IMG/VR virus record: IMGVR_UViG_3300022926_000007
Coordinates: 17,747-81,746 of that record
Source of the DNA: a virus
Strand: one strand, 5' to 3'
DNA: 64,000 nt
Positions 1 through 64,000 of the stretch are shown in pieces. How positions within the stretch are numbered: the stretch's first letter is position 1; each line of letters begins with the position of its first letter. The notes below the pieces were generated by a model, which saw only the letters and a list, made by a program, of their open reading frames with translations, had not been told where the DNA came from and did not search any database. The translations under genes and the position numbers were made by a program.

Positions 1-2
1 GA

Positions 3-929
3 CTAGTTGCATATGGTAAATTTAGTCAATACTACTATAATATTTTTCAAAGAATATTAAACGGCCCGATTACTGAAAAAAAACAAGATTTTTCCTACAT
101 AAGTATAGACAATTATGGATTGCACGATTTAGCCCACACACTACAAGTATTTACAATGGATAAGATAGAAGAATACGTATATCCACTAAAAAGTTGTGAC
201 AATCTTTGTATTGCTGGTGGTGTTGCATATAACGGTTATATGAATGAAGAATTTACAAAACATTATAAAAATGTATTTGTACCACCTGCTGTTGGTGATG
301 AAGGACAGGCAATCGGTACATATCAACACGCTGACTACATATTAAATAACAATATACACAAATCAGAAACATTTGCTGGTAAACAATATGAATATAATGA
401 AGGTGAACAAGTGAATTATAAAGAGGTTGCACAAGCAATTGCTGACGGTAAAATAGTTGGTTGGTTTCAAGGAAAATCTGAAAGTGGCAATCGTGCATTA
501 GGTAATAGAAGTATATTAGCTGATCCTCGTAATCCTGACATCAAAGATATTATTAATCATACCATAAAAATGAGAGAAGACTTTAGACCATTTGCACCTG
601 CTGTTTTAGAAGAACACTATAAAGAATATTTTGATACAAGATTACCCAGTCCTTATATGAGTAGAATATGTAAAGTTAAAACTGATAAAGTGCCAGGCAT
701 AACACATAAAGATAATACCGCAAGAATACAAACAGTTAATAAAAAATTTAATGAAAAGTTTTATAACATTATAAATGAGTTTTACAAAATAACAGGCGTA
801 CCAATGTTATTAAACACAAGTTTTAATTGTCAGGAACCCATAGTAGAAACACCCGAACAAGCTATTAGAACATTCAAACGAACAGCATTAGATATATTAG
901 TTATAAATGATAAGATTTTAAAAAAATGA
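3..929 (+). CDS. Carbamoyltransferase (NodU/CmcH family), 5' truncated
   Basis: The frame is open to the left window edge, so the start lies outside; 308 residues of the C-terminal part are visible. The family transfers carbamoyl from carbamoyl phosphate to hydroxyl groups of sugars or antibiotics. Diagnostic pieces are the glycine-rich IAGGVAYNGYMN segment, the GWFQGKSESGNRALGNRSI motif followed by ADPRN, the REDFRPFAPAV segment and the C-terminal LNTSFNCQEPIVETPEQA. It starts the visible part of a + strand operon with glycosyltransferase-like genes, so a sugar acceptor is likely (inference). Its stop overlaps the next start as ATGA. Confidence 0.92.
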   Translation, partial: LVAYGKFSQYYYNIFQRILNGPITEKKQDFSYISIDNYGLHDLAHTLQVFTMDKIEEYVYPLKSCDNLCIAGGVAYNGYMNEEFTKHYKNVFVPPAVGDEGQAIGTYQHADYILNNNIHKSETFAGKQYEYNEGEQVNYKEVAQAIADGKIVGWFQGKSESGNRALGNRSILADPRNPDIKDIINHTIKMREDFRPFAPAVLEEHYKEYFDTRLPSPYMSRICKVKTDKVPGITHKDNTARIQTVNKKFNEKFYNIINEFYKITGVPMLLNTSFNCQEPIVETPEQAIRTFKRTALDILVINDKILKK

Positions 930-1621
930 AACATTTTGATTTATTAGAGCAAAAAAGAAAACACGTTAAAACTTATAGTGAAAAAATACCTCCTAAGAAG
1001 TTAATAGAACAGGCATTATGGAAAGCGTGGAAAACTTCTCCTTCTAAAAATAATGCTATGGCATATCAAGTAATAGTTTGGGGACCTGATAAAGAATTAG
1101 AAAAGGCAGCTATTCATAGTTTAGTTGTAAAAAATCACAAACACGCTGAAGATAGAGCTGTTGAAAAAAAGTTAATGAATAAAACTCAAGATGTTAAATT
1201 GGGTGTAGTTGAAAACCCATATTATCGACACATAAAAGAAAATCCGTATTTAATAACAATACATAGTAGAATAGCAAAACCAAATAAATTTTATGAAGAA
1301 CAGATAAAAACAGGACACTTTTACGATCAAGCATATAATCCAGAAGATATAATAGACTCTGTAGCTGTTGAAGTAGGTATATTTGCAGCTAATTTGACAA
1401 ACTATTTACTAGAAGAAGGATTAGATATGTCTTATAATTCTTGTTTCAAAAGAGATATTAAAGACTGGCACAACGTTGGTTTATATATGGTTAAACAAAG
1501 ACCGATCACAATGATATCTTGTGGTTATGCTGAAAGGTATAGACGTGATGATTTAAAAAGTTGTGGAAAAGAAACTTGGGATATAAAACCTGAAATAAAT
1601 GATATTGTAAAATGGATATAG
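926..1621 (+). CDS. Nitroreductase-like FMN protein
   Basis: 231 aa. The TSPSKNNAMAYQ segment (about residues 37-48) resembles the FMN-contacting APS.N.QPW region of nitroreductases, and VAVEVGIFAANLTNYLLEEGLDM (given in part) resembles the helix that ends in a small-residue G...A..N..L..A..LGL pattern. The family does NAD(P)H-dependent two-electron reductions. The assignment rests on remote motifs, so substrate and even redox activity are uncertain. It is translationally coupled to the carbamoyltransferase (ATGA) and overlaps the following methyltransferase by 10 bases. Confidence 0.6.
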   Translation: MKHFDLLEQKRKHVKTYSEKIPPKKLIEQALWKAWKTSPSKNNAMAYQVIVWGPDKELEKAAIHSLVVKNHKHAEDRAVEKKLMNKTQDVKLGVVENPYYRHIKENPYLITIHSRIAKPNKFYEEQIKTGHFYDQAYNPEDIIDSVAVEVGIFAANLTNYLLEEGLDMSYNSCFKRDIKDWHNVGLYMVKQRPITMISCGYAERYRRDDLKSCGKETWDIKPEINDIVKWI

Positions 1622-2202
1622 ACTTACAATTATTTAAAAATATAATGGCAGAGGCCAGACACAATGATGATCTTTTAGACTCATATAGTCCTAATCAATT
1701 TAAATCAAAAGAGGTATTAATTAATCACATTAATAGTTTAAATATTTTAAATGATAAATCTGAAATTATAATACTAGGAAGTTGGTATGGCAGTATATTA
1801 ATTCCTGCATTTAAACAAGTTAAACGAATTACCGCTATAGATTTAGATAAAAATGTTATTAGTATTGCTAAAAACAGATTATTTAATCATTATAAAAATG
1901 TAGATTTTATTACCAGTGATGTTTTTGACAAAAACAGATATGGTAGAATACAAAATGCCACTTTAATTATTAATACGTCTTGTGAACATATGAAACCTAT
2001 GAATGAATTAAAGGCTTTAGAAAATTCAAAATCATATTTTGCTTTTCAGTCTAATAATATGTTTAATATACCTACACACATCAATTGTGTAAATAACATA
2101 GAAGAATTTAAAGAACAAATGCCAAGTAACGCAAAAATAATGATTGAAGATCACATTAAAGATGATAGAGGCACTAGATTTTTATTAATAGGTAAATTAT
2201 GA
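1612..2202 (+). CDS. Class I SAM-dependent methyltransferase-like protein
   Basis: 196 aa. A Rossmann-type methyltransferase core is visible: motif I ILGSWYGSIL at residues 54-63 (G-x-W-x-G instead of GxGxG), the acidic AIDLD after strand 2 (D77), a DVF motif II-like turn, and NTSCEHM near the motif IV position. The target cannot be read from sequence; the neighbours (sugar-type transferases) suggest a small molecule or glycan rather than DNA (inference). It starts inside the previous gene and its TGA overlaps the next ATG. Confidence 0.7.
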   Translation: MDIDLQLFKNIMAEARHNDDLLDSYSPNQFKSKEVLINHINSLNILNDKSEIIILGSWYGSILIPAFKQVKRITAIDLDKNVISIAKNRLFNHYKNVDFITSDVFDKNRYGRIQNATLIINTSCEHMKPMNELKALENSKSYFAFQSNNMFNIPTHINCVNNIEEFKEQMPSNAKIMIEDHIKDDRGTRFLLIGKL

Positions 2203-3062
2203 AAAGAGTAATTTATAGTTTTTACATTGACATTCCTAAAGATGAATTAGATATATTTGACAAAAATATACTTAAAAAAAATCATACACCAATAAATTAT
2301 GTGACTAAAGATGCATTTAAACAAAACTATTCTAAGTTAGTGGCCTGCAAACAATGGTATGCTGATCAAATAAATGTACCTTTTAAGATGTTTGAATATG
2401 ATACTAATTTTATATTATATAAAGATAACCTACAATCAAAATATCCATTTCTAACAACCTACAATGTGGTTAATTTTTATAAACTACATTTACTGTATGA
2501 GCTATCTAAACAATATGATGAAATACTTTATTTAGATTTTGATGTTGTGCCTATGAAGTCAGACAACTTTTTTGAAACTTGGGACTTATCAAAAGGTATA
2601 GCGATCCATCACAATACACATAAAGTAATTAAGATGGAAGCGGTAACCGAATATTCACAAACTATTCGTAGTCCAACATCAAAATACTATAATACTCAAG
2701 CTATGTTATTAGATAGAGGTTTGAATCCTGTACATAAGGTTGTAAACACAGGTATTGTTGGTGCAAGTAAAAAACATTTACAACAACTTAAATACTTTGA
2801 TAATTTTGATTCGGATATGAAAGAAATGAGTAAACTAACAACAGGCCATGATATGTTTCCAAAAAAAATAACAAACTTTTTTGGTTGGGATAATGAAACA
2901 CTTTTTGCAGTTAAACTTGCAGAAAACAAAGTAGATGTACAATGGTTAGATGACAACTGGCACTATTTTTTTTCAACACAAGGTTTTATACCAAAAGATA
3001 TAGTATTATGTCATACTATTAATAAACAATTTGATGTTGTTTGGAGAGCATATAATGCTTAA
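2199..3062 (+). CDS. GT-A-fold glycosyltransferase-like protein (1 of 3)
   Basis: 287 aa. Residues 107-118 contain DEILYLDFDVVP, a typical nucleotide-sugar/metal-binding DxD motif (D113, D115) after a hydrophobic strand, as in GT8/GT32-like transferases. The middle holds NTGIVGASKKH, similar to the acceptor-side segment of such enzymes. No signal or membrane segment is seen, so it should be cytoplasmic. The donor and acceptor are unknown. The gene overlaps its neighbours by 4 and 8 bases. Confidence 0.7.
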   Translation: MKRVIYSFYIDIPKDELDIFDKNILKKNHTPINYVTKDAFKQNYSKLVACKQWYADQINVPFKMFEYDTNFILYKDNLQSKYPFLTTYNVVNFYKLHLLYELSKQYDEILYLDFDVVPMKSDNFFETWDLSKGIAIHHNTHKVIKMEAVTEYSQTIRSPTSKYYNTQAMLLDRGLNPVHKVVNTGIVGASKKHLQQLKYFDNFDSDMKEMSKLTTGHDMFPKKITNFFGWDNETLFAVKLAENKVDVQWLDDNWHYFFSTQGFIPKDIVLCHTINKQFDVVWRAYNA

Positions 3063-3795
3063 AATTTGTACAGTTTATTTCAAAGGTACATATACTCCAG
3101 ACTATGTGTCAAAACTTTATAGATCATTAAAAAGAAACAGTACAATACCTTTTCAATTTATATGTTTAAGTGATACAGATGTTGAAGCTGATATTGTGTT
3201 ACCGTATAATCACCATAGTCATGTAAAAAAACATTGGCATAAGTTAAAGTTTTTTAGTCCACAGTTTGCTTATCAACAACCAGGTGATGATATTATCATA
3301 ATGGACATAGATCAAGTTATTACAAATAACGTAGATGACTTATTAAACTATCCTGTAAATGAGAATGAACTTGTAAGTTATGGACAATGGTGGGATATTA
3401 AATTAAAATTAAATGGTGGATTTTACAAATTTAAATCTGGTAGTTTAAAAACTGTATGGGATGATTTTGCACTAAATCCTGAATACTGGCAGTTACACTA
3501 TTATAATAAGGGTGATGTTCACACAAAGTATTATGGAGAACAAAATTATGTTAATTGGAAAGTACAAGAACACAATATAAAACTAACTTTAACACCACAA
3601 CAATGGTTATGTAAATATACAGATGATTTTAAACAAAATTTAAAATTAAATAAAATTTATAGCAAAAAGTTTAATACAGATTATATGATATTAGATAATG
3701 TTAATAAATATATAAAGATTATTCACTTTACAGGTATTAATAAAACAATACATAACAGTAATCATAAATTTTTAAAGGAATATTGGAATGAGTAG
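3055..3795 (+). CDS. GT-A-fold glycosyltransferase-like protein (2 of 3)
   Basis: 246 aa from the chosen ATG. In-frame TTG and ATG codons lie 24 and 21 bases upstream, but a GGAG ribosome-binding site 8 bases before position 3055 decides for this start. DIIIMDIDQVI at residues 79-89 supplies the DxD (D84, D86), and the C-terminal KIIHFTGINKTIH resembles the H-F-x-G block found near the end of GT8-type enzymes. It belongs to the overlapping operon and shares its motif layout with the genes at 2199 and 4663. Confidence 0.7.
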   Translation: MLKICTVYFKGTYTPDYVSKLYRSLKRNSTIPFQFICLSDTDVEADIVLPYNHHSHVKKHWHKLKFFSPQFAYQQPGDDIIIMDIDQVITNNVDDLLNYPVNENELVSYGQWWDIKLKLNGGFYKFKSGSLKTVWDDFALNPEYWQLHYYNKGDVHTKYYGEQNYVNWKVQEHNIKLTLTPQQWLCKYTDDFKQNLKLNKIYSKKFNTDYMILDNVNKYIKIIHFTGINKTIHNSNHKFLKEYWNE

Positions 3796-4666
3796 TAAAG
3801 ACTGGACAAGAAAAGAGTGGGAAGAGTGGTATAAAAAAACCATGTATTCATTTGATATTGAAAGACAAAGTGTATTAAATGCTCAAAAGTGTCAAAGAAA
3901 TTGGGATAGAACAAGAAAAATATTACCAGAAGTAAGAGATCACTTTTTATGGTTAGCACAAAACGCTCCATCAAAACAATATGAAGCGTATTATGATGTA
4001 TACTGGACTGATAATAAAGAAGTAATAGATGAATGTTCTAACTATACATGGGGAAATACACATAGTAGAACACCACCATCTAATTGGAAAAATTCTCAAC
4101 AAAGAGCTTCACTCTATATTTTATTTGTAGGAAAAGAACCAGAAACTCGATTAAATTGTAATGCAGATGGAACTTTAAAAGAAAATTCACACCATGAAAG
4201 ATGGCTTAATGCTTACGTAAGTATAGGTATTGCAATGGGTTTAATTTTACAGTCTGCAAACAAATTAGGACTATCTACAGGATGTAATAAAAGTCATAAT
4301 GACATAAACGGTGATGATTATTGGCCTAAAAGATTAGGTATATTAGAAGATGTAGATAAAGGTAAAAAATTAATATCTTATGGCATTGGTATAGGGTTTC
4401 CTATAAAAGGTAAACCAAGATATTGGTCAGATCAAACTGAATTAATGATAGGTGCGGCTAACGGAAGTAAAATTACTACAACTAATATGGAAAAACATCC
4501 TAGAACTGGTCACTCTATGAGAAAAGTAAAAATAGTTGATATTACAAAACACGCAGGAGAAACTATAGAGGATCCATATGGCAATTTTCATAAAATTCCA
4601 GATGAGTCTTTAACAAAAATAAATACACCAAGGATAAGAAAAATTAATCTTATTGAAATAAAATGA
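3788..4666 (+). CDS. Second nitroreductase-like protein
   Basis: 292 aa. LAQNAPSKQYEAYYDVYW (about residues 56-73) resembles the nitroreductase FMN-binding APS.......V region. VSIGIAMGLILQSANKLGLS looks like the central helix ending in the conserved GL, followed by a Cys. It is larger than and distinct from the first nitroreductase-like gene in the same operon. Activity is not established; the fold assignment is from motif pattern only. It overlaps the glycosyltransferase-like gene before it by 8 bases and the one after it by 4. Confidence 0.55.
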   Translation: MSSKDWTRKEWEEWYKKTMYSFDIERQSVLNAQKCQRNWDRTRKILPEVRDHFLWLAQNAPSKQYEAYYDVYWTDNKEVIDECSNYTWGNTHSRTPPSNWKNSQQRASLYILFVGKEPETRLNCNADGTLKENSHHERWLNAYVSIGIAMGLILQSANKLGLSTGCNKSHNDINGDDYWPKRLGILEDVDKGKKLISYGIGIGFPIKGKPRYWSDQTELMIGAANGSKITTTNMEKHPRTGHSMRKVKIVDITKHAGETIEDPYGNFHKIPDESLTKINTPRIRKINLIEIK

Positions 4667-5247
4667 GAATAATTTGTTGTAGATTTGGTAATAAATTTAC
4701 TCAATGGCATGTTGATAACTTAAAACACATGATAGACGAATACTCTGGTCTAAAATATGATAGTTTTGAAGTTATTGAAGATGATCTATACGGCAATTGG
4801 TTTAACAAGTTTCAAATGTATGATAGATTTAGAGATAGTGAAAATTTATATTTTGATTTAGATGTAGTTATCTATGACAGACTTCCTAATCTTATAAGAA
4901 AAAACTTTACACTATTAGATGACACATGGTGGAGAGAACCAGCTCATACACCTTTAAATTCATCAATAGTATCTTGGACAGGTGATGTATCTTATATATG
5001 GAATAAGTTTAAAGAAAATGATAAAGAATATATTAAAACATACACTAAAGGCAGTGATGAATGGTACTACAAAAATATAAAATATGAAACTTACGATAGA
5101 ATATGTCCATCAATAAAAGATTATATTTATCAAAAACCACCACAGTTCAGTATATGTACACTTGGACAAATGCACCACTTACAAGAAGAAGGATGGACAG
5201 GTTGGTATTCTAATTATTTTTTATCTAAACACTCAAACGCAGCTTGA
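4663..5247 (+). CDS. GT-A-fold glycosyltransferase-like protein (3 of 3)
   Basis: 194 aa, the last gene of the + strand operon. ENLYFDLDVVI at residues 60-70 gives the DxD (D65, D67). The protein is short for a complete glycosyltransferase, so it may act with a partner or be a minimal domain. The final 34 bases overlap the 3' end of a convergent - strand gene, leaving no room for a terminator between the two units. Confidence 0.65.
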   Translation: MRIICCRFGNKFTQWHVDNLKHMIDEYSGLKYDSFEVIEDDLYGNWFNKFQMYDRFRDSENLYFDLDVVIYDRLPNLIRKNFTLLDDTWWREPAHTPLNSSIVSWTGDVSYIWNKFKENDKEYIKTYTKGSDEWYYKNIKYETYDRICPSIKDYIYQKPPQFSICTLGQMHHLQEEGWTGWYSNYFLSKHSNAA

Positions 5248-5708
5248 AGAACATTTATTTTGTTACTAGCTTGTCTTAGTTTCTTTTTTGCGTTTTCATT
5301 TTTAGAATCTCTTATTTCTTCCAACTCAAACAACGCAAGTTTTAAAGCAAACAAATGATCTTCATTTTCAATATTTTTGAAAATAGCATTTACCAATGAA
5401 GGATAAAATTTTGTATTTAAATCTGCATTACCTAATATTAGTCCTTGTTTTTTAGCAATATTGACTATCGAGTCTTCAAACAACTTTTGCTCTGTTTTAT
5501 TTTTTTGATAAGTTGACTCATGTAATTGATCAATATTCATATACTTTATAAGTGCTTGATATTGAGGATTATTTTCTTCGTATGGTATGATGGTTGTAAA
5601 TACTGATTTTTTATCTTCAACTGTTGTTTGCACTTCTATATTTTTTCTTTCGTTATCTATAAAATATGCAGTTAAGAAATTGTCTTTTAAAAATTCTTCA
5701 GTTAACAT
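5214..5708 (-). CDS. Conserved-type phage protein of unknown function
   Basis: 164 aa, mostly helical and charged, with no signal peptide or membrane segment. I do not recognise a family. A strong AAAGGAG precedes the ATG and a TATAAATA late promoter lies 34 bases upstream, so it is expressed with the virion genes. Its position at the end of the tail-fibre region suggests a fibre assembly factor or a minor structural protein (inference). Its 3' end overlaps the convergent glycosyltransferase-like gene by 34 bases. Confidence 0.7.
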   Translation of the reverse strand: MLTEEFLKDNFLTAYFIDNERKNIEVQTTVEDKKSVFTTIIPYEENNPQYQALIKYMNIDQLHESTYQKNKTEQKLFEDSIVNIAKKQGLILGNADLNTKFYPSLVNAIFKNIENEDHLFALKLALFELEEIRDSKNENAKKKLRQASNKINVLQAAFECLDKK

Positions 5709-5733
5709 TTTTGTTCTCCTTTATATATTCATA

Positions 5734-6675
5734 CTAAGATTTATTTATACGTAAATAATAAGTATTCGCTGTTACTGCTGTTCCATCTGGAAATTCTTGT
5801 GCTCTATAGTCGTCTGTGTTTACATACAATTGTTGATAGTTACCAGAACCATTTAAAATAGTATCACCCATTCCAGAACCTCTTGTATTACCAGAACCAG
5901 ATGTTCCTAAATTATAACTAATTGAATAGCCATCAGCAGATGAAGCTGCTGTATATCTTATCCATTCTTGTACTAATGAATTAAATGTAGCAGATGTAAA
6001 CTGTTGAATGTTATTTGATGCGTTAACATAATATGGCAACGTAAAAGTAGGTGCTGAACCATTTACTCTATGTAAATAATAATTTGTAATTGTTGTTGGT
6101 TGATCCAGTGTTTCTGGAATACCACCAGCAGTATATAAACTTGTATCAGCTCTTGTATCTGTAAATATCGCTGTTGCTGAACCACTTACTTCAGTTGCAC
6201 CAGCAACAGATGAAGAACTTGAAATAAAATAAGTTCCTGCTTGTTGTGTAGTTGTAGTTGCGGCTGTTAGTAAATCTATTGCTGGATGTAAAAAAGTATC
6301 TTTTACATCTTGTAAATTCATTGCTTGTATTTGACCACTTGCATTGTAGTATGATGGCCAAGTTTTACCTGTATCAGTTGTAGGTGTTACTGCTGCTGTA
6401 GTTTGATTAATTTTTGAATAACTTACTGTTACTGTACTAGGTTCTGCTGTTGTAGCTTCACTTGGGAATGCTGTTGTACTTGTTGAATAAGAACCAGCTT
6501 GTTTTCTTGTATCCGTAATTGTTCCTAGATTACCACCTGAACTAACTACTGATAATGCAACACTAGGATTCAATGAATATTGATAAATTACTTGATCTAC
6601 TATCGAGTCAACCATTGAGGTTGACATCTCTCTTAAATTTCCACTTACTTCATATAAAGGTTTTCTAACTGCCAT
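5734..6675 (-). CDS. Virion structural protein, tail region
   Basis: 313 aa, rich in Ser, Thr, Gly and Ala, with an N-terminal MAVRKPLYEVSGNLREM segment and a body of alternating beta-type stretches, typical of tail-fibre or baseplate-attached phage proteins. No enzymatic motif is seen. It has its own TATAAATA late promoter just upstream. A specific name cannot be given. Confidence 0.75.
   Translation of the reverse strand: MAVRKPLYEVSGNLREMSTSMVDSIVDQVIYQYSLNPSVALSVVSSGGNLGTITDTRKQAGSYSTSTTAFPSEATTAEPSTVTVSYSKINQTTAAVTPTTDTGKTWPSYYNASGQIQAMNLQDVKDTFLHPAIDLLTAATTTTQQAGTYFISSSSSVAGATEVSGSATAIFTDTRADTSLYTAGGIPETLDQPTTITNYYLHRVNGSAPTFTLPYYVNASNNIQQFTSATFNSLVQEWIRYTAASSADGYSISYNLGTSGSGNTRGSGMGDTILNGSGNYQQLYVNTDDYRAQEFPDGTAVTANTYYLRINKS
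5742..5749 (-). promoter_or_regulatory. Late promoter TATAAATA
   Basis: An exact TATAAATA on the minus strand, 34 bases upstream of the start codon of the 164-aa gene and inside the 3' end of the preceding gene. This is the T4-type late -10 box. Confidence 0.7.
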
Positions 6676-6705
6676 AATATCTCCATTATTTAATATTAAT
6701 AAATC

Positions 6706-6713
6706 TATTTATA
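6706..6713 (-). promoter_or_regulatory. Late promoter TATAAATA
   Basis: Exact TATAAATA on the minus strand, 31 bases upstream of the start of the 313-aa structural gene, in an AT-rich gap. Confidence 0.75.
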
Positions 6714-6718
6714 ATATT

Positions 6719-7570
6719 TTATGCTCCTGCTCCATATATTGTTTTTACAACTGTACCTGATGAGTTTAAAATCTGTAGTGTAACAACGTTTTTAAGTTGA
6801 TCTTGTCCTATTGCGTCATCAGCCATTTTAGCTTCTGATATTTGATTGTCAGCAATATCGTCTGTTGATATTGTACCATTTGCAATCATTGTACTTGTAA
6901 CAACACCCGAACTTCCTGTGGTTATAATTGTACCAGTTTCATTTGGCAAAGTTATTGTTCTATCTGCTGTTGGATCTTGTGCTATTAAATTTATCTCATA
7001 AGTATCTGAAGTAGCACCTTCAAAATATAAACCTTCTTTAGTATAAATGTATCCTAACGTTTCTATATGTTTTGAACCAAAATATACAGATGCTCCTGAA
7101 CTACTTATATTGTCAGCGGTTAATGTTCCAGTTACAGTTAAATTATCATCAACAGTAATTAAAGATGTGTCTGAAGAACTAATTGTATTGCCAGCAACTT
7201 GAATAGTTCCTAATGAATGTGTACCAGTTCCTTGTGCTGTAAATTCACCTGTAACAGTTACATCATTTGGCAATCCAATTGTTAAAATATCAGGACCACT
7301 AACCACAGCAGTAATTTGATTTGTTGTTCCATTAACAGTTAATGTTTCACCACCTCCAATAATTTGAGATGTTGAAGAACTGTCAGTAATTGTCCAACCT
7401 GCAGTAGATGTAGCAATACTAATGGTTTCATTCATAGCATCAACTAAATTAGTTGAACTAATAGCACCAGATAGATTTGCAATATCACCAAAATCATTAG
7501 CCGCTAAATCATTAAATTGCGTTCTAAACGTTTCTAGTGTATCGGTTACTGTTATATTTTTTACAGCCAT
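6719..7570 (-). CDS. Tail-fibre-like protein
   Basis: 283 aa. Thr/Ser/Gly/Asp-rich with repeating short beta segments (GTIQVAGNTISSSDTSLITV, DDNLTVTGTLTADN), the pattern of phage fibre shafts. The C-terminal LQILNSSGTVVKTIYGAGA is nearly the same as the end of the fibre-like protein at 16539-17714, which suggests a shared oligomerisation tip or a docking tail. A host-binding role is inferred from location and composition. Confidence 0.75.
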   Translation of the reverse strand: MAVKNITVTDTLETFRTQFNDLAANDFGDIANLSGAISSTNLVDAMNETISIATSTAGWTITDSSSTSQIIGGGETLTVNGTTNQITAVVSGPDILTIGLPNDVTVTGEFTAQGTGTHSLGTIQVAGNTISSSDTSLITVDDNLTVTGTLTADNISSSGASVYFGSKHIETLGYIYTKEGLYFEGATSDTYEINLIAQDPTADRTITLPNETGTIITTGSSGVVTSTMIANGTISTDDIADNQISEAKMADDAIGQDQLKNVVTLQILNSSGTVVKTIYGAGA

Positions 7571-7606
7571 TATTGTTTAACTACCTCTTTACCAGTTTCT
7601 ATTATC

Positions 7607-7831
7607 TTAATGTTTTTCATCAACCACCTTTAATAATAATTGTTTAATTTCTGTTAATTCATTTTTTAATGTATTAATATCTCTAATCATTTCTCTCAAT
7701 TTGTCACTTTCTTTATTTTTTTGAGTGACTCTTTGCATATATGCGAAATACCCTTTTCGATCAGAATTAACAATAGCTTGTGTTCTTGTATCTTTTATAA
7801 AACTTCTATCTTGTTCTATTACTTTTCTCAT
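7607..7831 (-). CDS. Small coiled-coil protein in the fibre operon
   Basis: 74 aa, charged, with a C-terminal heptad-like stretch (MIRDINTLKNELTEIKQLLL) that should form a coiled coil. Its ATG overlaps the stop of the 528-aa structural gene, so translation is coupled. It could be a fibre chaperone or a trimerising minor virion protein; nothing in the sequence decides between them. Confidence 0.65.
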   Translation of the reverse strand: MRKVIEQDRSFIKDTRTQAIVNSDRKGYFAYMQRVTQKNKESDKLREMIRDINTLKNELTEIKQLLLKVVDEKH

Positions 7832-9417
7832 TACGTTGCCAATGCGATTGCTCTTAAATCTGTTACTCTTGGTGGATAAGCAGGATTAGTTCCTGTCATT
7901 ACCATTTTAATTGCAAATGATGTAAACTCTCCAAGACCATCTACAGTAAATTTTTGTTCATTGTAACTTGTATTATATTCTGGACTATAAGGCGTTTGTG
8001 AACGACTTTCAGAATAATTAATTGTATCGTCTGCTAAACCTGTTGAATTAAAGTAAACATAAGGAATTTCATCAAAAGGTCTACTATCATCAACATGTCT
8101 AATTTTAAATAACATTTTAATATTAGATGTAGGATAATTGTTTGCACTTATTCTAACATCTAATGCTGTTGCTGGGTTATCTAATAAAATTTCTTTTGTA
8201 ATATATTTTGCAGCTGCACTTCCGCCAGTTGCTGATGTTTCATCTACAAAATCTGTTGTGTTTGAATTATTAGGATCATCTAAACGATTTGTAATTAAAA
8301 TCATATTTGCTCTAGCTAAATCAATAACAGGAGAAATATTTTCGTGTTGTGTTGACATTTCAAATTTATATGTTAGTGATTTATTTCCAGCAAAATGAGT
8401 TGTTTCATTTATAGGTGAAGCAACTTGTTGTTGTTCAGTTATATAAAAATTATCATTTGGAACAACTTCATTTTCGGTTTGAGCTACATAAGATGTTTCA
8501 CTGCCGTGTATAGATTGTTTTGAAATTGTTGTAAGTCTATGTGTTACTGAAGTATCTCCAGGATGCATAAACCCTATTTGAGGTTGTACAACTTCAAATG
8601 CGATATTTCTTGTAGCAGTAACAGATGAGCCACCAACACTTCCTGTTGAAGTTGCTGAGTCACCAGATATTGTAATTGTATAACTATCTAAAGTTACATT
8701 TCCAATATCATGCGTACCATTGATAGCACTTCCTAAAATACCGTTATAGTCTGTACCATCAGTTAAACCAGCAATTGTAACTTTATCTGGTTTATCGTCA
8801 TTCATACCGTGATTTGGGTGATTAATTTTTACAATAGAAGGATTTGAACCAAATGTTGATCCAGATCCTGCTGTTTTATTAGTTTCAATAGGATTATTTT
8901 CTAAAGTTTCAGCAGTTAAAGCTGAGTTATTAAATGTTACAGTACCAGTTGTGTTTGTTGTAAAGTTTGCTTTTTTTATTGAGAATTTAATGTCTTGTAG
9001 AGGTGACTCGTTTTGTCCACCTACGTTTTGTGATTTAAATAAAGAGCCAACTGCAGGTTGTTCCGAAACTCGTCTTGAGCCTCCAATAACTGTTTGTCCT
9101 AATTCAGAAACATATAAAACATATTTTGTACTATTTGCTGTTATACCAATAGCATAACTTATACCACCCTTTAAAAATACTGGTGAATCAAAAGTAAATG
9201 TTGTAGCTGTTGTACCATCAGTTGATGTGTTTACATCAGCGGCCGCTTTTGTGACTACACTAAATGGTAATATTTTTGAACCAGGTCTATCTCTATAAGT
9301 TTCTAATAGAGCAACATTAATAGGCTGAATCGTATCTTTTTCACTAAAATATAAGTCTAGTGATGTTACAAAACACCCTTCTTCTACCTGATTTACAAAT
9401 GTTTGAGCTATTGCCAT
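7831..9417 (-). CDS. Baseplate/tail-fibre structural protein, apparent second half of a split DUF4815-type protein
   Basis: 528 aa. The N-terminus IAQTFVNQVEEGCFVTSLDL and the SEKDTIQPINVALLE and PGSKILPFS segments are of the kind that, in DUF4815-type proteins of related marine phages, follow the main body within one polypeptide. Here they start a separate gene whose ATG overlaps the stop of the 1853-aa gene (TAATG). The rest is beta-rich and lacks enzymatic motifs. That this is the detached C-terminal half is inferred from remembered family architecture and would need an alignment. Confidence 0.7.
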   Translation of the reverse strand: MAIAQTFVNQVEEGCFVTSLDLYFSEKDTIQPINVALLETYRDRPGSKILPFSVVTKAAADVNTSTDGTTATTFTFDSPVFLKGGISYAIGITANSTKYVLYVSELGQTVIGGSRRVSEQPAVGSLFKSQNVGGQNESPLQDIKFSIKKANFTTNTTGTVTFNNSALTAETLENNPIETNKTAGSGSTFGSNPSIVKINHPNHGMNDDKPDKVTIAGLTDGTDYNGILGSAINGTHDIGNVTLDSYTITISGDSATSTGSVGGSSVTATRNIAFEVVQPQIGFMHPGDTSVTHRLTTISKQSIHGSETSYVAQTENEVVPNDNFYITEQQQVASPINETTHFAGNKSLTYKFEMSTQHENISPVIDLARANMILITNRLDDPNNSNTTDFVDETSATGGSAAAKYITKEILLDNPATALDVRISANNYPTSNIKMLFKIRHVDDSRPFDEIPYVYFNSTGLADDTINYSESRSQTPYSPEYNTSYNEQKFTVDGLGEFTSFAIKMVMTGTNPAYPPRVTDLRAIALAT

Positions 9418-12400
9418 TATATTGTTCCTCTAGTTTTATTTATTCTATTTTTTTTTATTTTTCCAATCACACGACAAATTGGTTTACCTATATTGTGTAA
9501 TAGACTTCCAATAATTGTTTTCTCACCCGCAAGATATTTTGCCCAATGTGGAACTAAATGTTTTGTAAAGAAGAACGCAATTTTACCAATTTTTGTATTT
9601 GATTTCATTTCTTCAATTAATGGATAAGCCCAAGCGTGATAACCTATCATCAATTCTGGATCATTTAACATAGCCCATTTACCATATTCTTCGTCAAGTT
9701 CCCATAATCGTTTATCTAATAATCCAAGTTCATAGATATAATCACAAAGAACCTTACCACCAGAAGAGCCTTTATTGTGTACTACATATCCGTCAGCGAT
9801 GTATGAATTATCATTTGAAACATTAAAGTTATATAAAGGCAATTGAGGATTGTTGATTACTTTTGAATTAATACTAGTAATTTCAACTAAACCATTGTTT
9901 GTTACAAGTTTATCACCAACTTTTAATTCACCTTTTAATTGTTCATAAAGTTCTACACCATCACGTTCTTTTGTTTTTTCTGGTTTAATAGATTTCCAAC
10001 CTTCTTCTGTCATAAATGGGTGTTCAGAAGTAAAGAAGTAATGTTCATTATCATTAAATGAGTATAATTTTCTTTCAGCCAATAAAGTAGGATCTAATTT
10101 AATAACTGTGTTTTCTTCTTTGTATCCTTTTACTTTATCGCCAACTACAACATCTTCAATATTTTTAAATGTGCCATCAGCCATTGAAACTTTAGTACCT
10201 GCTATGAAACAACTACCACCAATACCAGCTTTATTATCTTTTATAGCTTGAGCAGTTTTTGCTCTTTCTGCATTTCTTTCTTTTAAATCTGAATAAGTTC
10301 TAACATTTGGATCATTATCATCTGGATCTATCCTATCTGGAAGACCATCTTTATCTCTATCTTCCCATCCACCACTATCATTATTATCTGTTCCTCTATT
10401 TGAACCAGAAGATGAACCACCTGAAGAATAAGTTGTTGATGAAGTAATTTCTCTTACAGAATTTTCTTCTAATAGTTTTGTTTCTATAACATCTGGAACA
10501 CGAGTTGCATAAACTGTTTCTTGTTCTGTTACTAACAATCCTTGTGCTCTATATTTTGTAGAAGCAAATGATTCATTATTTCTACCTGTTCTAAAGTTTG
10601 ACTGTGAGTCTGTAATTTTAAATACTCTTTCTCCACATCTCCATTTTGGATTACCACTTACAGATGGATTTGGAATAGCAAATGTTCCTGAAAGTGAACC
10701 ATTAGCATCAGATGTTAATTGTCCACCTAAAGAACCTCCAGTAGGTGTTACATATGAATCAACATCTACATCTTCAAAATAAGCATAATGTTTAGATAAA
10801 GGTTTTAACCCCGTTACTGTAAATGAAATTGTTTTAGACCTGATATAGGGTACATAAGATAAATCAACAAGTCTTTCTCCAAATGATTGTTGAACTACTT
10901 GTGATGATAATTCTCTCTTTAATCCTGAACGTGTAGCACTACCTGTTCTTCCTTCTTTAACAGTTGTTTGATTACCACTATGTGTTTTTTCTATAAATGT
11001 TCCTGTCCAGTTATTTTGCCATTCATTCCATACTGTTCCTGTTCGGTGAGATGGATTTGGAATATCTTTGATACTATTATAAAGTAAATCATTATTTACA
11101 ACTAAATCTGGAGATGTTTTTGTATCTTTCCATTCATCAAATTCAGGTGTGATTTTCATATTTCCAACATATGTAAAAACATTAAATGGATTTACATTTA
11201 CTGTTGTTGTAGCACTTAAATTAGAAACCAATTCTACTTCCGTGTAAGGTAAGGTAATTAAGTCACCTGTTTTTTGATAACCAGCAGCTGTTCTAGCTGT
11301 ATCATTTGTTGCTGTTTCTATCAAAGAAACTTGATCTGTAAAACATCTTGGTCTTACAACACCATTTTCTAAATCCATAGAACATTGATAATCTGAATTT
11401 GTAGTATCTCCTACATTATGACCTTTAAAAGTATCTACTAAAAATCCATTTTTAAATCTGTTAAAACCATTAGCGTCTTGTATTTCTAAATTTAATGTTT
11501 CTTGTTCTAATAAAGATAAACTTGTATAATACTCTAAATTTTTAATTCTACTTTCTAACTTACCAATATCTCTCATTGTATATCTTCTATTATCTACAGG
11601 AATGACTGTAACATCACTTGTACTAAAAGTATATGCAGGTAATCTCAAATAACATAGAATAATAGAGTTATCAATTGTATCAGGTCTTTGAGGATCAACA
11701 GCCGAAGCACCTCTTGCTTGTTTAAACTGGCCACTTGTTGTCATATAGATTGCATCTATACGAGAGAGATAAAATTCAAAATCTGCTCTAAAATTTGATC
11801 CTGGTTTTGGAATATCTACTGAAACAGCATTCGTACCAGTAAAGTTTTTAGCACCTGTTGCATCTTTATCATTGTATCCTATAACATTACTATCATCTGC
11901 AACTCTTGGTCTAAAATCAACACACTCTCTTAACTCTAATGTTTCTCCTTTATTTTCAGATTTAAATGTAGGAATATTTGTATAATCAATCGCATAACTA
12001 TCTACACTAAAATAATCTCCAGCGCCGTGTGTAAAGTAATCAAAATTAATTAATAATTGTCCAGTAGGTACTTGAGAACCTGACTTTAATTTAAGTCTAC
12101 CTAAATCATAAAAATTATCTCTTTGACCATTGTCCAAATCAAATCTATCAGTTATGTTTGTATGTGAAGTAGTAGCAGCAGTTGCAAAATCTGGAGACAT
12201 ATAAACAGAATTTAATTGATAAATGTCTGCCTTACCTAAAGATATTATTGAATTTGTTGCTGTTGCTTCTGTTGTAATACTTGTTGTAGCGCCTGAAACT
12301 AAAGTTTTTAATTTTTCTACTGCAACATTTCTAACTATTGTTGCTGTAAATTTAACTTCAGAGTTTCCATAGTTTGAACCCAAGTCAATAGTTAACTGAT

Positions 12401-14978
12401 TTGAATTACCTGATAATGAAAATATTGTATTACCTTCGTGGTTATTTCCTGATAAAGAAGTTATTTCACCAACTTCACCTGATGATGAACCTGCAGTTAT
12501 ATGCATTAACGCATAATCTCCTGAAGATAACGAAGCAAAAGTTTCATTTGAACCTGCATTAAAAATACCAATACCATCACCTGTTAGAGTCGTAACAAAT
12601 TGTCTTCTAACGGTAAATGATGTGTCAGTTAATCCGTTGTTTGTAGCAGTTTTTAAAGTTTTAATAACTTTTTCTGGTAATTTATAAACTAAAGTATTGT
12701 TTGTTGTTTCTTGTAATTTTGTTCTTCTTCTTTCAACTGGTGAGGCCGTTGTAACATCAGAACCACCTACAGCGGCAGATAATGTTAAACTTGTATCACT
12801 TACAATTGCTAATACAGTAGCAGTTAATTCTTCTCCAGTATTATCAGTAAATACAATTGTGTCCCCACTTATTAATTCTGTTGTAAATTTTGTTCCTTGA
12901 CCAATAACATCAGCACTACTATTTGCTACACTAATAGTTCCTGTTAAAGTATATTGTGAATCATCTGTTGAAGATGTTGCATTACTTGTTAATACTGTAT
13001 CTGCTGTAAACGCTGGTGTATTAGCTTGATAAATTTGTTTTACATTTTTAAAATCATATACAATAACAGATTTAAAATAATTTGTATCTGTAGTTATGAC
13101 TGCTGTATTACTTGAAGTAGCACCTGTAATTGTATCACCAGCAGTAAAAGTTCCACTTTTGTTTGATATAACTACGATACCATTTTGAGCTGTTCCACCT
13201 GAAGTGTAACCACTAAATCCTGAAGTATCAGTAGCAATTGTAAATTCGCTAGCACCTGTAACAATAATTTCATATGTGTTACCATTTACTTCAGTCATAC
13301 CACCAACGCTGTCAAAAGTAACATTTTGTCCTGTTGATAAATTGTGTGATGATGATGTTGTAACAGTTAATAAAACTGCTGATGTTGCCACCATATTTGA
13401 AATAGCAGCTGTAACTGAAGTCGAAGCGGCCTCTACAATACCACTTGCGCCTGATACATTTGTTACAGTTTCACCTGTTGTAAGTGAATGTGCTAATTTT
13501 GTTCTTAAATGTGTAAATGCTGTAATATTAAATAAACCTAATTTATAATTTGATGTAGTATTAGATGATGACGCACCAACTGTACCTGAATTGTATTCAA
13601 AAAATCTAGGATGTGCTACACCTATTTGATGTATGTCAGTACCTACGCCACTATTTGCTGAACCACGTGAAGAAGTCGCTTCTTTATATAAAGATACTTC
13701 TTTATAAGCTTCTGTATCACCAGCAACTGTATCTACATCTGGCGATCCATAAATGTTTGAAACTTCTACAAAATTACCTAACGCTAATCCAGTTGTAGAA
13801 TTATTAACTGTTTTAAAATCTCTGGACTTATCTATTGTAACATATTTTGTAGCTATAGTTTCTAACTCATAACCTTGAACATATGCTTTACCTGATCCTA
13901 ATCCAATAGCTAATCTTGCTTTTGATTCTTCAGCTGTTAAATCAAATTCGTAACGTGGATCTAATACTGTTCCTACTCTTGTTGTATCTGGTCTATAAAT
14001 ACCTCTTTCATATTGAGATATAGTTGAGTCAAAATGATGTTCTCTTACATCAATGTCAAAATTTCTTACAACATAGTTTCCTGATTCATCAAATGTTCTA
14101 CGAGCAAGTGTGTCAGCAATTAAACTATAATCTGTTTTTATAACTTTTGTAATTAAGTTACCATTATCAATTCTTAATAATTCTATAAAGTCATCATCTT
14201 CAGTAGATGTTAAATCTTTTTTAGCAAGTGTTAATGTAATTTTAAATCTATGAGCGCCTGGTGCATTTACATTTGAAGAACCTTGAGCGTTATCATTTAA
14301 AGAGGTATCATCTGAAGGTGTAATTAAACTTTCTGTAATTGTAAATCCAACTTTAAAACTAGGGTTTACAAAATAAGGTTCTAATATTATTGTTTGTGCT
14401 TCATTTTGTACAAAAAATCCATTTACATAATAAATTCCAGCTTCTACTCTCACAGCAGATCCAGTTCCTACTGCATTTGAGTCAATAGGTAATGCTACTC
14501 CATTTGTACCTACTGTAGCAGTTTCACCACCATCTCCTGTTAAAGTTTCTGTACTAACAAATCTATTAATAACTCCAGCACTAGCACCTGTACTTGCTGT
14601 TTTTGTATAGTTGACAAATATTGTTGCGGCTTCTGTATCAGTAGCAGCAGTTGCATTTATAACTTCAGCAACTACACCATTCGTGTCACCTGTAAAAATT
14701 GTACCAATTAAATCAGATACATTTGAAGTTGAAAATGTTGAAAGTTTAACGAAATGATAAGTGTTTATATATTGTATTTCACCAGGAATAACTTGAGCGC
14801 CATCTTTAAATATGTGATCTCCAAATCTTTTAATTTGATTTTGAAGTATTGATTGTACTTGAGTTAATTCTCTTGCTTGAACAGCAAATCCAGGACGAAA
14901 TAAAATTTTATGAAATCTTTTTGACTCTAAATAATCATCAAAGTACGGACTAATATTAAAATCAGTTTTTGTGGCCAT
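9417..14978 (-). CDS. 1853-aa DUF4815-type baseplate/tail protein with a C-terminal Hint domain
   Basis: The N-terminus (SPYFDDYLESKRFHKILFRP, then GFAVQARELTQVQSILQNQI and IKRFGDHIFKDG) matches the DUF4815 family of T4-like phage structural proteins. Residues about 150-1480 are beta-rich structural repeats. Residues 1540-1556 form an Asp-rich calcium-loop-like stretch (DRDKDGLPDRIDPDD). Residues 1590-1735 are a complete Hint/intein-type domain (listed separately), followed by about 118 residues containing a Tyr/Trp-rich globular segment. Length and position between gp8 and the fibre genes support a large baseplate-peripheral protein. The Hint domain may release the C-terminal tail. Confidence 0.88.
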   Translation of the reverse strand: MATKTDFNISPYFDDYLESKRFHKILFRPGFAVQARELTQVQSILQNQIKRFGDHIFKDGAQVIPGEIQYINTYHFVKLSTFSTSNVSDLIGTIFTGDTNGVVAEVINATAATDTEAATIFVNYTKTASTGASAGVINRFVSTETLTGDGGETATVGTNGVALPIDSNAVGTGSAVRVEAGIYYVNGFFVQNEAQTIILEPYFVNPSFKVGFTITESLITPSDDTSLNDNAQGSSNVNAPGAHRFKITLTLAKKDLTSTEDDDFIELLRIDNGNLITKVIKTDYSLIADTLARRTFDESGNYVVRNFDIDVREHHFDSTISQYERGIYRPDTTRVGTVLDPRYEFDLTAEESKARLAIGLGSGKAYVQGYELETIATKYVTIDKSRDFKTVNNSTTGLALGNFVEVSNIYGSPDVDTVAGDTEAYKEVSLYKEATSSRGSANSGVGTDIHQIGVAHPRFFEYNSGTVGASSSNTTSNYKLGLFNITAFTHLRTKLAHSLTTGETVTNVSGASGIVEAASTSVTAAISNMVATSAVLLTVTTSSSHNLSTGQNVTFDSVGGMTEVNGNTYEIIVTGASEFTIATDTSGFSGYTSGGTAQNGIVVISNKSGTFTAGDTITGATSSNTAVITTDTNYFKSVIVYDFKNVKQIYQANTPAFTADTVLTSNATSSTDDSQYTLTGTISVANSSADVIGQGTKFTTELISGDTIVFTDNTGEELTATVLAIVSDTSLTLSAAVGGSDVTTASPVERRRTKLQETTNNTLVYKLPEKVIKTLKTATNNGLTDTSFTVRRQFVTTLTGDGIGIFNAGSNETFASLSSGDYALMHITAGSSSGEVGEITSLSGNNHEGNTIFSLSGNSNQLTIDLGSNYGNSEVKFTATIVRNVAVEKLKTLVSGATTSITTEATATNSIISLGKADIYQLNSVYMSPDFATAATTSHTNITDRFDLDNGQRDNFYDLGRLKLKSGSQVPTGQLLINFDYFTHGAGDYFSVDSYAIDYTNIPTFKSENKGETLELRECVDFRPRVADDSNVIGYNDKDATGAKNFTGTNAVSVDIPKPGSNFRADFEFYLSRIDAIYMTTSGQFKQARGASAVDPQRPDTIDNSIILCYLRLPAYTFSTSDVTVIPVDNRRYTMRDIGKLESRIKNLEYYTSLSLLEQETLNLEIQDANGFNRFKNGFLVDTFKGHNVGDTTNSDYQCSMDLENGVVRPRCFTDQVSLIETATNDTARTAAGYQKTGDLITLPYTEVELVSNLSATTTVNVNPFNVFTYVGNMKITPEFDEWKDTKTSPDLVVNNDLLYNSIKDIPNPSHRTGTVWNEWQNNWTGTFIEKTHSGNQTTVKEGRTGSATRSGLKRELSSQVVQQSFGERLVDLSYVPYIRSKTISFTVTGLKPLSKHYAYFEDVDVDSYVTPTGGSLGGQLTSDANGSLSGTFAIPNPSVSGNPKWRCGERVFKITDSQSNFRTGRNNESFASTKYRAQGLLVTEQETVYATRVPDVIETKLLEENSVREITSSTTYSSGGSSSGSNRGTDNNDSGGWEDRDKDGLPDRIDPDDNDPNVRTYSDLKERNAERAKTAQAIKDNKAGIGGSCFIAGTKVSMADGTFKNIEDVVVGDKVKGYKEENTVIKLDPTLLAERKLYSFNDNEHYFFTSEHPFMTEEGWKSIKPEKTKERDGVELYEQLKGELKVGDKLVTNNGLVEITSINSKVINNPQLPLYNFNVSNDNSYIADGYVVHNKGSSGGKVLCDYIYELGLLDKRLWELDEEYGKWAMLNDPELMIGYHAWAYPLIEEMKSNTKIGKIAFFFTKHLVPHWAKYLAGEKTIIGSLLHNIGKPICRVIGKIKKNRINKTRGTI
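9774..10211 (-). other. Hint (intein-like) domain inside the DUF4815-type protein
   Basis: Residues 1590-1735 of the host protein, 146 aa, the size of a mini-intein without homing endonuclease. Block A is C1590-FIAGTKV followed by GD(K)V; block B carries TSEHPF (the TxxH motif); block F is LYNFNVSNDNSYIADG; block G ends YVVHN (N1735). The flanking +1 residue is Lys, not Cys/Ser/Thr, so canonical splicing is not expected; bacterial-intein-like domains with other +1 residues can cleave. All catalytic Hint residues are otherwise present. Confidence 0.88.
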
Positions 14979-14995
14979 TTCTATCCCTATGTATG

Positions 14996-16489
14996 TTAAA
15001 ATTCTATAATCAGTTTAATATTTTCTGTTTGATCTACAGCTCTTGATATTGGTGTTCTATTTTCAACATATAAAACATCTCCTGTATCGTGGTCGATTTC
15101 AGGTACAGAATATCCTGAAGCAAAAATAACATTATTAACTGGTGATGAAGCAGATGTGTCGGGTGTGCCTGTTGCACTTGAACTTTGTCCTGTAATTACG
15201 TTTGCACCAGAAAAATCAATTAAATTACCGTTACTGTCAATACCAGCATCACTATGTCTTGTCTGAATGTAATATAAAATATTATTTGTTGAATCCCATT
15301 CTACAACTTTACCAACAGCACCTGTTGTTGCTTGATTAATTTCTTCATCAACTGTAAATGTACCTGGTGTTGGTGAAGCAGCAATTTTAATTGCCTTTGT
15401 TAATCTGGCTGTTGTTGATGTTACAGCAGAAGAATTTTTTGTAGGATCTCTTAACAAAACAATTTTTCTAAAATCGTTTACAGCAGAAAAGTCTCCTGTA
15501 TTTGCAGATTCACTACCTTCTAATGAAGTATTTAACATCACAAAGAAACCACCCAATTCTTCTAAAGCATTTGCACCATGTCCACCTTTTGGAGGAATGA
15601 TTACATCTAATTCAGCGCCAGATAAACCTGTAGCACCAGCGGCAACAATTTGAGCATTACTTACTGTTGCAAATGTATAATTTACACCAGCAGTTGTTAC
15701 GGTTACTGAAGATACTAAACCACCCGAAACTACAACTTCGCATAGTCCGCCTGATCCATCACCTCTTATTGGAATATTTGAAAATGTTCCGTTTGTACCA
15801 CCCGAACCAGCAGATTTGATTTTAATAATATCTATTGCACCATTAATAGCATTAGATATTACGTTTAAATGATCTGTTCCTGCATTTGCATTTGTAGGAA
15901 TTGCCATAAAATCTGTTGATAGAAAATTAGATTGTTGAGCAGCAGATAAGGTATACATATATTTCCATATGTAACCGTCTGTAGTTGTAATAGGAGTTGT
16001 CGATACTCCAGTAGGTTCATCATTGACTGTTGCACCATTATTATTATCTAAACACTTATAAACGTTTCTATCTGACGACAAAACATAAAAAGTAGAATCG
16101 AATAAAGTAATTGCACCACTAGTAGATGTTATTCTAGTTGAAGTAGAACCAGTTGTATATTCTCCATAATCATGTCTGTAAATATCGTAAACTGTACCAG
16201 ATGTCCAGTTTCTTCTTGGAATTACAAAAGAAATATCTGATCCTGTAATTCTTTTAGCCGCAGTTAATTCATCAAATGTATAAAATTCATTAACTACTGT
16301 ATCACCAGGAGTTGTAGGATTTGAATCTGTACCCTCATAATCAGTACGTCCATCAGCTCTAGTTAAGGTACCCCAAGCCTGAGGTCTTCCAATACCTAGA
16401 TAGTATATGTTATTTGCGGGTTCTGAGAAAGACTCATGAAATTGTTCCGCATTATTTAATCTAAACTTATTTGTTATAATTGCTGGCAT
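14996..16489 (-). CDS. 8: Baseplate wedge protein gp8
   Basis: 497 aa, longer than T4 gp8 (334 aa). Landmarks of T4 gp8 are conserved in order: the N-terminal ITNKFR...F..SF then GRPQAW (T4 GRSEPW), VIPRRNW (T4 IPRRDW), VYKCLD (T4 VYRCLD), TDGYIWKYMY (T4 GDGYVWEYLF), and the C-terminal YVENRTPISRAVDQTENI (T4 YMENRPPIIMAMDQTEEI). The extra length is a glycine-rich insert between about residues 200 and 400. It forms part of the wedge that carries fibre attachment. A TATAAATA late promoter precedes it. Confidence 0.9.
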   Translation of the reverse strand: MPAIITNKFRLNNAEQFHESFSEPANNIYYLGIGRPQAWGTLTRADGRTDYEGTDSNPTTPGDTVVNEFYTFDELTAAKRITGSDISFVIPRRNWTSGTVYDIYRHDYGEYTTGSTSTRITSTSGAITLFDSTFYVLSSDRNVYKCLDNNNGATVNDEPTGVSTTPITTTDGYIWKYMYTLSAAQQSNFLSTDFMAIPTNANAGTDHLNVISNAINGAIDIIKIKSAGSGGTNGTFSNIPIRGDGSGGLCEVVVSGGLVSSVTVTTAGVNYTFATVSNAQIVAAGATGLSGAELDVIIPPKGGHGANALEELGGFFVMLNTSLEGSESANTGDFSAVNDFRKIVLLRDPTKNSSAVTSTTARLTKAIKIAASPTPGTFTVDEEINQATTGAVGKVVEWDSTNNILYYIQTRHSDAGIDSNGNLIDFSGANVITGQSSSATGTPDTSASSPVNNVIFASGYSVPEIDHDTGDVLYVENRTPISRAVDQTENIKLIIEF

Positions 16490-16508
16490 AATTTTTCTCT
16501 ATATTGTA

Positions 16509-16516
16509 TATTTATA
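16509..16516 (-). promoter_or_regulatory. Late promoter TATAAATA
   Basis: Exact TATAAATA on the minus strand 20 bases upstream of the gp8 start codon. Confidence 0.75.
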
Positions 16517-16538
16517 CACTTTCTTTTAATGTTTTAAA

Positions 16539-17714
16539 TTAAGTTCCTGTTCCATATAATGATTTTAAGACACTTCCGGATGAGTCTAAAATTTGTAAAT
16601 TTACAGCACCATTCAGTTGAGTTGAGGTAATTCCACCATTTTTAACTTGCAATACTCCTGAATTGACATTGATTGTATTATCATCATAATCTACAGAAAA
16701 AATTGTTCCTGTAATATCTATACCATCACCACCTGTAAAAGCTGGTAATGTTGAAATTTGGGAGAAATTGATATTTGTAGTACCAAAAGTAATCGTACCT
16801 TCAGTATTCATTACATACAATTCACCAGCACCAGTGTTACCTTCACTCACAAAGAAAGCATCACCTTCTCCTAAAGCATCAGGATCAGAAACACCATAAC
16901 TATCAGCATCAGTTGCTCTTGTAAGTACCCAAGCAGTTGCTCCATCACCAACAGTTGTTACTGTGTAAATACCATTATGAACAGCGTTAGTTTGATTGTA
17001 AACTAAAACTCTATCGTTTGTACTTAGAGTAATACCGTCTATAATTATAGCTGTTAAAGTTCCATTGTTTGTTAACGTTGCACCTACACCTGAAGTACCG
17101 TTATTATAAGTTGCGTTTAGATTTGTTATAGCTTCTACTCTTACAGGATCATGGTAATGAATACCAGCAGAAGCAATTGTATCAACATAAGTTTTAATTG
17201 CTTTTGCTGAAGCAAGAGTATTATGTAATGATGAAACTGTAGTTAAATCAGTATCTAAAACACCAGACGCTAAGTCAGCAACTTCTATATTTGAAATTGA
17301 GTTACCAGTGCCATTTGCGTCAAATGTTTTATTTGTAAATGATATTGTAGAACTTGCTAAATCACTTATTTGTGATGAAGTTATAGATAAAGCAGCTTCG
17401 TGTTGTGTTACTGAACTTTGAGTTATGTTAACATCAGGCACATCTGCCCAAGTAACAGATGATGTTAAATCATTTGTTTCTGAAACTGAAGTTATATAGC
17501 CAGTATCATTTGTCCATTGTGATATATTTCCTGACTTGTTTGTTAAAGTATGTGTAGATGATGCTGTTAGTACATCTGAATTTAATGTTGTACCATCACC
17601 TATTGCTGTATAAATTTCATTGAAATTATCATTAATTAGATCACCAGCATCACGTAATGTTGAACCTGTACCATCATTTTGTATAGTTCCGATATTTATT
17701 GTTTGTTTTGTCAT
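16539..17714 (-). CDS. Tail-fibre-like protein
   Basis: 391 aa. The N-terminal GTIQNDGTGSTLRDAGDLIN and NDNFNEIYTAIGDGTTL segment is common at the start of phage fibre proteins; the body is beta-rich with VYNQTNAVHNGIYTV-type repeats. The C-terminal LQILDSSGSVLKSLYGTGT matches the end of the fibre-like protein at 6719-7570. It sits between gp7 and gp8, with its own late promoter. Confidence 0.78.
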   Translation of the reverse strand: MTKQTINIGTIQNDGTGSTLRDAGDLINDNFNEIYTAIGDGTTLNSDVLTASSTHTLTNKSGNISQWTNDTGYITSVSETNDLTSSVTWADVPDVNITQSSVTQHEAALSITSSQISDLASSTISFTNKTFDANGTGNSISNIEVADLASGVLDTDLTTVSSLHNTLASAKAIKTYVDTIASAGIHYHDPVRVEAITNLNATYNNGTSGVGATLTNNGTLTAIIIDGITLSTNDRVLVYNQTNAVHNGIYTVTTVGDGATAWVLTRATDADSYGVSDPDALGEGDAFFVSEGNTGAGELYVMNTEGTITFGTTNINFSQISTLPAFTGGDGIDITGTIFSVDYDDNTINVNSGVLQVKNGGITSTQLNGAVNLQILDSSGSVLKSLYGTGT

Positions 17715-17727
17715 AACTCTCTCTTAC

Positions 17728-17735
17728 TATTTATA
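17728..17735 (-). promoter_or_regulatory. Late promoter TATAAATA
   Basis: Exact TATAAATA on the minus strand 14 bases before the fibre-like gene that follows gp7. Confidence 0.72.
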
Positions 17736-17737
17736 TA

Positions 17738-20347
17738 CTATCCAGCATCCATTGTATTATTAGTGTTATCAAATGTTATGGAAGTTTGATCCATTGTTGA
17801 TTGTGAAATAACACCAACCTGAGCAGGTATAGTAAAATTTGTTTTAAGTTTTCTTCCATCTTCATTGGAAGTCATTAAAAAGATTGCGTTTGAACCGTCT
17901 AAAGATGTTCTAGTTCCTTGAACTTTAATATCATTTAATATTTGAAAAGTAATACCACTACTACTAAAAGAATTGTTTGCAGTAACTCCAAATGCAGTAT
18001 TAGCAAATTTATTTAAAACACCAAATCTTGGTCCAGCGTATGCAAATCCTTGTCTTACATTTACTAAGTCACCCAATGAATTAGATAAATTTCTTCTCAC
18101 TCTACTTACATAATCTATATTTATAGGTTGTGTTTTTAAGGTAACATCTCTTGTTGTTTTATCAAATGGAGTAATAGTACTAGTATCAAAATCTGCTGAT
18201 ACAGCTAATTCAGGATTTGTTCTTAAAGTTGTTCCATCAGTTTCAGTTCCTAATCTTCTTCCTACAATTGTAGAATATAATTTTGTTAAAATATTTCTTA
18301 GAATTTCTGTAATTCCAGAATTAATTCCAGTAATTCTCTTAATTTGTAAATTTAATCTACTTGTTAAATCAACTTGTCCTGTAAAATAAAAACCAGCGGT
18401 GTGCATTGTCTTTTTAAAAGAATTACGCCAACTATTAATTGATTGACCAACTTTTAATACATAAGAAAAGTCCTGATAGTATAAACTATCTTGTATCTTC
18501 ATTGTTTGTTCAGAAACAAATCCATCTTCGTTTAAAAACTTACCGTCTGTATCACCTACAGAAACAATGTTTACGCTAATATTTGCAACATCTAATTTGT
18601 TTAAAACTGAACTACCGCCACTTGAAGATGTTATAGTTTCTTCAATCGAAAAATTACCTGTTACATTTTTAAGTTTTAATAAATTTCTATCACTATCATA
18701 GTTAACTATTGTTCCCGTAGTACCTGAAGAACTACCTGTAACTGTGTCATTTATGTTAAAATTTCCTGTTACTGTAGTTAAAATTAAATTTTGATAAAAA
18801 CTTAAAGTAGGAGGTGATGGAGAATTTTCATAACCTTCTCCTAATTCATTTGTTTTTATTCCTATAATTCTTCCTATTTCAGATCCATAAGTTAATAATT
18901 TTGCACCTACACCAGATGAAGATGTAATCGATACTAGAGGTAAAGAAATATATCCAGAACCAGAATTTGTTATATAAACATCTGTAATATCTCCTACACC
19001 AGTTCCTTCTTCTTGTACTATTTTATTTCCTGAATATGTATCATCACTTGTAGTTTCATCTTCTAATACAATATGATCTTCTGTTGTTGATGTTGAAGTT
19101 TCTTGCGTAAATCCACCATTGACAACTGAAACAAATCCAGATGCATTAACTCCTTGAGTTCCTATATTATTAAAAACTAAATTATCACCCATAGAATAAT
19201 CTAAACCACTGTCATCAACAATTATTTCAGTAATACCTCCAGAACCAATATCATTTATAGAAAATCTAGCACCAGTCCCTCCTCCATTTACAGAAATTAA
19301 ATCTGTATATGAGTAAAGATTACCATCATTAATTGTTGTTTTTGTTCCGGGTATACCTGTAATATTTGCTTTAATAAAATAATCGTCTGTGTCTGAAAAT
19401 GTTCCTCTAATTTCTTCACCTATAGAAAATGTTCCATCATAAGAACCATCATTAATAACAAATTCAGAAATTATTTGATTACCTAAAATAAGTTTTTTTA
19501 CTGATTCAACAATAGCAGTTGCACCTGAAGTTTGGCCTGTAATAGTACGACCTACTAAATTAATTGTATTACCAGTCGTTGATATAGCTCTTAAAACTTT
19601 TTGTGTGTCCCATTGTCCGTCAGAAACACGTAACATTTGTTCTCTAGGATAAAATATTTCAGAATCTTCGTTAAATAGTAATCTAAAAAATAATTCGTGG
19701 CCTCTATTAGTACCTTTTGCTTTATAAAGTGATTTTACATTTTTAATAAGGTTTCTTTTATTAACACCAGCATTTAAATTTTCTGGTAATGTATTTAAAA
19801 ATTCATTTCTAAATTTTGTTAAAAAGTTTGAAATAACTTTATCGGGATCTCTAAAGTTTAATAATTCTTGTATATTAGTTACAGGATTTGGACTGTAGTT
19901 ATTAATAACAGCGCTTGCGTTTGAAGAAGCACCTAATACTGTTTCGCCTATAATAAATTTATCTTGTGCTGAAATAAACAAGCGGCCATTATTTAAATCT
20001 TCAGCAAGAACTGTAGTCGTAGCGCCTGAAGTTTGACCTGTGATAGTTTCACCTCTTGTAAATTTACCAAAGGCTGAACTTTCTAAAATGATTTTATCAC
20101 CAGCGTCTAATTGTGTTCTATCAGAATCAATACGAGAACCATCTAATAACAAAGCATTTGTTTGTGCTGTTTCTGTTTCTAATTGAATACCGTCTGTAGT
20201 TTGTACCGAAGTTACATCTAACTCGGCAGATTCCATAAAAGTGTAATATGTTTTTACAAACTCTAAAAATTTAGGGTGTTGTTCAACAACGAACTCTGGA
20301 GCCTGACTATTAATCAGTTTTGATATTTTGTCTTTAAAAGTTGCCAT
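17738..20347 (-). CDS. 7: Baseplate wedge protein, gp7-like
   Basis: 869 aa (T4 gp7 is 1032 aa). The block LIKNVKSLYKAKGTNRGHEL then FFRLLFNEDSEIFYPRE corresponds to the T4 gp7 segment ARFFESRSYDFYSTKGIEAS...FLFKVLYNEEVEIE. Gene order gp25-gp6-gp7-gp8 supports the call. The N-terminus (SQAPEFVVEQHPKFLEFVKTYYTFME) and the long beta-rich middle differ from T4. It should start wedge assembly with gp10/gp8 equivalents. The ATG overlaps the gp6 stop. Confidence 0.78.
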   Translation of the reverse strand: MATFKDKISKLINSQAPEFVVEQHPKFLEFVKTYYTFMESAELDVTSVQTTDGIQLETETAQTNALLLDGSRIDSDRTQLDAGDKIILESSAFGKFTRGETITGQTSGATTTVLAEDLNNGRLFISAQDKFIIGETVLGASSNASAVINNYSPNPVTNIQELLNFRDPDKVISNFLTKFRNEFLNTLPENLNAGVNKRNLIKNVKSLYKAKGTNRGHELFFRLLFNEDSEIFYPREQMLRVSDGQWDTQKVLRAISTTGNTINLVGRTITGQTSGATAIVESVKKLILGNQIISEFVINDGSYDGTFSIGEEIRGTFSDTDDYFIKANITGIPGTKTTINDGNLYSYTDLISVNGGGTGARFSINDIGSGGITEIIVDDSGLDYSMGDNLVFNNIGTQGVNASGFVSVVNGGFTQETSTSTTEDHIVLEDETTSDDTYSGNKIVQEEGTGVGDITDVYITNSGSGYISLPLVSITSSSGVGAKLLTYGSEIGRIIGIKTNELGEGYENSPSPPTLSFYQNLILTTVTGNFNINDTVTGSSSGTTGTIVNYDSDRNLLKLKNVTGNFSIEETITSSSGGSSVLNKLDVANISVNIVSVGDTDGKFLNEDGFVSEQTMKIQDSLYYQDFSYVLKVGQSINSWRNSFKKTMHTAGFYFTGQVDLTSRLNLQIKRITGINSGITEILRNILTKLYSTIVGRRLGTETDGTTLRTNPELAVSADFDTSTITPFDKTTRDVTLKTQPINIDYVSRVRRNLSNSLGDLVNVRQGFAYAGPRFGVLNKFANTAFGVTANNSFSSSGITFQILNDIKVQGTRTSLDGSNAIFLMTSNEDGRKLKTNFTIPAQVGVISQSTMDQTSITFDNTNNTMDAG

Positions 20348-22203
20348 TAGTAATTAGATGTTACTGTGTAACCTACACCAGCGTCAGCGGAACCTCCAAC
20401 AAAGGTATCTGCCTCTACTGTGATTGTTGAATTTGCTGTATCTATTTCTAAAATCTGATCTCTTACAGGAACAATATCATAAGAAGCAGGCTCAACTGTA
20501 ACCTCTATTACAGACGAAGCAGAACCTCTAATATTTTCTATTGAAGCAATATCTAAAGAGTTAATTGTAATTTGACCTGTTGTATAGTCAACAGTACCTT
20601 GTGTATTATTTACATATGTTCTAATTCCAGAAACAAGATAATATCTTCTTACATTACCTTGTCCATCATCATCAAGGTAATAAACATTTGTTGTATCACC
20701 TGTCACTTTAAATCCTGATGTAGTGATTACACCACCTGTACCAGATTTGTGACCTGTATGTGGATTAAAAATACCGTTTCTGAAATAAATGTCATATCTT
20801 GTGGATGATCCAATAGTCGGTGTAAGAGTTTTTCTAATTTTTAAACTTGTGACATTTGATAAAATACTTGTATCAGCATCATCTATTAAACCTGTAATTT
20901 TTGAATGTCTAAACACACCATCAAATTTTTGTAATGTGTCTTTATTGTAATTTGAAATAGCAGTTAAAACTTCAGACTCTAAAGTGTCAGCTGTTTTGGT
21001 AGTTGCCTTTTCATCATACTTTATGTTTGATGTTAAAAGTATTTTTGTAATTTCTGGATCAACAATTTCTGGTCTTACAGAAGCCACATTGAATTTTTTT
21101 AATTGTGTTACAATAGATTGTTTAGTTGCGTCTGTTAAAGTAGAACCTGAAGCGGCCTTAATAGCAATTTTTACAACACCATAAATTGGCGTTTCATCAT
21201 CTTCGCCACCCCAAGCTGAAACTGATTGAGCATTAGGATACAATTCTTGTACAAGTGTTTCATAATCACCTGTTGTAACTGCTCTATCTTGTCTAGCATA
21301 TTGTAAAGGAGCATTAAATCGAATTGACTCTTTACTTTGTGGTTCAGCACCACCTTGAGCACTTGAAACTGTAGTAATTGTAACGTCTGAAAAAGTTTCA
21401 ATAGCACCTGACAAAGCAAAAGTTGAAGCACCATTAGCTTCAGTTTTATTTGTAACAATATATTCTAATATTACAATATTACCATCACTTAATGCTCGGC
21501 CTATAACACCATCTCCAAAATAAACTTCAAACTTACCATCTTCAACTTCTTGTAAAAAATAAACTCTACTTGTTGAATCTAAACTTGTAAAACCTGTAGC
21601 TAAAGTATATGTCGCTGTTGTTGAATCAGATGATGAGTTTTGAATTTGTACTTTTAAAGTTGTTGTGTCTGCTCTATTACTAGGTATTATAAAACTCTGG
21701 TCAGGATCGGATGTATTAACTGTGTATCTGTAAGTTACTAAAGTACCTTCAAAAACAGGAATATTAGAAAACTGATAAACACCATTTGTGGGCGTTAGTG
21801 TGTGAGAAGCATTAGTAACAAATTGATAAGAAGTATCGTTTACACTTGTTGTAAAAACTGTTCCTTTGGCCATTGTAATGGAATCGCCTGAAGCATTATT
21901 GACTAAAATATTTAATGAAGCTGAAGGAGCTTTTGCTGAAGTAGGAGTGTAACCTAACATCTTTGCTAATGACACAATATTTTTTCGAATGTCGGCACTA
22001 TCTAAGTACATTTCATTTGCTAACATATTAGCATTAAAACCTAGATAATGTGTATTGTAAGCTAATAAATCTAAAAGTATGGAAAAACCTGATCCTTCAA
22101 AATCATAGTCCTGAAATTCTGATTGTGATTGTAAAAATGTTTTTAAATTTTGTTTTACTAAATCAAAATCTAAATCTGAAACTGTTAATTTATTACTTGC
22201 CAT
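20347..22203 (-). CDS. 6: Baseplate wedge protein gp6 (baseplate J-like)
   Basis: 618 aa, close to T4 gp6 (660 aa). The N-terminus DLDFDLVKQNLKTFLQSQSE then FEGSGFSILLDLLAYNTHYL and NMLANEMYLDSADIRKNIVS is the hallmark of gp6/baseplate-J proteins; the central QYARQDRAVTTGDYETLVQ is the second conserved block. gp6 forms the continuous inner ring of the baseplate. It lies directly downstream of gp25 with one base between stop and start. Confidence 0.93.
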   Translation of the reverse strand: MASNKLTVSDLDFDLVKQNLKTFLQSQSEFQDYDFEGSGFSILLDLLAYNTHYLGFNANMLANEMYLDSADIRKNIVSLAKMLGYTPTSAKAPSASLNILVNNASGDSITMAKGTVFTTSVNDTSYQFVTNASHTLTPTNGVYQFSNIPVFEGTLVTYRYTVNTSDPDQSFIIPSNRADTTTLKVQIQNSSSDSTTATYTLATGFTSLDSTSRVYFLQEVEDGKFEVYFGDGVIGRALSDGNIVILEYIVTNKTEANGASTFALSGAIETFSDVTITTVSSAQGGAEPQSKESIRFNAPLQYARQDRAVTTGDYETLVQELYPNAQSVSAWGGEDDETPIYGVVKIAIKAASGSTLTDATKQSIVTQLKKFNVASVRPEIVDPEITKILLTSNIKYDEKATTKTADTLESEVLTAISNYNKDTLQKFDGVFRHSKITGLIDDADTSILSNVTSLKIRKTLTPTIGSSTRYDIYFRNGIFNPHTGHKSGTGGVITTSGFKVTGDTTNVYYLDDDGQGNVRRYYLVSGIRTYVNNTQGTVDYTTGQITINSLDIASIENIRGSASSVIEVTVEPASYDIVPVRDQILEIDTANSTITVEADTFVGGSADAGVGYTVTSNY

Positions 22204-22204
22204 T

Positions 22205-22630
22205 TTATCTTAATCTTTCTAAAAATGTTGTTACAACAACTGGTTCGTTTGTAGCCACTACATAAAAGTAAATAGAAACTTTTAATCTATTTTTATCAGG
22301 TTCATCATCCACAGTTACATTTTGTAATGAAGCTCTAGGTTCATAGTTTTTAATAATTTCTTCAATTTTTCTTTTTAAAAATATACCTGTTATAGGTGTA
22401 AAATTTTCAAAAAGTAGACCTCTAACTCCACTACCCAATTCTGGATGAAAAGGCCTCTCATAAAAATTAGTTTGTATCAAATTTTTAACACTTCTTTTTA
22501 CAGCGTCAACATCTTCAACTTTAGGTATATCATTTGTAACAGGATTTCTTGTAAAGTTTAAATCCAAATCTGAATAGATTTTGTTACTTCTTTTACTCTT
22601 ATTTGTGCTTGAAGCGTCATAACTTGCCAT
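22205..22630 (-). CDS. 25: Baseplate wedge protein gp25
   Basis: 141 aa (T4 gp25, 132 aa). Conserved pieces: YSDLDLNFTRNP near residue 20, VKRSVKNLIQTNFYERPFHP and LGSGVRGLLFENFTP, as in the gp25/lysozyme-like wedge family. It forms the wedge core with gp6 and gp53 and links to the sheath. A TATAAATA late promoter lies immediately upstream, so the gp25-gp6-gp7 run probably starts here. Confidence 0.93.
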   Translation of the reverse strand: MASYDASSTNKSKRSNKIYSDLDLNFTRNPVTNDIPKVEDVDAVKRSVKNLIQTNFYERPFHPELGSGVRGLLFENFTPITGIFLKRKIEEIIKNYEPRASLQNVTVDDEPDKNRLKVSIYFYVVATNEPVVVTTFLERLR

Positions 22631-22638
22631 AGTAGTAA

Positions 22639-22646
22639 TATTTATA
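22639..22646 (-). promoter_or_regulatory. Late promoter TATAAATA
   Basis: Exact TATAAATA on the minus strand 9 bases before the gp25 ATG, between gp25 and the PAAR gene. The distance is short, so the leader would be minimal. Confidence 0.7.
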
Positions 22647-22648
22647 CA

Positions 22649-22936
22649 CTATCCAGCGAAAACATTTGAAGAACCTTCAGCCACACTAGTACAACCAGAT
22701 ATAGCGTCACCAACTCTTCCACAACCTTTACCGTTGATAAAAACAGTAGTTGAACCTACAGCAATAGGTGCTGTATGAGGTGGGCACACAGCTGCTGGTA
22801 ATAAATGTGATGTGTTATTATCACCTTGACGTGAAACAGGAATACTATTTACTCTTACGTTTGGAGATCCTTCAGCTCTTGTCATTCCTGAACAATGAGC
22901 CACATCTGCATCACCTATTCTAGTTACCGCTGGCAC
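22649..22936 (-). CDS. 5.4: PAAR-repeat spike tip protein (gp5.4)
   Basis: 95 aa, the size of T4 gp5.4. It starts MPAVTRIGDADVAHC and has the PAAR pattern of short beta turns with His/Cys (SHLLPAAVCPPHTAPIAVGS, GKGCGRVGDAISGCTSV). PAAR proteins form the metal-binding sharp tip of the membrane-piercing spike on gp5. Its start overlaps the upstream 67-aa gene by 17 bases. Confidence 0.93.
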   Translation of the reverse strand: MPAVTRIGDADVAHCSGMTRAEGSPNVRVNSIPVSRQGDNNTSHLLPAAVCPPHTAPIAVGSTTVFINGKGCGRVGDAISGCTSVAEGSSNVFAG

Positions 22937-23123
22937 GTGTCATTAACTCCTTTAAATAATCATCAAACTTTGACATTTGATTATGTTGTTCTTCGGTATG
23001 TGGTTCAGGTGGATAATCAGGTTTAAATGATATTACGTGTTCAAAACTACTTGGTATATCATTAAACTTATTATATTTCTCTAATTTGCCATTTCTTCTT
23101 ATGACAAACTCACCTGTTAACAT
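22920..23123 (-). CDS. Small conserved-type protein upstream of PAAR
   Basis: 67 aa, unknown. It begins MLTGEFVIRRNGKLEKYNKF and ends in a charged helix. It overlaps the PAAR gene at its 3' end and the 47-aa basic gene at its start (TAATG), so the set from 23666 down is translationally coupled. Confidence 0.65.
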   Translation of the reverse strand: MLTGEFVIRRNGKLEKYNKFNDIPSSFEHVISFKPDYPPEPHTEEQHNQMSKFDDYLKELMTRASGN

Positions 23124-23266
23124 TATTTACCTTGTTTGTTATAAACTTTAAATGAACGTTTTTTATGTTTGTTCATTGAACTTTTTTTAACTTTTTTACT
23201 TGTGCCTTGTGAAGTCTTTTTAGGCATTCTTTCGTGTTTTACAAAACCTTTTGATAATTTCGCCAT
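23123..23266 (-). CDS. Small basic protein
   Basis: 47 aa, about 17 Lys/Arg, no acidic cluster (MAKLSKGFVKHERMPKKTSQ at the N-terminus). Start and stop each overlap neighbours by one base (TAATG), which supports real translation. Unknown role; nucleic-acid or capsid-protein contact is possible from charge alone. Confidence 0.6.
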   Translation of the reverse strand: MAKLSKGFVKHERMPKKTSQGTSKKVKKSSMNKHKKRSFKVYNKQGK

Positions 23267-23472
23267 TATTTACCTAATTTCTTTTTTCTTCCAAGAGGTA
23301 ATTGAATTGAACTTACAACCTTTTTGCCTTTTTTACTAATATACTCAAATCCAACAAGTTGATTTTTAAATTTTTCTTGTATAGACTTTACGGCCTTCTT
23401 AAAACTTGTATTTTCGTTTTTTTCTTCTTGTCCTTTGTCGTTCCAAAATAAGAACTCTCTCATTTTTGCCAT
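23266..23472 (-). CDS. Small basic hypothetical protein
   Basis: 68 aa, basic C-terminus (LPLGRKKKLGK). Family not recognised. It is part of the closely packed set of short genes feeding into the PAAR gene; its stop overlaps the next ATG. Confidence 0.6.
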   Translation of the reverse strand: MAKMREFLFWNDKGQEEKNENTSFKKAVKSIQEKFKNQLVGFEYISKKGKKVVSSIQLPLGRKKKLGK

Positions 23473-23474
23473 TT

Positions 23475-23666
23475 TTATACTCCATTAAACGAATCATAAT
23501 CCATTGAATCGTATGTTACTTCATTTTCATCAAAATCATTATTTTTTTCGTGTCGGCAATAACTACAACACAAAATTTCACCGTTTCCATCATAATTTTT
23601 CATACAATGGCCGCCACAATGGCAATCGTGCCCACAATTTTGACATTTCTGAATTTTTTTTGTCAT
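23475..23666 (-). CDS. Small Cys-rich, probably zinc-binding protein
   Basis: 63 aa. Eight Cys at 8, 11, 15, 17, 21, 33, 34 and 37, plus nearby His, in CQNCGHDCHCGGHC and ILCCSYCRHE, resemble a two-knuckle zinc ribbon. The tail is acidic (FDENEVTYDSMDYDS). It may be a small zinc-ribbon regulator; the function is unknown. A near-consensus late box (GATAAATA) lies just upstream. Confidence 0.65.
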   Translation of the reverse strand: MTKKIQKCQNCGHDCHCGGHCMKNYDGNGEILCCSYCRHEKNNDFDENEVTYDSMDYDSFNGV

Positions 23667-23672
23667 TATTAA

Positions 23673-23680
23673 TATTTATC
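23673..23680 (-). promoter_or_regulatory. Possible late promoter GATAAATA
   Basis: One mismatch from TATAAATA, 7 bases before the Cys-rich small gene on the minus strand. Weaker than the other late boxes. Confidence 0.4.
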
Positions 23681-23890
23681 TTAAAAATTACAGCTTATTT
23701 CTGCTTTCGGTTTTCCGTTTTTTAATAAATCTCTAATTTTTTCTTCGGTATTTTCTTTTTTTTCTTGTGATTCGTCTTTTTTTTGTGATTCTAGCTCAAC
23801 TCCTGGCAAAAAACGACATTTTTCAACATTTTTAACACAGGAAGAGAACAAAATAAGAACAAATAACAAAAAAATGTGATTTTTCTTCAT
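23681..23890 (-). CDS. Small lipoprotein
   Basis: 69 aa. A type II signal peptide is clear: MKKNHIFLLFVLILFSSC with the lipobox Cys at 18. The mature part is a short Lys/Glu-rich helix. Size and layout recall small phage lipoproteins such as Rz1-type spanin outer subunits, but no inner-membrane partner overlaps it here, so this is only a possibility. Confidence 0.6.
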   Translation of the reverse strand: MKKNHIFLLFVLILFSSCVKNVEKCRFLPGVELESQKKDESQEKKENTEEKIRDLLKNGKPKAEISCNF

Positions 23891-23908
23891 TTTTTTTGCT
23901 TTTTTTGC

Positions 23909-23937
23909 TTGACTTTTATGTATTTATCTGGTATATT
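23909..23937 (+). promoter_or_regulatory. Sigma70-type early promoter
   Basis: TTGACT, 17 bases, TATATT. The box region TGGTATATT is shared with the second + strand promoter at 24426. It drives the small + strand operon; expected transcription start is near 23944, upstream of the first RBS. Confidence 0.78.
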
Positions 23938-23973
23938 GGACGAGTAATGACAACAAAAACAAAGGAAAACACA

Positions 23974-24309
23974 ATGTTAAACAAAAAAGAAAAAAACAAA
24001 CACAATATATCATTATCACTTTTAAAATCAATTAAGTATATTGATAAAAATGATTATGATTTAGTTAATAAAGTAACAAAAATGAAAAATGATAGTAATA
24101 AAACTTATTATTTCATTAATTATGATAGTGTTACGCCTTCATATGTTGTGAAAGAAACTATCAGACCTTTCAATAGAACGAAGAAATATATTTCTAGTCA
24201 AAAACCTGTGATGAAAATATCTTCAATCTATAATCAATCTATGTATAGAACAATTGATATACAAAAATATATTGATATTATTAACAAAGAAGAAAAGAAA
24301 GTAGCATAA
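23974..24309 (+). CDS. Small early protein, unknown
   Basis: 111 aa from the chosen ATG. In-frame upstream ATGs exist, but the promoter start near 23944 and the AGGA five bases before 23974 favour this one. Basic and hydrophilic (RTKKYISSQKPVMKISSIYN). Its stop overlaps the next ATG (TAATG). No family recognised. Confidence 0.6.
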   Translation: MLNKKEKNKHNISLSLLKSIKYIDKNDYDLVNKVTKMKNDSNKTYYFINYDSVTPSYVVKETIRPFNRTKKYISSQKPVMKISSIYNQSMYRTIDIQKYIDIINKEEKKVA

Positions 24310-24485
24310 TGACAAATATTTTATCTATTACTACTATTGTTTCATTAATATTAGCTGCTGGCGCCATTGAAGATTGTGGTGGCGCCTGTATTGGAAACGA
24401 AAATTGGACAGCATTTTTTATTTGCTTGACAATTGCTATGATTTGTGGTATACTAACCATATTAACACTTAAAAAAGGAGACTAA
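24309..24485 (+). CDS. Small two-helix membrane protein
   Basis: 58 aa, too short for most gene callers. Residues about 4-20 and 34-53 are hydrophobic helices with a short CGGACIGNENW loop between them. It is coupled to the previous gene. The promoter for the next gene lies within its second half. Confidence 0.6.
   Translation: MTNILSITTIVSLILAAGAIEDCGGACIGNENWTAFFICLTIAMICGILTILTLKKGD
24426..24454 (+). promoter_or_regulatory. Sigma70-type early promoter (near-perfect consensus)
   Basis: TTGACA, 17 bases, TATACT, inside the coding sequence of the 58-aa membrane protein. It shares the TTGCTTGAC and TGGTATA stretches with the promoter at 23909. It would give the next gene its own transcript. 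Confidence 0.78.
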
Positions 24486-24488
24486 ACT

Positions 24489-24851
24489 ATGATAAAAGTA
24501 GAAAAAACAGCAAATACACTAGACGAAGGAATTAAAAACTTAATGGCTGGTGCTAAACAAGACTATGTAAGAATGTCAACAATGGGTGGCAAAGAACTTA
24601 CTGGTTATTCTAAAGAACAAGTTGACAATTGGGATATGAAAACAAGAGTTTCATTCGGTAAAAAGTATATTAAAGTTGTACAAGATACTGGTGTTTTTTG
24701 TTTTATTGCTAAAGAAGACTTTAAACATTTTAAAAAAGGTGATATATTAAAAGCGGCTGGTTGGAATGCTCCTGCTTTAAACTCACCAAGAGGAAATGTA
24801 TTAACAGGTAACTATCCAATTCAATGGACAGGTCCATTATATTTAAAATAA
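24489..24851 (+). CDS. Early protein of unknown function
   Basis: 120 aa. Preceded by AAAGGAG. It has a globular, mixed composition ending GNYPIQWTGPLYLK; CFIAKEDFKHFKKGDILKAA suggests a small beta-barrel. No family is recognised. It is the first gene after the strong internal promoter, so it may be one of the most abundant early products. Confidence 0.65.
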   Translation: MIKVEKTANTLDEGIKNLMAGAKQDYVRMSTMGGKELTGYSKEQVDNWDMKTRVSFGKKYIKVVQDTGVFCFIAKEDFKHFKKGDILKAAGWNAPALNSPRGNVLTGNYPIQWTGPLYLK

Positions 24852-24872
24852 AATAATAAAGGAGAAAACACT

Positions 24873-25112
24873 ATGATGATAGAAACACTAAACAAAATGA
24901 GTATCACTCAATTAAATGATACCAAGGCTATGATTGATGTATTAATCAAGTCTAAAGTTAAAAACGAAATGAAGGTTGGCACAAAGGTGAATGTTGTACA
25001 AAAAACTAAAAAGACGCCTGGTGTAATTACCAAAATTATGAATAGTAAATGTCTGGTTGATTTATCAGGCAGAATCTATAGAGTACCAATGACAATGTTG
25101 GAGGTAGCATAA
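24873..25112 (+). CDS. Small KOW/SH3-like protein
   Basis: 79 aa. After an N-terminal helix, residues about 35-79 (VGTKVNVVQKTKKTPGVITK, then CLVDLSGRIYRVPMTMLE) look like a small SH3/KOW-type barrel, as in translation- or transcription-associated proteins. The RBS leader AAAGGAGAAAACACTATG is identical to that of the gene at 57251-57439. Functional inference is weak. Confidence 0.6.
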   Translation: MMIETLNKMSITQLNDTKAMIDVLIKSKVKNEMKVGTKVNVVQKTKKTPGVITKIMNSKCLVDLSGRIYRVPMTMLEVA

Positions 25113-25384
25113 TGTTGTACGCTGATAAAGTTATGAATACTGATTATTACCAAAAACTAAAAAAGGTTAGTAATAGTATTGCTAAAAAATATAAAGGCCA
25201 CCCTTTAGAGAAAGGAATAGCCAAAGGCATACCAATGAAGTATCTGCCTTTGTTTAAAGAGTTTTCTAAAAAAGTAAAACCTTTAAGAATAAGATATAGA
25301 GGCAATTCAAAACCAGGTTATAGACGGCCAAGGGATTATGTTCATATGGCCTATGCTGATACTTTTGCCATTTATTACAGATGA
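25112..25384 (+). CDS. Small basic protein, unknown
   Basis: 90 aa, strongly basic (KPLRIRYRGNSKPGYRRPRD). Its ATG overlaps the preceding stop by one base and its own stop overlaps the next ATG (ATGA). A nucleic-acid-binding role is possible from charge only. Confidence 0.6.
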   Translation: MLYADKVMNTDYYQKLKKVSNSIAKKYKGHPLEKGIAKGIPMKYLPLFKEFSKKVKPLRIRYRGNSKPGYRRPRDYVHMAYADTFAIYYR

Positions 25385-25551
25385 TAAAATATCAAGTTAC
25401 AAAAGACGGCAAGATTTTAAAAGAGTTTGATAATGATTGGGATGCCGCCATCTTTGCCTGTAATAATGAATACGGACCAGGTATGAAAATATATACAAAC
25501 TCAAAAGAGAAAACAGAAAGTTGGATACACTTTGAATACAAAAAAATATAA
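25381..25551 (+). CDS. Short hypothetical protein
   Basis: 56 aa, coupled by ATGA to the previous gene; contains a compact DNDWDAAIFACNNEYGPGMK core. No family recognised. It overlaps the next gene by 20 bases. Confidence 0.55.
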   Translation: MIKYQVTKDGKILKEFDNDWDAAIFACNNEYGPGMKIYTNSKEKTESWIHFEYKKI

Positions 25552-25771
25552 AATAGATTATTATTTAAAATGGATAGCGACAGGCCTATTAATTATCGGC
25601 GCCGCTCTTAATTCACTTAATATCTATCCATATGGACCTTTAATGAATTTATTAGGTGGCTTTGTATGGTTGGCTGTTTCAGTTATGTGGAAAGAAGCCG
25701 CCTTAATTACAACTAATGTTGTTTTAGCTAGTGTAACTATTATAGGATTAGTTTACACGTATTTCTTTTAA
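25532..25771 (+). CDS. Small membrane protein
   Basis: 79 aa with two or three hydrophobic helices (YYLKWIATGLLIIGAALNSL; GGFVWLAVSVMWKEAALI; TIIGLVYTYFF). Start is TTG inside the previous gene; no other usable start gives the first helix. Its stop abuts the tRNA gene directly. The role is unknown; proteins of this layout occur in marine phages. Confidence 0.6.
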   Translation: MNTKKYKIDYYLKWIATGLLIIGAALNSLNIYPYGPLMNLLGGFVWLAVSVMWKEAALITTNVVLASVTIIGLVYTYFF

Positions 25772-25848
25772 GCAGACGTAGCTCAATTGGTTAGAGCGCT
25801 GGTTTGTGGAACCAGAGGTTGATTGTTCGATTCAATCCGTCTGTACCA
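25772..25848 (+). tRNA. tRNA-His(GTG)
   Basis: Complete cloverleaf: 7-bp acceptor GCAGACG/CGTCTGT (first pair G-T), D arm GCTC/GAGC, anticodon stem CTGGT/ACCAG with loop TTGTGGA (anticodon GTG), T arm GATTG/CAATC with TTCGATT loop, discriminator A73 and encoded CCA. There is no G at -1 (the base is A), unlike most bacterial tRNA-His. It is transcribed at the end of the early + operon. Confidence 0.93.
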
Positions 25849-25874
25849 GTTTCTTTGTTGTTGATTGTTAAAGT

Positions 25875-25930
25875 GAGAGGTGCTTGTGTGTGGAGGTAAG
25901 CACCTCTCTATGAGAGAGCTACGCTCTCTC
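25875..25930. terminator. Twin hairpins after tRNA-His
   Basis: An 11-bp stem GAGAGGTGCTT/AAGCACCTCTC (25875-25885 with 25898-25908), then an 8-bp stem GAGAGAGC/GCTCTCTC (25912-25919 with 25923-25930). Neither has a clear U tract, so they may terminate weakly in either direction or mark the tRNA 3' processing end. They separate convergent units. Confidence 0.5.
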
Positions 25931-25956
25931 GTGGTGTGGTATAGTTATTTATACAC

Positions 25957-26151
25957 TTACCAATTATTTGTGGATTTAACTTTTGTGTGAGCTAAGACTT
26001 TATCTTTGTTTGGTCCGTGTTTAACAATGTAACCAGATGTTCCACCAGCATTGATGTCAACTTCTTTTCTGGCACTAAACAAAGCTTTTGTTTTTTTCTC
26101 AAGCTCTTTAGACTTACTATAACCTGTAAGTAATCTTGTATGTCTTTCCAT
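25957..26151 (-). CDS. Small basic protein, unknown
   Basis: 64 aa with a strong AAAAAGGAGGG ribosome-binding site. The middle reads INAGGTSGYIVKHGPNKDKV. It stands alone between two regulatory regions: early and late promoters plus a structured leader upstream, hairpins downstream. The high investment in control suggests an important small regulator, but no family is recognised. Confidence 0.65.
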   Translation of the reverse strand: MERHTRLLTGYSKSKELEKKTKALFSARKEVDINAGGTSGYIVKHGPNKDKVLAHTKVKSTNNW

Positions 26152-26174
26152 AACACCCTCCTTTTTAAAGTTAG

Positions 26175-26225
26175 GTGCGTTCCTTCGGCATTTGCCTACT
26201 TCCGTCCGTTTCAGGATGAACGTAT
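26175..26225 (-). promoter_or_regulatory. GC-richer structured leader of the 64-aa gene
   Basis: The untranslated stretch between the promoters and the RBS can pair CGTTC (26225-26221) with GAACG (26178-26174 side) and contains the hairpin GGCA-AA-TGCC. It is clearly richer in G/C than its surroundings. It could control translation or stability of the mRNA. Confidence 0.4.
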
Positions 26226-26230
26226 ATTAT

Positions 26231-26238
26231 TATTTATA
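26231..26238 (-). promoter_or_regulatory. Late promoter TATAAATA
   Basis: Exact TATAAATA between the sigma70-type promoter and the 64-aa gene, so this gene has both early and late signals. Confidence 0.65.
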
Positions 26239-26240
26239 AC

Positions 26241-26285
26241 AGATATGTGCCTAAAACATATCTAATATGAATATAACACATATCT
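26241..26285. repeat. Three copies of AGATATGT (operator candidate)
   Basis: AGATATGT at 26241-26248, inverted copy ACATATCT at 26256-26263, and a third ACATATCT at 26278-26285 between the -10 and -35 boxes. Spacing of about two helical turns suggests a repressor or activator site. Confidence 0.5.
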
Positions 26286-26298
26286 GTATAAATGTCAA
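26270..26298 (-). promoter_or_regulatory. Sigma70-type early promoter
   Basis: Minus strand TTGACA (26298-26293), 17 bases, TATATT (26275-26270). It reads toward the 64-aa gene. Confidence 0.75.
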
Positions 26299-26300
26299 TG

Positions 26301-26780
26301 TTAAAATTTTGATAAGAAGTTTGCGATTTGTTTGACAAATGGAAGTAATGTAAACGCCATTATCAAATTTACACCAGTATGTGCTAAAGCGATATGTCTT
26401 GTAATTCCTTGTGGTATTCCATCAGATACTAAAAATCCAGCAATCCATATTGTACCTGTTGTACCTATGTTTGCCCCTAATACGGCGGCTATGGCCGCTG
26501 GTAATGGAACGGCACCAGAGGCAACAAGAGCTATGATTGCTGTCGTTGATAGTGATGATGATTGCCAAAGTAATGTCATAATGATACCACCAAAAAACAT
26601 ATAAACTGTATTGTGTGTAAAATAAGATAAGTGATCTAAATTACCCATTGATTTCATTCCACCTGAAAACATTTTCAAACCAATATAAAATACCACTAGA
26701 CCTACAAGGGTAGTGATTATAGGATTCCCTAATTCCATTTCTTTGACCTTTTTGATTAGTTTTTTAAATGAAGACCTCAT
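26301..26780 (-). CDS. Na/phosphate cotransporter-like protein, one repeat
   Basis: 159 aa with about four membrane helices. The family signatures are QSSS (residues 73-76) followed by LSTTAIIALVASGAVPLPAA and LGANIGTTGTIW (101-112), and the later AHTGVNLIMAFTLLPF. Bacterial NptA/YjbB-type carriers have two such repeats and 300-550 aa; here only one is present, so a dimer would be needed for transport. It may raise phosphate uptake during infection (inference). A second start at 26738 would remove only the basic leader. Confidence 0.82.
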   Translation of the reverse strand: MRSSFKKLIKKVKEMELGNPIITTLVGLVVFYIGLKMFSGGMKSMGNLDHLSYFTHNTVYMFFGGIIMTLLWQSSSLSTTAIIALVASGAVPLPAAIAAVLGANIGTTGTIWIAGFLVSDGIPQGITRHIALAHTGVNLIMAFTLLPFVKQIANFLSKF

Positions 26781-26828
26781 CTAAAAAATATTTAGAACTA
26801 GAAAAGTGATTGTAACAAAAGTTTAATA

Positions 26829-28115
26829 CTATTGTATGATAAGGTAAATACTACTATCCGTTGTAAGTTTTTTGGATGTAAAGTAATTAAACTTCATATG
26901 ATTTTCAAAAGACTTTGGTTTCATTAAAAAAGAATACATATAACTCATTAAGTTGGCAAATCTATCTTGTACTAGTTTGTCACCTCTTTTAAACAATCGT
27001 ATGGCCTCATCATAGTTTTCAATTGTATTTGACAATCGTTTATACTTACTAAACATTTCTTTTAATTCTCTTTGTGCTACACTATAACTTGATTGATTTA
27101 CACCACCACCTCTTAATTTGTAATTATATTCTTCATCTACATATTTTGTATAAGCCTTAGCATCAACGGCGCCTGTTTGAAAACCAGCACCAATAAAACG
27201 GCCTTCTAATGAAACGTTTAATGTAGTAGCACTTGCCTTAAAACCCACACGAACAGCAAAACCAGATTTAGTTATAACAATAAAATTATTAAAACTTTCT
27301 GATAAATCCACTCTATCAAACTTTAAATCTAAATCTAACTTTTGTGTCATTAATTTACTCGGGTCAATAATAGAAGAAGTTGCTCTTGGCTTTTCTACTT
27401 GTTTAAGTGAAATAGGAATAACATCTCTTTTTTTAAAGGCCTTTGTTAATTCACCATTTAACTCATTGGCCGATTTAGAATTTAATAAAGGTTTCATATT
27501 ATAATTTTTACGTATCATCCATACATCACCTGGATTCCAGTTATCATCTAATTTACCCGTTAACCCACGAGCTAGTTTATATAACTCATTGGTCATTGGA
27601 CCTTTTTGTCTTTCGTAATGATAACCTTTTTTTAGTTTATACTTTTTTAATTCATTTAATTGCTTTAAAGCACTTTCATAATAAAAACTATCAAACAATG
27701 TTTCATACACACCTTTAATTTTTCCCACCATTGATTTAACTTGTTCCTCTTTTAAAGTACGGCCTGTTTCAATATAACTTTCAAATAGATGCATTGATAC
27801 TAATTCTTTTATTTCAGTCAATACATTGGTTTTTGATTTGGCGTTGGCCGTATAGTGATTAAATGAACCGTTAATAGAACTTTCAGATCCTTCAATTAAC
27901 ACAATCTTATTTTTACTATCTTTAAGTACAATGGATTTATTGCCTTTGGCCAATTCTATAAACTTATTGGCCTTAACTTTTCTACGTATAATTAAAAACA
28001 CAGATTTACCTGGCACATAACCCTCTTTTTTAAACAAGGCACTATTTACAGGCTTATCTTTTAATATAACTCTATGGTTTTCACCATACTTTTTATTTTC
28101 TACGATTGACGCCAT
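26829..28115 (-). CDS. Late-expressed protein of unknown function
   Basis: 428 aa, not recognised. Lys-rich, no signal peptide, mixed alpha/beta. A Gly-rich central part (FAVRVGFKASATTLNVSLEG and GAGFQTGAVDAKAY) is followed by helical segments. The TATAAATA box 24 bases upstream and the location beside gp5 point to a virion or assembly role (inference). Confidence 0.65.
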   Translation of the reverse strand: MASIVENKKYGENHRVILKDKPVNSALFKKEGYVPGKSVFLIIRRKVKANKFIELAKGNKSIVLKDSKNKIVLIEGSESSINGSFNHYTANAKSKTNVLTEIKELVSMHLFESYIETGRTLKEEQVKSMVGKIKGVYETLFDSFYYESALKQLNELKKYKLKKGYHYERQKGPMTNELYKLARGLTGKLDDNWNPGDVWMIRKNYNMKPLLNSKSANELNGELTKAFKKRDVIPISLKQVEKPRATSSIIDPSKLMTQKLDLDLKFDRVDLSESFNNFIVITKSGFAVRVGFKASATTLNVSLEGRFIGAGFQTGAVDAKAYTKYVDEEYNYKLRGGGVNQSSYSVAQRELKEMFSKYKRLSNTIENYDEAIRLFKRGDKLVQDRFANLMSYMYSFLMKPKSFENHMKFNYFTSKKLTTDSSIYLIIQ

Positions 28116-28138
28116 AATTCTCTCTCTTTATACTTCAA

Positions 28139-28146
28139 TATTTATA
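28139..28146 (-). promoter_or_regulatory. Late promoter TATAAATA
   Basis: Exact TATAAATA on the minus strand, 24 bases before the 428-aa gene. Confidence 0.72.
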
Positions 28147-28191
28147 GAATGGCAAGAGATTTTTTCCGAGTTTCCGGTGGTTAAGTGGCCT

Positions 28192-28455
28192 CTAAGGCTT
28201 AATTCTTAATAGTATCTTTTTAATGTTTTCATACCAGAATATACCACTTTGTCGTAGTTTATTGTTAGAACTACGTAACTTCTCCAGACTATTACGTAAC
28301 CGTGTAACTTGTGCCTTTGTAAGTCGTTTATCATTTTGTTGTAAATGTTCTAACTTTTCTATTATATCATCTATTTGAATACAAGTGTAATCAGGTATCT
28401 TTGGTGCCTTCTTTTTTAGATAAGGTAGAGTAAAACTCTTAGGCCATTTTGCCAT
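28192..28455 (-). CDS. Small basic helical protein
   Basis: 87 aa, begins MAKWPKSFTLPYLKKKAPKI and continues as a coiled-coil-like helix (IIEKLEHLQQNDKRLTKAQV). No family recognised. The frame stays open for about 50 codons upstream of the ATG without a start codon, up to a TAG near 28606. Confidence 0.6.
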   Translation of the reverse strand: MAKWPKSFTLPYLKKKAPKIPDYTCIQIDDIIEKLEHLQQNDKRLTKAQVTRLRNSLEKLRSSNNKLRQSGIFWYENIKKILLRIKP

Positions 28456-28804
28456 AGTAGTATGTCCTTTGTAAGTAACAGGCCAGTTGTTAAGGGGAAT
28501 GTAGAATAATATTACTTTAATATTTAGGAGATAAAGTCGTCTTCCTACGTGTATTTTTATCCGAGGGGTTTTTTCTATAAAAGGAAGTGTATTAAGTTGT
28601 CTAGCTGGACTCTAAGCTTTTCCTGATGGTTCAACACCACTATGTATAAGATATAGAAACTCTACAAGGTGGCCATTTAAATATGGCCTCCAATATATCT
28701 ATTAACATCTTTATTACATTTATAGTTTAGCAAGCCGCTCCAGTTTGCATAAGCACTTTTCCACCACAGGTTTTCGAGCCATAAAAAACACGGCCATATA
28801 TAAG
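28456..28804. other. 349-base region without a clear gene
   Basis: No ORF longer than about 50 codons has a convincing start. It contains a GGCCATaTTTAAATGGCC-type hairpin near 28671-28690, several short open stretches on the minus strand, and sequence richer in G/C than typical gaps here. In the gp5 frame the 25 codons after the gp5 TAG are open. It may hold a structured RNA or eroded coding sequence. Confidence 0.4.
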
Positions 28805-29707
28805 CTAAGGGTTTAAGTCTATTGTAGAGCCTGTATGTATTACTGCTCCAGTTGTGTTACTTGTCTTTGTACCACTTATGGTTTCTGTTTTATTACCTGC
28901 TACGGCCACGTTTAGATTGCCGTTTATCTTTAAGTCGTAGTCGCCGTTAACTATGACATCTTTGTCGCCTTGTATATAGACCTTGTTGTCGTTGGTGATT
29001 AAGATGTACTTGTCGTTTTTTATTATTTCAATGGTATCACCGTTTGCTGTCATTTCAATAGAAGTGCCTGACTTGTGACGTAGGTGTATTCGTTCTTTGG
29101 TGTCCGTATCATCAAATTCCATTATATGGCCAGACTCACTTTCGTAAACGTGATTGTATGGATAAACGGCCGCATAATCAATTTCAGGTTGTGACCAAGT
29201 ATTATTTACTCCTACAATATTGGTAATCCTATCGGCCTTTCGTGTCGTCAATGACGCTGCCTCTTTGTCTGGATTATTAACGGCCAACCTATTGGTATCT
29301 GGCTCATCTACCTCTCGTGGATAGACCGACTTTGTTTCGTCATCTGGCCTTGGATTTGGGTCATTAAACCCCTTATTTGGATTTCCCAATAAAGACGGCC
29401 TGCCAGGTAAACTACCTAACACTATAGGCTCTTGTAAGTCTTCATCTCTAAAATATCCAAACACCCAACTACCTTCAACAAAGGCCGAAGGTGATTGGCC
29501 AATTCCTGATATGCCGGCTGATGTAGTAGGTAACAAACAAGTTGCCCAAGGTAAATCGGCCGTTGGTAATTTAATCTTGTCTTGTGTATGATAACCAATA
29601 CAACGTACACGCACACGGCCAGTGTATTGAGGGTCTTGCCTGTCTTCAACTACGCCATTGAACCAGATGAAACCGTTACGGCCTAGAAAATTTTTGTCTG
29701 TAATCAT
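28805..29707 (-). CDS. 5: Baseplate hub/spike protein gp5 (no lysozyme domain)
   Basis: 300 aa (T4 gp5 is 575 aa). The N-terminal part is an OB-fold: GRNGFIWFNGVVEDRQDPQY, GRVRVRCIGYH, then LPWATCLLP and GSWVFGYFRDED. The C-terminal part has HVYESESGHIMEFDDTD and short repeats (DVIVNGDYDLKINGNLNVAV) that build the trimeric beta-helix. The T4 lysozyme domain between them is absent. It forms the central spike, capped by the PAAR protein. It ends in TAG. Confidence 0.92.
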   Translation of the reverse strand: MITDKNFLGRNGFIWFNGVVEDRQDPQYTGRVRVRCIGYHTQDKIKLPTADLPWATCLLPTTSAGISGIGQSPSAFVEGSWVFGYFRDEDLQEPIVLGSLPGRPSLLGNPNKGFNDPNPRPDDETKSVYPREVDEPDTNRLAVNNPDKEAASLTTRKADRITNIVGVNNTWSQPEIDYAAVYPYNHVYESESGHIMEFDDTDTKERIHLRHKSGTSIEMTANGDTIEIIKNDKYILITNDNKVYIQGDKDVIVNGDYDLKINGNLNVAVAGNKTETISGTKTSNTTGAVIHTGSTIDLNP

Positions 29708-29754
29708 TTTTATTTTTACCGATAATTGTCGCCTTTTAATTCACTCACTATACG

Positions 29755-30003
29755 CTATTTTAACCTATTTCTTCGTACTGTACGCAAATGGCCTATTCTA
29801 TTACTTATACCACTTATAAGGCCTCGTATATACCCAAACCCTTGTCCCATATAGAAACAGGCAGTCGCCAGACTGACTTTAGCTTCGTGGCCTTCTAGTT
29901 TACCCTTGTAGAACCTCATATATTGTCTTCTATCATATTCCTCTATCAGTCTATCGGAGAGGTGGCCGTATGAAGTTCTTATCTTGTTATATAATTTGTT
30001 CAT
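29755..30003 (-). CDS. Small protein between gp27-like and gp5
   Basis: 82 aa, very basic C-terminus (IGHLRTVRRNRLK) with a moderately hydrophobic centre (ACFYMGQGFGYIRGLISGIS). Unknown family. Location in the hub operon suggests a hub assembly factor. Confidence 0.55.
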   Translation of the reverse strand: MNKLYNKIRTSYGHLSDRLIEEYDRRQYMRFYKGKLEGHEAKVSLATACFYMGQGFGYIRGLISGISNRIGHLRTVRRNRLK

Positions 30004-30129
30004 TGTCTTTATTTACTTGCCTTTCACTTTCATTTGTGTTATATTGTAGGCCATATACTCATATGTTGATTGGTGGCCTGCTCCACAGCGCTCGGAAGCG
30101 TCGGAAACTCTCTTATTCTCTATACCTCT

Positions 30130-31632
30130 CTAAAATCCATCTCCTATACTCTCGTTGTAATAGTTTTGATCTATTTCGTAGATGTTTTCTACTTTTCTTG
30201 TAAAATCCTTTAATGTAGGTGTAAATTCTGTGGTTTCGGCAACAAACTCGGTGTTTACACTATCTTTCATACACTTTAGTACCATTTCGTGTCTTAATAG
30301 TGTTGGATTAATAATATGTTTTACTGCCATTACCAAGTATCGGCCAGAATAAAAAGGATTAGACTCTTGTGTGTCGCCTTCTTCTATAAGTGGTCGCATA
30401 AGAGGTATATCAAAGGTAATGACATCTCCGGCGTTGATGGCAGTATTACCAAACACTTGTAGAGATAGATTAATATTGTTCATAGCCAGTCTTTGTGAGT
30501 TCTTTTGTTGTACTGTGACTTTTGGATCTATAATTTCATAATCATTGTGTATTTTACTTGTGTTTGACTCAACCATTACTCTGGCGTCTGAATGTTGTCC
30601 AAAGTCTTTTCTTGTATCTTCGTATGGGTGTATAGGTAGTACGCCCTTAAATCTTGCCTTTTCACCGCCACTATCAAATTCTAAATGAAAATGGTTTTTA
30701 AAGTCTGCAAAGTAGTCATAGTTCTTTTCTTCGTATGTCTTGTAAAATGTGTCGTGTGTAAACAATTTAGAGGCATATAAACCCTTGTTGACATTTTCTA
30801 ACATATTGACTGGTCGTTCAAACTCGTACTTAATCACACCTTTCATATCCATTTCTACATCTTTTACGTTCTTGTCTGTATTTGAGTTGGCAATTTGATA
30901 ATAGTAATTAAACTTAATAGGTCGTGGCATATTACCACCCGAAGCAATCATTGACTCTAAACTTCTAAAGTGATAACCGTCTGTTGTTTCGTAAAAGAAA
31001 TAACCTGCGTTGTTGTATTTCTGTGATATGGCGTCTTTGCCTAATAGTTGTATTGCTCTAAAAGGTTTAAAATTAGGTACAACAATCTTTGTGTTGGTGT
31101 TTGTGGGTTCAATAAAAAATCTTTTTTTAGAGTTTAGATATAATGGGTCACGTAATATTGAGTTTACGCCGTTCTCTACTGGTCCTGCGTACGCCTGACT
31201 GACTCTTGTAATACTGTTTCTGTACGCCTCTGGCGAACAAAATAATATTCTATACCGTTGTGCTCTAGGATTGGTTTGATCTACTTCTACTTTTTCTATT
31301 TTGTATATCTGAAATGGAAAACCCTCACCTCTTACATTGTTATAGCCTGGCAGACCTGGAGTATTAAATTTAAGTTCTAACTTTTCTAAACCTGTTATTG
31401 GCAGTATTGTTCGTATATCTTGTGCATCATATACTGTTACTGAACCAAGTATTGAATTGCTTAATATGTCTTCTTTTAATTCTAAAAATTGTATAACACC
31501 ACCAGACACTAAATCCATCTCATAGTTTACACCTTCCTCATCATTACGTCTATAAGATAGTATATTACAAATTTCTAAATTGTAATCACCGGCCTGTTCT
31601 ATAATATTAGGATTCTTTTCATCAACTGCCAT
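30130..31632 (-). CDS. 27: Baseplate hub protein, gp27-like
   Basis: 500 aa (T4 gp27, 391 aa). It follows gp53 and precedes gp5, where the hub trimer protein is expected, and it has the beta-rich tail-tube-like layout with VTVYDAQDIRTILPITGLEK and FPFQIYKIEKVEVD, plus GDVITFDIPLMRP near the C-terminus, as in gp27/VgrG gp27-like domains. Identity with T4 is low, so the name rests on context plus fold-type motifs. It ends in TAG. Confidence 0.65.
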   Translation of the reverse strand: MAVDEKNPNIIEQAGDYNLEICNILSYRRNDEEGVNYEMDLVSGGVIQFLELKEDILSNSILGSVTVYDAQDIRTILPITGLEKLELKFNTPGLPGYNNVRGEGFPFQIYKIEKVEVDQTNPRAQRYRILFCSPEAYRNSITRVSQAYAGPVENGVNSILRDPLYLNSKKRFFIEPTNTNTKIVVPNFKPFRAIQLLGKDAISQKYNNAGYFFYETTDGYHFRSLESMIASGGNMPRPIKFNYYYQIANSNTDKNVKDVEMDMKGVIKYEFERPVNMLENVNKGLYASKLFTHDTFYKTYEEKNYDYFADFKNHFHLEFDSGGEKARFKGVLPIHPYEDTRKDFGQHSDARVMVESNTSKIHNDYEIIDPKVTVQQKNSQRLAMNNINLSLQVFGNTAINAGDVITFDIPLMRPLIEEGDTQESNPFYSGRYLVMAVKHIINPTLLRHEMVLKCMKDSVNTEFVAETTEFTPTLKDFTRKVENIYEIDQNYYNESIGDGF

Positions 31633-31633
31633 T

Positions 31634-32170
31634 TTATACTCTAACTAGTTTTTCAAATTCTGTTTCAAATGCTCTTAAAAAACCTGGTTTTAATAATTTA
31701 ATTTGTCTTTTCTTATCTTGTAATCTTTGTTCGTATTCATAATTAGTGACAGCAACTGCTCCTGGTTGTGTGCTATTGACTTCTATTAAATAATCATAGT
31801 CATCAGGACCATTTGATGTTGTTGTACCACTTGATTGTGTTATTTCATAATGATGAATACCACTCGGGTTGGCATATTTGTCTTTTACATATGACTCAAA
31901 TGCTTGATATGATAACGGCCAGTCATAGTATCTATCTTTTATATTATTCAATAATAGTATAACATAATAATATCTAACTGATCCATATATCTTGTAGGCA
32001 ATTGTTTCAGGTGAATCACCACTATCTACATCATATTTGTCAAATAATTCGACATTATCTCTAATTGACTCTTTTACTTTAACTCGTCTTAATATATCTG
32101 TTACAAGTTTATAGTTCTTTGTGTTGTCTATGTCGTATAGTATTTTAGGAAACTTTTCAAAATATGCCAT
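31634..32170 (-). CDS. 53: Baseplate wedge protein gp53
   Basis: 178 aa (T4 gp53, 196 aa). Conserved features: the N-terminal YFEKFPKILYDIDN, then GDSPETIAYKIYGSVRYYYV and LLLNNIKDRYYDWPLS, typical of the LysM-like gp53 family. It clamps wedges together. Start overlaps the gp48 stop. Confidence 0.92.
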   Translation of the reverse strand: MAYFEKFPKILYDIDNTKNYKLVTDILRRVKVKESIRDNVELFDKYDVDSGDSPETIAYKIYGSVRYYYVILLLNNIKDRYYDWPLSYQAFESYVKDKYANPSGIHHYEITQSSGTTTSNGPDDYDYLIEVNSTQPGAVAVTNYEYEQRLQDKKRQIKLLKPGFLRAFETEFEKLVRV

Positions 32171-33315
32171 TAGTGACCTCTTTCAATATCTGATTTAGTA
32201 ATAAATGTAGTTTCTTTAAACGCTAAAGTTAAATTTGTCTGTACAGGCGGAGCACCCTTTATAGTTTCTCCTAAACCTGTATTCATAATGTATTCATTAA
32301 ACGAGCTAAACTTACCTTCAGGTCCATATGTTACGTCCATAGTTTCTAATACACTTCTTGTAATTTTATTTAAAAAATCGTTTATATTATTTTTGTAATA
32401 ATAAAATATTTCAAATTCTGAAGGCACTTTAAAAACTCTTCCACCTACAGATGAAGCGTCATAGCCTGGATGCATATGATATTTAAATAACCATATAATG
32501 TTATGTACCATTTCCATTTCATCTTCACTTTTAGGGAAAAATGTAAATGTATAATTAAATGATCTAAAATTTGGTTTATTAAAAAATTGTTCTTCGTGTG
32601 GGTTAATAGCAATACCTAATGCCTTTGAACCTAATTTTACAGGATCACCTATTGAAGCATTACCAAATAAATCACCAACTGCTTTACCCAATTCAGTAGC
32701 CGCACCACCTACAGCACCACCAGCTAATGTTTTAAATTTTTCAAAAGCGCCTGTAGCGTTTTTAGCTTCACCTATAGTTCCTAATAATTGTCCTGATAAG
32801 TCTGTAGGTTCTGTATCATATGTCATTCCATAACTAACTTTAACTCCTGGAGGTAAATACAATGCGATAGCACCTGTTGATACGCTATGTGTTGGAAATT
32901 TTGATATTACACTATTGTTTGATTTTAGAGATCCTGGATTTACACCTTGTTGATTAACCCTTAAATCTTTTATTTCTGGATCACCTGTATCTCTACCGCC
33001 TCCTCCACGACCAATAATTGGTTTTGCCAAACCCACTCTAGCCGCCATTACTTTGTCACTAGAAGTACCACTACCAAAATTATTTGATATACAATAAAAT
33101 ATAACATAGTGACCTAAACCCTCACTACCAATATCTAATGGATATCTTAATCCAGCAAATTTCAATGGATCTTTTTTCATTGATTCTTGTATTGAATCTG
33201 TAATTTCTGTTGCTGATGTATTTGTAATAGAATCAACAAATTTACCTGTAGAATTATTAGATTTAGAATTTAATAATCTATTAGCTCTAAATTGTTGTAG
33301 TGGTATGTTCGCCAT
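32170..33315 (-). CDS. 48: Baseplate tail-tube cap protein gp48
   Basis: 381 aa (T4 gp48, 364 aa). Characteristic LRYPLDIGSEGLGHYVIFYC near residue 55 and a C-terminal tube-like domain (FRSFNYTFTFFPKSEDEMEM, WLFKYHMHPGYD). gp48 with gp54 forms the platform on which the tail tube polymerises. A late promoter lies upstream, back to back with gp4. Confidence 0.82.
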   Translation of the reverse strand: MANIPLQQFRANRLLNSKSNNSTGKFVDSITNTSATEITDSIQESMKKDPLKFAGLRYPLDIGSEGLGHYVIFYCISNNFGSGTSSDKVMAARVGLAKPIIGRGGGGRDTGDPEIKDLRVNQQGVNPGSLKSNNSVISKFPTHSVSTGAIALYLPPGVKVSYGMTYDTEPTDLSGQLLGTIGEAKNATGAFEKFKTLAGGAVGGAATELGKAVGDLFGNASIGDPVKLGSKALGIAINPHEEQFFNKPNFRSFNYTFTFFPKSEDEMEMVHNIIWLFKYHMHPGYDASSVGGRVFKVPSEFEIFYYYKNNINDFLNKITRSVLETMDVTYGPEGKFSSFNEYIMNTGLGETIKGAPPVQTNLTLAFKETTFITKSDIERGH

Positions 33316-33334
33316 AAATAACCTTTGTTAGTAA

Positions 33335-33342
33335 TATTTATA
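33335..33342 (-). promoter_or_regulatory. Late promoter TATAAATA for gp48
   Basis: Exact TATAAATA on the minus strand, 20 bases before gp48. On the plus strand a CATAAATA (33313-33320) lies upstream of gp4, so late promoters may be divergent here. Confidence 0.7.
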
Positions 33343-33780
33343 ATGAAAAAGAGAGCAACATATAAGGGTATTTACAGACCCACCAACCCTAGCAAATACG
33401 CTGGCGACCATACAAGAATAGTCTATCGTTCAAATTGGGAGCGTAAGTTTATGGTCTATTGTGATAAAAATGAGGATATTATATATTGGGCAAGTGAAGA
33501 ATTAGCTATACCATATGTTAATCCACTTGATCGTAAAGTTCACCGTTACTATCCTGACTTTATCATAAAAACCAAAAAAGGCAAGCGTTATATGATAGAG
33601 ATAAAACCATCAGCACAAACTAAAAAACCTACACCCAAACTAAAAAAATCAAAGGCATTTATGAGGGAGAGTTTAGAGTATATCAAAAATGTGGCTAAAT
33701 GGCAAGCCGCTGATGTCTATTGTAATGATAATGGTTTAGAATTTAAAATCTTTACTGAAAAAGAATTAGGTATTTACTAA
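33343..33780 (+). CDS. 4: Head completion protein gp4
   Basis: 145 aa (T4 gp4, 150 aa). Start chosen at ATG 33343; an upstream TTG would overlap the gp48 promoter. The N-terminus YKGIYRPTNPSKYAGDHTRI then VYRSNWERKFMVYCD matches gp4, and HRYYPDFIIKTKKGKRYMIE with IEIKP is the PD-(D/E)XK/TnsA-like nuclease core (D, E-x-K). gp4 finishes DNA-filled heads. It is the only + strand gene in this late block; its stop overlaps the end of the next gene. Confidence 0.9.
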   Translation: MKKRATYKGIYRPTNPSKYAGDHTRIVYRSNWERKFMVYCDKNEDIIYWASEELAIPYVNPLDRKVHRYYPDFIIKTKKGKRYMIEIKPSAQTKKPTPKLKKSKAFMRESLEYIKNVAKWQAADVYCNDNGLEFKIFTEKELGIY

Positions 33781-35975
33781 AAGTCGTTTACTCTCTCAGC
33801 ATAGTTGTCAACATCAACATTTAATTTACCTGTGTAAATATTTTGATTACTATTATTACTTACATTATTGACATTGTTATTTGATACTGCCATAGCAGAA
33901 GCGGCCTGTGTTGATTGACCTGAATCTAATATGTCTTTTACACTTCTCAAATCATTTGGTTTAAACTTGTTCAAAACTGGTGAATCTGGTGGGTAATATT
34001 TACCATCTTCAGGATTTAAAACCATATTCATCATTCTATCTTTTGCTATATCTGCTCTTGTTTTAGGTTTTGTTTCTGTTGGTATATCACCGAATTGAGC
34101 ATTTTCTTCAGGCATTTTATTTTTATCCATAATTGCCATAGTAGCAGCCGATATAGGACTAACTTTTGCTAAACCTCTCAATACTGTTTTAAATTTAGAA
34201 AATATACTTTTCTTATCGCCTGGTTTTTGTGTTTCAGTCTGATCGCCAGCAGCATTTTCCATAGCAGCTTCTCCAGCAATATCGCCTGCTGTGCCTGCCT
34301 CTTCTCCTTGAAAACCTTTGAAGAAACCTTTAACTTTATCAAACATTGTTTTACCTGCTTCTTCGGTTCCTATTTTTTTAGCATCAGCATAAGCGTTTTG
34401 TTGTGCTCTATTAATAATCTCACTTGCTTTATTATTTCTAATCATACCATTAAAATATGCTGCTGAAGCAAATCCTAAATTTCTACCTCTGCCAAATATT
34501 TGATCTTGTACTTTATCAAATATTATCTTTTCAGCGTCTTTAGCTTTATCAGGATCATTTTTTAATAATTTTTGAAAGTCTTTATTTTTATATAATTCAT
34601 AGTAATATCCAAATATATCGTTATATAACTTCATATAACCATTTTTAGCAATTTCTTGTTCGGCATCATTTAAATTAATTTGACTAGTTTTTGATACAGC
34701 AAATTTCTTACCATCTTTTTCAATAATATCTTCGGTACTTCTAGCTCCTTCACCCTCTTTTAATTCTCTACTTTGACCAGCAAAAGTATCACCAAACATC
34801 ATTTTATCAAAATCAGCACTTGATTTTTGTCCTGCTTTAGTTTTTCCTAATTTCAATCTCTCTACCGCTAATATTGAAGCCATATCTCCTTCAACACCTG
34901 TAACTTTTCCACCCTCAACTTTTGCTGTAGCTGATAAATCAGGTTTTTTAGTCATATCAATGCCTTTTTTGGCCTCTTTCATTTCAGGTGCTTTCTCAGC
35001 TTCTTTACTTAAATCTTTAGGATTAAGTTTATCGTAATTATATTTTTTAGCCAGTTCTTCTTCATTTTTTTTCTTTTTAGCCGCTTCTGCTTCTTTTTCT
35101 GCTTTAGTTTTAAATAATCCTTTACCTAATTTAGAACCACCAAAACCACCTATTAAACCACCTATTAAACCACCGATTGCCGTACCTATTACAGGAACAA
35201 CAGAACCAATAGCAGCACCAGTAGCCGCTCCAGCAAGAGATCCAGCTACAGCACCTCCTGTTCCTACCATACTTTCTTGTGCCTCACTAGCGCCGTAATC
35301 ATCACCTTCAGCTTGTGATTTTTTCATATCAGAATAATCTAACATCAAAGATGGTATAGCAAATAGAGCAGATAAGACACCAGCTTTACCTGTAGCCATT
35401 TTTGATAAACCTCCTAAACTTCTTTTTCCTAATGCTTTTGCTGTACCACCTACACCTAATTTTTTAGCAGCTCTAGGGTCATAACCTTTATTTACACCAA
35501 AAAATCTTTCAGTACCTCCACCTAATTTTGAACCTCTTAATTTTAGTAATTGTTTAGCACCAGCAGTTCCAGCAGTACCTAGTCCTAAAAATGCTAATGC
35601 TTTACCCATAATCCCCATTCCACCACCTTCACCACTCATTGTTTTAGGTGAGCCTGTTACACCACTAGGACCCATAGCACCACCTCTTGCCATAGTTTTT
35701 TTTAGTTCTCTGGCTAATTCAGTTTGTTGATCTTTAGCTCTACGCTGTTTATCTCTTTCAAAACCTACCATAGCAGACATTGAATAAGATATTTTTTGTA
35801 AATGATTGTTTTGTTTTAAACTATTTTCTTTTAAATCAGATAATATTTTATTTTCTTTAATTTCAATATCTAAACTATCTTTATTACCCATAACACGTCT
35901 ACCACCTAAATTAGGTTTCATAGACTTAACTACTTCTTTTGCTAATTCGTCTTTTAGTACATATTGTTCGGGCAT
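33777..35975 (-). CDS. 29: Tail tape-measure/baseplate hub protein, gp29-like
   Basis: 732 aa. It has an N-terminal charged helical region, then a Gly/Ala-rich hydrophobic centre (residues about 225-290, GGAVAGSLAGAATGAAIGSV and GGLIGGLIGGFGGSKLG) and a Lys/Glu-rich middle with coiled-coil tendency. This is typical of tape-measure proteins, which set tail length and leave through the membrane with DNA. Position next to gp48 matches T4 gp29. The name is by context and composition. Confidence 0.65.
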   Translation of the reverse strand: MPEQYVLKDELAKEVVKSMKPNLGGRRVMGNKDSLDIEIKENKILSDLKENSLKQNNHLQKISYSMSAMVGFERDKQRRAKDQQTELARELKKTMARGGAMGPSGVTGSPKTMSGEGGGMGIMGKALAFLGLGTAGTAGAKQLLKLRGSKLGGGTERFFGVNKGYDPRAAKKLGVGGTAKALGKRSLGGLSKMATGKAGVLSALFAIPSLMLDYSDMKKSQAEGDDYGASEAQESMVGTGGAVAGSLAGAATGAAIGSVVPVIGTAIGGLIGGLIGGFGGSKLGKGLFKTKAEKEAEAAKKKKNEEELAKKYNYDKLNPKDLSKEAEKAPEMKEAKKGIDMTKKPDLSATAKVEGGKVTGVEGDMASILAVERLKLGKTKAGQKSSADFDKMMFGDTFAGQSRELKEGEGARSTEDIIEKDGKKFAVSKTSQINLNDAEQEIAKNGYMKLYNDIFGYYYELYKNKDFQKLLKNDPDKAKDAEKIIFDKVQDQIFGRGRNLGFASAAYFNGMIRNNKASEIINRAQQNAYADAKKIGTEEAGKTMFDKVKGFFKGFQGEEAGTAGDIAGEAAMENAAGDQTETQKPGDKKSIFSKFKTVLRGLAKVSPISAATMAIMDKNKMPEENAQFGDIPTETKPKTRADIAKDRMMNMVLNPEDGKYYPPDSPVLNKFKPNDLRSVKDILDSGQSTQAASAMAVSNNNVNNVSNNSNQNIYTGKLNVDVDNYAERVNDF

Positions 35976-35979
35976 TTAA

Positions 35980-36309
35980 TTATTTCTTATCTGATTTTGC
36001 TCTACTACCTGTGTATAGACCAAACCAAGCCGCTCCAGCACCAACTACGATTGATACTAAGCCTGATTGTTCCATAGTAGGACTTGATAAATTCATATAC
36101 CAAATTACTACTTTATATAATAGATAAATGTATGTAGATATAAACACTCTTGGAAATATTCTCCAACTATCTACTGCTCTTGCCAAATGAATTAATTTAG
36201 CGTATGGATTAGGTCCTAAATCTTTTACAGATGTGTCAACTTCTAATTCTACGTTTACTTTTTTTGATACCTCTTTTTTATCAGATGGTACTGTAATACT
36301 CTCTTCCAT
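35980..36309 (-). CDS. Membrane protein, holin candidate
   Basis: 109 aa. A hydrophilic N-terminus is followed by two hydrophobic helices (about residues 57-73 and 80-99: IYLLYKVVIWYMNL and GLVSIVVGAGAAWFGLYTGS) and a basic tail ending KSDKK. Size and two-helix topology fit a class II-type holin, and the phage carries separate lysins at 43385 and 47525. No direct homology to T4 holin is seen. Confidence 0.55.
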   Translation of the reverse strand: MEESITVPSDKKEVSKKVNVELEVDTSVKDLGPNPYAKLIHLARAVDSWRIFPRVFISTYIYLLYKVVIWYMNLSSPTMEQSGLVSIVVGAGAAWFGLYTGSRAKSDKK

Positions 36310-36494
36310 TACTTCATCTCCCTTTTTCTTTTATCACGCTCTTCTTTTAGATGAGCGACCAACAGATTGATATACACCTCCCTCTCCCAAGGCAACATAT
36401 TTTCTAACTCCGTCAATGAATATTTATGATGTTGCATCAAAGCAAAGTTAGTTTCAAAATAGTTTTGTAAACTATCGTGTGAGAGGGCTATCCG
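36309..36494 (-). CDS. gp26 -1 frame extension without its own start (probable frameshift product)
   Basis: 61 codons in the -1 frame relative to gp26, ending in TAA that overlaps the holin candidate ATG. It reads (R)IALSHDSLQNYFETNFALM, then QHHKYSLTELENMLPWEREV and a charged tail. The segment before ALM has no ATG, GTG or TTG; the only internal ATG (36437) would give 42 aa. The frame is reached by slippage at TTTTTTC. This layout resembles tail-assembly chaperone pairs of other phages. Confidence 0.65.
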   Translation of the reverse strand, partial: RIALSHDSLQNYFETNFALMQHHKYSLTELENMLPWEREVYINLLVAHLKEERDKRKREMK

Positions 36495-37204
36495 AAAAAA
36501 TCGTATAATCCTTCCAATGTTACCTTACTTTTAACATTGGTCTTTGGATTTACAACTTCTACCTCTTTTGTCAATTTAGGTGCCGTATCATAAAATCTCT
36601 TAATTTTATTTAATATTTGAGCATCTAAATTTTCTAAAAATTCGTTCATCTCCTCTTTAGTGTAATCAGAACCAGTATATGTTTTTTCACCATAATATAT
36701 TGTATCAATACCTCTTGCCATTATATTAAATAAGTCTGCTGTATCGGCCGCTGTTAAGTCTTTAATTTCCTCAACATCATCAATACTAGGATATCTTAAA
36801 AATATTCCTATTTTCTTATCTTTATCAATAACAATCTCATTTGAATGTTCTTCATCAACTTGAACCTCTATTTTAGTTAAGTCAATATCAACATCAGCAT
36901 AAGTTTCATTGTCATCAGGACATAATACTTTTAATTTTGAAATCTCACCTACTGACTTTGCTCGTATTTGTAAAAATACATATTCAAGGTCAAATAGTGG
37001 AGAGTTTTCTACATCAATAGTATTAAATGTACAAGATTTTACAATATCTTTTACAGCACGAATAAGTGCTTGTTGTCCACCATCTTCTAAAGCCAATAAT
37101 AAAACTTTTTCTTCTTTTACTAAAAAAGGTCTATATTCTATTTTTTGATCTTTAGAGGGAAGTGTCAACTCATATCTTGGCGCCTCAATTTTTGGTAAAG
37201 CCAT
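36488..37204 (-). CDS. 26: Baseplate hub/assembly protein gp26
   Basis: 238 aa (T4 gp26, 208 aa), T4_baseplate family. Recognised by LPKIEAPRYELTLPSKDQKI at the N-terminus, the FLVKEEKVLLLALEDG segment, and the C-terminal pattern MARGIDTIYYGEKTY...FLENL. The last codons are GAT TTT TTC GGA TAG, which contain a -1 slippery heptamer, so a longer fusion form is likely made as well. Confidence 0.85.
   Translation of the reverse strand: MALPKIEAPRYELTLPSKDQKIEYRPFLVKEEKVLLLALEDGGQQALIRAVKDIVKSCTFNTIDVENSPLFDLEYVFLQIRAKSVGEISKLKVLCPDDNETYADVDIDLTKIEVQVDEEHSNEIVIDKDKKIGIFLRYPSIDDVEEIKDLTAADTADLFNIMARGIDTIYYGEKTYTGSDYTKEEMNEFLENLDAQILNKIKRFYDTAPKLTKEVEVVNPKTNVKSKVTLEGLYDFFG
36494..36500 (-). promoter_or_regulatory. 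-1 ribosomal frameshift site TTTTTTC
   Basis: Minus strand T-TTT-TTC in the correct phase (X XXY YYZ) relative to gp26, two codons before its TAG. After slippage the ribosome reads CGG ATA GCC and continues for 61 codons. Confidence 0.65.
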
Positions 37205-37225
37205 AATTTACTCCTTCTATTTTAA

Positions 37226-38401
37226 TTATAAAAATGGTGGAAATACTCTTCCACCTGTTATTCTACCGATTGGTAAACCTCTCTTAACTTGATTTACTAC
37301 ATCACGTCCTGCTCTTCTTAATTCAGGAGGTAGTTTACTTAAAAACCCACTAGGTTTTTTAATAAGTGATTTCTTTTTACCTGCCAAAGGATTAACTGAA
37401 TATATTTGTGACGTTGGTAAAAACTGTCCTTCACCACCTTGACCTATATTCATATTATCTCCTATGCCTTCAAATTCTGGTTTTTCTGTTGAACCAAATC
37501 CAACTCCTGGCATACCATCAAGTGTCAAGTTTCTCCAAGTTCTATAAGCAAACGTGATTGGTAAATTGTGTACTGTCGCCGTATTACTATATTCTAAAGA
37601 GGCAGTACCAATTGTTTCAGGATAAACTTCAAACAATCTAACAGCATATGTAATTTGTGTAGCAACTTCGGCCTTGCCTGCTATATCATCACCACCTGAC
37701 TCTATTGTTTCAACTGAATTACCTAATTGGTAAATATCAATTGTACCAACATAATTATCATAGTAATTCATATTGTGGCTATCTATATCAAACATAGCCT
37801 TTTGCCAGTTTTCAAAAAATGATCTTTGTCTTAAATATTTGTCGCCATAAAAACTCATTTCTATTTGACCAGGAAAAGTGTATGATGTTGGCATTTTTCT
37901 TTGAGGACCATAAGTTATGTATTCTGTTGATTCTATATCTCTACTAGGAAATTCTGCCTTGTTACACATAGCATTAACGGTTCTTACCATTGTAGATGAT
38001 GTTAATTCATTAGGAGCAACTACACTTGTTTCACCACTATTTGAATCAAAAAGTAAACTATTTGGTAAATTAATTTGAACAATAAATCTATTTGTAAAAG
38101 CAAAACCCTCACCTTGGCCGACCATCGCTAAAAATCTGCCTATTGTTGTTTCTCCTTGTCGTCTTGTTTTTTTACTATCATCACCTGTTAAATCTGAACC
38201 TCTTTGTACTCTTGCTGATTTAGCACCTTTAGCCGCTTGAGCAATTCTAGCTTCTGCTGTATTTACAATTCTTTCACCTGATGGACCTGCTTCTCTACCA
38301 ATTCTAGGATCACTTTCAACATTATCTAAAGACTTATCCCTAGGTAAACCAAGTCTAATATCAAAATTTCCTATTCTTCGGCCGCCTTTTAAAATCGCCA
38401 T
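37226..38401 (-). CDS. Tail-tube-fold protein (gp54/gp19-like)
   Basis: 391 aa. After a basic N-terminal arm, residues about 100-300 look like a gp19-type tube domain: NRFIVQINLPNSL, CNKAEFPSRDIESTEYITYG, FPGQIEMSFYGDKYLRQRSF and ENWQKAMFDID, then LFEVYPETIG and WRNLTLDG. T4 gp54 (320 aa), the tube initiator, has this fold, and the location in the hub block favours that role. Gene identity is not certain. Confidence 0.65.
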   Translation of the reverse strand: MAILKGGRRIGNFDIRLGLPRDKSLDNVESDPRIGREAGPSGERIVNTAEARIAQAAKGAKSARVQRGSDLTGDDSKKTRRQGETTIGRFLAMVGQGEGFAFTNRFIVQINLPNSLLFDSNSGETSVVAPNELTSSTMVRTVNAMCNKAEFPSRDIESTEYITYGPQRKMPTSYTFPGQIEMSFYGDKYLRQRSFFENWQKAMFDIDSHNMNYYDNYVGTIDIYQLGNSVETIESGGDDIAGKAEVATQITYAVRLFEVYPETIGTASLEYSNTATVHNLPITFAYRTWRNLTLDGMPGVGFGSTEKPEFEGIGDNMNIGQGGEGQFLPTSQIYSVNPLAGKKKSLIKKPSGFLSKLPPELRRAGRDVVNQVKRGLPIGRITGGRVFPPFL

Positions 38402-38469
38402 TATTTACCTTTACATTGACATTGTTTTATGCCAAATATTTTTGCTATAATTTTTTTAATTGTTTTCAT
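38401..38469 (-). CDS. Tiny Cys-containing peptide
   Basis: 22 aa (MKTIKKIIAKIFGIKQCQCK plus two residues). The ATG overlaps the upstream stop (TAATG), AGGAG lies 10 bases before it, and its TAA ends right at the start of the next gene. An amphipathic basic helix followed by CxC. Translation is plausible by coupling; function unknown. Confidence 0.45.
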   Translation of the reverse strand: MKTIKKIIAKIFGIKQCQCKGK

Positions 38470-39020
38470 TAAATCATTCTCCTACTATCAGAATAAACTT
38501 TATTTGTTCCTGCTTTCTTAAATTGTTGTACAGGTAGATAAACAGCCAAAGCTGCCTCATCAAAATCTATTTTTAAAAACTGTGATCTCACGTGACTATA
38601 CAAATATTTTTTAATTGTTGGTTTTACTAAATTAATTCCTTTAACATCATCATAATTCGCTTCAAACTTTGTAGTTGATTTCATACCACCATCAGCAAAT
38701 TTTTGTAATCTTTGTAATAAGTTAAATCTTAACAAATATGGTAAATAGTGAAAATTTAAACCTAAAAAACCACCTTTAATTGGTTCAAGTGGTAAGACTA
38801 GTGGAAAAGTGTCATAATATGGTAGTTTCTGTTTTGTTTTAGGGTCATAAAAGAACATATTTAATCTACCAGCACTAGGTCTACCAATTAACTTACCTTG
38901 ATTCATTAACTTTCTGGCCGTCACTCTATCAGCGATAGAAGCTACATTACTTCTATACCAAGCTGCTGATTTTCTTATGCCACCTTGCTTATCTACAAGT
39001 GGATCTAGTATATTTGCCAT
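38469..39020 (-). CDS. Virion-region protein, unknown
   Basis: 183 aa. Starts MANILDPLVDKQGGIRKSAA and contains YYDTFPLVLPLEPIKGGFLG and NFHYLPYLLRFNLLQRL. No named T4 match, but it has its own late promoter and leads the tail block. It could be a virion-bound or tail-completion protein. Confidence 0.65.
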   Translation of the reverse strand: MANILDPLVDKQGGIRKSAAWYRSNVASIADRVTARKLMNQGKLIGRPSAGRLNMFFYDPKTKQKLPYYDTFPLVLPLEPIKGGFLGLNFHYLPYLLRFNLLQRLQKFADGGMKSTTKFEANYDDVKGINLVKPTIKKYLYSHVRSQFLKIDFDEAALAVYLPVQQFKKAGTNKVYSDSRRMI

Positions 39021-39025
39021 AACAA

Positions 39026-39033
39026 TATTTATA
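39026..39033 (-). promoter_or_regulatory. Late promoter TATAAATA
   Basis: Exact TATAAATA on the minus strand, 6 bases before the ATG of the 183-aa gene and right after the gp32 terminator. Confidence 0.7.
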
Positions 39034-39041
39034 CGCTGAAA

Positions 39042-39076
39042 ATAAAAAAAGAGGCCGTTATTTCTAACGGCCTCTT
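39042..39076 (-). terminator. Intrinsic terminator after gp32
   Basis: 12-bp stem AAGAGGCCGTTA/TAACGGCCTCTT with a GAAA tetraloop on the minus strand, followed by TTTTTTT. It cleanly separates the gp32 transcript from the late structural genes. Confidence 0.93.
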
Positions 39077-39102
39077 AAGCATTCAGTTATGAGAGAGATA
39101 GA

Positions 39103-39993
39103 TTACTCTTCCTCAGCTAATTTACTAAAGTAAGATAACGTATCGTCATCATCACTAGCTTCTGGTTGAGCACTAACTGGTGTGCTTTTCGCTGTATCGT
39201 TGGTTTTTGGCGGGAGGTTTGCATTTTCAACGGTACTAGCGTTTCTATCACCCGTAATTACCCTATTCAGTTTCTCTTTAAGTTCATCATAGGTTTTAAA
39301 ATTACTAGGGTCAAGGAAAGGTTTAAGAGCATATTGTTTTGACCAGATTTCTTTAATCTTGTCATCACTTTCAGCAAGAGTTGACACGCCTTCAAATTCA
39401 GACTTGTCATAGTTCCAATAACCATCAACTTTTCTGATTTTTAGTTTAAAGTTAGCACCTTTCCAAAAATCAAATGGGTTAATTGGTTGTTCATCATCAA
39501 ATGCTGGTTGCATCGCTTCAGTAATCTTATCAAATATCTTTTTACCAAATTTAAATAAAAATACTTTACCCTCATTTTCTGGATGTTTAGGGTCTGAAAC
39601 AACTAATATATTAGAGTAGTAAGATAATTTTCTTTTTCTTTTTCTTGCTATCTCTTTATCACTATCTAAACCTGTATTCCATAGTCTTGTATTTTCTTCT
39701 GACACAGGATCTTTTTGGCCTAGTGTTGTTAGTGAGTTCTCAATATACCAGCCACCTTTGTCTTGGAAAGCGTGTGACCAAATTCTTTGCCAAGGTAAAT
39801 CTTCACCCTCAACTGCCGGCAAAAATCTAATAACAGCATAACCGTTACCAGTTTTATCTAACTCTGGTTTCCAAAATCTGTCGTCTTGGTATTTGTTTTT
39901 ATTTGATTGATCTTCTGGAGCAAGATTTTGCTCTAGTGCTTTTGTAAGTTTGTCAAAATTACTTGACGAGCTTTTTAATGTTTCAAAGTCCAT
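39103..39993 (-). CDS. 32: Single-stranded DNA-binding protein gp32
   Basis: 296 aa (T4 gp32, 301 aa). The core YSNILVVSDPKHPENEGKVF then LFKFGKKIFDKITEAM is nearly superposable on T4 gp32; the C-terminus is acidic (DDDDTLSYFSKLAEEE), the protein-interaction tail. The zinc-binding Cys residues of T4 gp32 are absent, as I recall for cyanophage versions. It binds and protects ssDNA and organises replication/recombination proteins. Flanked by a strong RBS (AAGGAG), early and late promoters upstream and a terminator downstream. Confidence 0.95.
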   Translation of the reverse strand: MDFETLKSSSSNFDKLTKALEQNLAPEDQSNKNKYQDDRFWKPELDKTGNGYAVIRFLPAVEGEDLPWQRIWSHAFQDKGGWYIENSLTTLGQKDPVSEENTRLWNTGLDSDKEIARKRKRKLSYYSNILVVSDPKHPENEGKVFLFKFGKKIFDKITEAMQPAFDDEQPINPFDFWKGANFKLKIRKVDGYWNYDKSEFEGVSTLAESDDKIKEIWSKQYALKPFLDPSNFKTYDELKEKLNRVITGDRNASTVENANLPPKTNDTAKSTPVSAQPEASDDDDTLSYFSKLAEEE

Positions 39994-40038
39994 ATTTTCT
40001 CCTTATTACTTTGTATTCGTTGTATTTGTGTAGGCTGT

Positions 40039-40167
40039 TTAATCGCCTTCATTTTTATTTATAAGAGTTCTTGTTTTTTTTTTATTTTTCTTTGTAAAAA
40101 AGTTTTCAATGCTAGAAAAGAAATCATCAATAGCTCCTAAAATTCTATACATTATTTTATCAAACAT
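40039..40167 (-). CDS. Small protein upstream of gp32
   Basis: 42 aa (MFDKIMYRILGAIDDFFSSI, then a Lys-rich tail). AAGAGGT precedes the ATG. Likely a short amphipathic helix; unknown. The late promoter for gp32 lies within its coding sequence. Confidence 0.5.
   Translation of the reverse strand: MFDKIMYRILGAIDDFFSSIENFFTKKNKKKTRTLINKNEGD
40056..40063 (-). promoter_or_regulatory. Late promoter TATAAATA for gp32
   Basis: Exact TATAAATA 63 bases upstream of gp32, giving late expression in addition to the early promoter at 40390. Confidence 0.6.
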
Positions 40168-40380
40168 AATTACCTCTTAATATGTACCTGGTGGGACTTA
40201 TTGGTTTACCCACAAGCTTTCCAGAAGCGTCCAATCTAATTTTAGATGGTCTGTACTCACAGCAAAATAGTGTGTCTTCAGCCACTAGGCCGTAACCCTC
40301 ACTACCCTCGCCTTACACCCGCTTAAGCGTTGTTCAGCCACAAGGCCAATCAAAGTTCGAATCTTTAATTGTTTTAACAT
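40168..40380 (-). other. GC-richer leader with a repeated 15-mer and overlapping short ORFs
   Basis: Directly downstream of the early promoter. It starts with a hairpin (CAATTAAAG/CTTTGATTG around a 7-base loop) and has two copies of GGCCT(T/A)GTGGCTGAA at 40347-40333 and 40291-40277. A possible GTG-started frame of about 41 codons (VAEDTLFCCEYRPSKIRLDA...) ends on the ATG of the 42-aa gene; a second frame reads GLVAEQRLSGCKARVVRVTA. It may be a structured 5' leader of gp32 mRNA or carry small genes. Confidence 0.4.
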
Positions 40381-40389
40381 ATTCTGTAT

Positions 40390-40418
40390 AATATAACACA
40401 CTTTGACTAAAAAGTCAA
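40390..40418 (-). promoter_or_regulatory. Sigma70-type early promoter for the gp32 unit
   Basis: Minus strand TTGACT, 17 bases, TATATT. The -35 lies in an inverted repeat TTGACT/AGTCAA. Confidence 0.72.
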
Positions 40419-40421
40419 TGC

Positions 40422-41285
40422 TCATTTGATATTAAATCTCTTTTTAAATTCAGCCATATCAATATATTTTAGGTTTATGACCGTACCATCCCATTCTAAT
40501 ACAGGTTTATTAACTTCATTCATATCTCTTAAATTAGGGTTGACCTTGTAAAATTGTATCTTTTTATGTGTGTTTCTACCATTAAAGTCCCAAAATGTCT
40601 GTTTCCATTGTTGTACCCAATTGACACTTGGTGTAGGTGAGTGATCTGCCACAACATAATTGTCTGTGCCTTTGTACATATTGTTGACTTTACCAGTTGT
40701 ACTATTCAAATCGTGGCCAACTAGATAAATTTCATCAGGTTGTTCTTTGACACAGGCAATATAACCTGAAGTAGGACCAGCTGCCCAACCTGGATCTTTC
40801 TTTTTATCTAATATGTCATTTATACAATTTGACTTATCATTATCTTTTATCCAAGAAATCTTAATTGTTTTTTGTTGTACGTGTTTTTTTTGTTTTGATT
40901 TATCTTTTTTAATTATGTTCACAGCACCAGCCACACTTGAACCGTGCATTACAAAATGATTTGTTTCTGGTGTTCTTTTATTTTCATAAAAGGCGCCTTC
41001 TTCTCTTGCCAATTTTATATCATCTTCACTTACACCAGACTTAATCATATTTTCATATAGTTCAGCAGGTACTTTTGACCAGTTTCTAAAATAACATTCA
41101 TTTTCATATGGGTAATCACTATGATATATTTCGTGCATTATACCTTGGTCTACAGCTACTAATACATCTGGTGTAAAATCTCTATATAGGGCATTACAAC
41201 CATATATCTTACCGTGTTCTCTTAACTGTCTTAAATCTATACTTCTACGGCTTTCACCATTTCCAATACAAAATACTCTTTTCAT
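40422..41285 (-). CDS. Unknown protein inserted between gp32 and gp59
   Basis: 287 aa. It starts MKRVFCIGNGESRRSIDLRQ, with CNALYRDFTPDVLVAVDQGI; a GNGxSR loop after the first strand and a later DEIYLVGHDL suggest a Rossmann-like nucleotide- or sugar-binding enzyme, possibly a transferase. The reaction cannot be named. ATGA overlap with gp59 shows co-translation. T4 has no gene here. Confidence 0.65.
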   Translation of the reverse strand: MKRVFCIGNGESRRSIDLRQLREHGKIYGCNALYRDFTPDVLVAVDQGIMHEIYHSDYPYENECYFRNWSKVPAELYENMIKSGVSEDDIKLAREEGAFYENKRTPETNHFVMHGSSVAGAVNIIKKDKSKQKKHVQQKTIKISWIKDNDKSNCINDILDKKKDPGWAAGPTSGYIACVKEQPDEIYLVGHDLNSTTGKVNNMYKGTDNYVVADHSPTPSVNWVQQWKQTFWDFNGRNTHKKIQFYKVNPNLRDMNEVNKPVLEWDGTVINLKYIDMAEFKKRFNIK

Positions 41286-41893
41286 TTGTTTACAAATACA
41301 TCTTTCATAATCAGTTTACATTCTGTTTCATTAAACCGAATAAAAGGTTTTAGTCTGGTAAGCGTAGATGAGATTTTAGGCCATACAACTTTCTCGGTAA
41401 TTTTTTTATTCCAATTCTTACTAAACGATAAGATTTGGTCAAGCACAATGATGGTCTGCTGAGCCGCTCTTTTTTGAATAAGTAAACGTAAAAGTCGTGG
41501 ATGTTGTCCATTATGGCAAACGAAACCATCATCAAAACGAATATTATTCCGAATAAAGTCATCACTAATCCGTACGCAATCAGCCCTAAAATGGTAGGCA
41601 AATGCTTCTTTACGCTTTTTATAATCCAAGTAAACATCTCTACCATCTCTTTGTAAAAGATTACCAACCCATCCCTTGCTATCTGTAGCAAAGTTAGCAA
41701 CAAAGAAATCAAGTATATCATTTTGTCCATATTGTTTGCTCAGTTTGTGAAAGAAGTATCTATCATTTCTTTTGGTAAATGTTTCAAGTTTACAGTTGAC
41801 TTTTCCACCATATTGTATATAGTCATAATTTTTTGTGGTAAAATGTAGTTTAACACCCAAATAAACTTTAAATACATCAAACCCTCCATACAT
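41282..41893 (-). CDS. 59: Replicative helicase loader gp59
   Basis: 203 aa (T4 gp59, 217 aa). The N-terminus DVFKVYLGVKLHFTTKNYDY then IQYGGKVNCKLETFTKRNDR and YFFHKLSKQY matches T4 gp59 (KLYLMIKQHMNGKYDVIKYN, RRDKYFFQKLSEKY). It loads the helicase onto gp32-coated forks. Gene order 33-59-32 is as in T4 apart from the inserted 287-aa gene. Confidence 0.9.
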   Translation of the reverse strand: MYGGFDVFKVYLGVKLHFTTKNYDYIQYGGKVNCKLETFTKRNDRYFFHKLSKQYGQNDILDFFVANFATDSKGWVGNLLQRDGRDVYLDYKKRKEAFAYHFRADCVRISDDFIRNNIRFDDGFVCHNGQHPRLLRLLIQKRAAQQTIIVLDQILSFSKNWNKKITEKVVWPKISSTLTRLKPFIRFNETECKLIMKDVFVNK

Positions 41894-41896
41894 AAA

Positions 41897-42112
41897 TTAA
41901 ATAGGCAATTGGCCACACTTCGGATACTTTAACATCCTCTTATTGGTTGCTTCTAATTTGATTTTTTCTTTTAATGATTTTGAAATAAGTTTTGATACTG
42001 TGCCTGGATCTATTTCGTTTTCTTCACAAAATAATAGCACGGCGTCCATATGAGAACACCTTTTTTCTTTGACTAGACTTTCAATTTTTAAACTAAATTC
42101 TTTACTGTTCAT
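41897..42112 (-). CDS. 33: Late transcription co-activator gp33
   Basis: 71 aa from the ATG that has AAGG upstream; an in-frame GTG at 42145 lies in a hairpin loop and is unlikely. KIESLVKEKRCSHMDAVLLF then KLISKSLKEKIKLEA resembles gp33 of marine T4-like phages; T4 gp33 is 112 aa. With gp55 and the sliding clamp it directs RNA polymerase to TATAAATA promoters, which this window has in number. Synteny with gp59/gp32 supports the call. Confidence 0.75.
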   Translation of the reverse strand: MNSKEFSLKIESLVKEKRCSHMDAVLLFCEENEIDPGTVSKLISKSLKEKIKLEATNKRMLKYPKCGQLPI

Positions 42113-42128
42113 TTCACACCTTTCATAA

Positions 42129-42161
42129 ATGGGGGTTACTACCACTAGCGTTCACCCCCAT
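42129..42161 (-). promoter_or_regulatory. 5' leader stem-loop of gp33
   Basis: Perfect 8-bp stem ATGGGGGT/ACCCCCAT with a 17-base loop, starting about 10 bases after the predicted transcript start and ending 17 bases before the gp33 start codon. It may stabilise the mRNA or bind a repressor. Confidence 0.6.
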
Positions 42162-42177
42162 AGTTATAACCATTACC

Positions 42178-42206
42178 AATATAACATAATGGTCTTAAAT
42201 TGTCAA
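42178..42206 (-). promoter_or_regulatory. Sigma70-type promoter for gp33-gp59
   Basis: Minus strand TTGACA, 17 bases, TATATT, directly upstream of the gp33 leader hairpin. Confidence 0.78.
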
Positions 42207-42208
42207 TG

Positions 42209-42544
42209 TTATTTTGGCGCTTCTGTTAAATCAAATGTATGAAATAATATACATCTTTCAGCGCCACTTGGTACATCAATAGTTGCTGATGTTTGAGTAC
42301 CGTCTTCAGATATATAATAAGTTATCATAAAAACAGGTTGACCACCTTCTACCATTCCTTCTCTACCCAATGATATACTTACTGGTTTAAACTTATAATG
42401 TTTTAGATAGTTTTCTATTTTTTCTGGTGTTGAACACAAAGCTGGTATTTGTTGAAAATAATAATCACCATAATCGTCTGAATGGTCAGCATTAACAGAA
42501 AAAACAAATAAACTTAATATAAAACTTAAAATTAATTTCTTCAT
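42209..42544 (-). CDS. Secreted (periplasmic) protein, unknown
   Basis: 111 aa with a clear type I signal peptide (MKKLILSFILSLFVFSVNA, cleavage before DHSDD). The mature part has two Cys (ALCSTPEK and ERCILF) that may form a disulfide. Function unknown; exported phage proteins often affect superinfection or lysis. Confidence 0.65.
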   Translation of the reverse strand: MKKLILSFILSLFVFSVNADHSDDYGDYYFQQIPALCSTPEKIENYLKHYKFKPVSISLGREGMVEGGQPVFMITYYISEDGTQTSATIDVPSGAERCILFHTFDLTEAPK

Positions 42545-42581
42545 AGCCTCCTTGCTGATAAAACGAGGCCACCTTTTTGAT

Positions 42582-43277
42582 CTACTTGCTTATTTTATCT
42601 TTGTTTAATTCTTCATAATATTTATAAAAGCCATCAATTGCCTTCATAAGGTCTTGTTCGTAATCTTTCTTTTCTTTGATAAAACATTGTGAAGTACCAT
42701 CTTCACTTGCTAATAAAATAACCACTTGTTCTATTGGTGTACCAAATGTTTCTTCATACATATGAGCATATGCTGTAGTTTGCATAAAGTAATTATCAAT
42801 CCAACTTTCTTCTCTTTGTTTGTTGGCCGTTTTAAAATCAATTACAGATAGTTTACCATTGTATTCAGCAACACAGTCCACTTGACCAGCAATTGTAAGT
42901 TTTTTACTATACATAATTGCCTCTAGTAAATGTATGTTATCTATTTGATCTATGTAAGGTTTTAATAGTTTGAATAAACCTAATGGTAACACATCACGGA
43001 TTGATGGTGTTTCGTTCTTAATATATTGTTCTACTAAAGTGTGAGTAGCTTTACCTCTACGAGCTGCTCTACCCATTTCCCATTGAGCAACTTTCTCACC
43101 AATACTGTCACGCCATTTTTGTAAACCATCTTTTTTAAGTTGGCCTAATACTGTTGTAACTGATGGATAATTTTTACCGTCTATATTGTAAAATCTAAAA
43201 CCATCTACTTTCATACCTTTGGTTTTAGGAAGTAATGTCTTGTCTAAATCTATAAATTTAAATTCTTTTTTTGCCAT
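42582..43277 (-). CDS. PD-(D/E)XK (RecB-like) exonuclease
   Basis: 231 aa. The catalytic core is visible: LLEAIMYSKKLTIAGQVDCV with E119 and D134, then KLSVIDFKTANK with D147 and K149, and a Q-rich MQTTAYAHMYEE helix after it. This matches the MGME1/RecB-type single-strand exonucleases common in large phages. It probably acts in recombination or DNA processing. Preceded by its own early promoter. Confidence 0.85.
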   Translation of the reverse strand: MAKKEFKFIDLDKTLLPKTKGMKVDGFRFYNIDGKNYPSVTTVLGQLKKDGLQKWRDSIGEKVAQWEMGRAARRGKATHTLVEQYIKNETPSIRDVLPLGLFKLLKPYIDQIDNIHLLEAIMYSKKLTIAGQVDCVAEYNGKLSVIDFKTANKQREESWIDNYFMQTTAYAHMYEETFGTPIEQVVILLASEDGTSQCFIKEKKDYEQDLMKAIDGFYKYYEELNKDKISK

Positions 43278-43307
43278 AATATTTCACCTTCATTTATTGT
43301 ATTCCAT

Positions 43308-43336
43308 AATATATCATAATATAGGGCGTTTGTCAA
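43308..43336 (-). promoter_or_regulatory. Sigma70-type early promoter
   Basis: Minus strand TTGACA, 17 bases, TATATT before the PD-(D/E)XK exonuclease gene. Confidence 0.76.
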
Positions 43337-43384
43337 CCCTTAAATGCCCTTTTTCATATACATATTATTAAGTTCGTCAGGCGT

Positions 43385-43852
43385 TCAGTATTCGTACTTC
43401 TCGTATTGTGTCTTACCAAATTGATTTCTAAAAGCTCTCAATAGTTCTTTTCTATTTCCTTCTTTTTTGTACGATACGTGTACCCAACCAGAGTTCGGTT
43501 CATCTGGACCTTTCCAAAACTCCAATATCATTTGGTCATAATCTAAATTTTGATCTATCCAAATTACCAATTCTTGGTTGGAAACTCCAAAGATTTCAAA
43601 ATCGGCCGCCTGGCCTTTAGCGTGCTGTGAATTTTTGCTTGAGCCAATGGCCTCACACAATTCTTCGGATCTAAATCCGGAGCTCACACTTACGACTTTA
43701 CCAAAGTGATCTCGTACTGGTTGTAAAATTTTTTCACATAATAACTTTAAAGAGTTAATTTGATCCTCATTAGGATTATTATTAATTCCTTTTCGGTCAG
43801 CCGTCTGGCTGGCAACTAGCTCTTTAAGCGTGAAGTTTTTGCTTAATATCAT
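43385..43852 (-). CDS. Endolysin, peptidase M15 type
   Basis: 155 aa, single domain. The zinc site is intact: SSKNSQHAKGQAADFEI (H77, D84) and GWVHVSY (H125), with SVSSGFRS before it. M15_3 enzymes cleave peptidoglycan cross-links. No signal peptide, so release would need a holin. Its N-terminus overlaps the small DUF465-like gene. Confidence 0.88.
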   Translation of the reverse strand: MILSKNFTLKELVASQTADRKGINNNPNEDQINSLKLLCEKILQPVRDHFGKVVSVSSGFRSEELCEAIGSSKNSQHAKGQAADFEIFGVSNQELVIWIDQNLDYDQMILEFWKGPDEPNSGWVHVSYKKEGNRKELLRAFRNQFGKTQYEKYEY

Positions 43853-43994
43853 TTAGTTTATCCTTTGCTTTTAATTTTAACTTTTTGAGTTCTCTTAATT
43901 CAAACCAACTCTTTATACCTCTATCATTATTTCTTCTTTGTTCAATTTCATTTACTTTGGTTTTTAGTTCTTTATGTTTTGCTTTCGCTATCAT
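43824..43994 (-). CDS. DUF465-like small helical protein
   Basis: 56 aa (MIAKAKHKELKTKVNEIEQR at the start, ELKKLKLKAKDKLNDIKQKL near the end). The spacing of H, E and the C-terminal LKK.KL..KD.L helix is typical of DUF465/YdcH hairpins. It overlaps the endolysin start by 29 bases, coupling the two. Confidence 0.7.
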   Translation of the reverse strand: MIAKAKHKELKTKVNEIEQRRNNDRGIKSWFELRELKKLKLKAKDKLNDIKQKLHA

Positions 43995-43995
43995 A

Positions 43996-44388
43996 TTAAC
44001 CTCTCGTTAGTTTTAAGATTTTCTCTATTTGTGCCTTAATGATTGGACCTCTATTAGGCCAATGTATGTAAGGCTCGTCACTTTTAGATAGATTATATAA
44101 AAATGGTAATATAATCTTTTCTAAATCTTTAAATCTTTGTTGTGTTTCTTCATCTGATATTTCTTTTGTGATAGTTTCTTTTTCTGCCACAATTTGCATT
44201 ATCTCATTCATCATTGATTTGATAGATGAAACATCATCTTTGACTTTTGCTATTTCTAAATTTGAATTTTCTATGACGCTAGGGTCAATAGTTGGTTGTG
44301 TTTGTTCGGCAGGTTTTGATACTGGTGTTATACCCCAATCTTCATTAAGGTCAAACCCCCTCATATAATCTGGTATATCGTCAGCCAT
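43996..44388 (-). CDS. Conserved-type phage protein
   Basis: 130 aa. Starts MADDIPDYMRGFDLNEDWGI, has a coiled-coil middle (EIAKVKDDVSSIKSMMNEIM) and a C-terminal helix region (EPYIHWPNRGPIIKAQIEKI). Resembles uncharacterised proteins of marine T4-like phages; function unknown. Confidence 0.65.
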   Translation of the reverse strand: MADDIPDYMRGFDLNEDWGITPVSKPAEQTQPTIDPSVIENSNLEIAKVKDDVSSIKSMMNEIMQIVAEKETITKEISDEETQQRFKDLEKIILPFLYNLSKSDEPYIHWPNRGPIIKAQIEKILKLTRG

Positions 44389-44389
44389 A

Positions 44390-44689
44390 TTATTTCCTTT
44401 TCCTATGTTTTGCTAATACTTGTTCTGTTTTGGATTGTTTAATAGATTTTTTACCATATCTATCTGCTAAAGCACTTTTTGGATGTGCTTCTGCTATTCT
44501 ACTTAAATTTTCTTTCCATCCACCATCCGTTTTCATTGTTATACCTGAAGCACCACTAATAATATTTAGACCTTTAATCACCTGTGTTATGTGTGGATTC
44601 TTATCCAAATACTCTTCCATTTCAGAAATAGACATCATTTCATCATATTCTTTATTGGTTTTCTTATTTAAAAAAGTATAAATGGGCAT
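44390..44689 (-). CDS. FmdB-like N-terminus phage protein
   Basis: 99 aa. MPIYTFLNKKTNKEYDEMMS resembles the start of FmdB-type regulatory zinc ribbons, but the Cys pairs are missing. The C-terminus is basic (QVLAKHRKRK). Function unknown. Confidence 0.6.
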   Translation of the reverse strand: MPIYTFLNKKTNKEYDEMMSISEMEEYLDKNPHITQVIKGLNIISGASGITMKTDGGWKENLSRIAEAHPKSALADRYGKKSIKQSKTEQVLAKHRKRK

Positions 44690-44877
44690 TATTTAAACCA
44701 ATGATGATATGCTAGATATGGAACCAAAATAGGGTAAACTATATGTTCAACTATTTCATATAAAACTAAAAAAGTTAATATTATTGCCCACCATTTAGAT
44801 GTTTTAGCTTTATCAGCGACATAACCAAAAATCTTAGCGTGAGTTCTACCTATCTTTTGTATAAGTTTATTGAACAT
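44689..44877 (-). CDS. Small single-helix membrane protein
   Basis: 62 aa with a basic N-terminus and one membrane helix (WWAIILTFLVLYEIVEHIVY). Start and stop are adjacent to neighbours within the operon. Unknown. Confidence 0.6.
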   Translation of the reverse strand: MFNKLIQKIGRTHAKIFGYVADKAKTSKWWAIILTFLVLYEIVEHIVYPILVPYLAYHHWFK

Positions 44878-44878
44878 A

Positions 44879-45100
44879 TTATTGTTTAAAAGGATCTTTT
44901 GTTATAAAATACTTTTCTAGCATTTCTAATTGATCGTCATACTCAGCTATAATCTTTAATTCATTTTCAATTGTTTCTACAACATCTGGATGTTCAGCAA
45001 TACCATTTACTTTTTGTAATAATATTTCAACATTTGCTCTATGTTTATCTATATGTCCTGTAGCGTGTGATTTTAAAGCTTCTATTAATGCTTCTCTCAT
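44879..45100 (-). CDS. Small helical protein
   Basis: 73 aa, acidic, all-helical (MREALIEALKSHATGHIDKH; IENELKIIAEYDDQLEMLEK). Typical marine-phage orphan. ATGA overlap with the 38-aa gene upstream. Confidence 0.6.
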   Translation of the reverse strand: MREALIEALKSHATGHIDKHRANVEILLQKVNGIAEHPDVVETIENELKIIAEYDDQLEMLEKYFITKDPFKQ

Positions 45101-45213
45101 TGTTCTAACTCCTTTATTTGTTCTTCACTTAATTCAGATTCTTTTAATCCTTCTCTTAACATTTGTATTTGGGGTCCCGTTATTGTTTCTGTGTAATCAA
45201 ACTCTATTATCAT
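45097..45213 (-). CDS. 38-aa peptide
   Basis: MIIEFDYTETITGPQIQMLR followed by a Glu-rich helix. Both ends overlap neighbours by ATGA, which supports translation. Function unknown. Confidence 0.5.
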   Translation of the reverse strand: MIIEFDYTETITGPQIQMLREGLKESELSEEQIKELEQ

Positions 45214-45416
45214 ACTAATCCACTCCATCCATTATCTGGTTCTATTGTTTTTTTTCTTTTAAAACTACCTTTGCCTTTTTTAGGTTTAACTACCTTTGAT
45301 TTATACTTCGGTGTTCTAACCTCTTTGGCCATAGGATTAGTTTTAAAAATCCTGTTGTACTCTTCCTCGTATTTCTTATTAGTTATACGGCTTCTACCGT
45401 CCCATTTACCTGGCAT
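45210..45416 (-). CDS. Small basic protein
   Basis: 68 aa from the ATG with AAGAG upstream, giving MPGKWDGRSRITNKKYEEEY and a Lys-rich middle. Longer in-frame starts would lie deep inside the upstream gene. Unknown; similar short KWDGRSR proteins occur in related phages as I recall. Confidence 0.58.
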   Translation of the reverse strand: MPGKWDGRSRITNKKYEEEYNRIFKTNPMAKEVRTPKYKSKVVKPKKGKGSFKRKKTIEPDNGWSGLV

Positions 45417-45978
45417 TTCCAATACTCTTTTGATACCACTCTGGAACAACTGCTGGAGCTTTCCAAGTAGCAAATCTTTGTTTCTTCATAATATAATAGT
45501 TACGATAACTACCAACTACATCACCTGGTATTTTACATTCATCTGGCATAGCAGGTGTTGGATCAGTAGCAATTTTATTTATCTCAGCATTTTTAGGTGG
45601 GTGTTTTAACAAATCACCTAGTTTTTGAATTGCTAAGTGGTTTTTTGTGTGATTATATCTTTTTTTGTATTCTTCATTTAGAGCCATCATATGTCTATAC
45701 AACCACAAATAGTTATAAGCAGATTCAAATAACCATAATGTACTAGGGTGTTTTATCCAGCCTGCCTTATACAATACGGCCTCCATATTTGAATTAGGAT
45801 GTTTCCATCTTTTTATCTTACGACCATTTTTTGTTTTATCATAGTATTCTGTACCATCTAATACTCTATGACAAGTAGATAACAATTGTGCTGATTCTAA
45901 AATCATTTTGACCACGTGTTTATCACAACTCATTTGAGCAGCTTTAATAGGGTCTTTATCTAAGTAAAATATATTCAT
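45406..45978 (-). CDS. Conserved phage protein (MNIFYLDKDP family)
   Basis: 190 aa. The start MNIFYLDKDPIKAAQMSCDK then HVVKMILESAQLLSTCHRVL is a widely seen phage/protist-virus signature, sometimes annotated as pyrimidine-dimer DNA glycosylase-like because of N-terminal resemblance to DenV. Catalytic assignment is not possible here. His/Cys-rich N-terminal half. Confidence 0.7.
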   Translation of the reverse strand: MNIFYLDKDPIKAAQMSCDKHVVKMILESAQLLSTCHRVLDGTEYYDKTKNGRKIKRWKHPNSNMEAVLYKAGWIKHPSTLWLFESAYNYLWLYRHMMALNEEYKKRYNHTKNHLAIQKLGDLLKHPPKNAEINKIATDPTPAMPDECKIPGDVVGSYRNYYIMKKQRFATWKAPAVVPEWYQKSIGNAR

Positions 45979-45987
45979 TGTACCTCC

Positions 45988-46338
45988 CTAATATACAGCA
46001 TTTTCATATTTTGTTTGTTTATTTAATTTGCTTTCAACATTATCTATTTTTTTGTATAAGATAATTAAATCATTTTTCAATTGTTTCATATACATTGATA
46101 AATCATAGTCTATACTACCCAACTCTTTTTTTACATCATTTAATTTTTCATCAATAAATGAATTGTCAACTGTACTTTCTACTTTTACATCAAGCACTTT
46201 ATCTTCTAGCATAACCAAACTACGTTTTACTTTTGTTTCAGACTCTTTAATATTTTCATTAATAATATGGATTGAATAAACTGTATATACAGCAACTAAT
46301 ATTAAAAATGTTTTAATAGTATTGTTTATTATATTCAT
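45988..46338 (-). CDS. Membrane-anchored coiled-coil protein
   Basis: 116 aa: one N-terminal membrane helix (TIKTFLILVAVYTVYSIHII) followed by a long coiled coil (VKKELGSIDYDLSMYMKQLK...IDNVESKL). The layout fits an inner-membrane spanin-like or envelope-tethered protein. Unknown family. Confidence 0.58.
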   Translation of the reverse strand: MNIINNTIKTFLILVAVYTVYSIHIINENIKESETKVKRSLVMLEDKVLDVKVESTVDNSFIDEKLNDVKKELGSIDYDLSMYMKQLKNDLIILYKKIDNVESKLNKQTKYENAVY

Positions 46339-46538
46339 TAGTCGATCACTTTTCTAAAATATCCCATAGCATTATATTTTTCACTTAATTTTTTAAACAC
46401 ATTATACCAATATTCTTTTGACCAATTAGTTTCAGCCATTCTACACCTATTTTCGGCGTTTGTCAACCGTCTAATTTGATCTGAATTTAAATGTGATAAT
46501 TGTGGTATTGTTCTATTTACATCTTCAATTGTCATCAT
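46338..46538 (-). CDS. Small hypothetical protein
   Basis: 66 aa, preceded by GGAGG. Contains ENRCRMAETNWSKEYWYNVF. It is the first gene after the promoter at 46563, coupled to the membrane coiled-coil gene. No family. Confidence 0.6.
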   Translation of the reverse strand: MMTIEDVNRTIPQLSHLNSDQIRRLTNAENRCRMAETNWSKEYWYNVFKKLSEKYNAMGYFRKVID

Positions 46539-46562
46539 AATATATAACCTCCGTATTCTTAT

Positions 46563-46590
46563 AATATATCATATCTGGCCTAAATGTCAA
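46563..46590 (-). promoter_or_regulatory. Sigma70-type early promoter
   Basis: Minus strand TTGACA, 16 bases, TATATT, in the gap after the 310-aa membrane protein gene. Confidence 0.7.
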
Positions 46591-46592
46591 GC

Positions 46593-47525
46593 CTATATGT
46601 TTCTGTCCTGCCTGTTATTTATTGACATTATTTCGTTTAATTTTACCTTAATTTCGTCTGGATTGTCACCTAAGCCTTTGGTAATGTCTTTAAAACCTTT
46701 TAATCTCTTGTTCCTTTTCTCTAATTTTTGTATCTTTTTTCTTAAATCCTGATTTCGATTCTCTTTTACAAGTATCTTTTTCATACGCCATTGTCTTAAA
46801 GATATATTGGCCGCTATCAATAATAATACAGCTAAAGGATCAAATACAAATATAAGAATTAATATGACAATACGAACCGCCTTATCAAAGTTATCTTGTG
46901 CGTTCTCACCATATATCAGTTCAGCAACATATTTAATTGGTCCGACTTCGGCTTCAATCTTATCTTGTTCTAAACTTAATGACGCTTTTTCATTTGTAAG
47001 TTCAGCAATCTTATCACTTGCGTTATTGATTGCTGTATTTAAAGTGTTTCGTTCTTCTTCTTGTTTTTGTCTTTCTTTTAAACCACGTGTAACAAATTCT
47101 TTTTCAATATACACATCTAAAGCTTTATCTAATTGATCTAAAGTCTTTTGTGACCTGTCTATAATTAACTGTTGTTGATTAATTTGATTGTTTAATACAG
47201 AAATTTTTATGTTATTACCTGATGTAGGTTTTACTTGGTCAAGGTGTGCCTTTGATAGAAAACCAAAGATACCCATTGATGTAATGAATATTAAAACTAT
47301 AATAGCACCAAAGAGATATGCTTTTAGTAAACGTGGTACATCACTATTCCAGTTATTATATAACCAACTGGCGGCAACAAGTTTACCAACTTCTAATGCT
47401 GAACCCATAGCAATAATAGGTATCACAGCACCAGCAAACAATGTTGCTAGACCTATGATTGAATACCCAGCCGCTATAATAGATATAGATATGGCCGATA
47501 GAAATGTAAGTATTGTTAAAAACAT
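46593..47525 (-). CDS. Polytopic membrane protein with coiled-coil centre
   Basis: 310 aa. Three N-terminal helices (about 5-90), a long cytoplasmic or periplasmic coiled-coil segment (about 100-200), a further helix pair including IVILILIFVFDPLAVLLLIA, and a basic tail. I recall similar proteins in many marine phages, always unassigned. Overlaps the glucosaminidase stop. Confidence 0.65.
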   Translation of the reverse strand: MFLTILTFLSAISISIIAAGYSIIGLATLFAGAVIPIIAMGSALEVGKLVAASWLYNNWNSDVPRLLKAYLFGAIIVLIFITSMGIFGFLSKAHLDQVKPTSGNNIKISVLNNQINQQQLIIDRSQKTLDQLDKALDVYIEKEFVTRGLKERQKQEEERNTLNTAINNASDKIAELTNEKASLSLEQDKIEAEVGPIKYVAELIYGENAQDNFDKAVRIVILILIFVFDPLAVLLLIAANISLRQWRMKKILVKENRNQDLRKKIQKLEKRNKRLKGFKDITKGLGDNPDEIKVKLNEIMSINNRQDRNI

Positions 47526-48106
47526 TATTTTATATTATACTCGTTTCTAATTGTTTTAATTATACTTTTAATTTTAGGAAAATAATTTTTATCTGAGGCG
47601 TAGGCACCAAGTGTTTCTACTAATTTAAATGGGTCGTCAATTCCTTCTTCTCTCAACTTCCTATAATCTTCAAAACTTGTACCATTATTTAGTATTTTAA
47701 TATAGTGTTCTACACTATAACATTCGTGTTCATAAACTCTTACACCCCATTTCTTTGGAGTATTTGATGGTAACATATGAGGGTCTTGTAAATCATATGT
47801 TCTTATACCAAATAAGTTTTTACCAACTTTGGCAAACCGACTATCACCCCAACCTGATTCTAATGCTGCCTGAGCAAGTAATAGTTCTACATTTACTTTT
47901 TCAAAATCTTTATTTTTCCAATAGACATAATCCACACATTGTAAAACGTTATCTAAAAATTGTTGATTGTTTGTGTGTTCAAAATCAGGTTTAGTTGGTA
48001 TTATTTCTGCTGCTCTGGTCTTACCATCTTGTATATAAAAATATATGGTTATCGCAAAAAATAAAGCGACAATAACTCCCATAATTGTTTTTATAAAGAT
48101 TTTCAC
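47525..48106 (-). CDS. Glucosaminidase-type cell wall hydrolase with membrane anchor
   Basis: 193 aa. N-terminal membrane helix or uncleaved signal (residues 6-25), then the Bax/glucosaminidase core LLLAQAALESGWGDSRFAKV with likely catalytic E83 and GKNLFGIRTY, and a C-terminal LGAYASDKNYFPKIKSII. It would hydrolyse glycan strands from the periplasmic side. It is the second peptidoglycan enzyme after the M15 endolysin. Confidence 0.85.
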   Translation of the reverse strand: MKIFIKTIMGVIVALFFAITIYFYIQDGKTRAAEIIPTKPDFEHTNNQQFLDNVLQCVDYVYWKNKDFEKVNVELLLAQAALESGWGDSRFAKVGKNLFGIRTYDLQDPHMLPSNTPKKWGVRVYEHECYSVEHYIKILNNGTSFEDYRKLREEGIDDPFKLVETLGAYASDKNYFPKIKSIIKTIRNEYNIK

Positions 48107-48408
48107 TTTACCCTCGCTATGTATTCATATGCTTGAATAGGACTCTCATCTTTATCATCATAAACATAGTCTAATTTTTTTTGAAAGAAATCTAATTTAT
48201 CTTTGTATTGAGATATATTATCAAATATCTTTTGTGCTTGTTTTTCTGTATAGTTATTGTGTATATCTCTTACCCAATTACCCTCATAGTAAACTCTACT
48301 TGTACCTGATATGTTACTTGGTTTAGCAAGTTCTCTTACTTGTAATACTGCCTCACCAATTCTAGCCTTTAAATAAGGGTCTAGTTCTTTTACTTGTCTT
48401 CTCGCCAT
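48103..48408 (-). CDS. Small basic hypothetical protein
   Basis: 101 aa. ATG at 48408 is preceded by GGAG at the right distance. Contains a long C-terminal helix (AQKIFDNISQYKDKLDFFQK). Overlaps the glucosaminidase start by 4 bases. Confidence 0.6.
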   Translation of the reverse strand: MARRQVKELDPYLKARIGEAVLQVRELAKPSNISGTSRVYYEGNWVRDIHNNYTEKQAQKIFDNISQYKDKLDFFQKKLDYVYDDKDESPIQAYEYIARVK

Positions 48409-48422
48409 CACTTCTCTCCATA

Positions 48423-48830
48423 TTATAAATCAAGGCCAATTTGATTTAACTTTGGTCTGAAACTATAAAATAACTTATTATGGTTTCCTGAATCACCCTT
48501 ATTGGCCATTTGATAAAGGTGGACCATTTCGTGGCCTAAAGTGTCCACAAAATCTCTTTTACTGTTATATTCTGGTAACATTTCTAACCAGTATTGTCGT
48601 GTGCCTTTTCTTTTCCACTCCCAAGCAATCACTTGCCCATAACAGAATTTCTTTGTCTTATCTTTGTAAATCTTTTTAATCAAAATCTCATTAAAAGGTG
48701 ACAACTTGTTTTTAAATACCGCTTTATTAATCATAGCAAAATAATATTTAATGTCTTTGTAAGTTGTTTTATACTTCTTACGTGAAGACAATTCCCTTTT
48801 CAATTTCTTTTTGATTTGTGATTTATCCAT
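48423..48830 (-). CDS. SprT-like zinc metallopeptidase
   Basis: 135 aa. HEMVH (H100-H104) in DTLGHEMVHLYQMANKGDSG with a third ligand candidate H117 (GNHNKLFYS) matches the SprT/SPRTN domain. Cellular SPRTN cleaves DNA-protein cross-links; the phage version might act on DNA-bound host proteins (inference). Lacks the C-terminal zinc ribbon. Confidence 0.85.
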   Translation of the reverse strand: MDKSQIKKKLKRELSSRKKYKTTYKDIKYYFAMINKAVFKNKLSPFNEILIKKIYKDKTKKFCYGQVIAWEWKRKGTRQYWLEMLPEYNSKRDFVDTLGHEMVHLYQMANKGDSGNHNKLFYSFRPKLNQIGLDL

Positions 48831-48946
48831 TTTTCTTTTCTCCCCTTAAAAAATTTGTATAATAAAATTATAAAACCTGCCATAATTATAATAAAAATCT
48901 CTTTTGGTAATAATGTATAAATCAATTCAAATATTTCAAAAGGCAT
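48800..48946 (-). CDS. Small single-helix membrane protein
   Basis: 48 aa (MPFEIFELIYTLLPKEIFII, then a basic tail KGRKEKWINHKSKRN). Overlaps the gene before it by 11 bases and the SprT-like gene after it by 31 bases. Plausible but short. Confidence 0.5.
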   Translation of the reverse strand: MPFEIFELIYTLLPKEIFIIIMAGFIILLYKFFKGRKEKWINHKSKRN

Positions 48947-49127
48947 TGTGACCGCCTATTTCTAATATAATATAAAAAAATATCATAATTAAAAGTGAAA
49001 TAAATGTTAAACCACCTGTAACATATATTACACCCTTAATAATACTAGGAAAAAATCTTATTAAGAACAAAGCTGTGCTTAATAAAATAAATCCTATGAT
49101 TATAAATTCTATATTACTCACAATCAT
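48936..49127 (-). CDS. Small two-helix membrane protein
   Basis: 63 aa, almost entirely hydrophobic: FIIIGFILLSTALFLI and GVIYVTGGLTFISLLIMIFF. Overlaps the secreted protein gene upstream. Could be holin-like or membrane-altering; unknown. Confidence 0.58.
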   Translation of the reverse strand: MIVSNIEFIIIGFILLSTALFLIRFFPSIIKGVIYVTGGLTFISLLIMIFFYIILEIGGHNAF

Positions 49128-49452
49128 CCTCTATTTTAGAACCTTTAAGTAAAGCACACTTATATTCTTCGTCTGCTTTTAATCTCATTTCTGCCATCAC
49201 ACCATCAAGTATAGCTGGCAAATATTGTTGTAGAACACTAATTGATTCTAAAGCAAATTGATGAGCAATTTTTTGTAGTTCGCTTTCCATCAATTTTGAT
49301 ACATCTACGTTTGTACCATTTACTGTACTTTGTATAACGTGACCTACTACGGCCTTGTTATAATCATCAGCCATCACCGAGTTCATAAAACTCGTAAGAC
49401 TAAACCATAATGTAGCAAGAATAATTGCTAATGTTATCAAGTATTTTTTCAT
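49114..49452 (-). CDS. Secreted protein, unknown
   Basis: 112 aa with a signal peptide (LITLAIILATLWFSLTSFM, cleavage probably after VMA). The mature part is helical (LQKIAHQFALESISVLQQYL) with two C-terminal Cys. First gene after the promoter at 49477. Confidence 0.62.
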   Translation of the reverse strand: MKKYLITLAIILATLWFSLTSFMNSVMADDYNKAVVGHVIQSTVNGTNVDVSKLMESELQKIAHQFALESISVLQQYLPAILDGVMAEMRLKADEEYKCALLKGSKIEDDCE

Positions 49453-49476
49453 AATATAATCTCCTTTATATTATTT

Positions 49477-49505
49477 AGGATACTACATTATGACCAAAAT
49501 GTCAA
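49477..49505 (-). promoter_or_regulatory. Sigma70-type early promoter
   Basis: Minus strand TTGACA, 17 bases, TATCCT. Confidence 0.7.
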
Positions 49506-49538
49506 GCGTTAAAAAGCGTTGGGAGGTAAGGGTTTTTA

Positions 49539-49563
49539 GTAGGGCGTGAATGTCACACCCTAC
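49539..49563. terminator. Strong hairpin, possible terminator
   Basis: 11-bp stem GTAGGGCGTGA/TCACACCCTAC with a 3-base loop (one G-U pair on RNA). No U tract follows on either strand, so termination would be factor-aided. It sits between the DUF6433-like gene and the next promoter. Confidence 0.5.
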
Positions 49564-49582
49564 AAAATGAGTAGATTTTACT

Positions 49583-50095
49583 CTATTTTTTCATAAATTC
49601 GTCATTCCAGTTAAATGATTCTTTTACCATTTCAGCTGTTAGACCTTTATAAACTTTGTTTAGTTTTTTATCTTTTACATTTATTAGAACCTCAGCCTCA
49701 CTTTGATGTAGGCCTTCTAACATTTGTATAAACAAGGTTTCTTTCCTTGTTTTACTAATTGTACTATCGCCACCTTCTATAAACAAATACAATCTTCTTG
49801 TTTCATTCTTTAATAAAGTGTGTTCAGTACCAACTGGTGCCTCATTAGCGATATAAGGCGGTGTTCCTTCTGGTAATATCCACTTAATTTTAGGATCAAA
49901 GGCTGCCTTTAAAAGTTGTCTTATGTAAGGTTGATCGTACCTTTTTAAAACTTCTATCTTTTTAGGCTTATCTTTGGCGTTATTAATTTTAGTAAAAATC
50001 TCGTGTACAGTTTCTCCAGCAGCACCTGATGTGGCTGACATAGCTGACATAGCTTTTCTACTAATTAAGTTTGGGTTTTGTGTTGGCTCTGCCAT
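49583..50095 (-). CDS. DUF6433-like phage protein
   Basis: 170 aa. The pattern KYRDQPYIRQ-like YDQPYIRQLLKAAFDPKIKW, then LPEGTPPYIANEAPVGTEHT and MLEGLHQSEAEVLINVKDKK is conserved in marine T4-like phages under DUF6433. Located next to the RNase H gene, so a replication or recombination role is possible. Confidence 0.78.
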   Translation of the reverse strand: MAEPTQNPNLISRKAMSAMSATSGAAGETVHEIFTKINNAKDKPKKIEVLKRYDQPYIRQLLKAAFDPKIKWILPEGTPPYIANEAPVGTEHTLLKNETRRLYLFIEGGDSTISKTRKETLFIQMLEGLHQSEAEVLINVKDKKLNKVYKGLTAEMVKESFNWNDEFMKK

Positions 50096-50117
50096 AATTT
50101 ACTCCATATATATGTTA

Positions 50118-50963
50118 TCAGAAATCACTAATATTCTCAATCATTGACTTCAATTTATTTTCTATAAAGTAAGGCAACAGTAGCGACCTGTCTGGTACTT
50201 TATAGCTTCTAAATGTATTTATAATGTTATTTTCTATCGTTAATGGTATTTGGGATAGATCAATTAACTTCTTATTTCTATTAAAGTTCTTTTTGGTTTC
50301 TGACCCTAATGGTATATTATCTACATTTGACCACTCTTCCAACTTTTGTTTTGTAATTGGTTTTTGTCTTTCACCCGTTTTAAATACATCATCTGGACTT
50401 AATATATTTGGTACACCATCTGATCTATCACCTTTAATAATTTGTTCTCTTAAAAATTTAATTGGATCTAATTGTTCACCAATGTAGGCCTTTAAAAACG
50501 GTGACCATTGGTATACATCACCATAATGTTGTAATTGTATAAAGTCTTTATCACCTGAAATAATTAAATACTTGTCTTCTTCTCTTAATTTTACAAGTGT
50601 TGCTATAATATCATCTGCTTCAGCGTTCTCAACATACATTACAATGTAAGGAAAACTTTTAGCAATCTCATTTTTAATTTCTGTGATTATTTTAAAGATA
50701 TTATCCCAATCAAATGGTCCATCTAATCTACTTTGTTTTCTACTGTACTTATAATTAGGAAAGAAATCTCTACGCCAAGGATCACCAGCGTCTGAACATA
50801 ATACCATTGTACCATATTCTTCTTTAAACTTTACATTAAAACCTCTTAAAGAATTTAAGACCATATGTCTAATCATTTCTTTATTTGGTTTTACATCACC
50901 TTTACCTCTTACTTGAGCCATAAGGTTTGATATTAAAACTTGATTAAGGTCTACTAAAATCAT
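50118..50963 (-). CDS. rnh: RNase H / 5'-3' exonuclease (T4 Rnh, FEN family)
   Basis: 281 aa (T4 Rnh, 305 aa). MILVDLNQVLISNLMA (first metal Asp), LCSDAGDPWRRDFFPNYKYS, the VENAEADDIIATLVK acidic cluster and IISGDKDFIQLQHYGDVYQW are hallmark FEN motifs; the helix-hairpin-helix part includes KGDRSDGVPN. It removes RNA primers and processes flaps on the lagging strand. Confidence 0.92.
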   Translation of the reverse strand: MILVDLNQVLISNLMAQVRGKGDVKPNKEMIRHMVLNSLRGFNVKFKEEYGTMVLCSDAGDPWRRDFFPNYKYSRKQSRLDGPFDWDNIFKIITEIKNEIAKSFPYIVMYVENAEADDIIATLVKLREEDKYLIISGDKDFIQLQHYGDVYQWSPFLKAYIGEQLDPIKFLREQIIKGDRSDGVPNILSPDDVFKTGERQKPITKQKLEEWSNVDNIPLGSETKKNFNRNKKLIDLSQIPLTIENNIINTFRSYKVPDRSLLLPYFIENKLKSMIENISDF

Positions 50964-51186
50964 TTAAATATTTCTTTTTATACCATTGATAAAACATCTT
51001 ATCGCCAAAGTATTCTACAATATGACTTGCTGGCACTTGGTCACTTCTAATACAATCGGCCACTTCTTGGTATTCCGTTCTATCAATCTTTAATTGTTTT
51101 TGTGGTTTCATTTTAGCTAAAGTCAAAGGGGTCTTTTTTCTTTTTATATGCTTCAATTCGTTCAAAGTTTTTTCTATGTCTTTCAT
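50944..51186 (-). CDS. Small basic hypothetical protein
   Basis: 80 aa, overlaps the RNase H start by 20 bases. Contains DCIRSDQVPASHIVEYFGDK followed by FYQWYKKKYL. Such a protein upstream of rnh could be a small replication accessory; family unknown. Confidence 0.6.
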   Translation of the reverse strand: MKDIEKTLNELKHIKRKKTPLTLAKMKPQKQLKIDRTEYQEVADCIRSDQVPASHIVEYFGDKMFYQWYKKKYLNDFSRP

Positions 51187-51268
51187 ATATTATATAGACT
51201 AGTGTAAAACCTACAACATAAACTATTAAACTAATAAATCCTAATATTAATCCTCCTGTAAATGTCAT
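51113..51268 (-). CDS. Small membrane protein
   Basis: 51 aa: one helix (GGLILGFISLIVYVVGFTLV) then a charged tail KKKKDPFDFS. It begins just after an intrinsic terminator and overlaps the next gene by 74 bases, so confidence is limited. Confidence 0.42.
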   Translation of the reverse strand: MTFTGGLILGFISLIVYVVGFTLVYIIYERHRKNFERIEAYKKKKDPFDFS

Positions 51269-51271
51269 TTT

Positions 51272-51297
51272 AAAAATGGTGGCGATTTCTCGCCACC
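51272..51297 (-). terminator. Intrinsic terminator
   Basis: Minus strand 8-bp stem GGTGGCGA/TCGCCACC with a GAAA tetraloop followed by ATTTTTA. It ends the transcript of the HTH gene. Confidence 0.88.
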
Positions 51298-51312
51298 AAA
51301 TGTATATCTTTC

Positions 51313-51657
51313 TTAAGCGTCAATAGAAGCTACTGTAGCTTTTGTAGGAGCTTTAGTGCTAGCATTGTCGTATTTAAAAGGTGTTCCGTATAAAGCCTGG
51401 ATACCAGCAGCTATGATAGCTCTTGTAGGGTTACCCATTCTGTAAACGTGTTTACCTTTTTGTTTTGAACCGTAGATCATATAACCTTCAGCTCTTAAAG
51501 TATCAACCATAGCTCTTGGTGATTTTAAACCGAAAGTCGTATTTAAAGCTTTCCAAGATACTGATTGTCCTCTTTGTAATAGATTTAGAATTTTGTCTTT
51601 TTTAGACATTTTTTTTCTGCCTCTAGTTTCTGTTTTATTAGATTTTAAACCAAACAT
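51313..51657 (-). CDS. HTH-type DNA-binding phage protein
   Basis: 114 aa. The ATG at 51657 has a strong AAGGAG; the longer frame would use a start beyond this RBS. SKKDKILNLLQRGQSVSWKA then LKSPRAMVDTLRAEGYMIYG is a winged-helix-like HTH, and GNPTRAIIAAGIQALYGTPF is a conserved C-terminal tail I recall from marine phages. With its own terminator it is probably highly expressed; perhaps a chromatin-like or regulatory factor. Confidence 0.72.
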   Translation of the reverse strand: MFGLKSNKTETRGRKKMSKKDKILNLLQRGQSVSWKALNTTFGLKSPRAMVDTLRAEGYMIYGSKQKGKHVYRMGNPTRAIIAAGIQALYGTPFKYDNASTKAPTKATVASIDA

Positions 51658-51729
51658 AATTTTCTCCTTTATCAATTGGTTAATAATACTATTTTACAAC
51701 CTGTTAAGGCGATTCTCGTAAGAATTTTG

Positions 51730-52194
51730 TTAATCATCTAAATTATCTCCATCAAACATACCATTTAGATCATTTAATTCGTCTTTAAATTCGTTGCTTA
51801 AAGGCTTTTGATTTTTAGCTTTTATCTCTAAAACCTTTGTATAATCTATTTTAGCTGACTTTTCACCTCTTTTATTAATATTAATCTCTACAATTTTATC
51901 TGCTAGTTCTTGTGTAGGATGTTTCATATCAAAATCTCTATAGATTAAACCTCTAATCAAATCTACCACTAATGCTAAATCTTTTGTGAAATTATATCCG
52001 TCAGTTTTAACAGCAAGATCATATAGTTGTCTTAATAAGTTCATACTAATATCGTCAACAGCCGTTTCTACAAATTGTTTTGTTTGTTGAGCTTGTATCT
52101 TTTTAGCGGTCTTATCATCTTTTGGTGGACCTGCTGTTGATCGTTCAACAATACGGTTTGTTGGAAATGGTATGATTTTATTATCATCTGACAC
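51730..52194 (-). CDS. Conserved-type phage protein
   Basis: 154 aa. N-terminus DNKIIPFPTNRIV is followed by an RDFDMKHPTQELADKI helix block and an acidic C-terminus (GMFDGDNLDD). Unknown. Its first base overlaps the glutaredoxin stop. Confidence 0.65.
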   Translation of the reverse strand: MSDDNKIIPFPTNRIVERSTAGPPKDDKTAKKIQAQQTKQFVETAVDDISMNLLRQLYDLAVKTDGYNFTKDLALVVDLIRGLIYRDFDMKHPTQELADKIVEININKRGEKSAKIDYTKVLEIKAKNQKPLSNEFKDELNDLNGMFDGDNLDD

Positions 52195-52457
52195 TATATA
52201 ATCTCACCCTTAAAGTTTACTTTTCCCATATCAGCAAAAAACTCTACTAATTGATTATAACCACCAACTAGTTTACCATCAATTTTAATTTGTGGCATAG
52301 TTCTTACTTGTTTACCTATGTCTTCTAACATAGCTTGAGGAGAGTCAAACTCTTCCATCTTTTTTTCTGTATATTCATAACCTAAAGACTTAACCAAATG
52401 TTTAGCCTTATTACAAAATGTACAGTTTTGTTTACTGTATATTATTATTTCCATCAT
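52194..52457 (-). CDS. Glutaredoxin
   Basis: 87 aa, thioredoxin fold. Active site CTFC (positions 12-15), cis-proline TMPQIKIDG, and GGYNQLVEFF at the glutathione-binding end. Probably the electron donor for the class I ribonucleotide reductase encoded downstream. Either of two tandem ATGs may be the start; it overlaps the lipoprotein gene by 26 bases. Confidence 0.92.
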   Translation of the reverse strand: MMEIIIYSKQNCTFCNKAKHLVKSLGYEYTEKKMEEFDSPQAMLEDIGKQVRTMPQIKIDGKLVGGYNQLVEFFADMGKVNFKGEII

Positions 52458-53049
52458 CTTTACCTATTAAGTTATCGTAAGCGATTTGAGCCTTCTCTTT
52501 TACATTATAAGCGTCAACAGCTTCAGCAATTGTGAAGTTATACATTTTATTGTATTCGCCCATTGGTAATCTTAAACCAATCCAACTTCTATAATAACCT
52601 TGTTTAGTTATAGTTACATCTTTAGCAAATATTTCATAACCTCTAACTGGTGTATCTTTAATTAAGTTTACAATCGTACTCTCAACTTCGGATACTGTAG
52701 TTTTTGTATGAGTCTTTCCCAATTCAGTAATGAATTGTTTGGAAGATTTATTCATTTCTCCTTTAATAATGTCAGCCATTTCTGCTTTAGCAATCATCAT
52801 AGCTTTTTCAATTGATAATGCCAAGTCTGGCGATACGGCTGTACCAACACCAAAGATACACATTTTATCTTTGTCTTTACCAAAAGTAGGTGTATCACAC
52901 GCTTTCTTATCTGAAAAGTCATTCATATACCATTTTGGCACTTGATTTAAAACTTTACCTTTTTCACTTTTCATCTTATATGTCGCTGAACAGTTAGCCA
53001 CTAATAGGCCTGCTACAACAACTGTAAGTAGTTTTTTCATTTTATTCAT
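52432..53049 (-). CDS. LPP20-like lipoprotein
   Basis: 205 aa. Lipobox LLVANCS (Cys at residue 20) after a typical signal. The mature part, VPKWYMNDF...CIFGVGTAV...ALSIEKAMMIAKAEMADII, follows the LPP20 family pattern (W-Y after VP, FGVG, an Ala-rich helix). Likely inserted in the outer membrane of the infected cell; role unknown. Own strong promoter. Confidence 0.75.
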   Translation of the reverse strand: MNKMKKLLTVVVAGLLVANCSATYKMKSEKGKVLNQVPKWYMNDFSDKKACDTPTFGKDKDKMCIFGVGTAVSPDLALSIEKAMMIAKAEMADIIKGEMNKSSKQFITELGKTHTKTTVSEVESTIVNLIKDTPVRGYEIFAKDVTITKQGYYRSWIGLRLPMGEYNKMYNFTIAEAVDAYNVKEKAQIAYDNLIGKDDGNNNIQ

Positions 53050-53051
53050 AA

Positions 53052-53192
53052 TTAATTAACCTCACTTTTTACATTATATACTAATTGTTGTAATTTGTCA
53101 AGTCCCATTGAAACATAGTCTAAAAACTCACTTCCAGACATTCCAGTTACTATAATTACAACAAGTGAGATTATGATTATATTCTTAATCAT
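53052..53192 (-). CDS. Small membrane peptide
   Basis: 46 aa: a hydrophobic N-terminal helix (MIKNIIIISLVVIIVTGMSG) and a polar tail. ATGA overlap with the upstream gene. The next promoter lies within it. Confidence 0.55.
   Translation of the reverse strand: MIKNIIIISLVVIIVTGMSGSEFLDYVSMGLDKLQQLVYNVKSEVN
53073..53101 (-). promoter_or_regulatory. Sigma70-type early promoter (perfect consensus)
   Basis: Minus strand TTGACA, 17 bases, TATAAT upstream of the LPP20-like lipoprotein gene. Confidence 0.82.
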
Positions 53193-53569
53193 TTAACCTC
53201 CCATTCACCATCTATTTTTAAACACGTCTTTCCTGGTGTTTTAAAGACGTGGTTTGGCCGACTATAATATCGGCAATATTCTGGAGCTGATACATCACGG
53301 TAATAAAACTGAGCAAATAACTCCCAATAACCTGGTGTTTCTATGCCTTTTTTACCATCAGCACACTCCAAAATTTCTTCTTTGATTATCTCATCATCTT
53401 TTTGTTTGATAATCACTTTTATAAAACAATATTGACCATCAGTTTCTTCAGGTGATATTGATTTAATTTTACTATGTAATATTTTTTCACCTGAAAATGC
53501 TATATTTACAAGACCAGGTATTAAAAGTAAAACCAAAAATATTAAAAATAAAACTCTTTTCTTATTCAT
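53189..53569 (-). CDS. Exported protein, unknown
   Basis: 126 aa, N-terminal signal or anchor (RVLFLIFLVLLLIPGLVNIA, possible cleavage after FSG). Four Cys in the mature part (YCFIKV, ECADGK, YCRYYS, KTCLKI) suggest two disulfides. ATGA-coupled to its neighbours. Confidence 0.62.
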   Translation of the reverse strand: MNKKRVLFLIFLVLLLIPGLVNIAFSGEKILHSKIKSISPEETDGQYCFIKVIIKQKDDEIIKEEILECADGKKGIETPGYWELFAQFYYRDVSAPEYCRYYSRPNHVFKTPGKTCLKIDGEWEVK

Positions 53570-54039
53570 CTTTTTTCAATCCATTGTCCATCTGGTAACT
53601 GACACGCTGTACCAAATACTGCTTTTCTATTAGGACTACCAATCCCAATTAATGGCCATTGTTGAGTAATATCTACGGTAGCGTCATAATCTTTACACTT
53701 TAAAGGACCTTTCATATAAGAGCTACTTGTTTTAATTATACCACTATTGCCTGTTTTTGTATTGTACCAATTCGTATATGATTGTTTTGATGGACTTGTA
53801 TTTAAATGATCTACAAATACCGCATTGTGTACATCATAATCAGATTTGTACATTATCTCAGCACCCGCAAAAGCACCTACTAAAGCACAAGCTCCAATAG
53901 CGTAAGGGTCATTTACTCCCATTTCAACACATACACCAGTTGTTGTAGCACCACCTAATGTAGCACCAACAGTTGATCTATTAGCGCTACAATTAGTTAA
54001 CAACAAACAAACAACAAACAATAATAATGTTTTAGGCAT
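53566..54039 (-). CDS. 17-kDa surface-antigen-like lipoprotein
   Basis: 157 aa from ATG 54039; this start overlaps the upstream stop by 8 bases and places the lipobox LLTNCS correctly. A glycine-zipper-like region (STVGATLGGATTTGVCVEMG, GACALVGAFAGAE) is followed by the typical DVHNAVFVDHLNTSPSKQSY, WYNTKTGNSG and the terminal RKAVFGTACQLPDGQW. This is the alphaproteobacterial 17-kDa/RT821-type outer-membrane antigen layout. Probably host-derived; may alter the cell envelope. Confidence 0.75.
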   Translation of the reverse strand: MPKTLLLFVVCLLLTNCSANRSTVGATLGGATTTGVCVEMGVNDPYAIGACALVGAFAGAEIMYKSDYDVHNAVFVDHLNTSPSKQSYTNWYNTKTGNSGIIKTSSSYMKGPLKCKDYDATVDITQQWPLIGIGSPNRKAVFGTACQLPDGQWIEKR

Positions 54040-54193
54040 ATAATTTTTTAATTGTATCATTTACTTCGTAAAGTTTATCTTCAATTTCTTGTATTTTACC
54101 AGATGAACCGCTAAACTCATAAAGTTCTAATTGATCTGTAAGTTCTTTTTTTTCTTCTTCTAATTTTTTTATTTGTATATCTTTATCGCTCAT
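54032..54193 (-). CDS. Short coiled-coil protein
   Basis: 53 aa, MSDKDIQIKKLEEEKKELTD then a second helix; heptads throughout. Overlaps the lipoprotein start and the gene upstream by a few bases, consistent with coupling. Confidence 0.58.
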   Translation of the reverse strand: MSDKDIQIKKLEEEKKELTDQLELYEFSGSSGKIQEIEDKLYEVNDTIKKLYA

Positions 54194-54432
54194 ACACCTT
54201 CCTCTAAAAATTTATCTGTATAGTTTTTTGGTAAATCATTGTCATCAAAAACGTTTTCATATTTTGATTTATCATTTGAAAGTAATAAACATTCTGATTG
54301 AATATCTGAAATCATATTATCTATTTCTTCATCAGATGCCTTCGGATTACCATATTTCATAGTCCGAAGTTTATCTGACATTTTTTTTAGATTATCAATC
54401 TTATCACAGAACTGACTAATTTTGTGAAGCAT
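54190..54432 (-). CDS. Small acidic helical protein
   Basis: 80 aa, acidic, no signal. DEEIDNMISDIQSECLLLSN in the middle. Unknown. ATGA overlap with the coiled-coil gene. Confidence 0.58.
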   Translation of the reverse strand: MLHKISQFCDKIDNLKKMSDKLRTMKYGNPKASDEEIDNMISDIQSECLLLSNDKSKYENVFDDNDLPKNYTDKFLEEGV

Positions 54433-54634
54433 CGCCTTGTCCTGTTAAGTTTGAAAAGAAAGATTTAATCTTTGCCCAATTGGCAGCGTTCTGTTCTTTA
54501 CCTTCTTCCCAACTTGATTTTTGATATTCTACTATCTTATTCTTTTCATTTTCAATCCAATTAGTAACTGGATTTGCTTTTGCCATAATAGTAGTCATTA
54601 AAACTAAAATGGTTATCATCATCATTGTTCTCAT
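54416..54634 (-). CDS. Small secreted protein
   Basis: 72 aa from ATG 54634 (GGAAGG upstream). Signal peptide MRTMMMITILVLMTTIMAKA, cleavage before NPVTNW; the mature part is a helical 50-mer. Unknown. Confidence 0.55.
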   Translation of the reverse strand: MRTMMMITILVLMTTIMAKANPVTNWIENEKNKIVEYQKSSWEEGKEQNAANWAKIKSFFSNLTGQGDASQN

Positions 54635-54635
54635 A

Positions 54636-54923
54636 CTATATTTTCCTTCCCATTGTTTTAAAGTCCACAGCATCAACGATCATATATGGACCTTTGTTAT
54701 ACGCCACACTAATTGTTTTGCCTGTAGGTATTTGTGTGGAATAAACTCTTTTAGTTGTGGTACCTACAATTCTATCTGAAGTTGGAATGGATGGCCTACA
54801 TTTATAATTTGGCATATCATAACCGTCAAATGATGTATAATCTGAATCAATATTGACGCCTAATGATCTACAATAATTATCGTAGTCTTTTCTAATCTTA
54901 TCTAACTTCTCTTTTTTTGTCAT
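54636..54923 (-). CDS. Hypothetical protein
   Basis: 95 aa. N-terminal helix KKEKLDKIRKDYDNYCRSLG, then a beta-rich part (IVGTTTKRVYSTQIPTGKTI). No family. Its stop lies one base before the secreted protein start. Confidence 0.58.
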   Translation of the reverse strand: MTKKEKLDKIRKDYDNYCRSLGVNIDSDYTSFDGYDMPNYKCRPSIPTSDRIVGTTTKRVYSTQIPTGKTISVAYNKGPYMIVDAVDFKTMGRKI

Positions 54924-55270
54924 TATTGAATAGTATCTACTTGTTCTTTTTTCTTATAGACTTTTTCACCTTTAGTCAAATCAAAATATTCAAGTTCTTC
55001 TTGTGCTTTCTTTTCAGCATAAGTCATATTAAATATTCTTTTATAAAAAGCGTCAATCGGTTTTGGAGCTGACCAATCATCTATCAAGTTTTGTAAATGA
55101 TCTGTAGTTAAATTAAGATTACTGAAGTTTTTAGGGGCTTCAATCATATCTTCTTTAAGAGCTTTTAGATATTCTATTCTGTGTTTGTATGATTTCTTCA
55201 TAGCATTTCTCTCATCTTTTTGAGTAGCCATCTTAAACTCTTTGTGTATCATTTCTTTTGTATAAAACAT
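54923..55270 (-). CDS. Basic helical hypothetical protein
   Basis: 115 aa, preceded by AAAGGA and the promoter at 55302. Helical, with KKSYKHRIEYLKALKEDMIE and a C-terminal tail VYKKKEQVDTIQ. Unknown. Confidence 0.6.
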   Translation of the reverse strand: MFYTKEMIHKEFKMATQKDERNAMKKSYKHRIEYLKALKEDMIEAPKNFSNLNLTTDHLQNLIDDWSAPKPIDAFYKRIFNMTYAEKKAQEELEYFDLTKGEKVYKKKEQVDTIQ

Positions 55271-55301
55271 AATATATTCCTTTTGTTAGTTATTTGTATT
55301 A

Positions 55302-55330
55302 ATAATATCATAAAACCATTGGATTGTCAA
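55302..55330 (-). promoter_or_regulatory. Sigma70-type early promoter
   Basis: Minus strand TTGACA, 17 bases, TATTAT. Confidence 0.72.
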
Positions 55331-55366
55331 GCCTATAAAAATCATTGATTTTACTAGTTTTTTTAC

Positions 55367-55400
55367 TCCTGGAACCGTCCAGGACACGCCAGGATTGGCG
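55367..55400. other. Tandem short hairpins
   Basis: TCCTGGA-ACCG-TCCAGGA (55367-55384) and CGCCA-GGAT-TGGCG (55387-55400), GC-rich in an AT-rich gap between the 50-aa membrane gene and the next promoter. Possibly a termination or processing region; no U tract on the minus strand. Confidence 0.45.
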
Positions 55401-55429
55401 ATTTGTAGCTTATGTGAGTAGTACATCAT

Positions 55430-55582
55430 CTACTTTTTTCTACTTATGATTGAATCTAGTTTATCTTTAATATCAGCCATTAGCGAACCAAGTGTTAAAC
55501 AAAGATACATATAAATTTTACCAGAAAAGGTAATTGCTGTGGCAAATATCAATATAATTAAAATCAATAATAACCATTCCAT
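55430..55582 (-). CDS. Small membrane protein
   Basis: 50 aa: hydrophobic N-terminal helix (MEWLLLILIILIFATAITFS), then LTLGSLMADIKDKLDSIISR. Follows the 65-aa gene by one base. Ends in TAG. Confidence 0.52.
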   Translation of the reverse strand: MEWLLLILIILIFATAITFSGKIYMYLCLTLGSLMADIKDKLDSIISRKK

Positions 55583-55583
55583 A

Positions 55584-55781
55584 TTACTTACCCTCCGCTT
55601 CTAACTCTAATGAAGTATGAATATCTGATTGTGCTTTAGCCCACTCATCAAAAGCGTCAACTTCTTTTTGTAATTTATTTCTATAAGTAGTTAAAACTTG
55701 CTTAGCGTCATTCACTCTTCCGTCTTCAATCTGATTTAACGCTAAATCAATTATATCTATTGTAGCTAATGTGTCTATCAT
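55584..55781 (-). CDS. Small acidic helical protein
   Basis: 65 aa, IDIIDLALNQIEDGRVNDAK followed by a second long helix. Unknown, part of a run of small closely spaced genes. Confidence 0.58.
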   Translation of the reverse strand: MIDTLATIDIIDLALNQIEDGRVNDAKQVLTTYRNKLQKEVDAFDEWAKAQSDIHTSLELEAEGK

Positions 55782-55788
55782 AGTTCTC

Positions 55789-56004
55789 CTATATTCCCAA
55801 GGCAGTTATTGTTTGTTCTTCGGTGGTCGGTATTGGTTTGCCTTGTTGTAACCAATCAACCATCATTTCAAAATAAAAGGCCTCATCTTCTTTACCGCTG
55901 GCCTCTAAAACTTTTTGTCCCATTTTAAAGAATTTTAAAACGGTCATATCTTTCATACCTGGTTCTATTGCTCTAACTACTTTACCTGGTCTTTGATTGC
56001 TCAT
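55789..56004 (-). CDS. Small hypothetical protein
   Basis: 71 aa. NQRPGKVVRAIEPGMKDMTV leader and a helical FYFEMMVDWLQQGKPIPTTE. Unknown; ATGA-type overlap with its upstream neighbour. Confidence 0.58.
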   Translation of the reverse strand: MSNQRPGKVVRAIEPGMKDMTVLKFFKMGQKVLEASGKEDEAFYFEMMVDWLQQGKPIPTTEEQTITALGI

Positions 56005-56243
56005 CTATCACCTCCCTTAAAATCATCTAAATGGTTTAAATTAGCATATCTACCTGCCTCATTTATAGCATAGGCTAAAGTCTGTCTATGTTTCTTAACC
56101 GTTTTTTGATACAATTCTTTTGCCTCTTTATATGTCTTTACAATGGTCTTTGTACTTCTATCTAACGATCTCCACTCCATAATAGAATACTCTACAGCAT
56201 TGTCTATAATAGATTGTTCCCACTCGTTAGGTTTATTGTTCAT
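56001..56243 (-). CDS. Small hypothetical protein
   Basis: 80 aa from ATG 56243, which lies in the stop region of the preceding gene (further in-frame ATGs at 56249-56258 are possible). Helical: WEQSIIDNAVEYSIMEWRSL. Unknown. Confidence 0.55.
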   Translation of the reverse strand: MNNKPNEWEQSIIDNAVEYSIMEWRSLDRSTKTIVKTYKEAKELYQKTVKKHRQTLAYAINEAGRYANLNHLDDFKGGDR

Positions 56244-56568
56244 TAGCATATCCATCAATTATAATATCACCGTGATCTGGTTCATCTTCATCTTCTTGTA
56301 TTAAAACTTTACCTATAAACTCGGTATCACCACTATCAGTATAATTGGCGTCTACCATAAAAGTTTCAACACCATTTTTATTAGTAGTTATTTCGTGGTT
56401 AATTTGTGAATGGTCTACACCACCGTCATCTAAAAACTTTTGATCGGCCTCGTCTTTATCTTTTGCCAATACTTCTTGTTCAACCACTAGTGTATAATAT
56501 GTTTTCTTTCTATAGAGATTTTTACCTAAATCTTCTTTCATAGGGTAAACATTTGTATCTACTGTCAT
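56233..56568 (-). CDS. Acidic hypothetical protein
   Basis: 111 aa with an acidic C-terminal half (IQEDEDEPDHGDIIIDG). YYTLVVEQEVLAKDKDEADQ suggests a small alpha/beta fold. Acidic composition could mimic DNA, but no family is recognised. Confidence 0.6.
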   Translation of the reverse strand: MTVDTNVYPMKEDLGKNLYRKKTYYTLVVEQEVLAKDKDEADQKFLDDGGVDHSQINHEITTNKNGVETFMVDANYTDSGDTEFIGKVLIQEDEDEPDHGDIIIDGYANEQ

Positions 56569-56583
56569 AATATAGTTCTCCTT

Positions 56584-56847
56584 TTACTTTTTACTGTCCT
56601 CACTACTCATCAATAAAACAATATAGTGTATTGCTTTTAATAAATCTTTACGGTTTTTACCGTCTTTCTTACCATATCGGCAAAGATACTTAATGGCATT
56701 TGCTTGGCAAAAATCTTTGTCAATATCAAGTTGTCTTAACATATCTTGTACCTGGAAACCGTCTTTAGTTGTACTATAGTGTTCACCATAAGTACCCTTA
56801 ATGTAATCGTGTATTTCTTTTACTATTTTATCTTCGTTGTATTTCAT
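56584..56847 (-). CDS. DUF3310-like protein
   Basis: 87 aa. FQVQDMLRQLDIDKDFCQAN then AIKYLCRYGKKDGKNRKDLL and KAIHYIVLL is the DUF3310 pattern (F...N.IKYL.R...K....DL.KA..Y). The family, sometimes fused to nucleotide kinases, is common in phages and may act in nucleotide metabolism. Confidence 0.75.
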   Translation of the reverse strand: MKYNEDKIVKEIHDYIKGTYGEHYSTTKDGFQVQDMLRQLDIDKDFCQANAIKYLCRYGKKDGKNRKDLLKAIHYIVLLMSSEDSKK

Positions 56848-57251
56848 TATTGTAAACCTCTTTCATTATATATTGGTACATATTTTTTTGTTTTTTTCAA
56901 ATCAAAATCTTTTCTTAAAGATTGTCTATCCCATTTCTGACCGTAATCATTAAATAAGTTTTTATTACCGGCAGCTACATCTGGCCATACATCTTCATAA
57001 GTTTGATAGTATTGGTCTTCTTCAATTAATTCAATTCTAGTAGAATTAGCAAAGTTGGTTGCCGACTCACTATAATTCCAATCTAAAAACTTTATTAGTT
57101 TCATCTTTGTTTTTTGACTTTGAAATTTTTTTCTAAACTTTTCTGGTACATTTCTATACACAGTTTCATAGTGATAAAAGAAATCACCTTGATGTTCAGG
57201 ATCCATATACTCTCTTAAATAACAAACGTTAAAAGTTTTATTCTTATTCAT
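56847..57251 (-). CDS. Hypothetical protein
   Basis: 134 aa, aromatic-rich (HQGDFFYHYETVYRNVPEKF; YYQTYEDVWPDVAAGNKNLF). No family recognised. Both ends overlap neighbouring genes by one base. Confidence 0.6.
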   Translation of the reverse strand: MNKNKTFNVCYLREYMDPEHQGDFFYHYETVYRNVPEKFRKKFQSQKTKMKLIKFLDWNYSESATNFANSTRIELIEEDQYYQTYEDVWPDVAAGNKNLFNDYGQKWDRQSLRKDFDLKKTKKYVPIYNERGLQ

Positions 57252-57439
57252 TATTGTAAACTCCAGTAAATTATTTCATCAATGTTTTCAGCGTCAATAT
57301 TCAACATATTAATATTTTCAACATTTAATATTTCTTTTTTCGCTTTATCTTCATCAATATTACCAGACTTCATATGAGCTAGTATTTGATCTACTTTGTT
57401 TTCCGCTTCATCAGCGTAGTATTGTTTTACTTTTGACAT
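57251..57439 (-). CDS. Small hypothetical early protein
   Basis: 62 aa from ATG 57439 with AAAGGAGAAAACACT upstream, the same leader as the + strand gene at 24873. MSKVKQYYADEAENKVDQIL then a hydrophobic/acidic tail. First gene after the promoter at 57475. Confidence 0.6.
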   Translation of the reverse strand: MSKVKQYYADEAENKVDQILAHMKSGNIDEDKAKKEILNVENINMLNIDAENIDEIIYWSLQ

Positions 57440-57474
57440 AGTGTTTTCTCCTTTATTGTTTAACATATACTATT

Positions 57475-57502
57475 ATAATATCATACCTGGCCTATAAGTC
57501 AA
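57475..57502 (-). promoter_or_regulatory. Sigma70-type early promoter
   Basis: Minus strand TTGACT, 16 bases, TATTAT; spacer sequence resembles the promoter at 46563. Confidence 0.65.
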
Positions 57503-57535
57503 GCGTTATTTTATGTTGATTTTATTGATTTTTTG

Positions 57536-57642
57536 GTAGAACAATACCAGAACATTTGTAGGGAAGGGTGATTTTGGCCTATTTCCAGTTATTTTTGACC
57601 CAATTCTGGTCTGATTCGTAAAGAGTGTGTAAATTGTTCTAC
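57536..57642. other. Nested inverted repeats, possible structured RNA
   Basis: GTAGAACAAT (57536-57545) pairs with ATTGTTCTAC (57633-57642), and directly inside it ACCAGAA (57547-57553) pairs with TTCTGGT (57604-57610). This gives a long two-part stem in the 216-base gap between the RuvC-like gene and the next promoter. No ORF is seen in it. Confidence 0.5.
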
Positions 57643-57655
57643 AACCTTTTTAGTG

Positions 57656-58237
57656 TTAAATACGTGTATCATTTAAATCAAGTCCTATTTTCATTATATA
57701 ATAACTATCTACAATATCTGAAATAGGGTTACCCACCTTTTCTGTATCAAATATTTTTTTTAAATTAATCATAGTTTCTCTCTCAAATGCCTCATACATC
57801 ATATCTTTATCAGCATTACCTTTTCCTGTAGCACCTTTTTTAATTACACTAGGTGGTAATACTTCATAGGGTAATTTTAATTGTTCTAATCTGTATTTTA
57901 AGATACCACCATTTTCAGCTATTTGAAATACACCTTGACCTTTTGATCCAAAAGAATAACCTTCTATGAAAATATTTAAGTTGTTTGAAACGTAACTTAA
58001 TCTATTAAATGTGTTGATTGCCCAATTAGAAATTTGAGAAAATCTTTCTATAGGAGTTTTATATTCGCTGTGTTCCACACCCATAATATTTTTTGACATC
58101 TCACCTATATACTTTTTTTTATTTGTTAAATAATAAAAGTTTAATTTATCATTATGATTTACACAAATTGCAGGACTTGTTAAACTATAATCAATCCCAA
58201 CTATCGTCTTCGGCTTCGTTTGACCAAACTTCTTCAT
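57656..58237 (-). CDS. RuvC-like Holliday junction resolvase
   Basis: 193 aa, RNase H fold. VGIDYSLTSPAICV (D16), FIEGYSFGSKG (E92), LPPSVIKKGATGKGNADKDM and SDIVDSYYI (D174, D177) supply the four acidic metal ligands of RuvC-type resolvases. It takes the place of T4 endonuclease VII in resolving branched DNA before packaging. Overlaps the zinc-ribbon gene by 47 bases. Confidence 0.88.
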   Translation of the reverse strand: MKKFGQTKPKTIVGIDYSLTSPAICVNHNDKLNFYYLTNKKKYIGEMSKNIMGVEHSEYKTPIERFSQISNWAINTFNRLSYVSNNLNIFIEGYSFGSKGQGVFQIAENGGILKYRLEQLKLPYEVLPPSVIKKGATGKGNADKDMMYEAFERETMINLKKIFDTEKVGNPISDIVDSYYIMKIGLDLNDTRI

Positions 58238-58367
58238 CTTCTAGTTCCTCTACTTCGTGTCCACAAAAAGGACAAGTTAAAGGTTCTAAATCCTGTATTT
58301 CTATATCCCATTCTACAGTATATTTAGTTTCACAACCAGAACAAGTTTTTTGTCGTTTCTCTATCAT
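58191..58367 (-). CDS. Small zinc-ribbon protein
   Basis: 58 aa. Two CxxC pairs (C9/C12, CSGC; C32/C35, CPFC) and an acidic tail (EVEELEDEEVW). Too short for most gene calls but overlaps both neighbours and shows a clean zinc-ribbon. Role unknown; perhaps a transcription or resolvase accessory. Confidence 0.7.
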   Translation of the reverse strand: MIEKRQKTCSGCETKYTVEWDIEIQDLEPLTCPFCGHEVEELEDEEVWSNEAEDDSWD

Positions 58368-59470
58368 TATAGTTTAAAAGATTTGAATTGGTCTTTTTTA
58401 ACGTCCTGTTTAATACCACCAATGACGTATGATTCTATTTCTGTTTCTTGTGGAGCATTTTGTGTTGATCTACTATTCAACCAATGATCTGTCCAAGGTA
58501 ATGGATTTGTTTTTTGGTCATAGGCAGGTGTTAATTGTATGGCCTTCATTCTTCTATTTGCCATATACTCAACAAACTGGTGTAATAATTTTTCTGATAA
58601 ACCAATCATAGAACCTTTACTGAATAGATAAGTTGCCCAACGTTTCTCTTCCTGTACGGCCTCATCATACATTGTGTAAACTTCTTTTTCTGTTTCTTTT
58701 ATAATCTTTAACATATCTTTATCATTTTCATAATCTTTCCAATTATTGATAATTCTTTGTGACATCGCCAAGTGTTGACTTTCATCTCTAGCAATAAAAG
58801 ATATAATTTTTGCTGAGCCTTCTAGTTTCTTTAATTCGCCAAAGGCAAATGAACAAGCAAATGAAACATAAAATCTTAAACCCTCTAGTATATTTACAGA
58901 TACCATAGCCAAATATAATTTCTTTTTAAGTTCATACATATCAACTTTTGATTTATCTATTGTCCATTGGTAACCCATTTGAATTAAATCATCATAGGTT
59001 TTTGTAACTGAATTTGCTCTCTTTTCAATCTTTTCATCTTGTATAATTGTATCAAATACTTCAGATGGATTAGAATATAAATTTTTAATAATGTATGTGT
59101 AACTTCTACTATGGATAGTTTCCATAAAATCCCAAGTTACAATAGCGCCTTCTAATTCTGGTAAAGATACAAATGGTAAAAAGGCCAAACACGGACCTCT
59201 ACCTTGTACACTATCTAACATTGTTTGATATTTTAAATTAGATGTAAAGATAAACTTTTGTTCTTCTCTTAAATCAAGGTAATCGTTTCTATCTTTTTGT
59301 AAAGATACTTCTTCAGGTCTCCAAAAATAACCTAGTTGTTGCTGTGTTAACTTGTCAAACAAAGGATACTTCATATTGTCGTATCTTTGTATTTGTAAGT
59401 CATCACCAAAAAACATAGGTTGTTTTGTGAAGTCTAACTTTTTATCTTTATTTAATACTGATTTAGTCAT
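58367..59470 (-). CDS. nrdB: Ribonucleotide reductase class Ia small subunit NrdB
   Basis: 367 aa (T4 NrdB, 388 aa). Contains WDFMETIHSRSYTYIIKNLY (metal-ligand helix) and IARDESQHLAMSQRIINNW, and ends KKDQFKSFKL, the R1-docking tail. It holds the di-iron/tyrosyl radical cofactor. Located directly after nrdA. Confidence 0.94.
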   Translation of the reverse strand: MTKSVLNKDKKLDFTKQPMFFGDDLQIQRYDNMKYPLFDKLTQQQLGYFWRPEEVSLQKDRNDYLDLREEQKFIFTSNLKYQTMLDSVQGRGPCLAFLPFVSLPELEGAIVTWDFMETIHSRSYTYIIKNLYSNPSEVFDTIIQDEKIEKRANSVTKTYDDLIQMGYQWTIDKSKVDMYELKKKLYLAMVSVNILEGLRFYVSFACSFAFGELKKLEGSAKIISFIARDESQHLAMSQRIINNWKDYENDKDMLKIIKETEKEVYTMYDEAVQEEKRWATYLFSKGSMIGLSEKLLHQFVEYMANRRMKAIQLTPAYDQKTNPLPWTDHWLNSRSTQNAPQETEIESYVIGGIKQDVKKDQFKSFKL

Positions 59471-59493
59471 AGTCCGTTTTATTTATCTCTTTA

Positions 59494-61815
59494 TTAAATT
59501 GTACAAGAATCACAGTTTTCTGGATCCTCAATTTCTTCTACTGGTTTTTCTTCAGGCACATTATCGTGGAAACCAACTGGATGTGATGGCTCGTCTGTAT
59601 CTTTCTTAGCGTCATATGTGTTCTGATAGTATGAAGTCTTCCAACCTAGTTTATAAGTTGTTAATAAGTCTTGTGCCATTACAGACACAGGTACTTGATT
59701 GTCTTCATAATGTTCAGGATTATATGACCAGTTACCTGATATTGCTTGGTCAAAATACTTTTGCATTATTGACACTACATTTATATATCCCTCGTTTGAT
59801 TTCATATCCCATAATAAAGTATAATTGTTTTTTAATCTTTTATAATCTGGTACTACTTGTTTTAGAGGTCCTTTTTTAGACTTCTTAACTGACAAATAAT
59901 CCCTAGGTGGTTCAATGCCGTTTGTAGCATTTGAAACCACACTAGAGGATTCTGATGGCATTTGAGCCGAAAGTGTGCTATGTCGGAGGCCTGACTCTTT
60001 TATTTCTTTCCTTAACCACTCCCAATCATACGTAAAGTTACGATTGTTTACAAGTTCATCTACGTCTTTTTTGTAAGTGTCTATAGGTAAGATACCATCG
60101 GAATATTTTGTTTTATTAAAATATTCACATTTGCCTTTTTCTTTTGCTACGGCATTTGAAGATTTTAACAGATAATATTGGAAAGCTTCTGATAGTTTAT
60201 CAACTTGTCGCCAAGCTAATTTCTGGTCATACTTGTATCCTTTTTTAGCAAGATAATGAGCAAGACCAATATAACCTATGCCTAAACTTCTTCTTGCCTT
60301 TGTAGATATTTCAGCCGCCTTTACAGGATATTGTTGATGATCTATTATTTCATCTAAACTTCTAACGGCTAGATCACAAAGTTCTTCTAATTCATCTCTT
60401 TTGTTTATTTGACCTACATTAATTGCTGATAAAATACATAAAGCAATTTCACCATCACCGTCTATGTGTTGAATAGGGTCTGTAGGTAATGTAATCTCCT
60501 GACACAAGTTGGACATTCTAATTAAGTCTTTAAATGATGAGTGAGAATTACAATGGTCAATATTCATTATGTAAATACGGCCTGTTTCTGCTCTTTCTTT
60601 TAACATACTGAAAAATAATTCTTGTGCGTTTACTTTTCTTTTCTTAACGCTAATTTTTCTTTCTGCTGTTTTATATAATTCATCAAACTCTGGTGTACCC
60701 CAAGCTTCATATAGTTCAGGTACTTCGTGTGGTGAGAATAAAGTTATATCTTCACCATTAATAAATCTTTCGTAAAATATTTTTGATAATTGAATTGAGT
60801 AATCTAATTTTCTAACTCTATTATCTTCGGTACCTTTATTGTTTTTAAGTACAATGATGTCTTCTATTTCCGAGTGCCAGACCGGAAAGTGAACAGTTGC
60901 CGAACCGCCTCGTACTCCGTTTTGAGTACAGCACTTAACAGTTGCTTCAAATTTTTTAAGGAAAGGGATAACACCAGTGTGTTGTACTTCACCTCCTCTA
61001 ATACGGCTGTTGATAGCTCGTATTCTTCCAGCGTTGATTCCAATTCCTGCTCTTTGGGCAACGTAACGGCCAATAGCCATATCACTGGAAAAGATACTAG
61101 GTAAAGTATCATCAACATCAACCAACACGCAAGAAGCGTACTGCCTAATAGGAGTCCGTACACCAGCCATAACGGGAGTAGGAATATTAATTTTAAAAGT
61201 TGAAATAGCGTCATAATATTTTTTAACATAAGTCATTCTCTTGTTTTTAGGATATTGAGCAAACACAGTAGCAGCAATAATCATATACATAAATTGTGGT
61301 GTTTCATAGATGTCGCCACTTGATCTATCTTGTACCAAATACTTGTCAATAACTTGTCTTAAACCAGCGTAAGTAAATGTGTAATCTCTTTCGTGGTTAA
61401 TCCAGTTTTCCATTCTATCAAAATCTTTTTTATCGTACCAATCTAAAATTTGTTTATCATAAACTCCTTTTTCAACACACTTTTGTACGTGATTGTAAAT
61501 ATGAGGGTGATCCCACAATTTATCTATTACAGTTTTTCTTAATGAGTATAATAATAATCTAGCCGCTACATATTGATAGTTTGGATTTTCTAATGATATT
61601 AAATCGGCAGCCGACTTAATTAGTATTTGTTGAATTTCATCTGTGGTCATTCCATCGTAGAATTGTAAACCACTTGTCATCTCAACCTGAGATGATGATA
61701 CGCCTTTAATATCTTCTACAGCGTATTCTACCATATCGTGTATCTTATCAATGTTTAAAGGTTCTTTGCCTCTTGTTCCACGTTTTACTACATTTATTTC
61801 TTGTTTATCTACCAT
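59494..61815 (-). CDS. nrdA: Ribonucleotide reductase class Ia large subunit NrdA
   Basis: 773 aa (T4 NrdA, 754 aa). A short N-terminal ATP-cone-like domain (about 8-90), then RQYASCVLVDVDD (active-site Cys), NSHSSFKDLIRMSNLCQEIT, LRHSTLSAQMPSESSSVVSN and the redox C-terminus CDSCTI. It makes dNDPs for phage DNA; the glutaredoxin at 52194 can re-reduce it. Confidence 0.95.
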   Translation of the reverse strand: MVDKQEINVVKRGTRGKEPLNIDKIHDMVEYAVEDIKGVSSSQVEMTSGLQFYDGMTTDEIQQILIKSAADLISLENPNYQYVAARLLLYSLRKTVIDKLWDHPHIYNHVQKCVEKGVYDKQILDWYDKKDFDRMENWINHERDYTFTYAGLRQVIDKYLVQDRSSGDIYETPQFMYMIIAATVFAQYPKNKRMTYVKKYYDAISTFKINIPTPVMAGVRTPIRQYASCVLVDVDDTLPSIFSSDMAIGRYVAQRAGIGINAGRIRAINSRIRGGEVQHTGVIPFLKKFEATVKCCTQNGVRGGSATVHFPVWHSEIEDIIVLKNNKGTEDNRVRKLDYSIQLSKIFYERFINGEDITLFSPHEVPELYEAWGTPEFDELYKTAERKISVKKRKVNAQELFFSMLKERAETGRIYIMNIDHCNSHSSFKDLIRMSNLCQEITLPTDPIQHIDGDGEIALCILSAINVGQINKRDELEELCDLAVRSLDEIIDHQQYPVKAAEISTKARRSLGIGYIGLAHYLAKKGYKYDQKLAWRQVDKLSEAFQYYLLKSSNAVAKEKGKCEYFNKTKYSDGILPIDTYKKDVDELVNNRNFTYDWEWLRKEIKESGLRHSTLSAQMPSESSSVVSNATNGIEPPRDYLSVKKSKKGPLKQVVPDYKRLKNNYTLLWDMKSNEGYINVVSIMQKYFDQAISGNWSYNPEHYEDNQVPVSVMAQDLLTTYKLGWKTSYYQNTYDAKKDTDEPSHPVGFHDNVPEEKPVEEIEDPENCDSCTI

Positions 61816-61824
61816 TCGTCCCCC

Positions 61825-62826
61825 TTAAACTTTTTTCCAATAATTTAACTTTGTCATAGCACTTAACTTTGAATAAGTGTTACTACTTATAATTTCTTTT
61901 AATTGATTGATTGATACACCTGATTTTATAATATCGTTTACATCTTTTAGTTGAATATCATCTGGCCATATCACCAGATTAAAATTCTGTTCTATCACTT
62001 TGTACATTCTATTTACAATTTCTTTATTTCTAGGTTCGTTATCAAATATATATGTTACTTGATCGTTTGGAATTTTATTTTTTAATATTAAATCTGCTCC
62101 AGCAGCAGCAAGGCAATTATCAATAAAAAGACTATCAAGTGGACCTTCTGTGATGAAGATAGGTCTTTGAAAAGAAACTCTTTCAAGGCCATAAACTTTT
62201 TGTTTTTTTTCATCTAATTTTACCGTTAAATATTTTGGTTGTTCTTTTCCAAAAGCACGACCTTGAAAAGCAAAAAACTTTCCTGTCGTATCATAAAAAG
62301 GTATTATTAAACGTGGATGATCTTTAATAACTTTGTAAGTATTTGGTTTTACTTTGTTAACTAAAGTCATAAACTTATCAGTTAAATATAATATATCAAA
62401 ATACGTTTCAGGTATTTTTCTATTCACACAATATAATCTAGCTGGGTGATCTTTTTCTAAATCACTTATCTTTTTCAATTTGTCCAGAATTGTTGTATCT
62501 TTAAACTTTACAGGTTCAAATTCAAACTCTGGTTTCGGTGTCGCTGGTGCCGATTTTTTATATCTCTCTAAAAGGTATTGTTCATACATTTTAGGGTCAA
62601 TATGTTTAATAAAATTGGCCAGATTTTGGCCTTGTCCACAATTATGACATTTAAAGAACATATCATTTTTAACTCTATAAAAATATGCTCTTGCTTTTGT
62701 CTTGGACTTTTTAGAATCACCACAATGTGGACATCTAAAGTTAAATAGATAGTCAGTTTTCTTTTTAAACTGGCCTAATCTACTTGAAATATTATTAATA
62801 AATTTTAGATCAATATAACTTGACAT
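61825..62826 (-). CDS. 61: DNA primase gp61
   Basis: 333 aa (T4 gp61, 342 aa). N-terminal zinc ribbon C32PHC35...C60HNC63, then the TOPRIM core IFITEGPLDSLFIDNCLAA (catalytic Glu) and YIFDNEPRN (DxD-type). It makes RNA primers with the gp41 helicase loaded by gp59. Confidence 0.92.
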   Translation of the reverse strand: MSSYIDLKFINNISSRLGQFKKKTDYLFNFRCPHCGDSKKSKTKARAYFYRVKNDMFFKCHNCGQGQNLANFIKHIDPKMYEQYLLERYKKSAPATPKPEFEFEPVKFKDTTILDKLKKISDLEKDHPARLYCVNRKIPETYFDILYLTDKFMTLVNKVKPNTYKVIKDHPRLIIPFYDTTGKFFAFQGRAFGKEQPKYLTVKLDEKKQKVYGLERVSFQRPIFITEGPLDSLFIDNCLAAAGADLILKNKIPNDQVTYIFDNEPRNKEIVNRMYKVIEQNFNLVIWPDDIQLKDVNDIIKSGVSINQLKEIISSNTYSKLSAMTKLNYWKKV

Positions 62827-62838
62827 AACACAAAGACT

Positions 62839-62867
62839 AATATACTATATATCAGTCAAAAAGTCAA
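62839..62867 (-). promoter_or_regulatory. Sigma70-type promoter for primase-nrdAB
   Basis: Minus strand TTGACT, 17 bases, TATATT. A second AGTCAA sits 9 bases away, so the -35 is duplicated. Confidence 0.72.
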
Positions 62868-62869
62868 GT

Positions 62870-63307
62870 CTAGGATACTATATTCATCATATTAATAATG
62901 TGTATAAAGTTCTTGGAAAGTACCCATCCAACGACTATGGAACCGCCTACAATTAGCCATTTCCACTTTTCTAGTATACCTACTCGTCCACCAATATCGT
63001 TCTTTAATGACTTAATTTCAACTAATAGTCGTTTTTCAACTTGGTCTAACTCTCTGGCTAGGTCTCTATAAACATTATCTATTTCGTTAGCTCTTTCTTT
63101 TAACTTATCAAATATAACTTCGTCTATTTGTTCTTGTCTTTGGATTTTTTCTTCGTGGACGGCTAGCATTTGTTTGATGGATGTAGATACATCTGTTAAT
63201 TTATCAATAGCCGTATCTAAACGAGTATTGATAGAGTTAACACTCTCAATATCTTTTCTTAAAGATTCTAATTGAATCCTAATATCTGTTTCTACATTTT
63301 GTGACAT
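62870..63307 (-). CDS. Coiled-coil protein with C-terminal membrane helix
   Basis: 145 aa. Residues about 5-105 are heptad-rich coiled coil; residues about 113-133 (WKWLIVGGSIVVGWVLSK) form a tail anchor. The late promoter directly before it suggests a late or virion role. It could be a membrane-associated scaffold; unknown. Confidence 0.6.
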   Translation of the reverse strand: MSQNVETDIRIQLESLRKDIESVNSINTRLDTAIDKLTDVSTSIKQMLAVHEEKIQRQEQIDEVIFDKLKERANEIDNVYRDLARELDQVEKRLLVEIKSLKNDIGGRVGILEKWKWLIVGGSIVVGWVLSKNFIHIINMMNIVS

Positions 63308-63314
63308 AGTGTCC

Positions 63315-63322
63315 TATTTATA
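63315..63322 (-). promoter_or_regulatory. Late promoter TATAAATA
   Basis: Exact TATAAATA, only 8 bases before the coiled-coil gene ATG, so the mRNA would be nearly leaderless. Confidence 0.6.
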
Positions 63323-63323
63323 G

Positions 63324-63406
63324 AGGAATAGTGTAAGTTTAATGTTTCCCTATGGGGCGTACTCCGATATAGAGTCTTTGTACTATGTTAACTTACCAAT
63401 ATTCCT
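63324..63406. other. Long imperfect stem-loop, possible structured RNA
   Basis: AGGAATA (63324-63330) pairs with TATTCCT (63400-63406), and GTAAGTT (63333-63339) with AACTTAC (63390-63396). The loop holds a smaller ACTC/GAGT hairpin. It fills the gap between two genes and adjoins the late promoter. Confidence 0.5.
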
Positions 63407-63421
63407 TTTAAGTATTTATTT

Positions 63422-63622
63422 TTATGCTGACTTTAACATTGATCTTAAATACTGTAATCTTCTTTCTTTAAATAACTTAATTAAAGTCTTTTTTCTCCTA
63501 CGTAACTTTTGTTTCTTAATTTTGAGCCAATGTAAATTGAGTAAATATAATTTTCTTTTTTTATCATTTCTTATTATCCTTTTTGCTATTAGTCTTAACT
63601 TTCTTTTTTGAAGTAAGGTCAT
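63422..63622 (-). CDS. Very basic small protein
   Basis: 66 aa with about 27 Lys/Arg (MTLLQKRKLRLIAKRIIRND at the start). It overlaps the 3' end of the cyclase gene by 59 bases. The charge suggests nucleic-acid binding; may also be an artefact of an AT-rich tail, hence moderate confidence. Confidence 0.45.
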   Translation of the reverse strand: MTLLQKRKLRLIAKRIIRNDKKRKLYLLNLHWLKIKKQKLRRRKKTLIKLFKERRLQYLRSMLKSA

Positions 63623-64000
63623 AGTTCTCCATTAAGTTTGTTACTGGTTTATAAATGGTTACTAACTCATCTTTACCCTTAACCTTAATTTTATCTAACT
63701 CTATTGACTTAATATTTTTGAGTTGCTCTTTTGTATAAGAAGAATAAATCAAAGGTGTAACCTTTCCATTTTCATCTTTATAATTTCTTGTAGCAGCTTC
63801 AAGTCTAGCTGCCAAGTTTACAGCGTCACCTACAACAGAATAATCTAATCGGTTTTCACTACCCATATTACCTACAATACAAGTTCCTGTGTTTACACCT
63901 GAACCTATGTTTATATCAGGAAGACCTTTCTCCCTAAATTCTTTTTTTAACTTTTCAGTTTCTTCAGCACATTCTATACCTGTCTTTACAGCCATCTCGG
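63564..64000 (-). CDS. Class III adenylate/guanylate cyclase, C-terminal part (truncated by window edge)
   Basis: The frame is open to the right edge, so the N-terminal part is missing. The visible 143+ residues hold the second half of the catalytic domain: INIGSGVNTGTCIVGNMGSE, then RLDYSVVGDAVNLAARLEAA. Counting from the first visible Met, the metal/adenine-side GDAVN (D57) and transition-state N60 and R64 are present, as in active adenylate cyclases. The tail is Lys-rich. A phage cyclase would change host cAMP signalling (inference). Confidence 0.9.
   Translation of the reverse strand, partial: EMAVKTGIECAEETEKLKKEFREKGLPDINIGSGVNTGTCIVGNMGSENRLDYSVVGDAVNLAARLEAATRNYKDENGKVTPLIYSSYTKEQLKNIKSIELDKIKVKGKDELVTIYKPVTNLMENYDLTSKKKVKTNSKKDNKK

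Follow-up and report, generated by a model that had tools for sequence, protein, structure and literature searches.

A CHASE2-class III adenylate cyclase as the probable signalling arm of a curli module in marine phages

We analyzed a stretch of 64,000 nucleotides (hereafter the window) from the viral record IMGVR_UViG_3300022926_000007 and found, at its very end, part of a gene for what is probably an envelope-sensing adenylate cyclase, with a CHASE2 sensor joined to a class III catalytic domain, that serves as the signalling arm of a curli (type VIII secretion) module belonging to the phage itself. This reading joins what we computed (domain order, an intact active site, purifying selection, curli and FecR genes that always accompany the cyclase, and occurrence in a marine phage group that includes SAR11 isolates) to what we infer (that the enzyme is active, what its sensor binds, and how cAMP affects the infected cell). 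Why phages of the most abundant bacteria in the ocean carry curli genes is an unsolved puzzle, for which sibling capture, uptake and timed lysis have been proposed (PMC7029224, PMC9004378). A membrane cyclase constantly beside these genes would mean that the curli system is under surveillance and probably sends signals back.

Table 1. Features at the end of the window (window positions).
Feature	Position	Strand	Remarks
3' part of CHASE2-transmembrane-class III adenylate cyclase gene	63564..63998	-	Open reading frame running from 63998 to a stop at 63564; 144 of ~637 residues; 5' end cut (open)
Motif S-V-V-G-D-A-V-N-L-A-A-R	63804..63839	-	Purine-site Ser, transition-state Asn (63816-63818), Arg (63804-63806)
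Record end	63999..64000	.	81,746-bp record; the remaining cyclase sequence, and the curli genes expected there, are past this point

The fragment matched PF00211 (profile positions 90-178; 34.6 bits, cut-off 21.9), PHROG 35576 (E=9e-58) and class III cyclases of known structure (E-values down to 5e-13). These matches are far above chance and identify it, at the level of sequence, as the C-terminal part of a class III nucleotide cyclase. Because the window covers positions 17747-81746 of a record of 81,746 bases, its end is also the end of the contig, and the data themselves lack the sensor together with half of the catalytic domain. The sensor part, placed outside the window by the initial annotation, is cut off by the record end too and not by the window alone. 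The record is classed as linear and, when searched as a whole, held a single cyclase match and no CsgG elsewhere in its 81,746 bp. Next to the cyclase lie phage-type genes for a 145-aa protein, a primase and a ribonucleotide reductase, and four independent contigs (L002-L005) have the same three genes next to their cyclase, at 78-95% DNA identity. The ribonucleotide reductase was 84% identical to that of Pelagibacter phage Mosig and 77.5% identical to that of HTVC008M. When the surroundings of the cyclase gene were scanned for promoters and terminators, no score rose above shuffles.

Two other genes of the window, both on the minus strand, deserve mention in their own right. A 1,853-aa protein with DUF4815 (9417-14978) shows weak, sub-cut-off Hint-type matches at about residues 1589-1692 and possibly contains an intein-like or Hint domain, and a 205-aa predicted lipoprotein with no Pfam match (52432-53049) sits amid small membrane or secreted proteins.

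The full-length protein can be read from close relatives. L002-L005 are 97% identical to the window fragment, and L008 is 99% identical over 124 residues; relatives at 97-99% identity are 637 residues long and consist of an N-terminal helix, CHASE2, three helices, a short linker and PF00211. In L002, CHASE2 (PF05226) scored 144 bits over residues 16-322 and PF00211 scored 64.7 bits over residues 421-607 (cut-off 21.9). The position of CHASE2 between the N-terminal helix and three more helices was found in L002, L082, L083 and L336, as well as in an AlphaFold2 model built from an alignment of 21 sequences with the Melnitz row left out (mean pLDDT 84.9; helices at residues 2-24, 308-328, 331-356 and 363-395). 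The predicted cyclase domain superposes on CyaB (3r5g) with a TM-score of 0.87 on target at 2.1 A, and also on CyaC. An earlier guess that the missing part would hold a CHASE2 and membrane-helix sensor is thus borne out in the relatives, and the proposed identity as a phage class III adenylate cyclase agrees with PF00211, PHROG 35576 and the residues that the relatives carry.

It had also been stated that the catalytic Asp, Asn and Arg are intact. Asn and Arg can indeed be read in the window, where they sit in DYSVVGDAVNLAAR as Asn61 and Arg65 of the fragment, and the window motif DYSVVGDAVNLAARLE carries the purine-site Ser together with both; the motif was aligned with CyaB and OaPAC, and all 67 copies tallied of type A, the window's type, conserve it. 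The statement does not stand as worded for Asp, since the metal-binding Asp429 and Asp477 (L002 numbering) lie upstream of the fragment, those Asp that can be seen in the window are others, and the coincidence of window end and contig end makes the metal-binding pair unreadable in this copy. A lack of metal-binding Asp upstream, named at the outset as evidence against the cyclase, was not what the relatives revealed: each full-length type A relative that we checked has both. Type A conserves Asp429, Lys473, Asp477, Ser547, Asn554 and Arg558 (L002 numbering). Since Lys473 occupies the purine-selecting position, which is Glu in the guanylyl cyclase Cya2 and Lys in the adenylate cyclase construct 6fht, this adenine-specifying residue points to ATP as the substrate. 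With dN/dS values of ~0.04-0.14 in the cyclase part and 0.12-0.26 in the sensor part, purifying selection is strong on the cyclase and weaker on the sensor.

Among phage isolates, the cyclase and the pelagimyophage-type CsgG have the same distribution: HTVC008M, a Pelagibacter phage, and Melnitz, a Methylophilales phage. In both, the genes run in the order csgF, csgG, curlin, fecR, curlin, cyclase, with the cyclase last. Nearer to the window, L008 contains this whole cluster and L002 has a curlin-repeat gene directly upstream of the cyclase. We assessed type A linkage in IMG/VR contigs related to the window and in the two isolates, each with >5 kb upstream: fecR and curlin were present in 18/18 loci and csgG in 17/18, the exception beginning inside the cluster at a contig end. 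Type B, which has a shorter CHASE2, was accompanied by csgF, csgG and fecR in all 31 of its loci, with the curli operon co-directional with the cyclase in 15 and divergent in 16, while type C (the Melnitz type) had fecR and curlin in 49/49 loci. These counts are not independent events, because IMG/VR contigs are partly redundant and some are near-copies, and linkage that persists through inversion is the stronger point. We assign the window gene to the curli cluster as well, a membership read from its relatives, since its own record ends before the cluster.

In 25/80 database loci, most of them bacterial, the CHASE2 cyclase has a FecR gene beside it; in Tardiphaga a large cadherin-type protein that includes a FecR domain is encoded a short way upstream. 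When the other database loci beside CHASE2 cyclases were checked, curli genes were found nowhere outside probable phage contigs. The pairing of FecR with a CHASE2 cyclase is thus widespread in bacteria, whereas the curli link is a trait of phages, in agreement with Wittmers et al. 2022 (PMC9599517). One 142-kb contig in a Sphingobacteriales bin (L089) carries a complete csgF-csgG-curlin-fecR-curlin-cyclase cluster at 41% identity and is probably a misbinned phage genome.

The description of cyclases as rare in phages holds for cultured phages, among which 8 of 50,697 records had a cyclase match (2 of these mislabelled by name), but fails in the sea, where relatives are encoded on at least 581 IMG/VR stretches. 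The HTVC008M cyclase (AGE60353) is 84% identical over the window's part. CAKLQH020000011.1, named 'Acinetobacter phage MD-2021a', was ruled out as a phage, its neighbours mfd, hscA and iscS being those of a bacterial chromosome, and CAKLQF020000009.1, which bears the same name, is probably bacterial DNA likewise. We treated L085-L088 (the best matches in the genome collection), L335 and L336 as phage contigs in bins because much of their gene content is common to phage loci. L335 (G325:C11) and L336 (G299:C1), each with csgG and a CHASE2 cyclase, lie inside two SAR11-family genome bins; L336 bears terminase- and portal-like genes and is podophage-like.

Sensor and cyclase do not always share a history. 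In L017 (977-2710), the sensor is of type B (nearest relative 86% identical) and is fused to a type A cyclase at KQQIRKQFEKYLDP; phylogenetic trees place the sensor with L166 and L171 and the cyclase with L009, each at a support of 100/98. L205 and L207 form a second such mismatch, and type C sensors are nested among type A sensors while type C cyclases fall on a very long branch. Sensor and cyclase are therefore exchanged between phages as units at one linker junction. Among the type C cyclases (L245-L324, Melnitz-type), Ser replaces the catalytic Asn in all 67 copies with a readable motif, in a domain that is 75-99% identical; to judge from this substitution, the type C cyclase would be either inactive or chemically different.

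On the host side, we sampled 78 genomes (0.8-1.6 Mb) of the family to which two genomes belong that exactly match a SAR11 16S probe. A class I cyclase was found in 0/78 of them and a class III cyclase in 2/78, both times on contigs with csgG and other phage-like genes, so the sampled SAR11-family genomes are without a cyclase of their own. The cNMP-binding domain occurred in 5/78 genomes and a CRP-type HTH above the cut-off in 1/78; HTH_Crp_2 matches in 16 genomes lay below the curated cut-off and were discounted as general helix-turn-helix matches. Neither HTVC008M nor Melnitz, the two phage genomes searched, had a cNMP-binding domain. By the receptor families searched, the SAR11 family, including known hosts, thus seems almost without cAMP readers. 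This shortage does not prove their absence and should be taken as a gap, because some genomes may be incomplete and only certain receptor families were covered.

The mechanism that we propose has the cyclase anchored in the inner membrane, with CHASE2, which lies between helix 1 and the final three helices, on the non-cytoplasmic side. There, CHASE2 would sense the state of curli export (the CsgG pore or the fibre) or its partner FecR and would set the activity of a dimeric cytoplasmic cyclase that turns ATP into cAMP. In Sinorhizobium, CHASE2 cyclases are activated through the outer-membrane barrel NsrA, and CyaD1 without CHASE2 is constitutive (PMC13001267, PMC5498481); by analogy, the phage enzyme probably reads the CsgG pore, fibre or FecR state and sets cAMP. 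Several observations weigh against this reading. The window copy is without its 5' three quarters and without curli genes, both of which were taken from relatives; the search brought up no cAMP reader, a cNMP-binding domain occurring in only five of the 78 SAR11-family genomes and in neither HTVC008M nor Melnitz; the Melnitz clade retains the curli linkage though its catalytic Asn is Ser; and the Sinorhizobium FecR-domain gene near cyaD1 is not required for signal perception (PMC5498481).

Since the host family seems to be without cAMP readers, the cyclase must either have a target not yet recognised or have an important output other than cAMP. A bolder and more doubtful possibility is that the phage carries a complete sensor-to-messenger circuit into a host with no recognised means of making or reading cAMP, in which interchangeable CHASE2 modules would tune the circuit to different curli fibres; a protein of the phage or of the host, so far unrecognised, would then have to act as the reader, unless the messenger acts elsewhere. 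Unlikely, in our judgment, is a free-standing auxiliary metabolic gene whose cAMP reprogrammes host metabolism, as the initial annotation had suggested, with the curli genes nearby through an accident of shared acquisition. Host-altering genes are frequent in phages, and an intact active site under purifying selection would suit this role, but the curli linkage withstands rearrangement in type B and recurs in both myophages and podophage-like contigs (L336). A gene fixed in the curli/T8SS cluster, in phages whose known hosts fall in a family with neither class I nor its own class III cyclases and with CRP-type regulators missing from nearly all genomes, does not support the metabolic proposal.

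We regard as less probable again that the protein is a sensor scaffold, no longer catalytic, whose signalling depends on binding alone. The Melnitz-type domain, well conserved despite its uniform Asn-to-Ser change, is what such a scaffold might look like; the window's type, however, keeps every catalytic residue at the low dN/dS given above. There is very little to recommend a counter-defence or defence device, whether one that disturbs nucleotide-based immunity, as was also suggested at the outset, or a Pycsar-type pyrimidine cyclase. Although PADLOC PycC models match L002 at 85 bits, ordinary bacterial CHASE2 cyclases taken as controls score higher on the same models (93-103 bits), the adenine-type Lys is present, and the fixed neighbours are curli genes and not effectors; the PycC identity was rejected on these grounds, and interference with defence gains no support. 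Finally, the gene lies at a contig edge, and the 'Acinetobacter phage MD-2021a' match, where opened, proved to be mislabelled bacterial DNA, yet phage-type neighbours recur beside the cyclase in the independent contigs L002-L005 and HTVC008M holds the 84% identical copy, so that an assembly artefact or bacterial contamination is barely conceivable. We therefore favour the cyclase as the signalling arm of the phage curli module.

Parts of this system were known. Pelagiphage curli genes were published before the cyclase (PMC7029224), the HTVC008M annotation already names the cyclase, and an adenylate cyclase in pelagiphage T8SS/curli modules was reported by Wittmers et al. 2022 (PMC9599517). Their pelagiphage enzyme, including AGE60353 of HTVC008M, is the same gene in the same csgF-csgG-curlin-fecR-curlin-AC order. 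A word search of the text of that paper returned no mention of CHASE2, and module exchange, the Asn-to-Ser clade and the SAR11 receptor gap were not found in the sections examined; within the limited literature searched, these and the CHASE2 architecture are apparently new.

Among bacterial systems, Sinorhizobium meliloti CyaD1, CyaD2 and CyaK likewise join a CHASE2 sensor to a class III cyclase, cyaD1 adjoins a FecR-domain gene, and the signal comes via an outer-membrane barrel (PMC5498481, PMC13001267). In contrast with the phage cluster, the Sinorhizobium CHASE2 cyclases are without curli genes and act via the CRP-type Clr, which is apparently absent from SAR11 and from both phage genomes searched. 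A Burkholderia operon tied to biofilm formation resembles the phage arrangement in combining a periplasmic FecR-domain protein with a CHASE2 sensor, but its output is a histidine kinase rather than a cyclase (PMC5192318). CyaB of Pseudomonas aeruginosa (3r5g) and CyaC of Spirulina (1wc1) share with the modelled phage enzyme the class III fold and active-site residues (TM-score 0.85-0.87 on target), whereas their sensor domains differ, and the purine-site position is Thr in CyaB and Ser in the phage cyclase.
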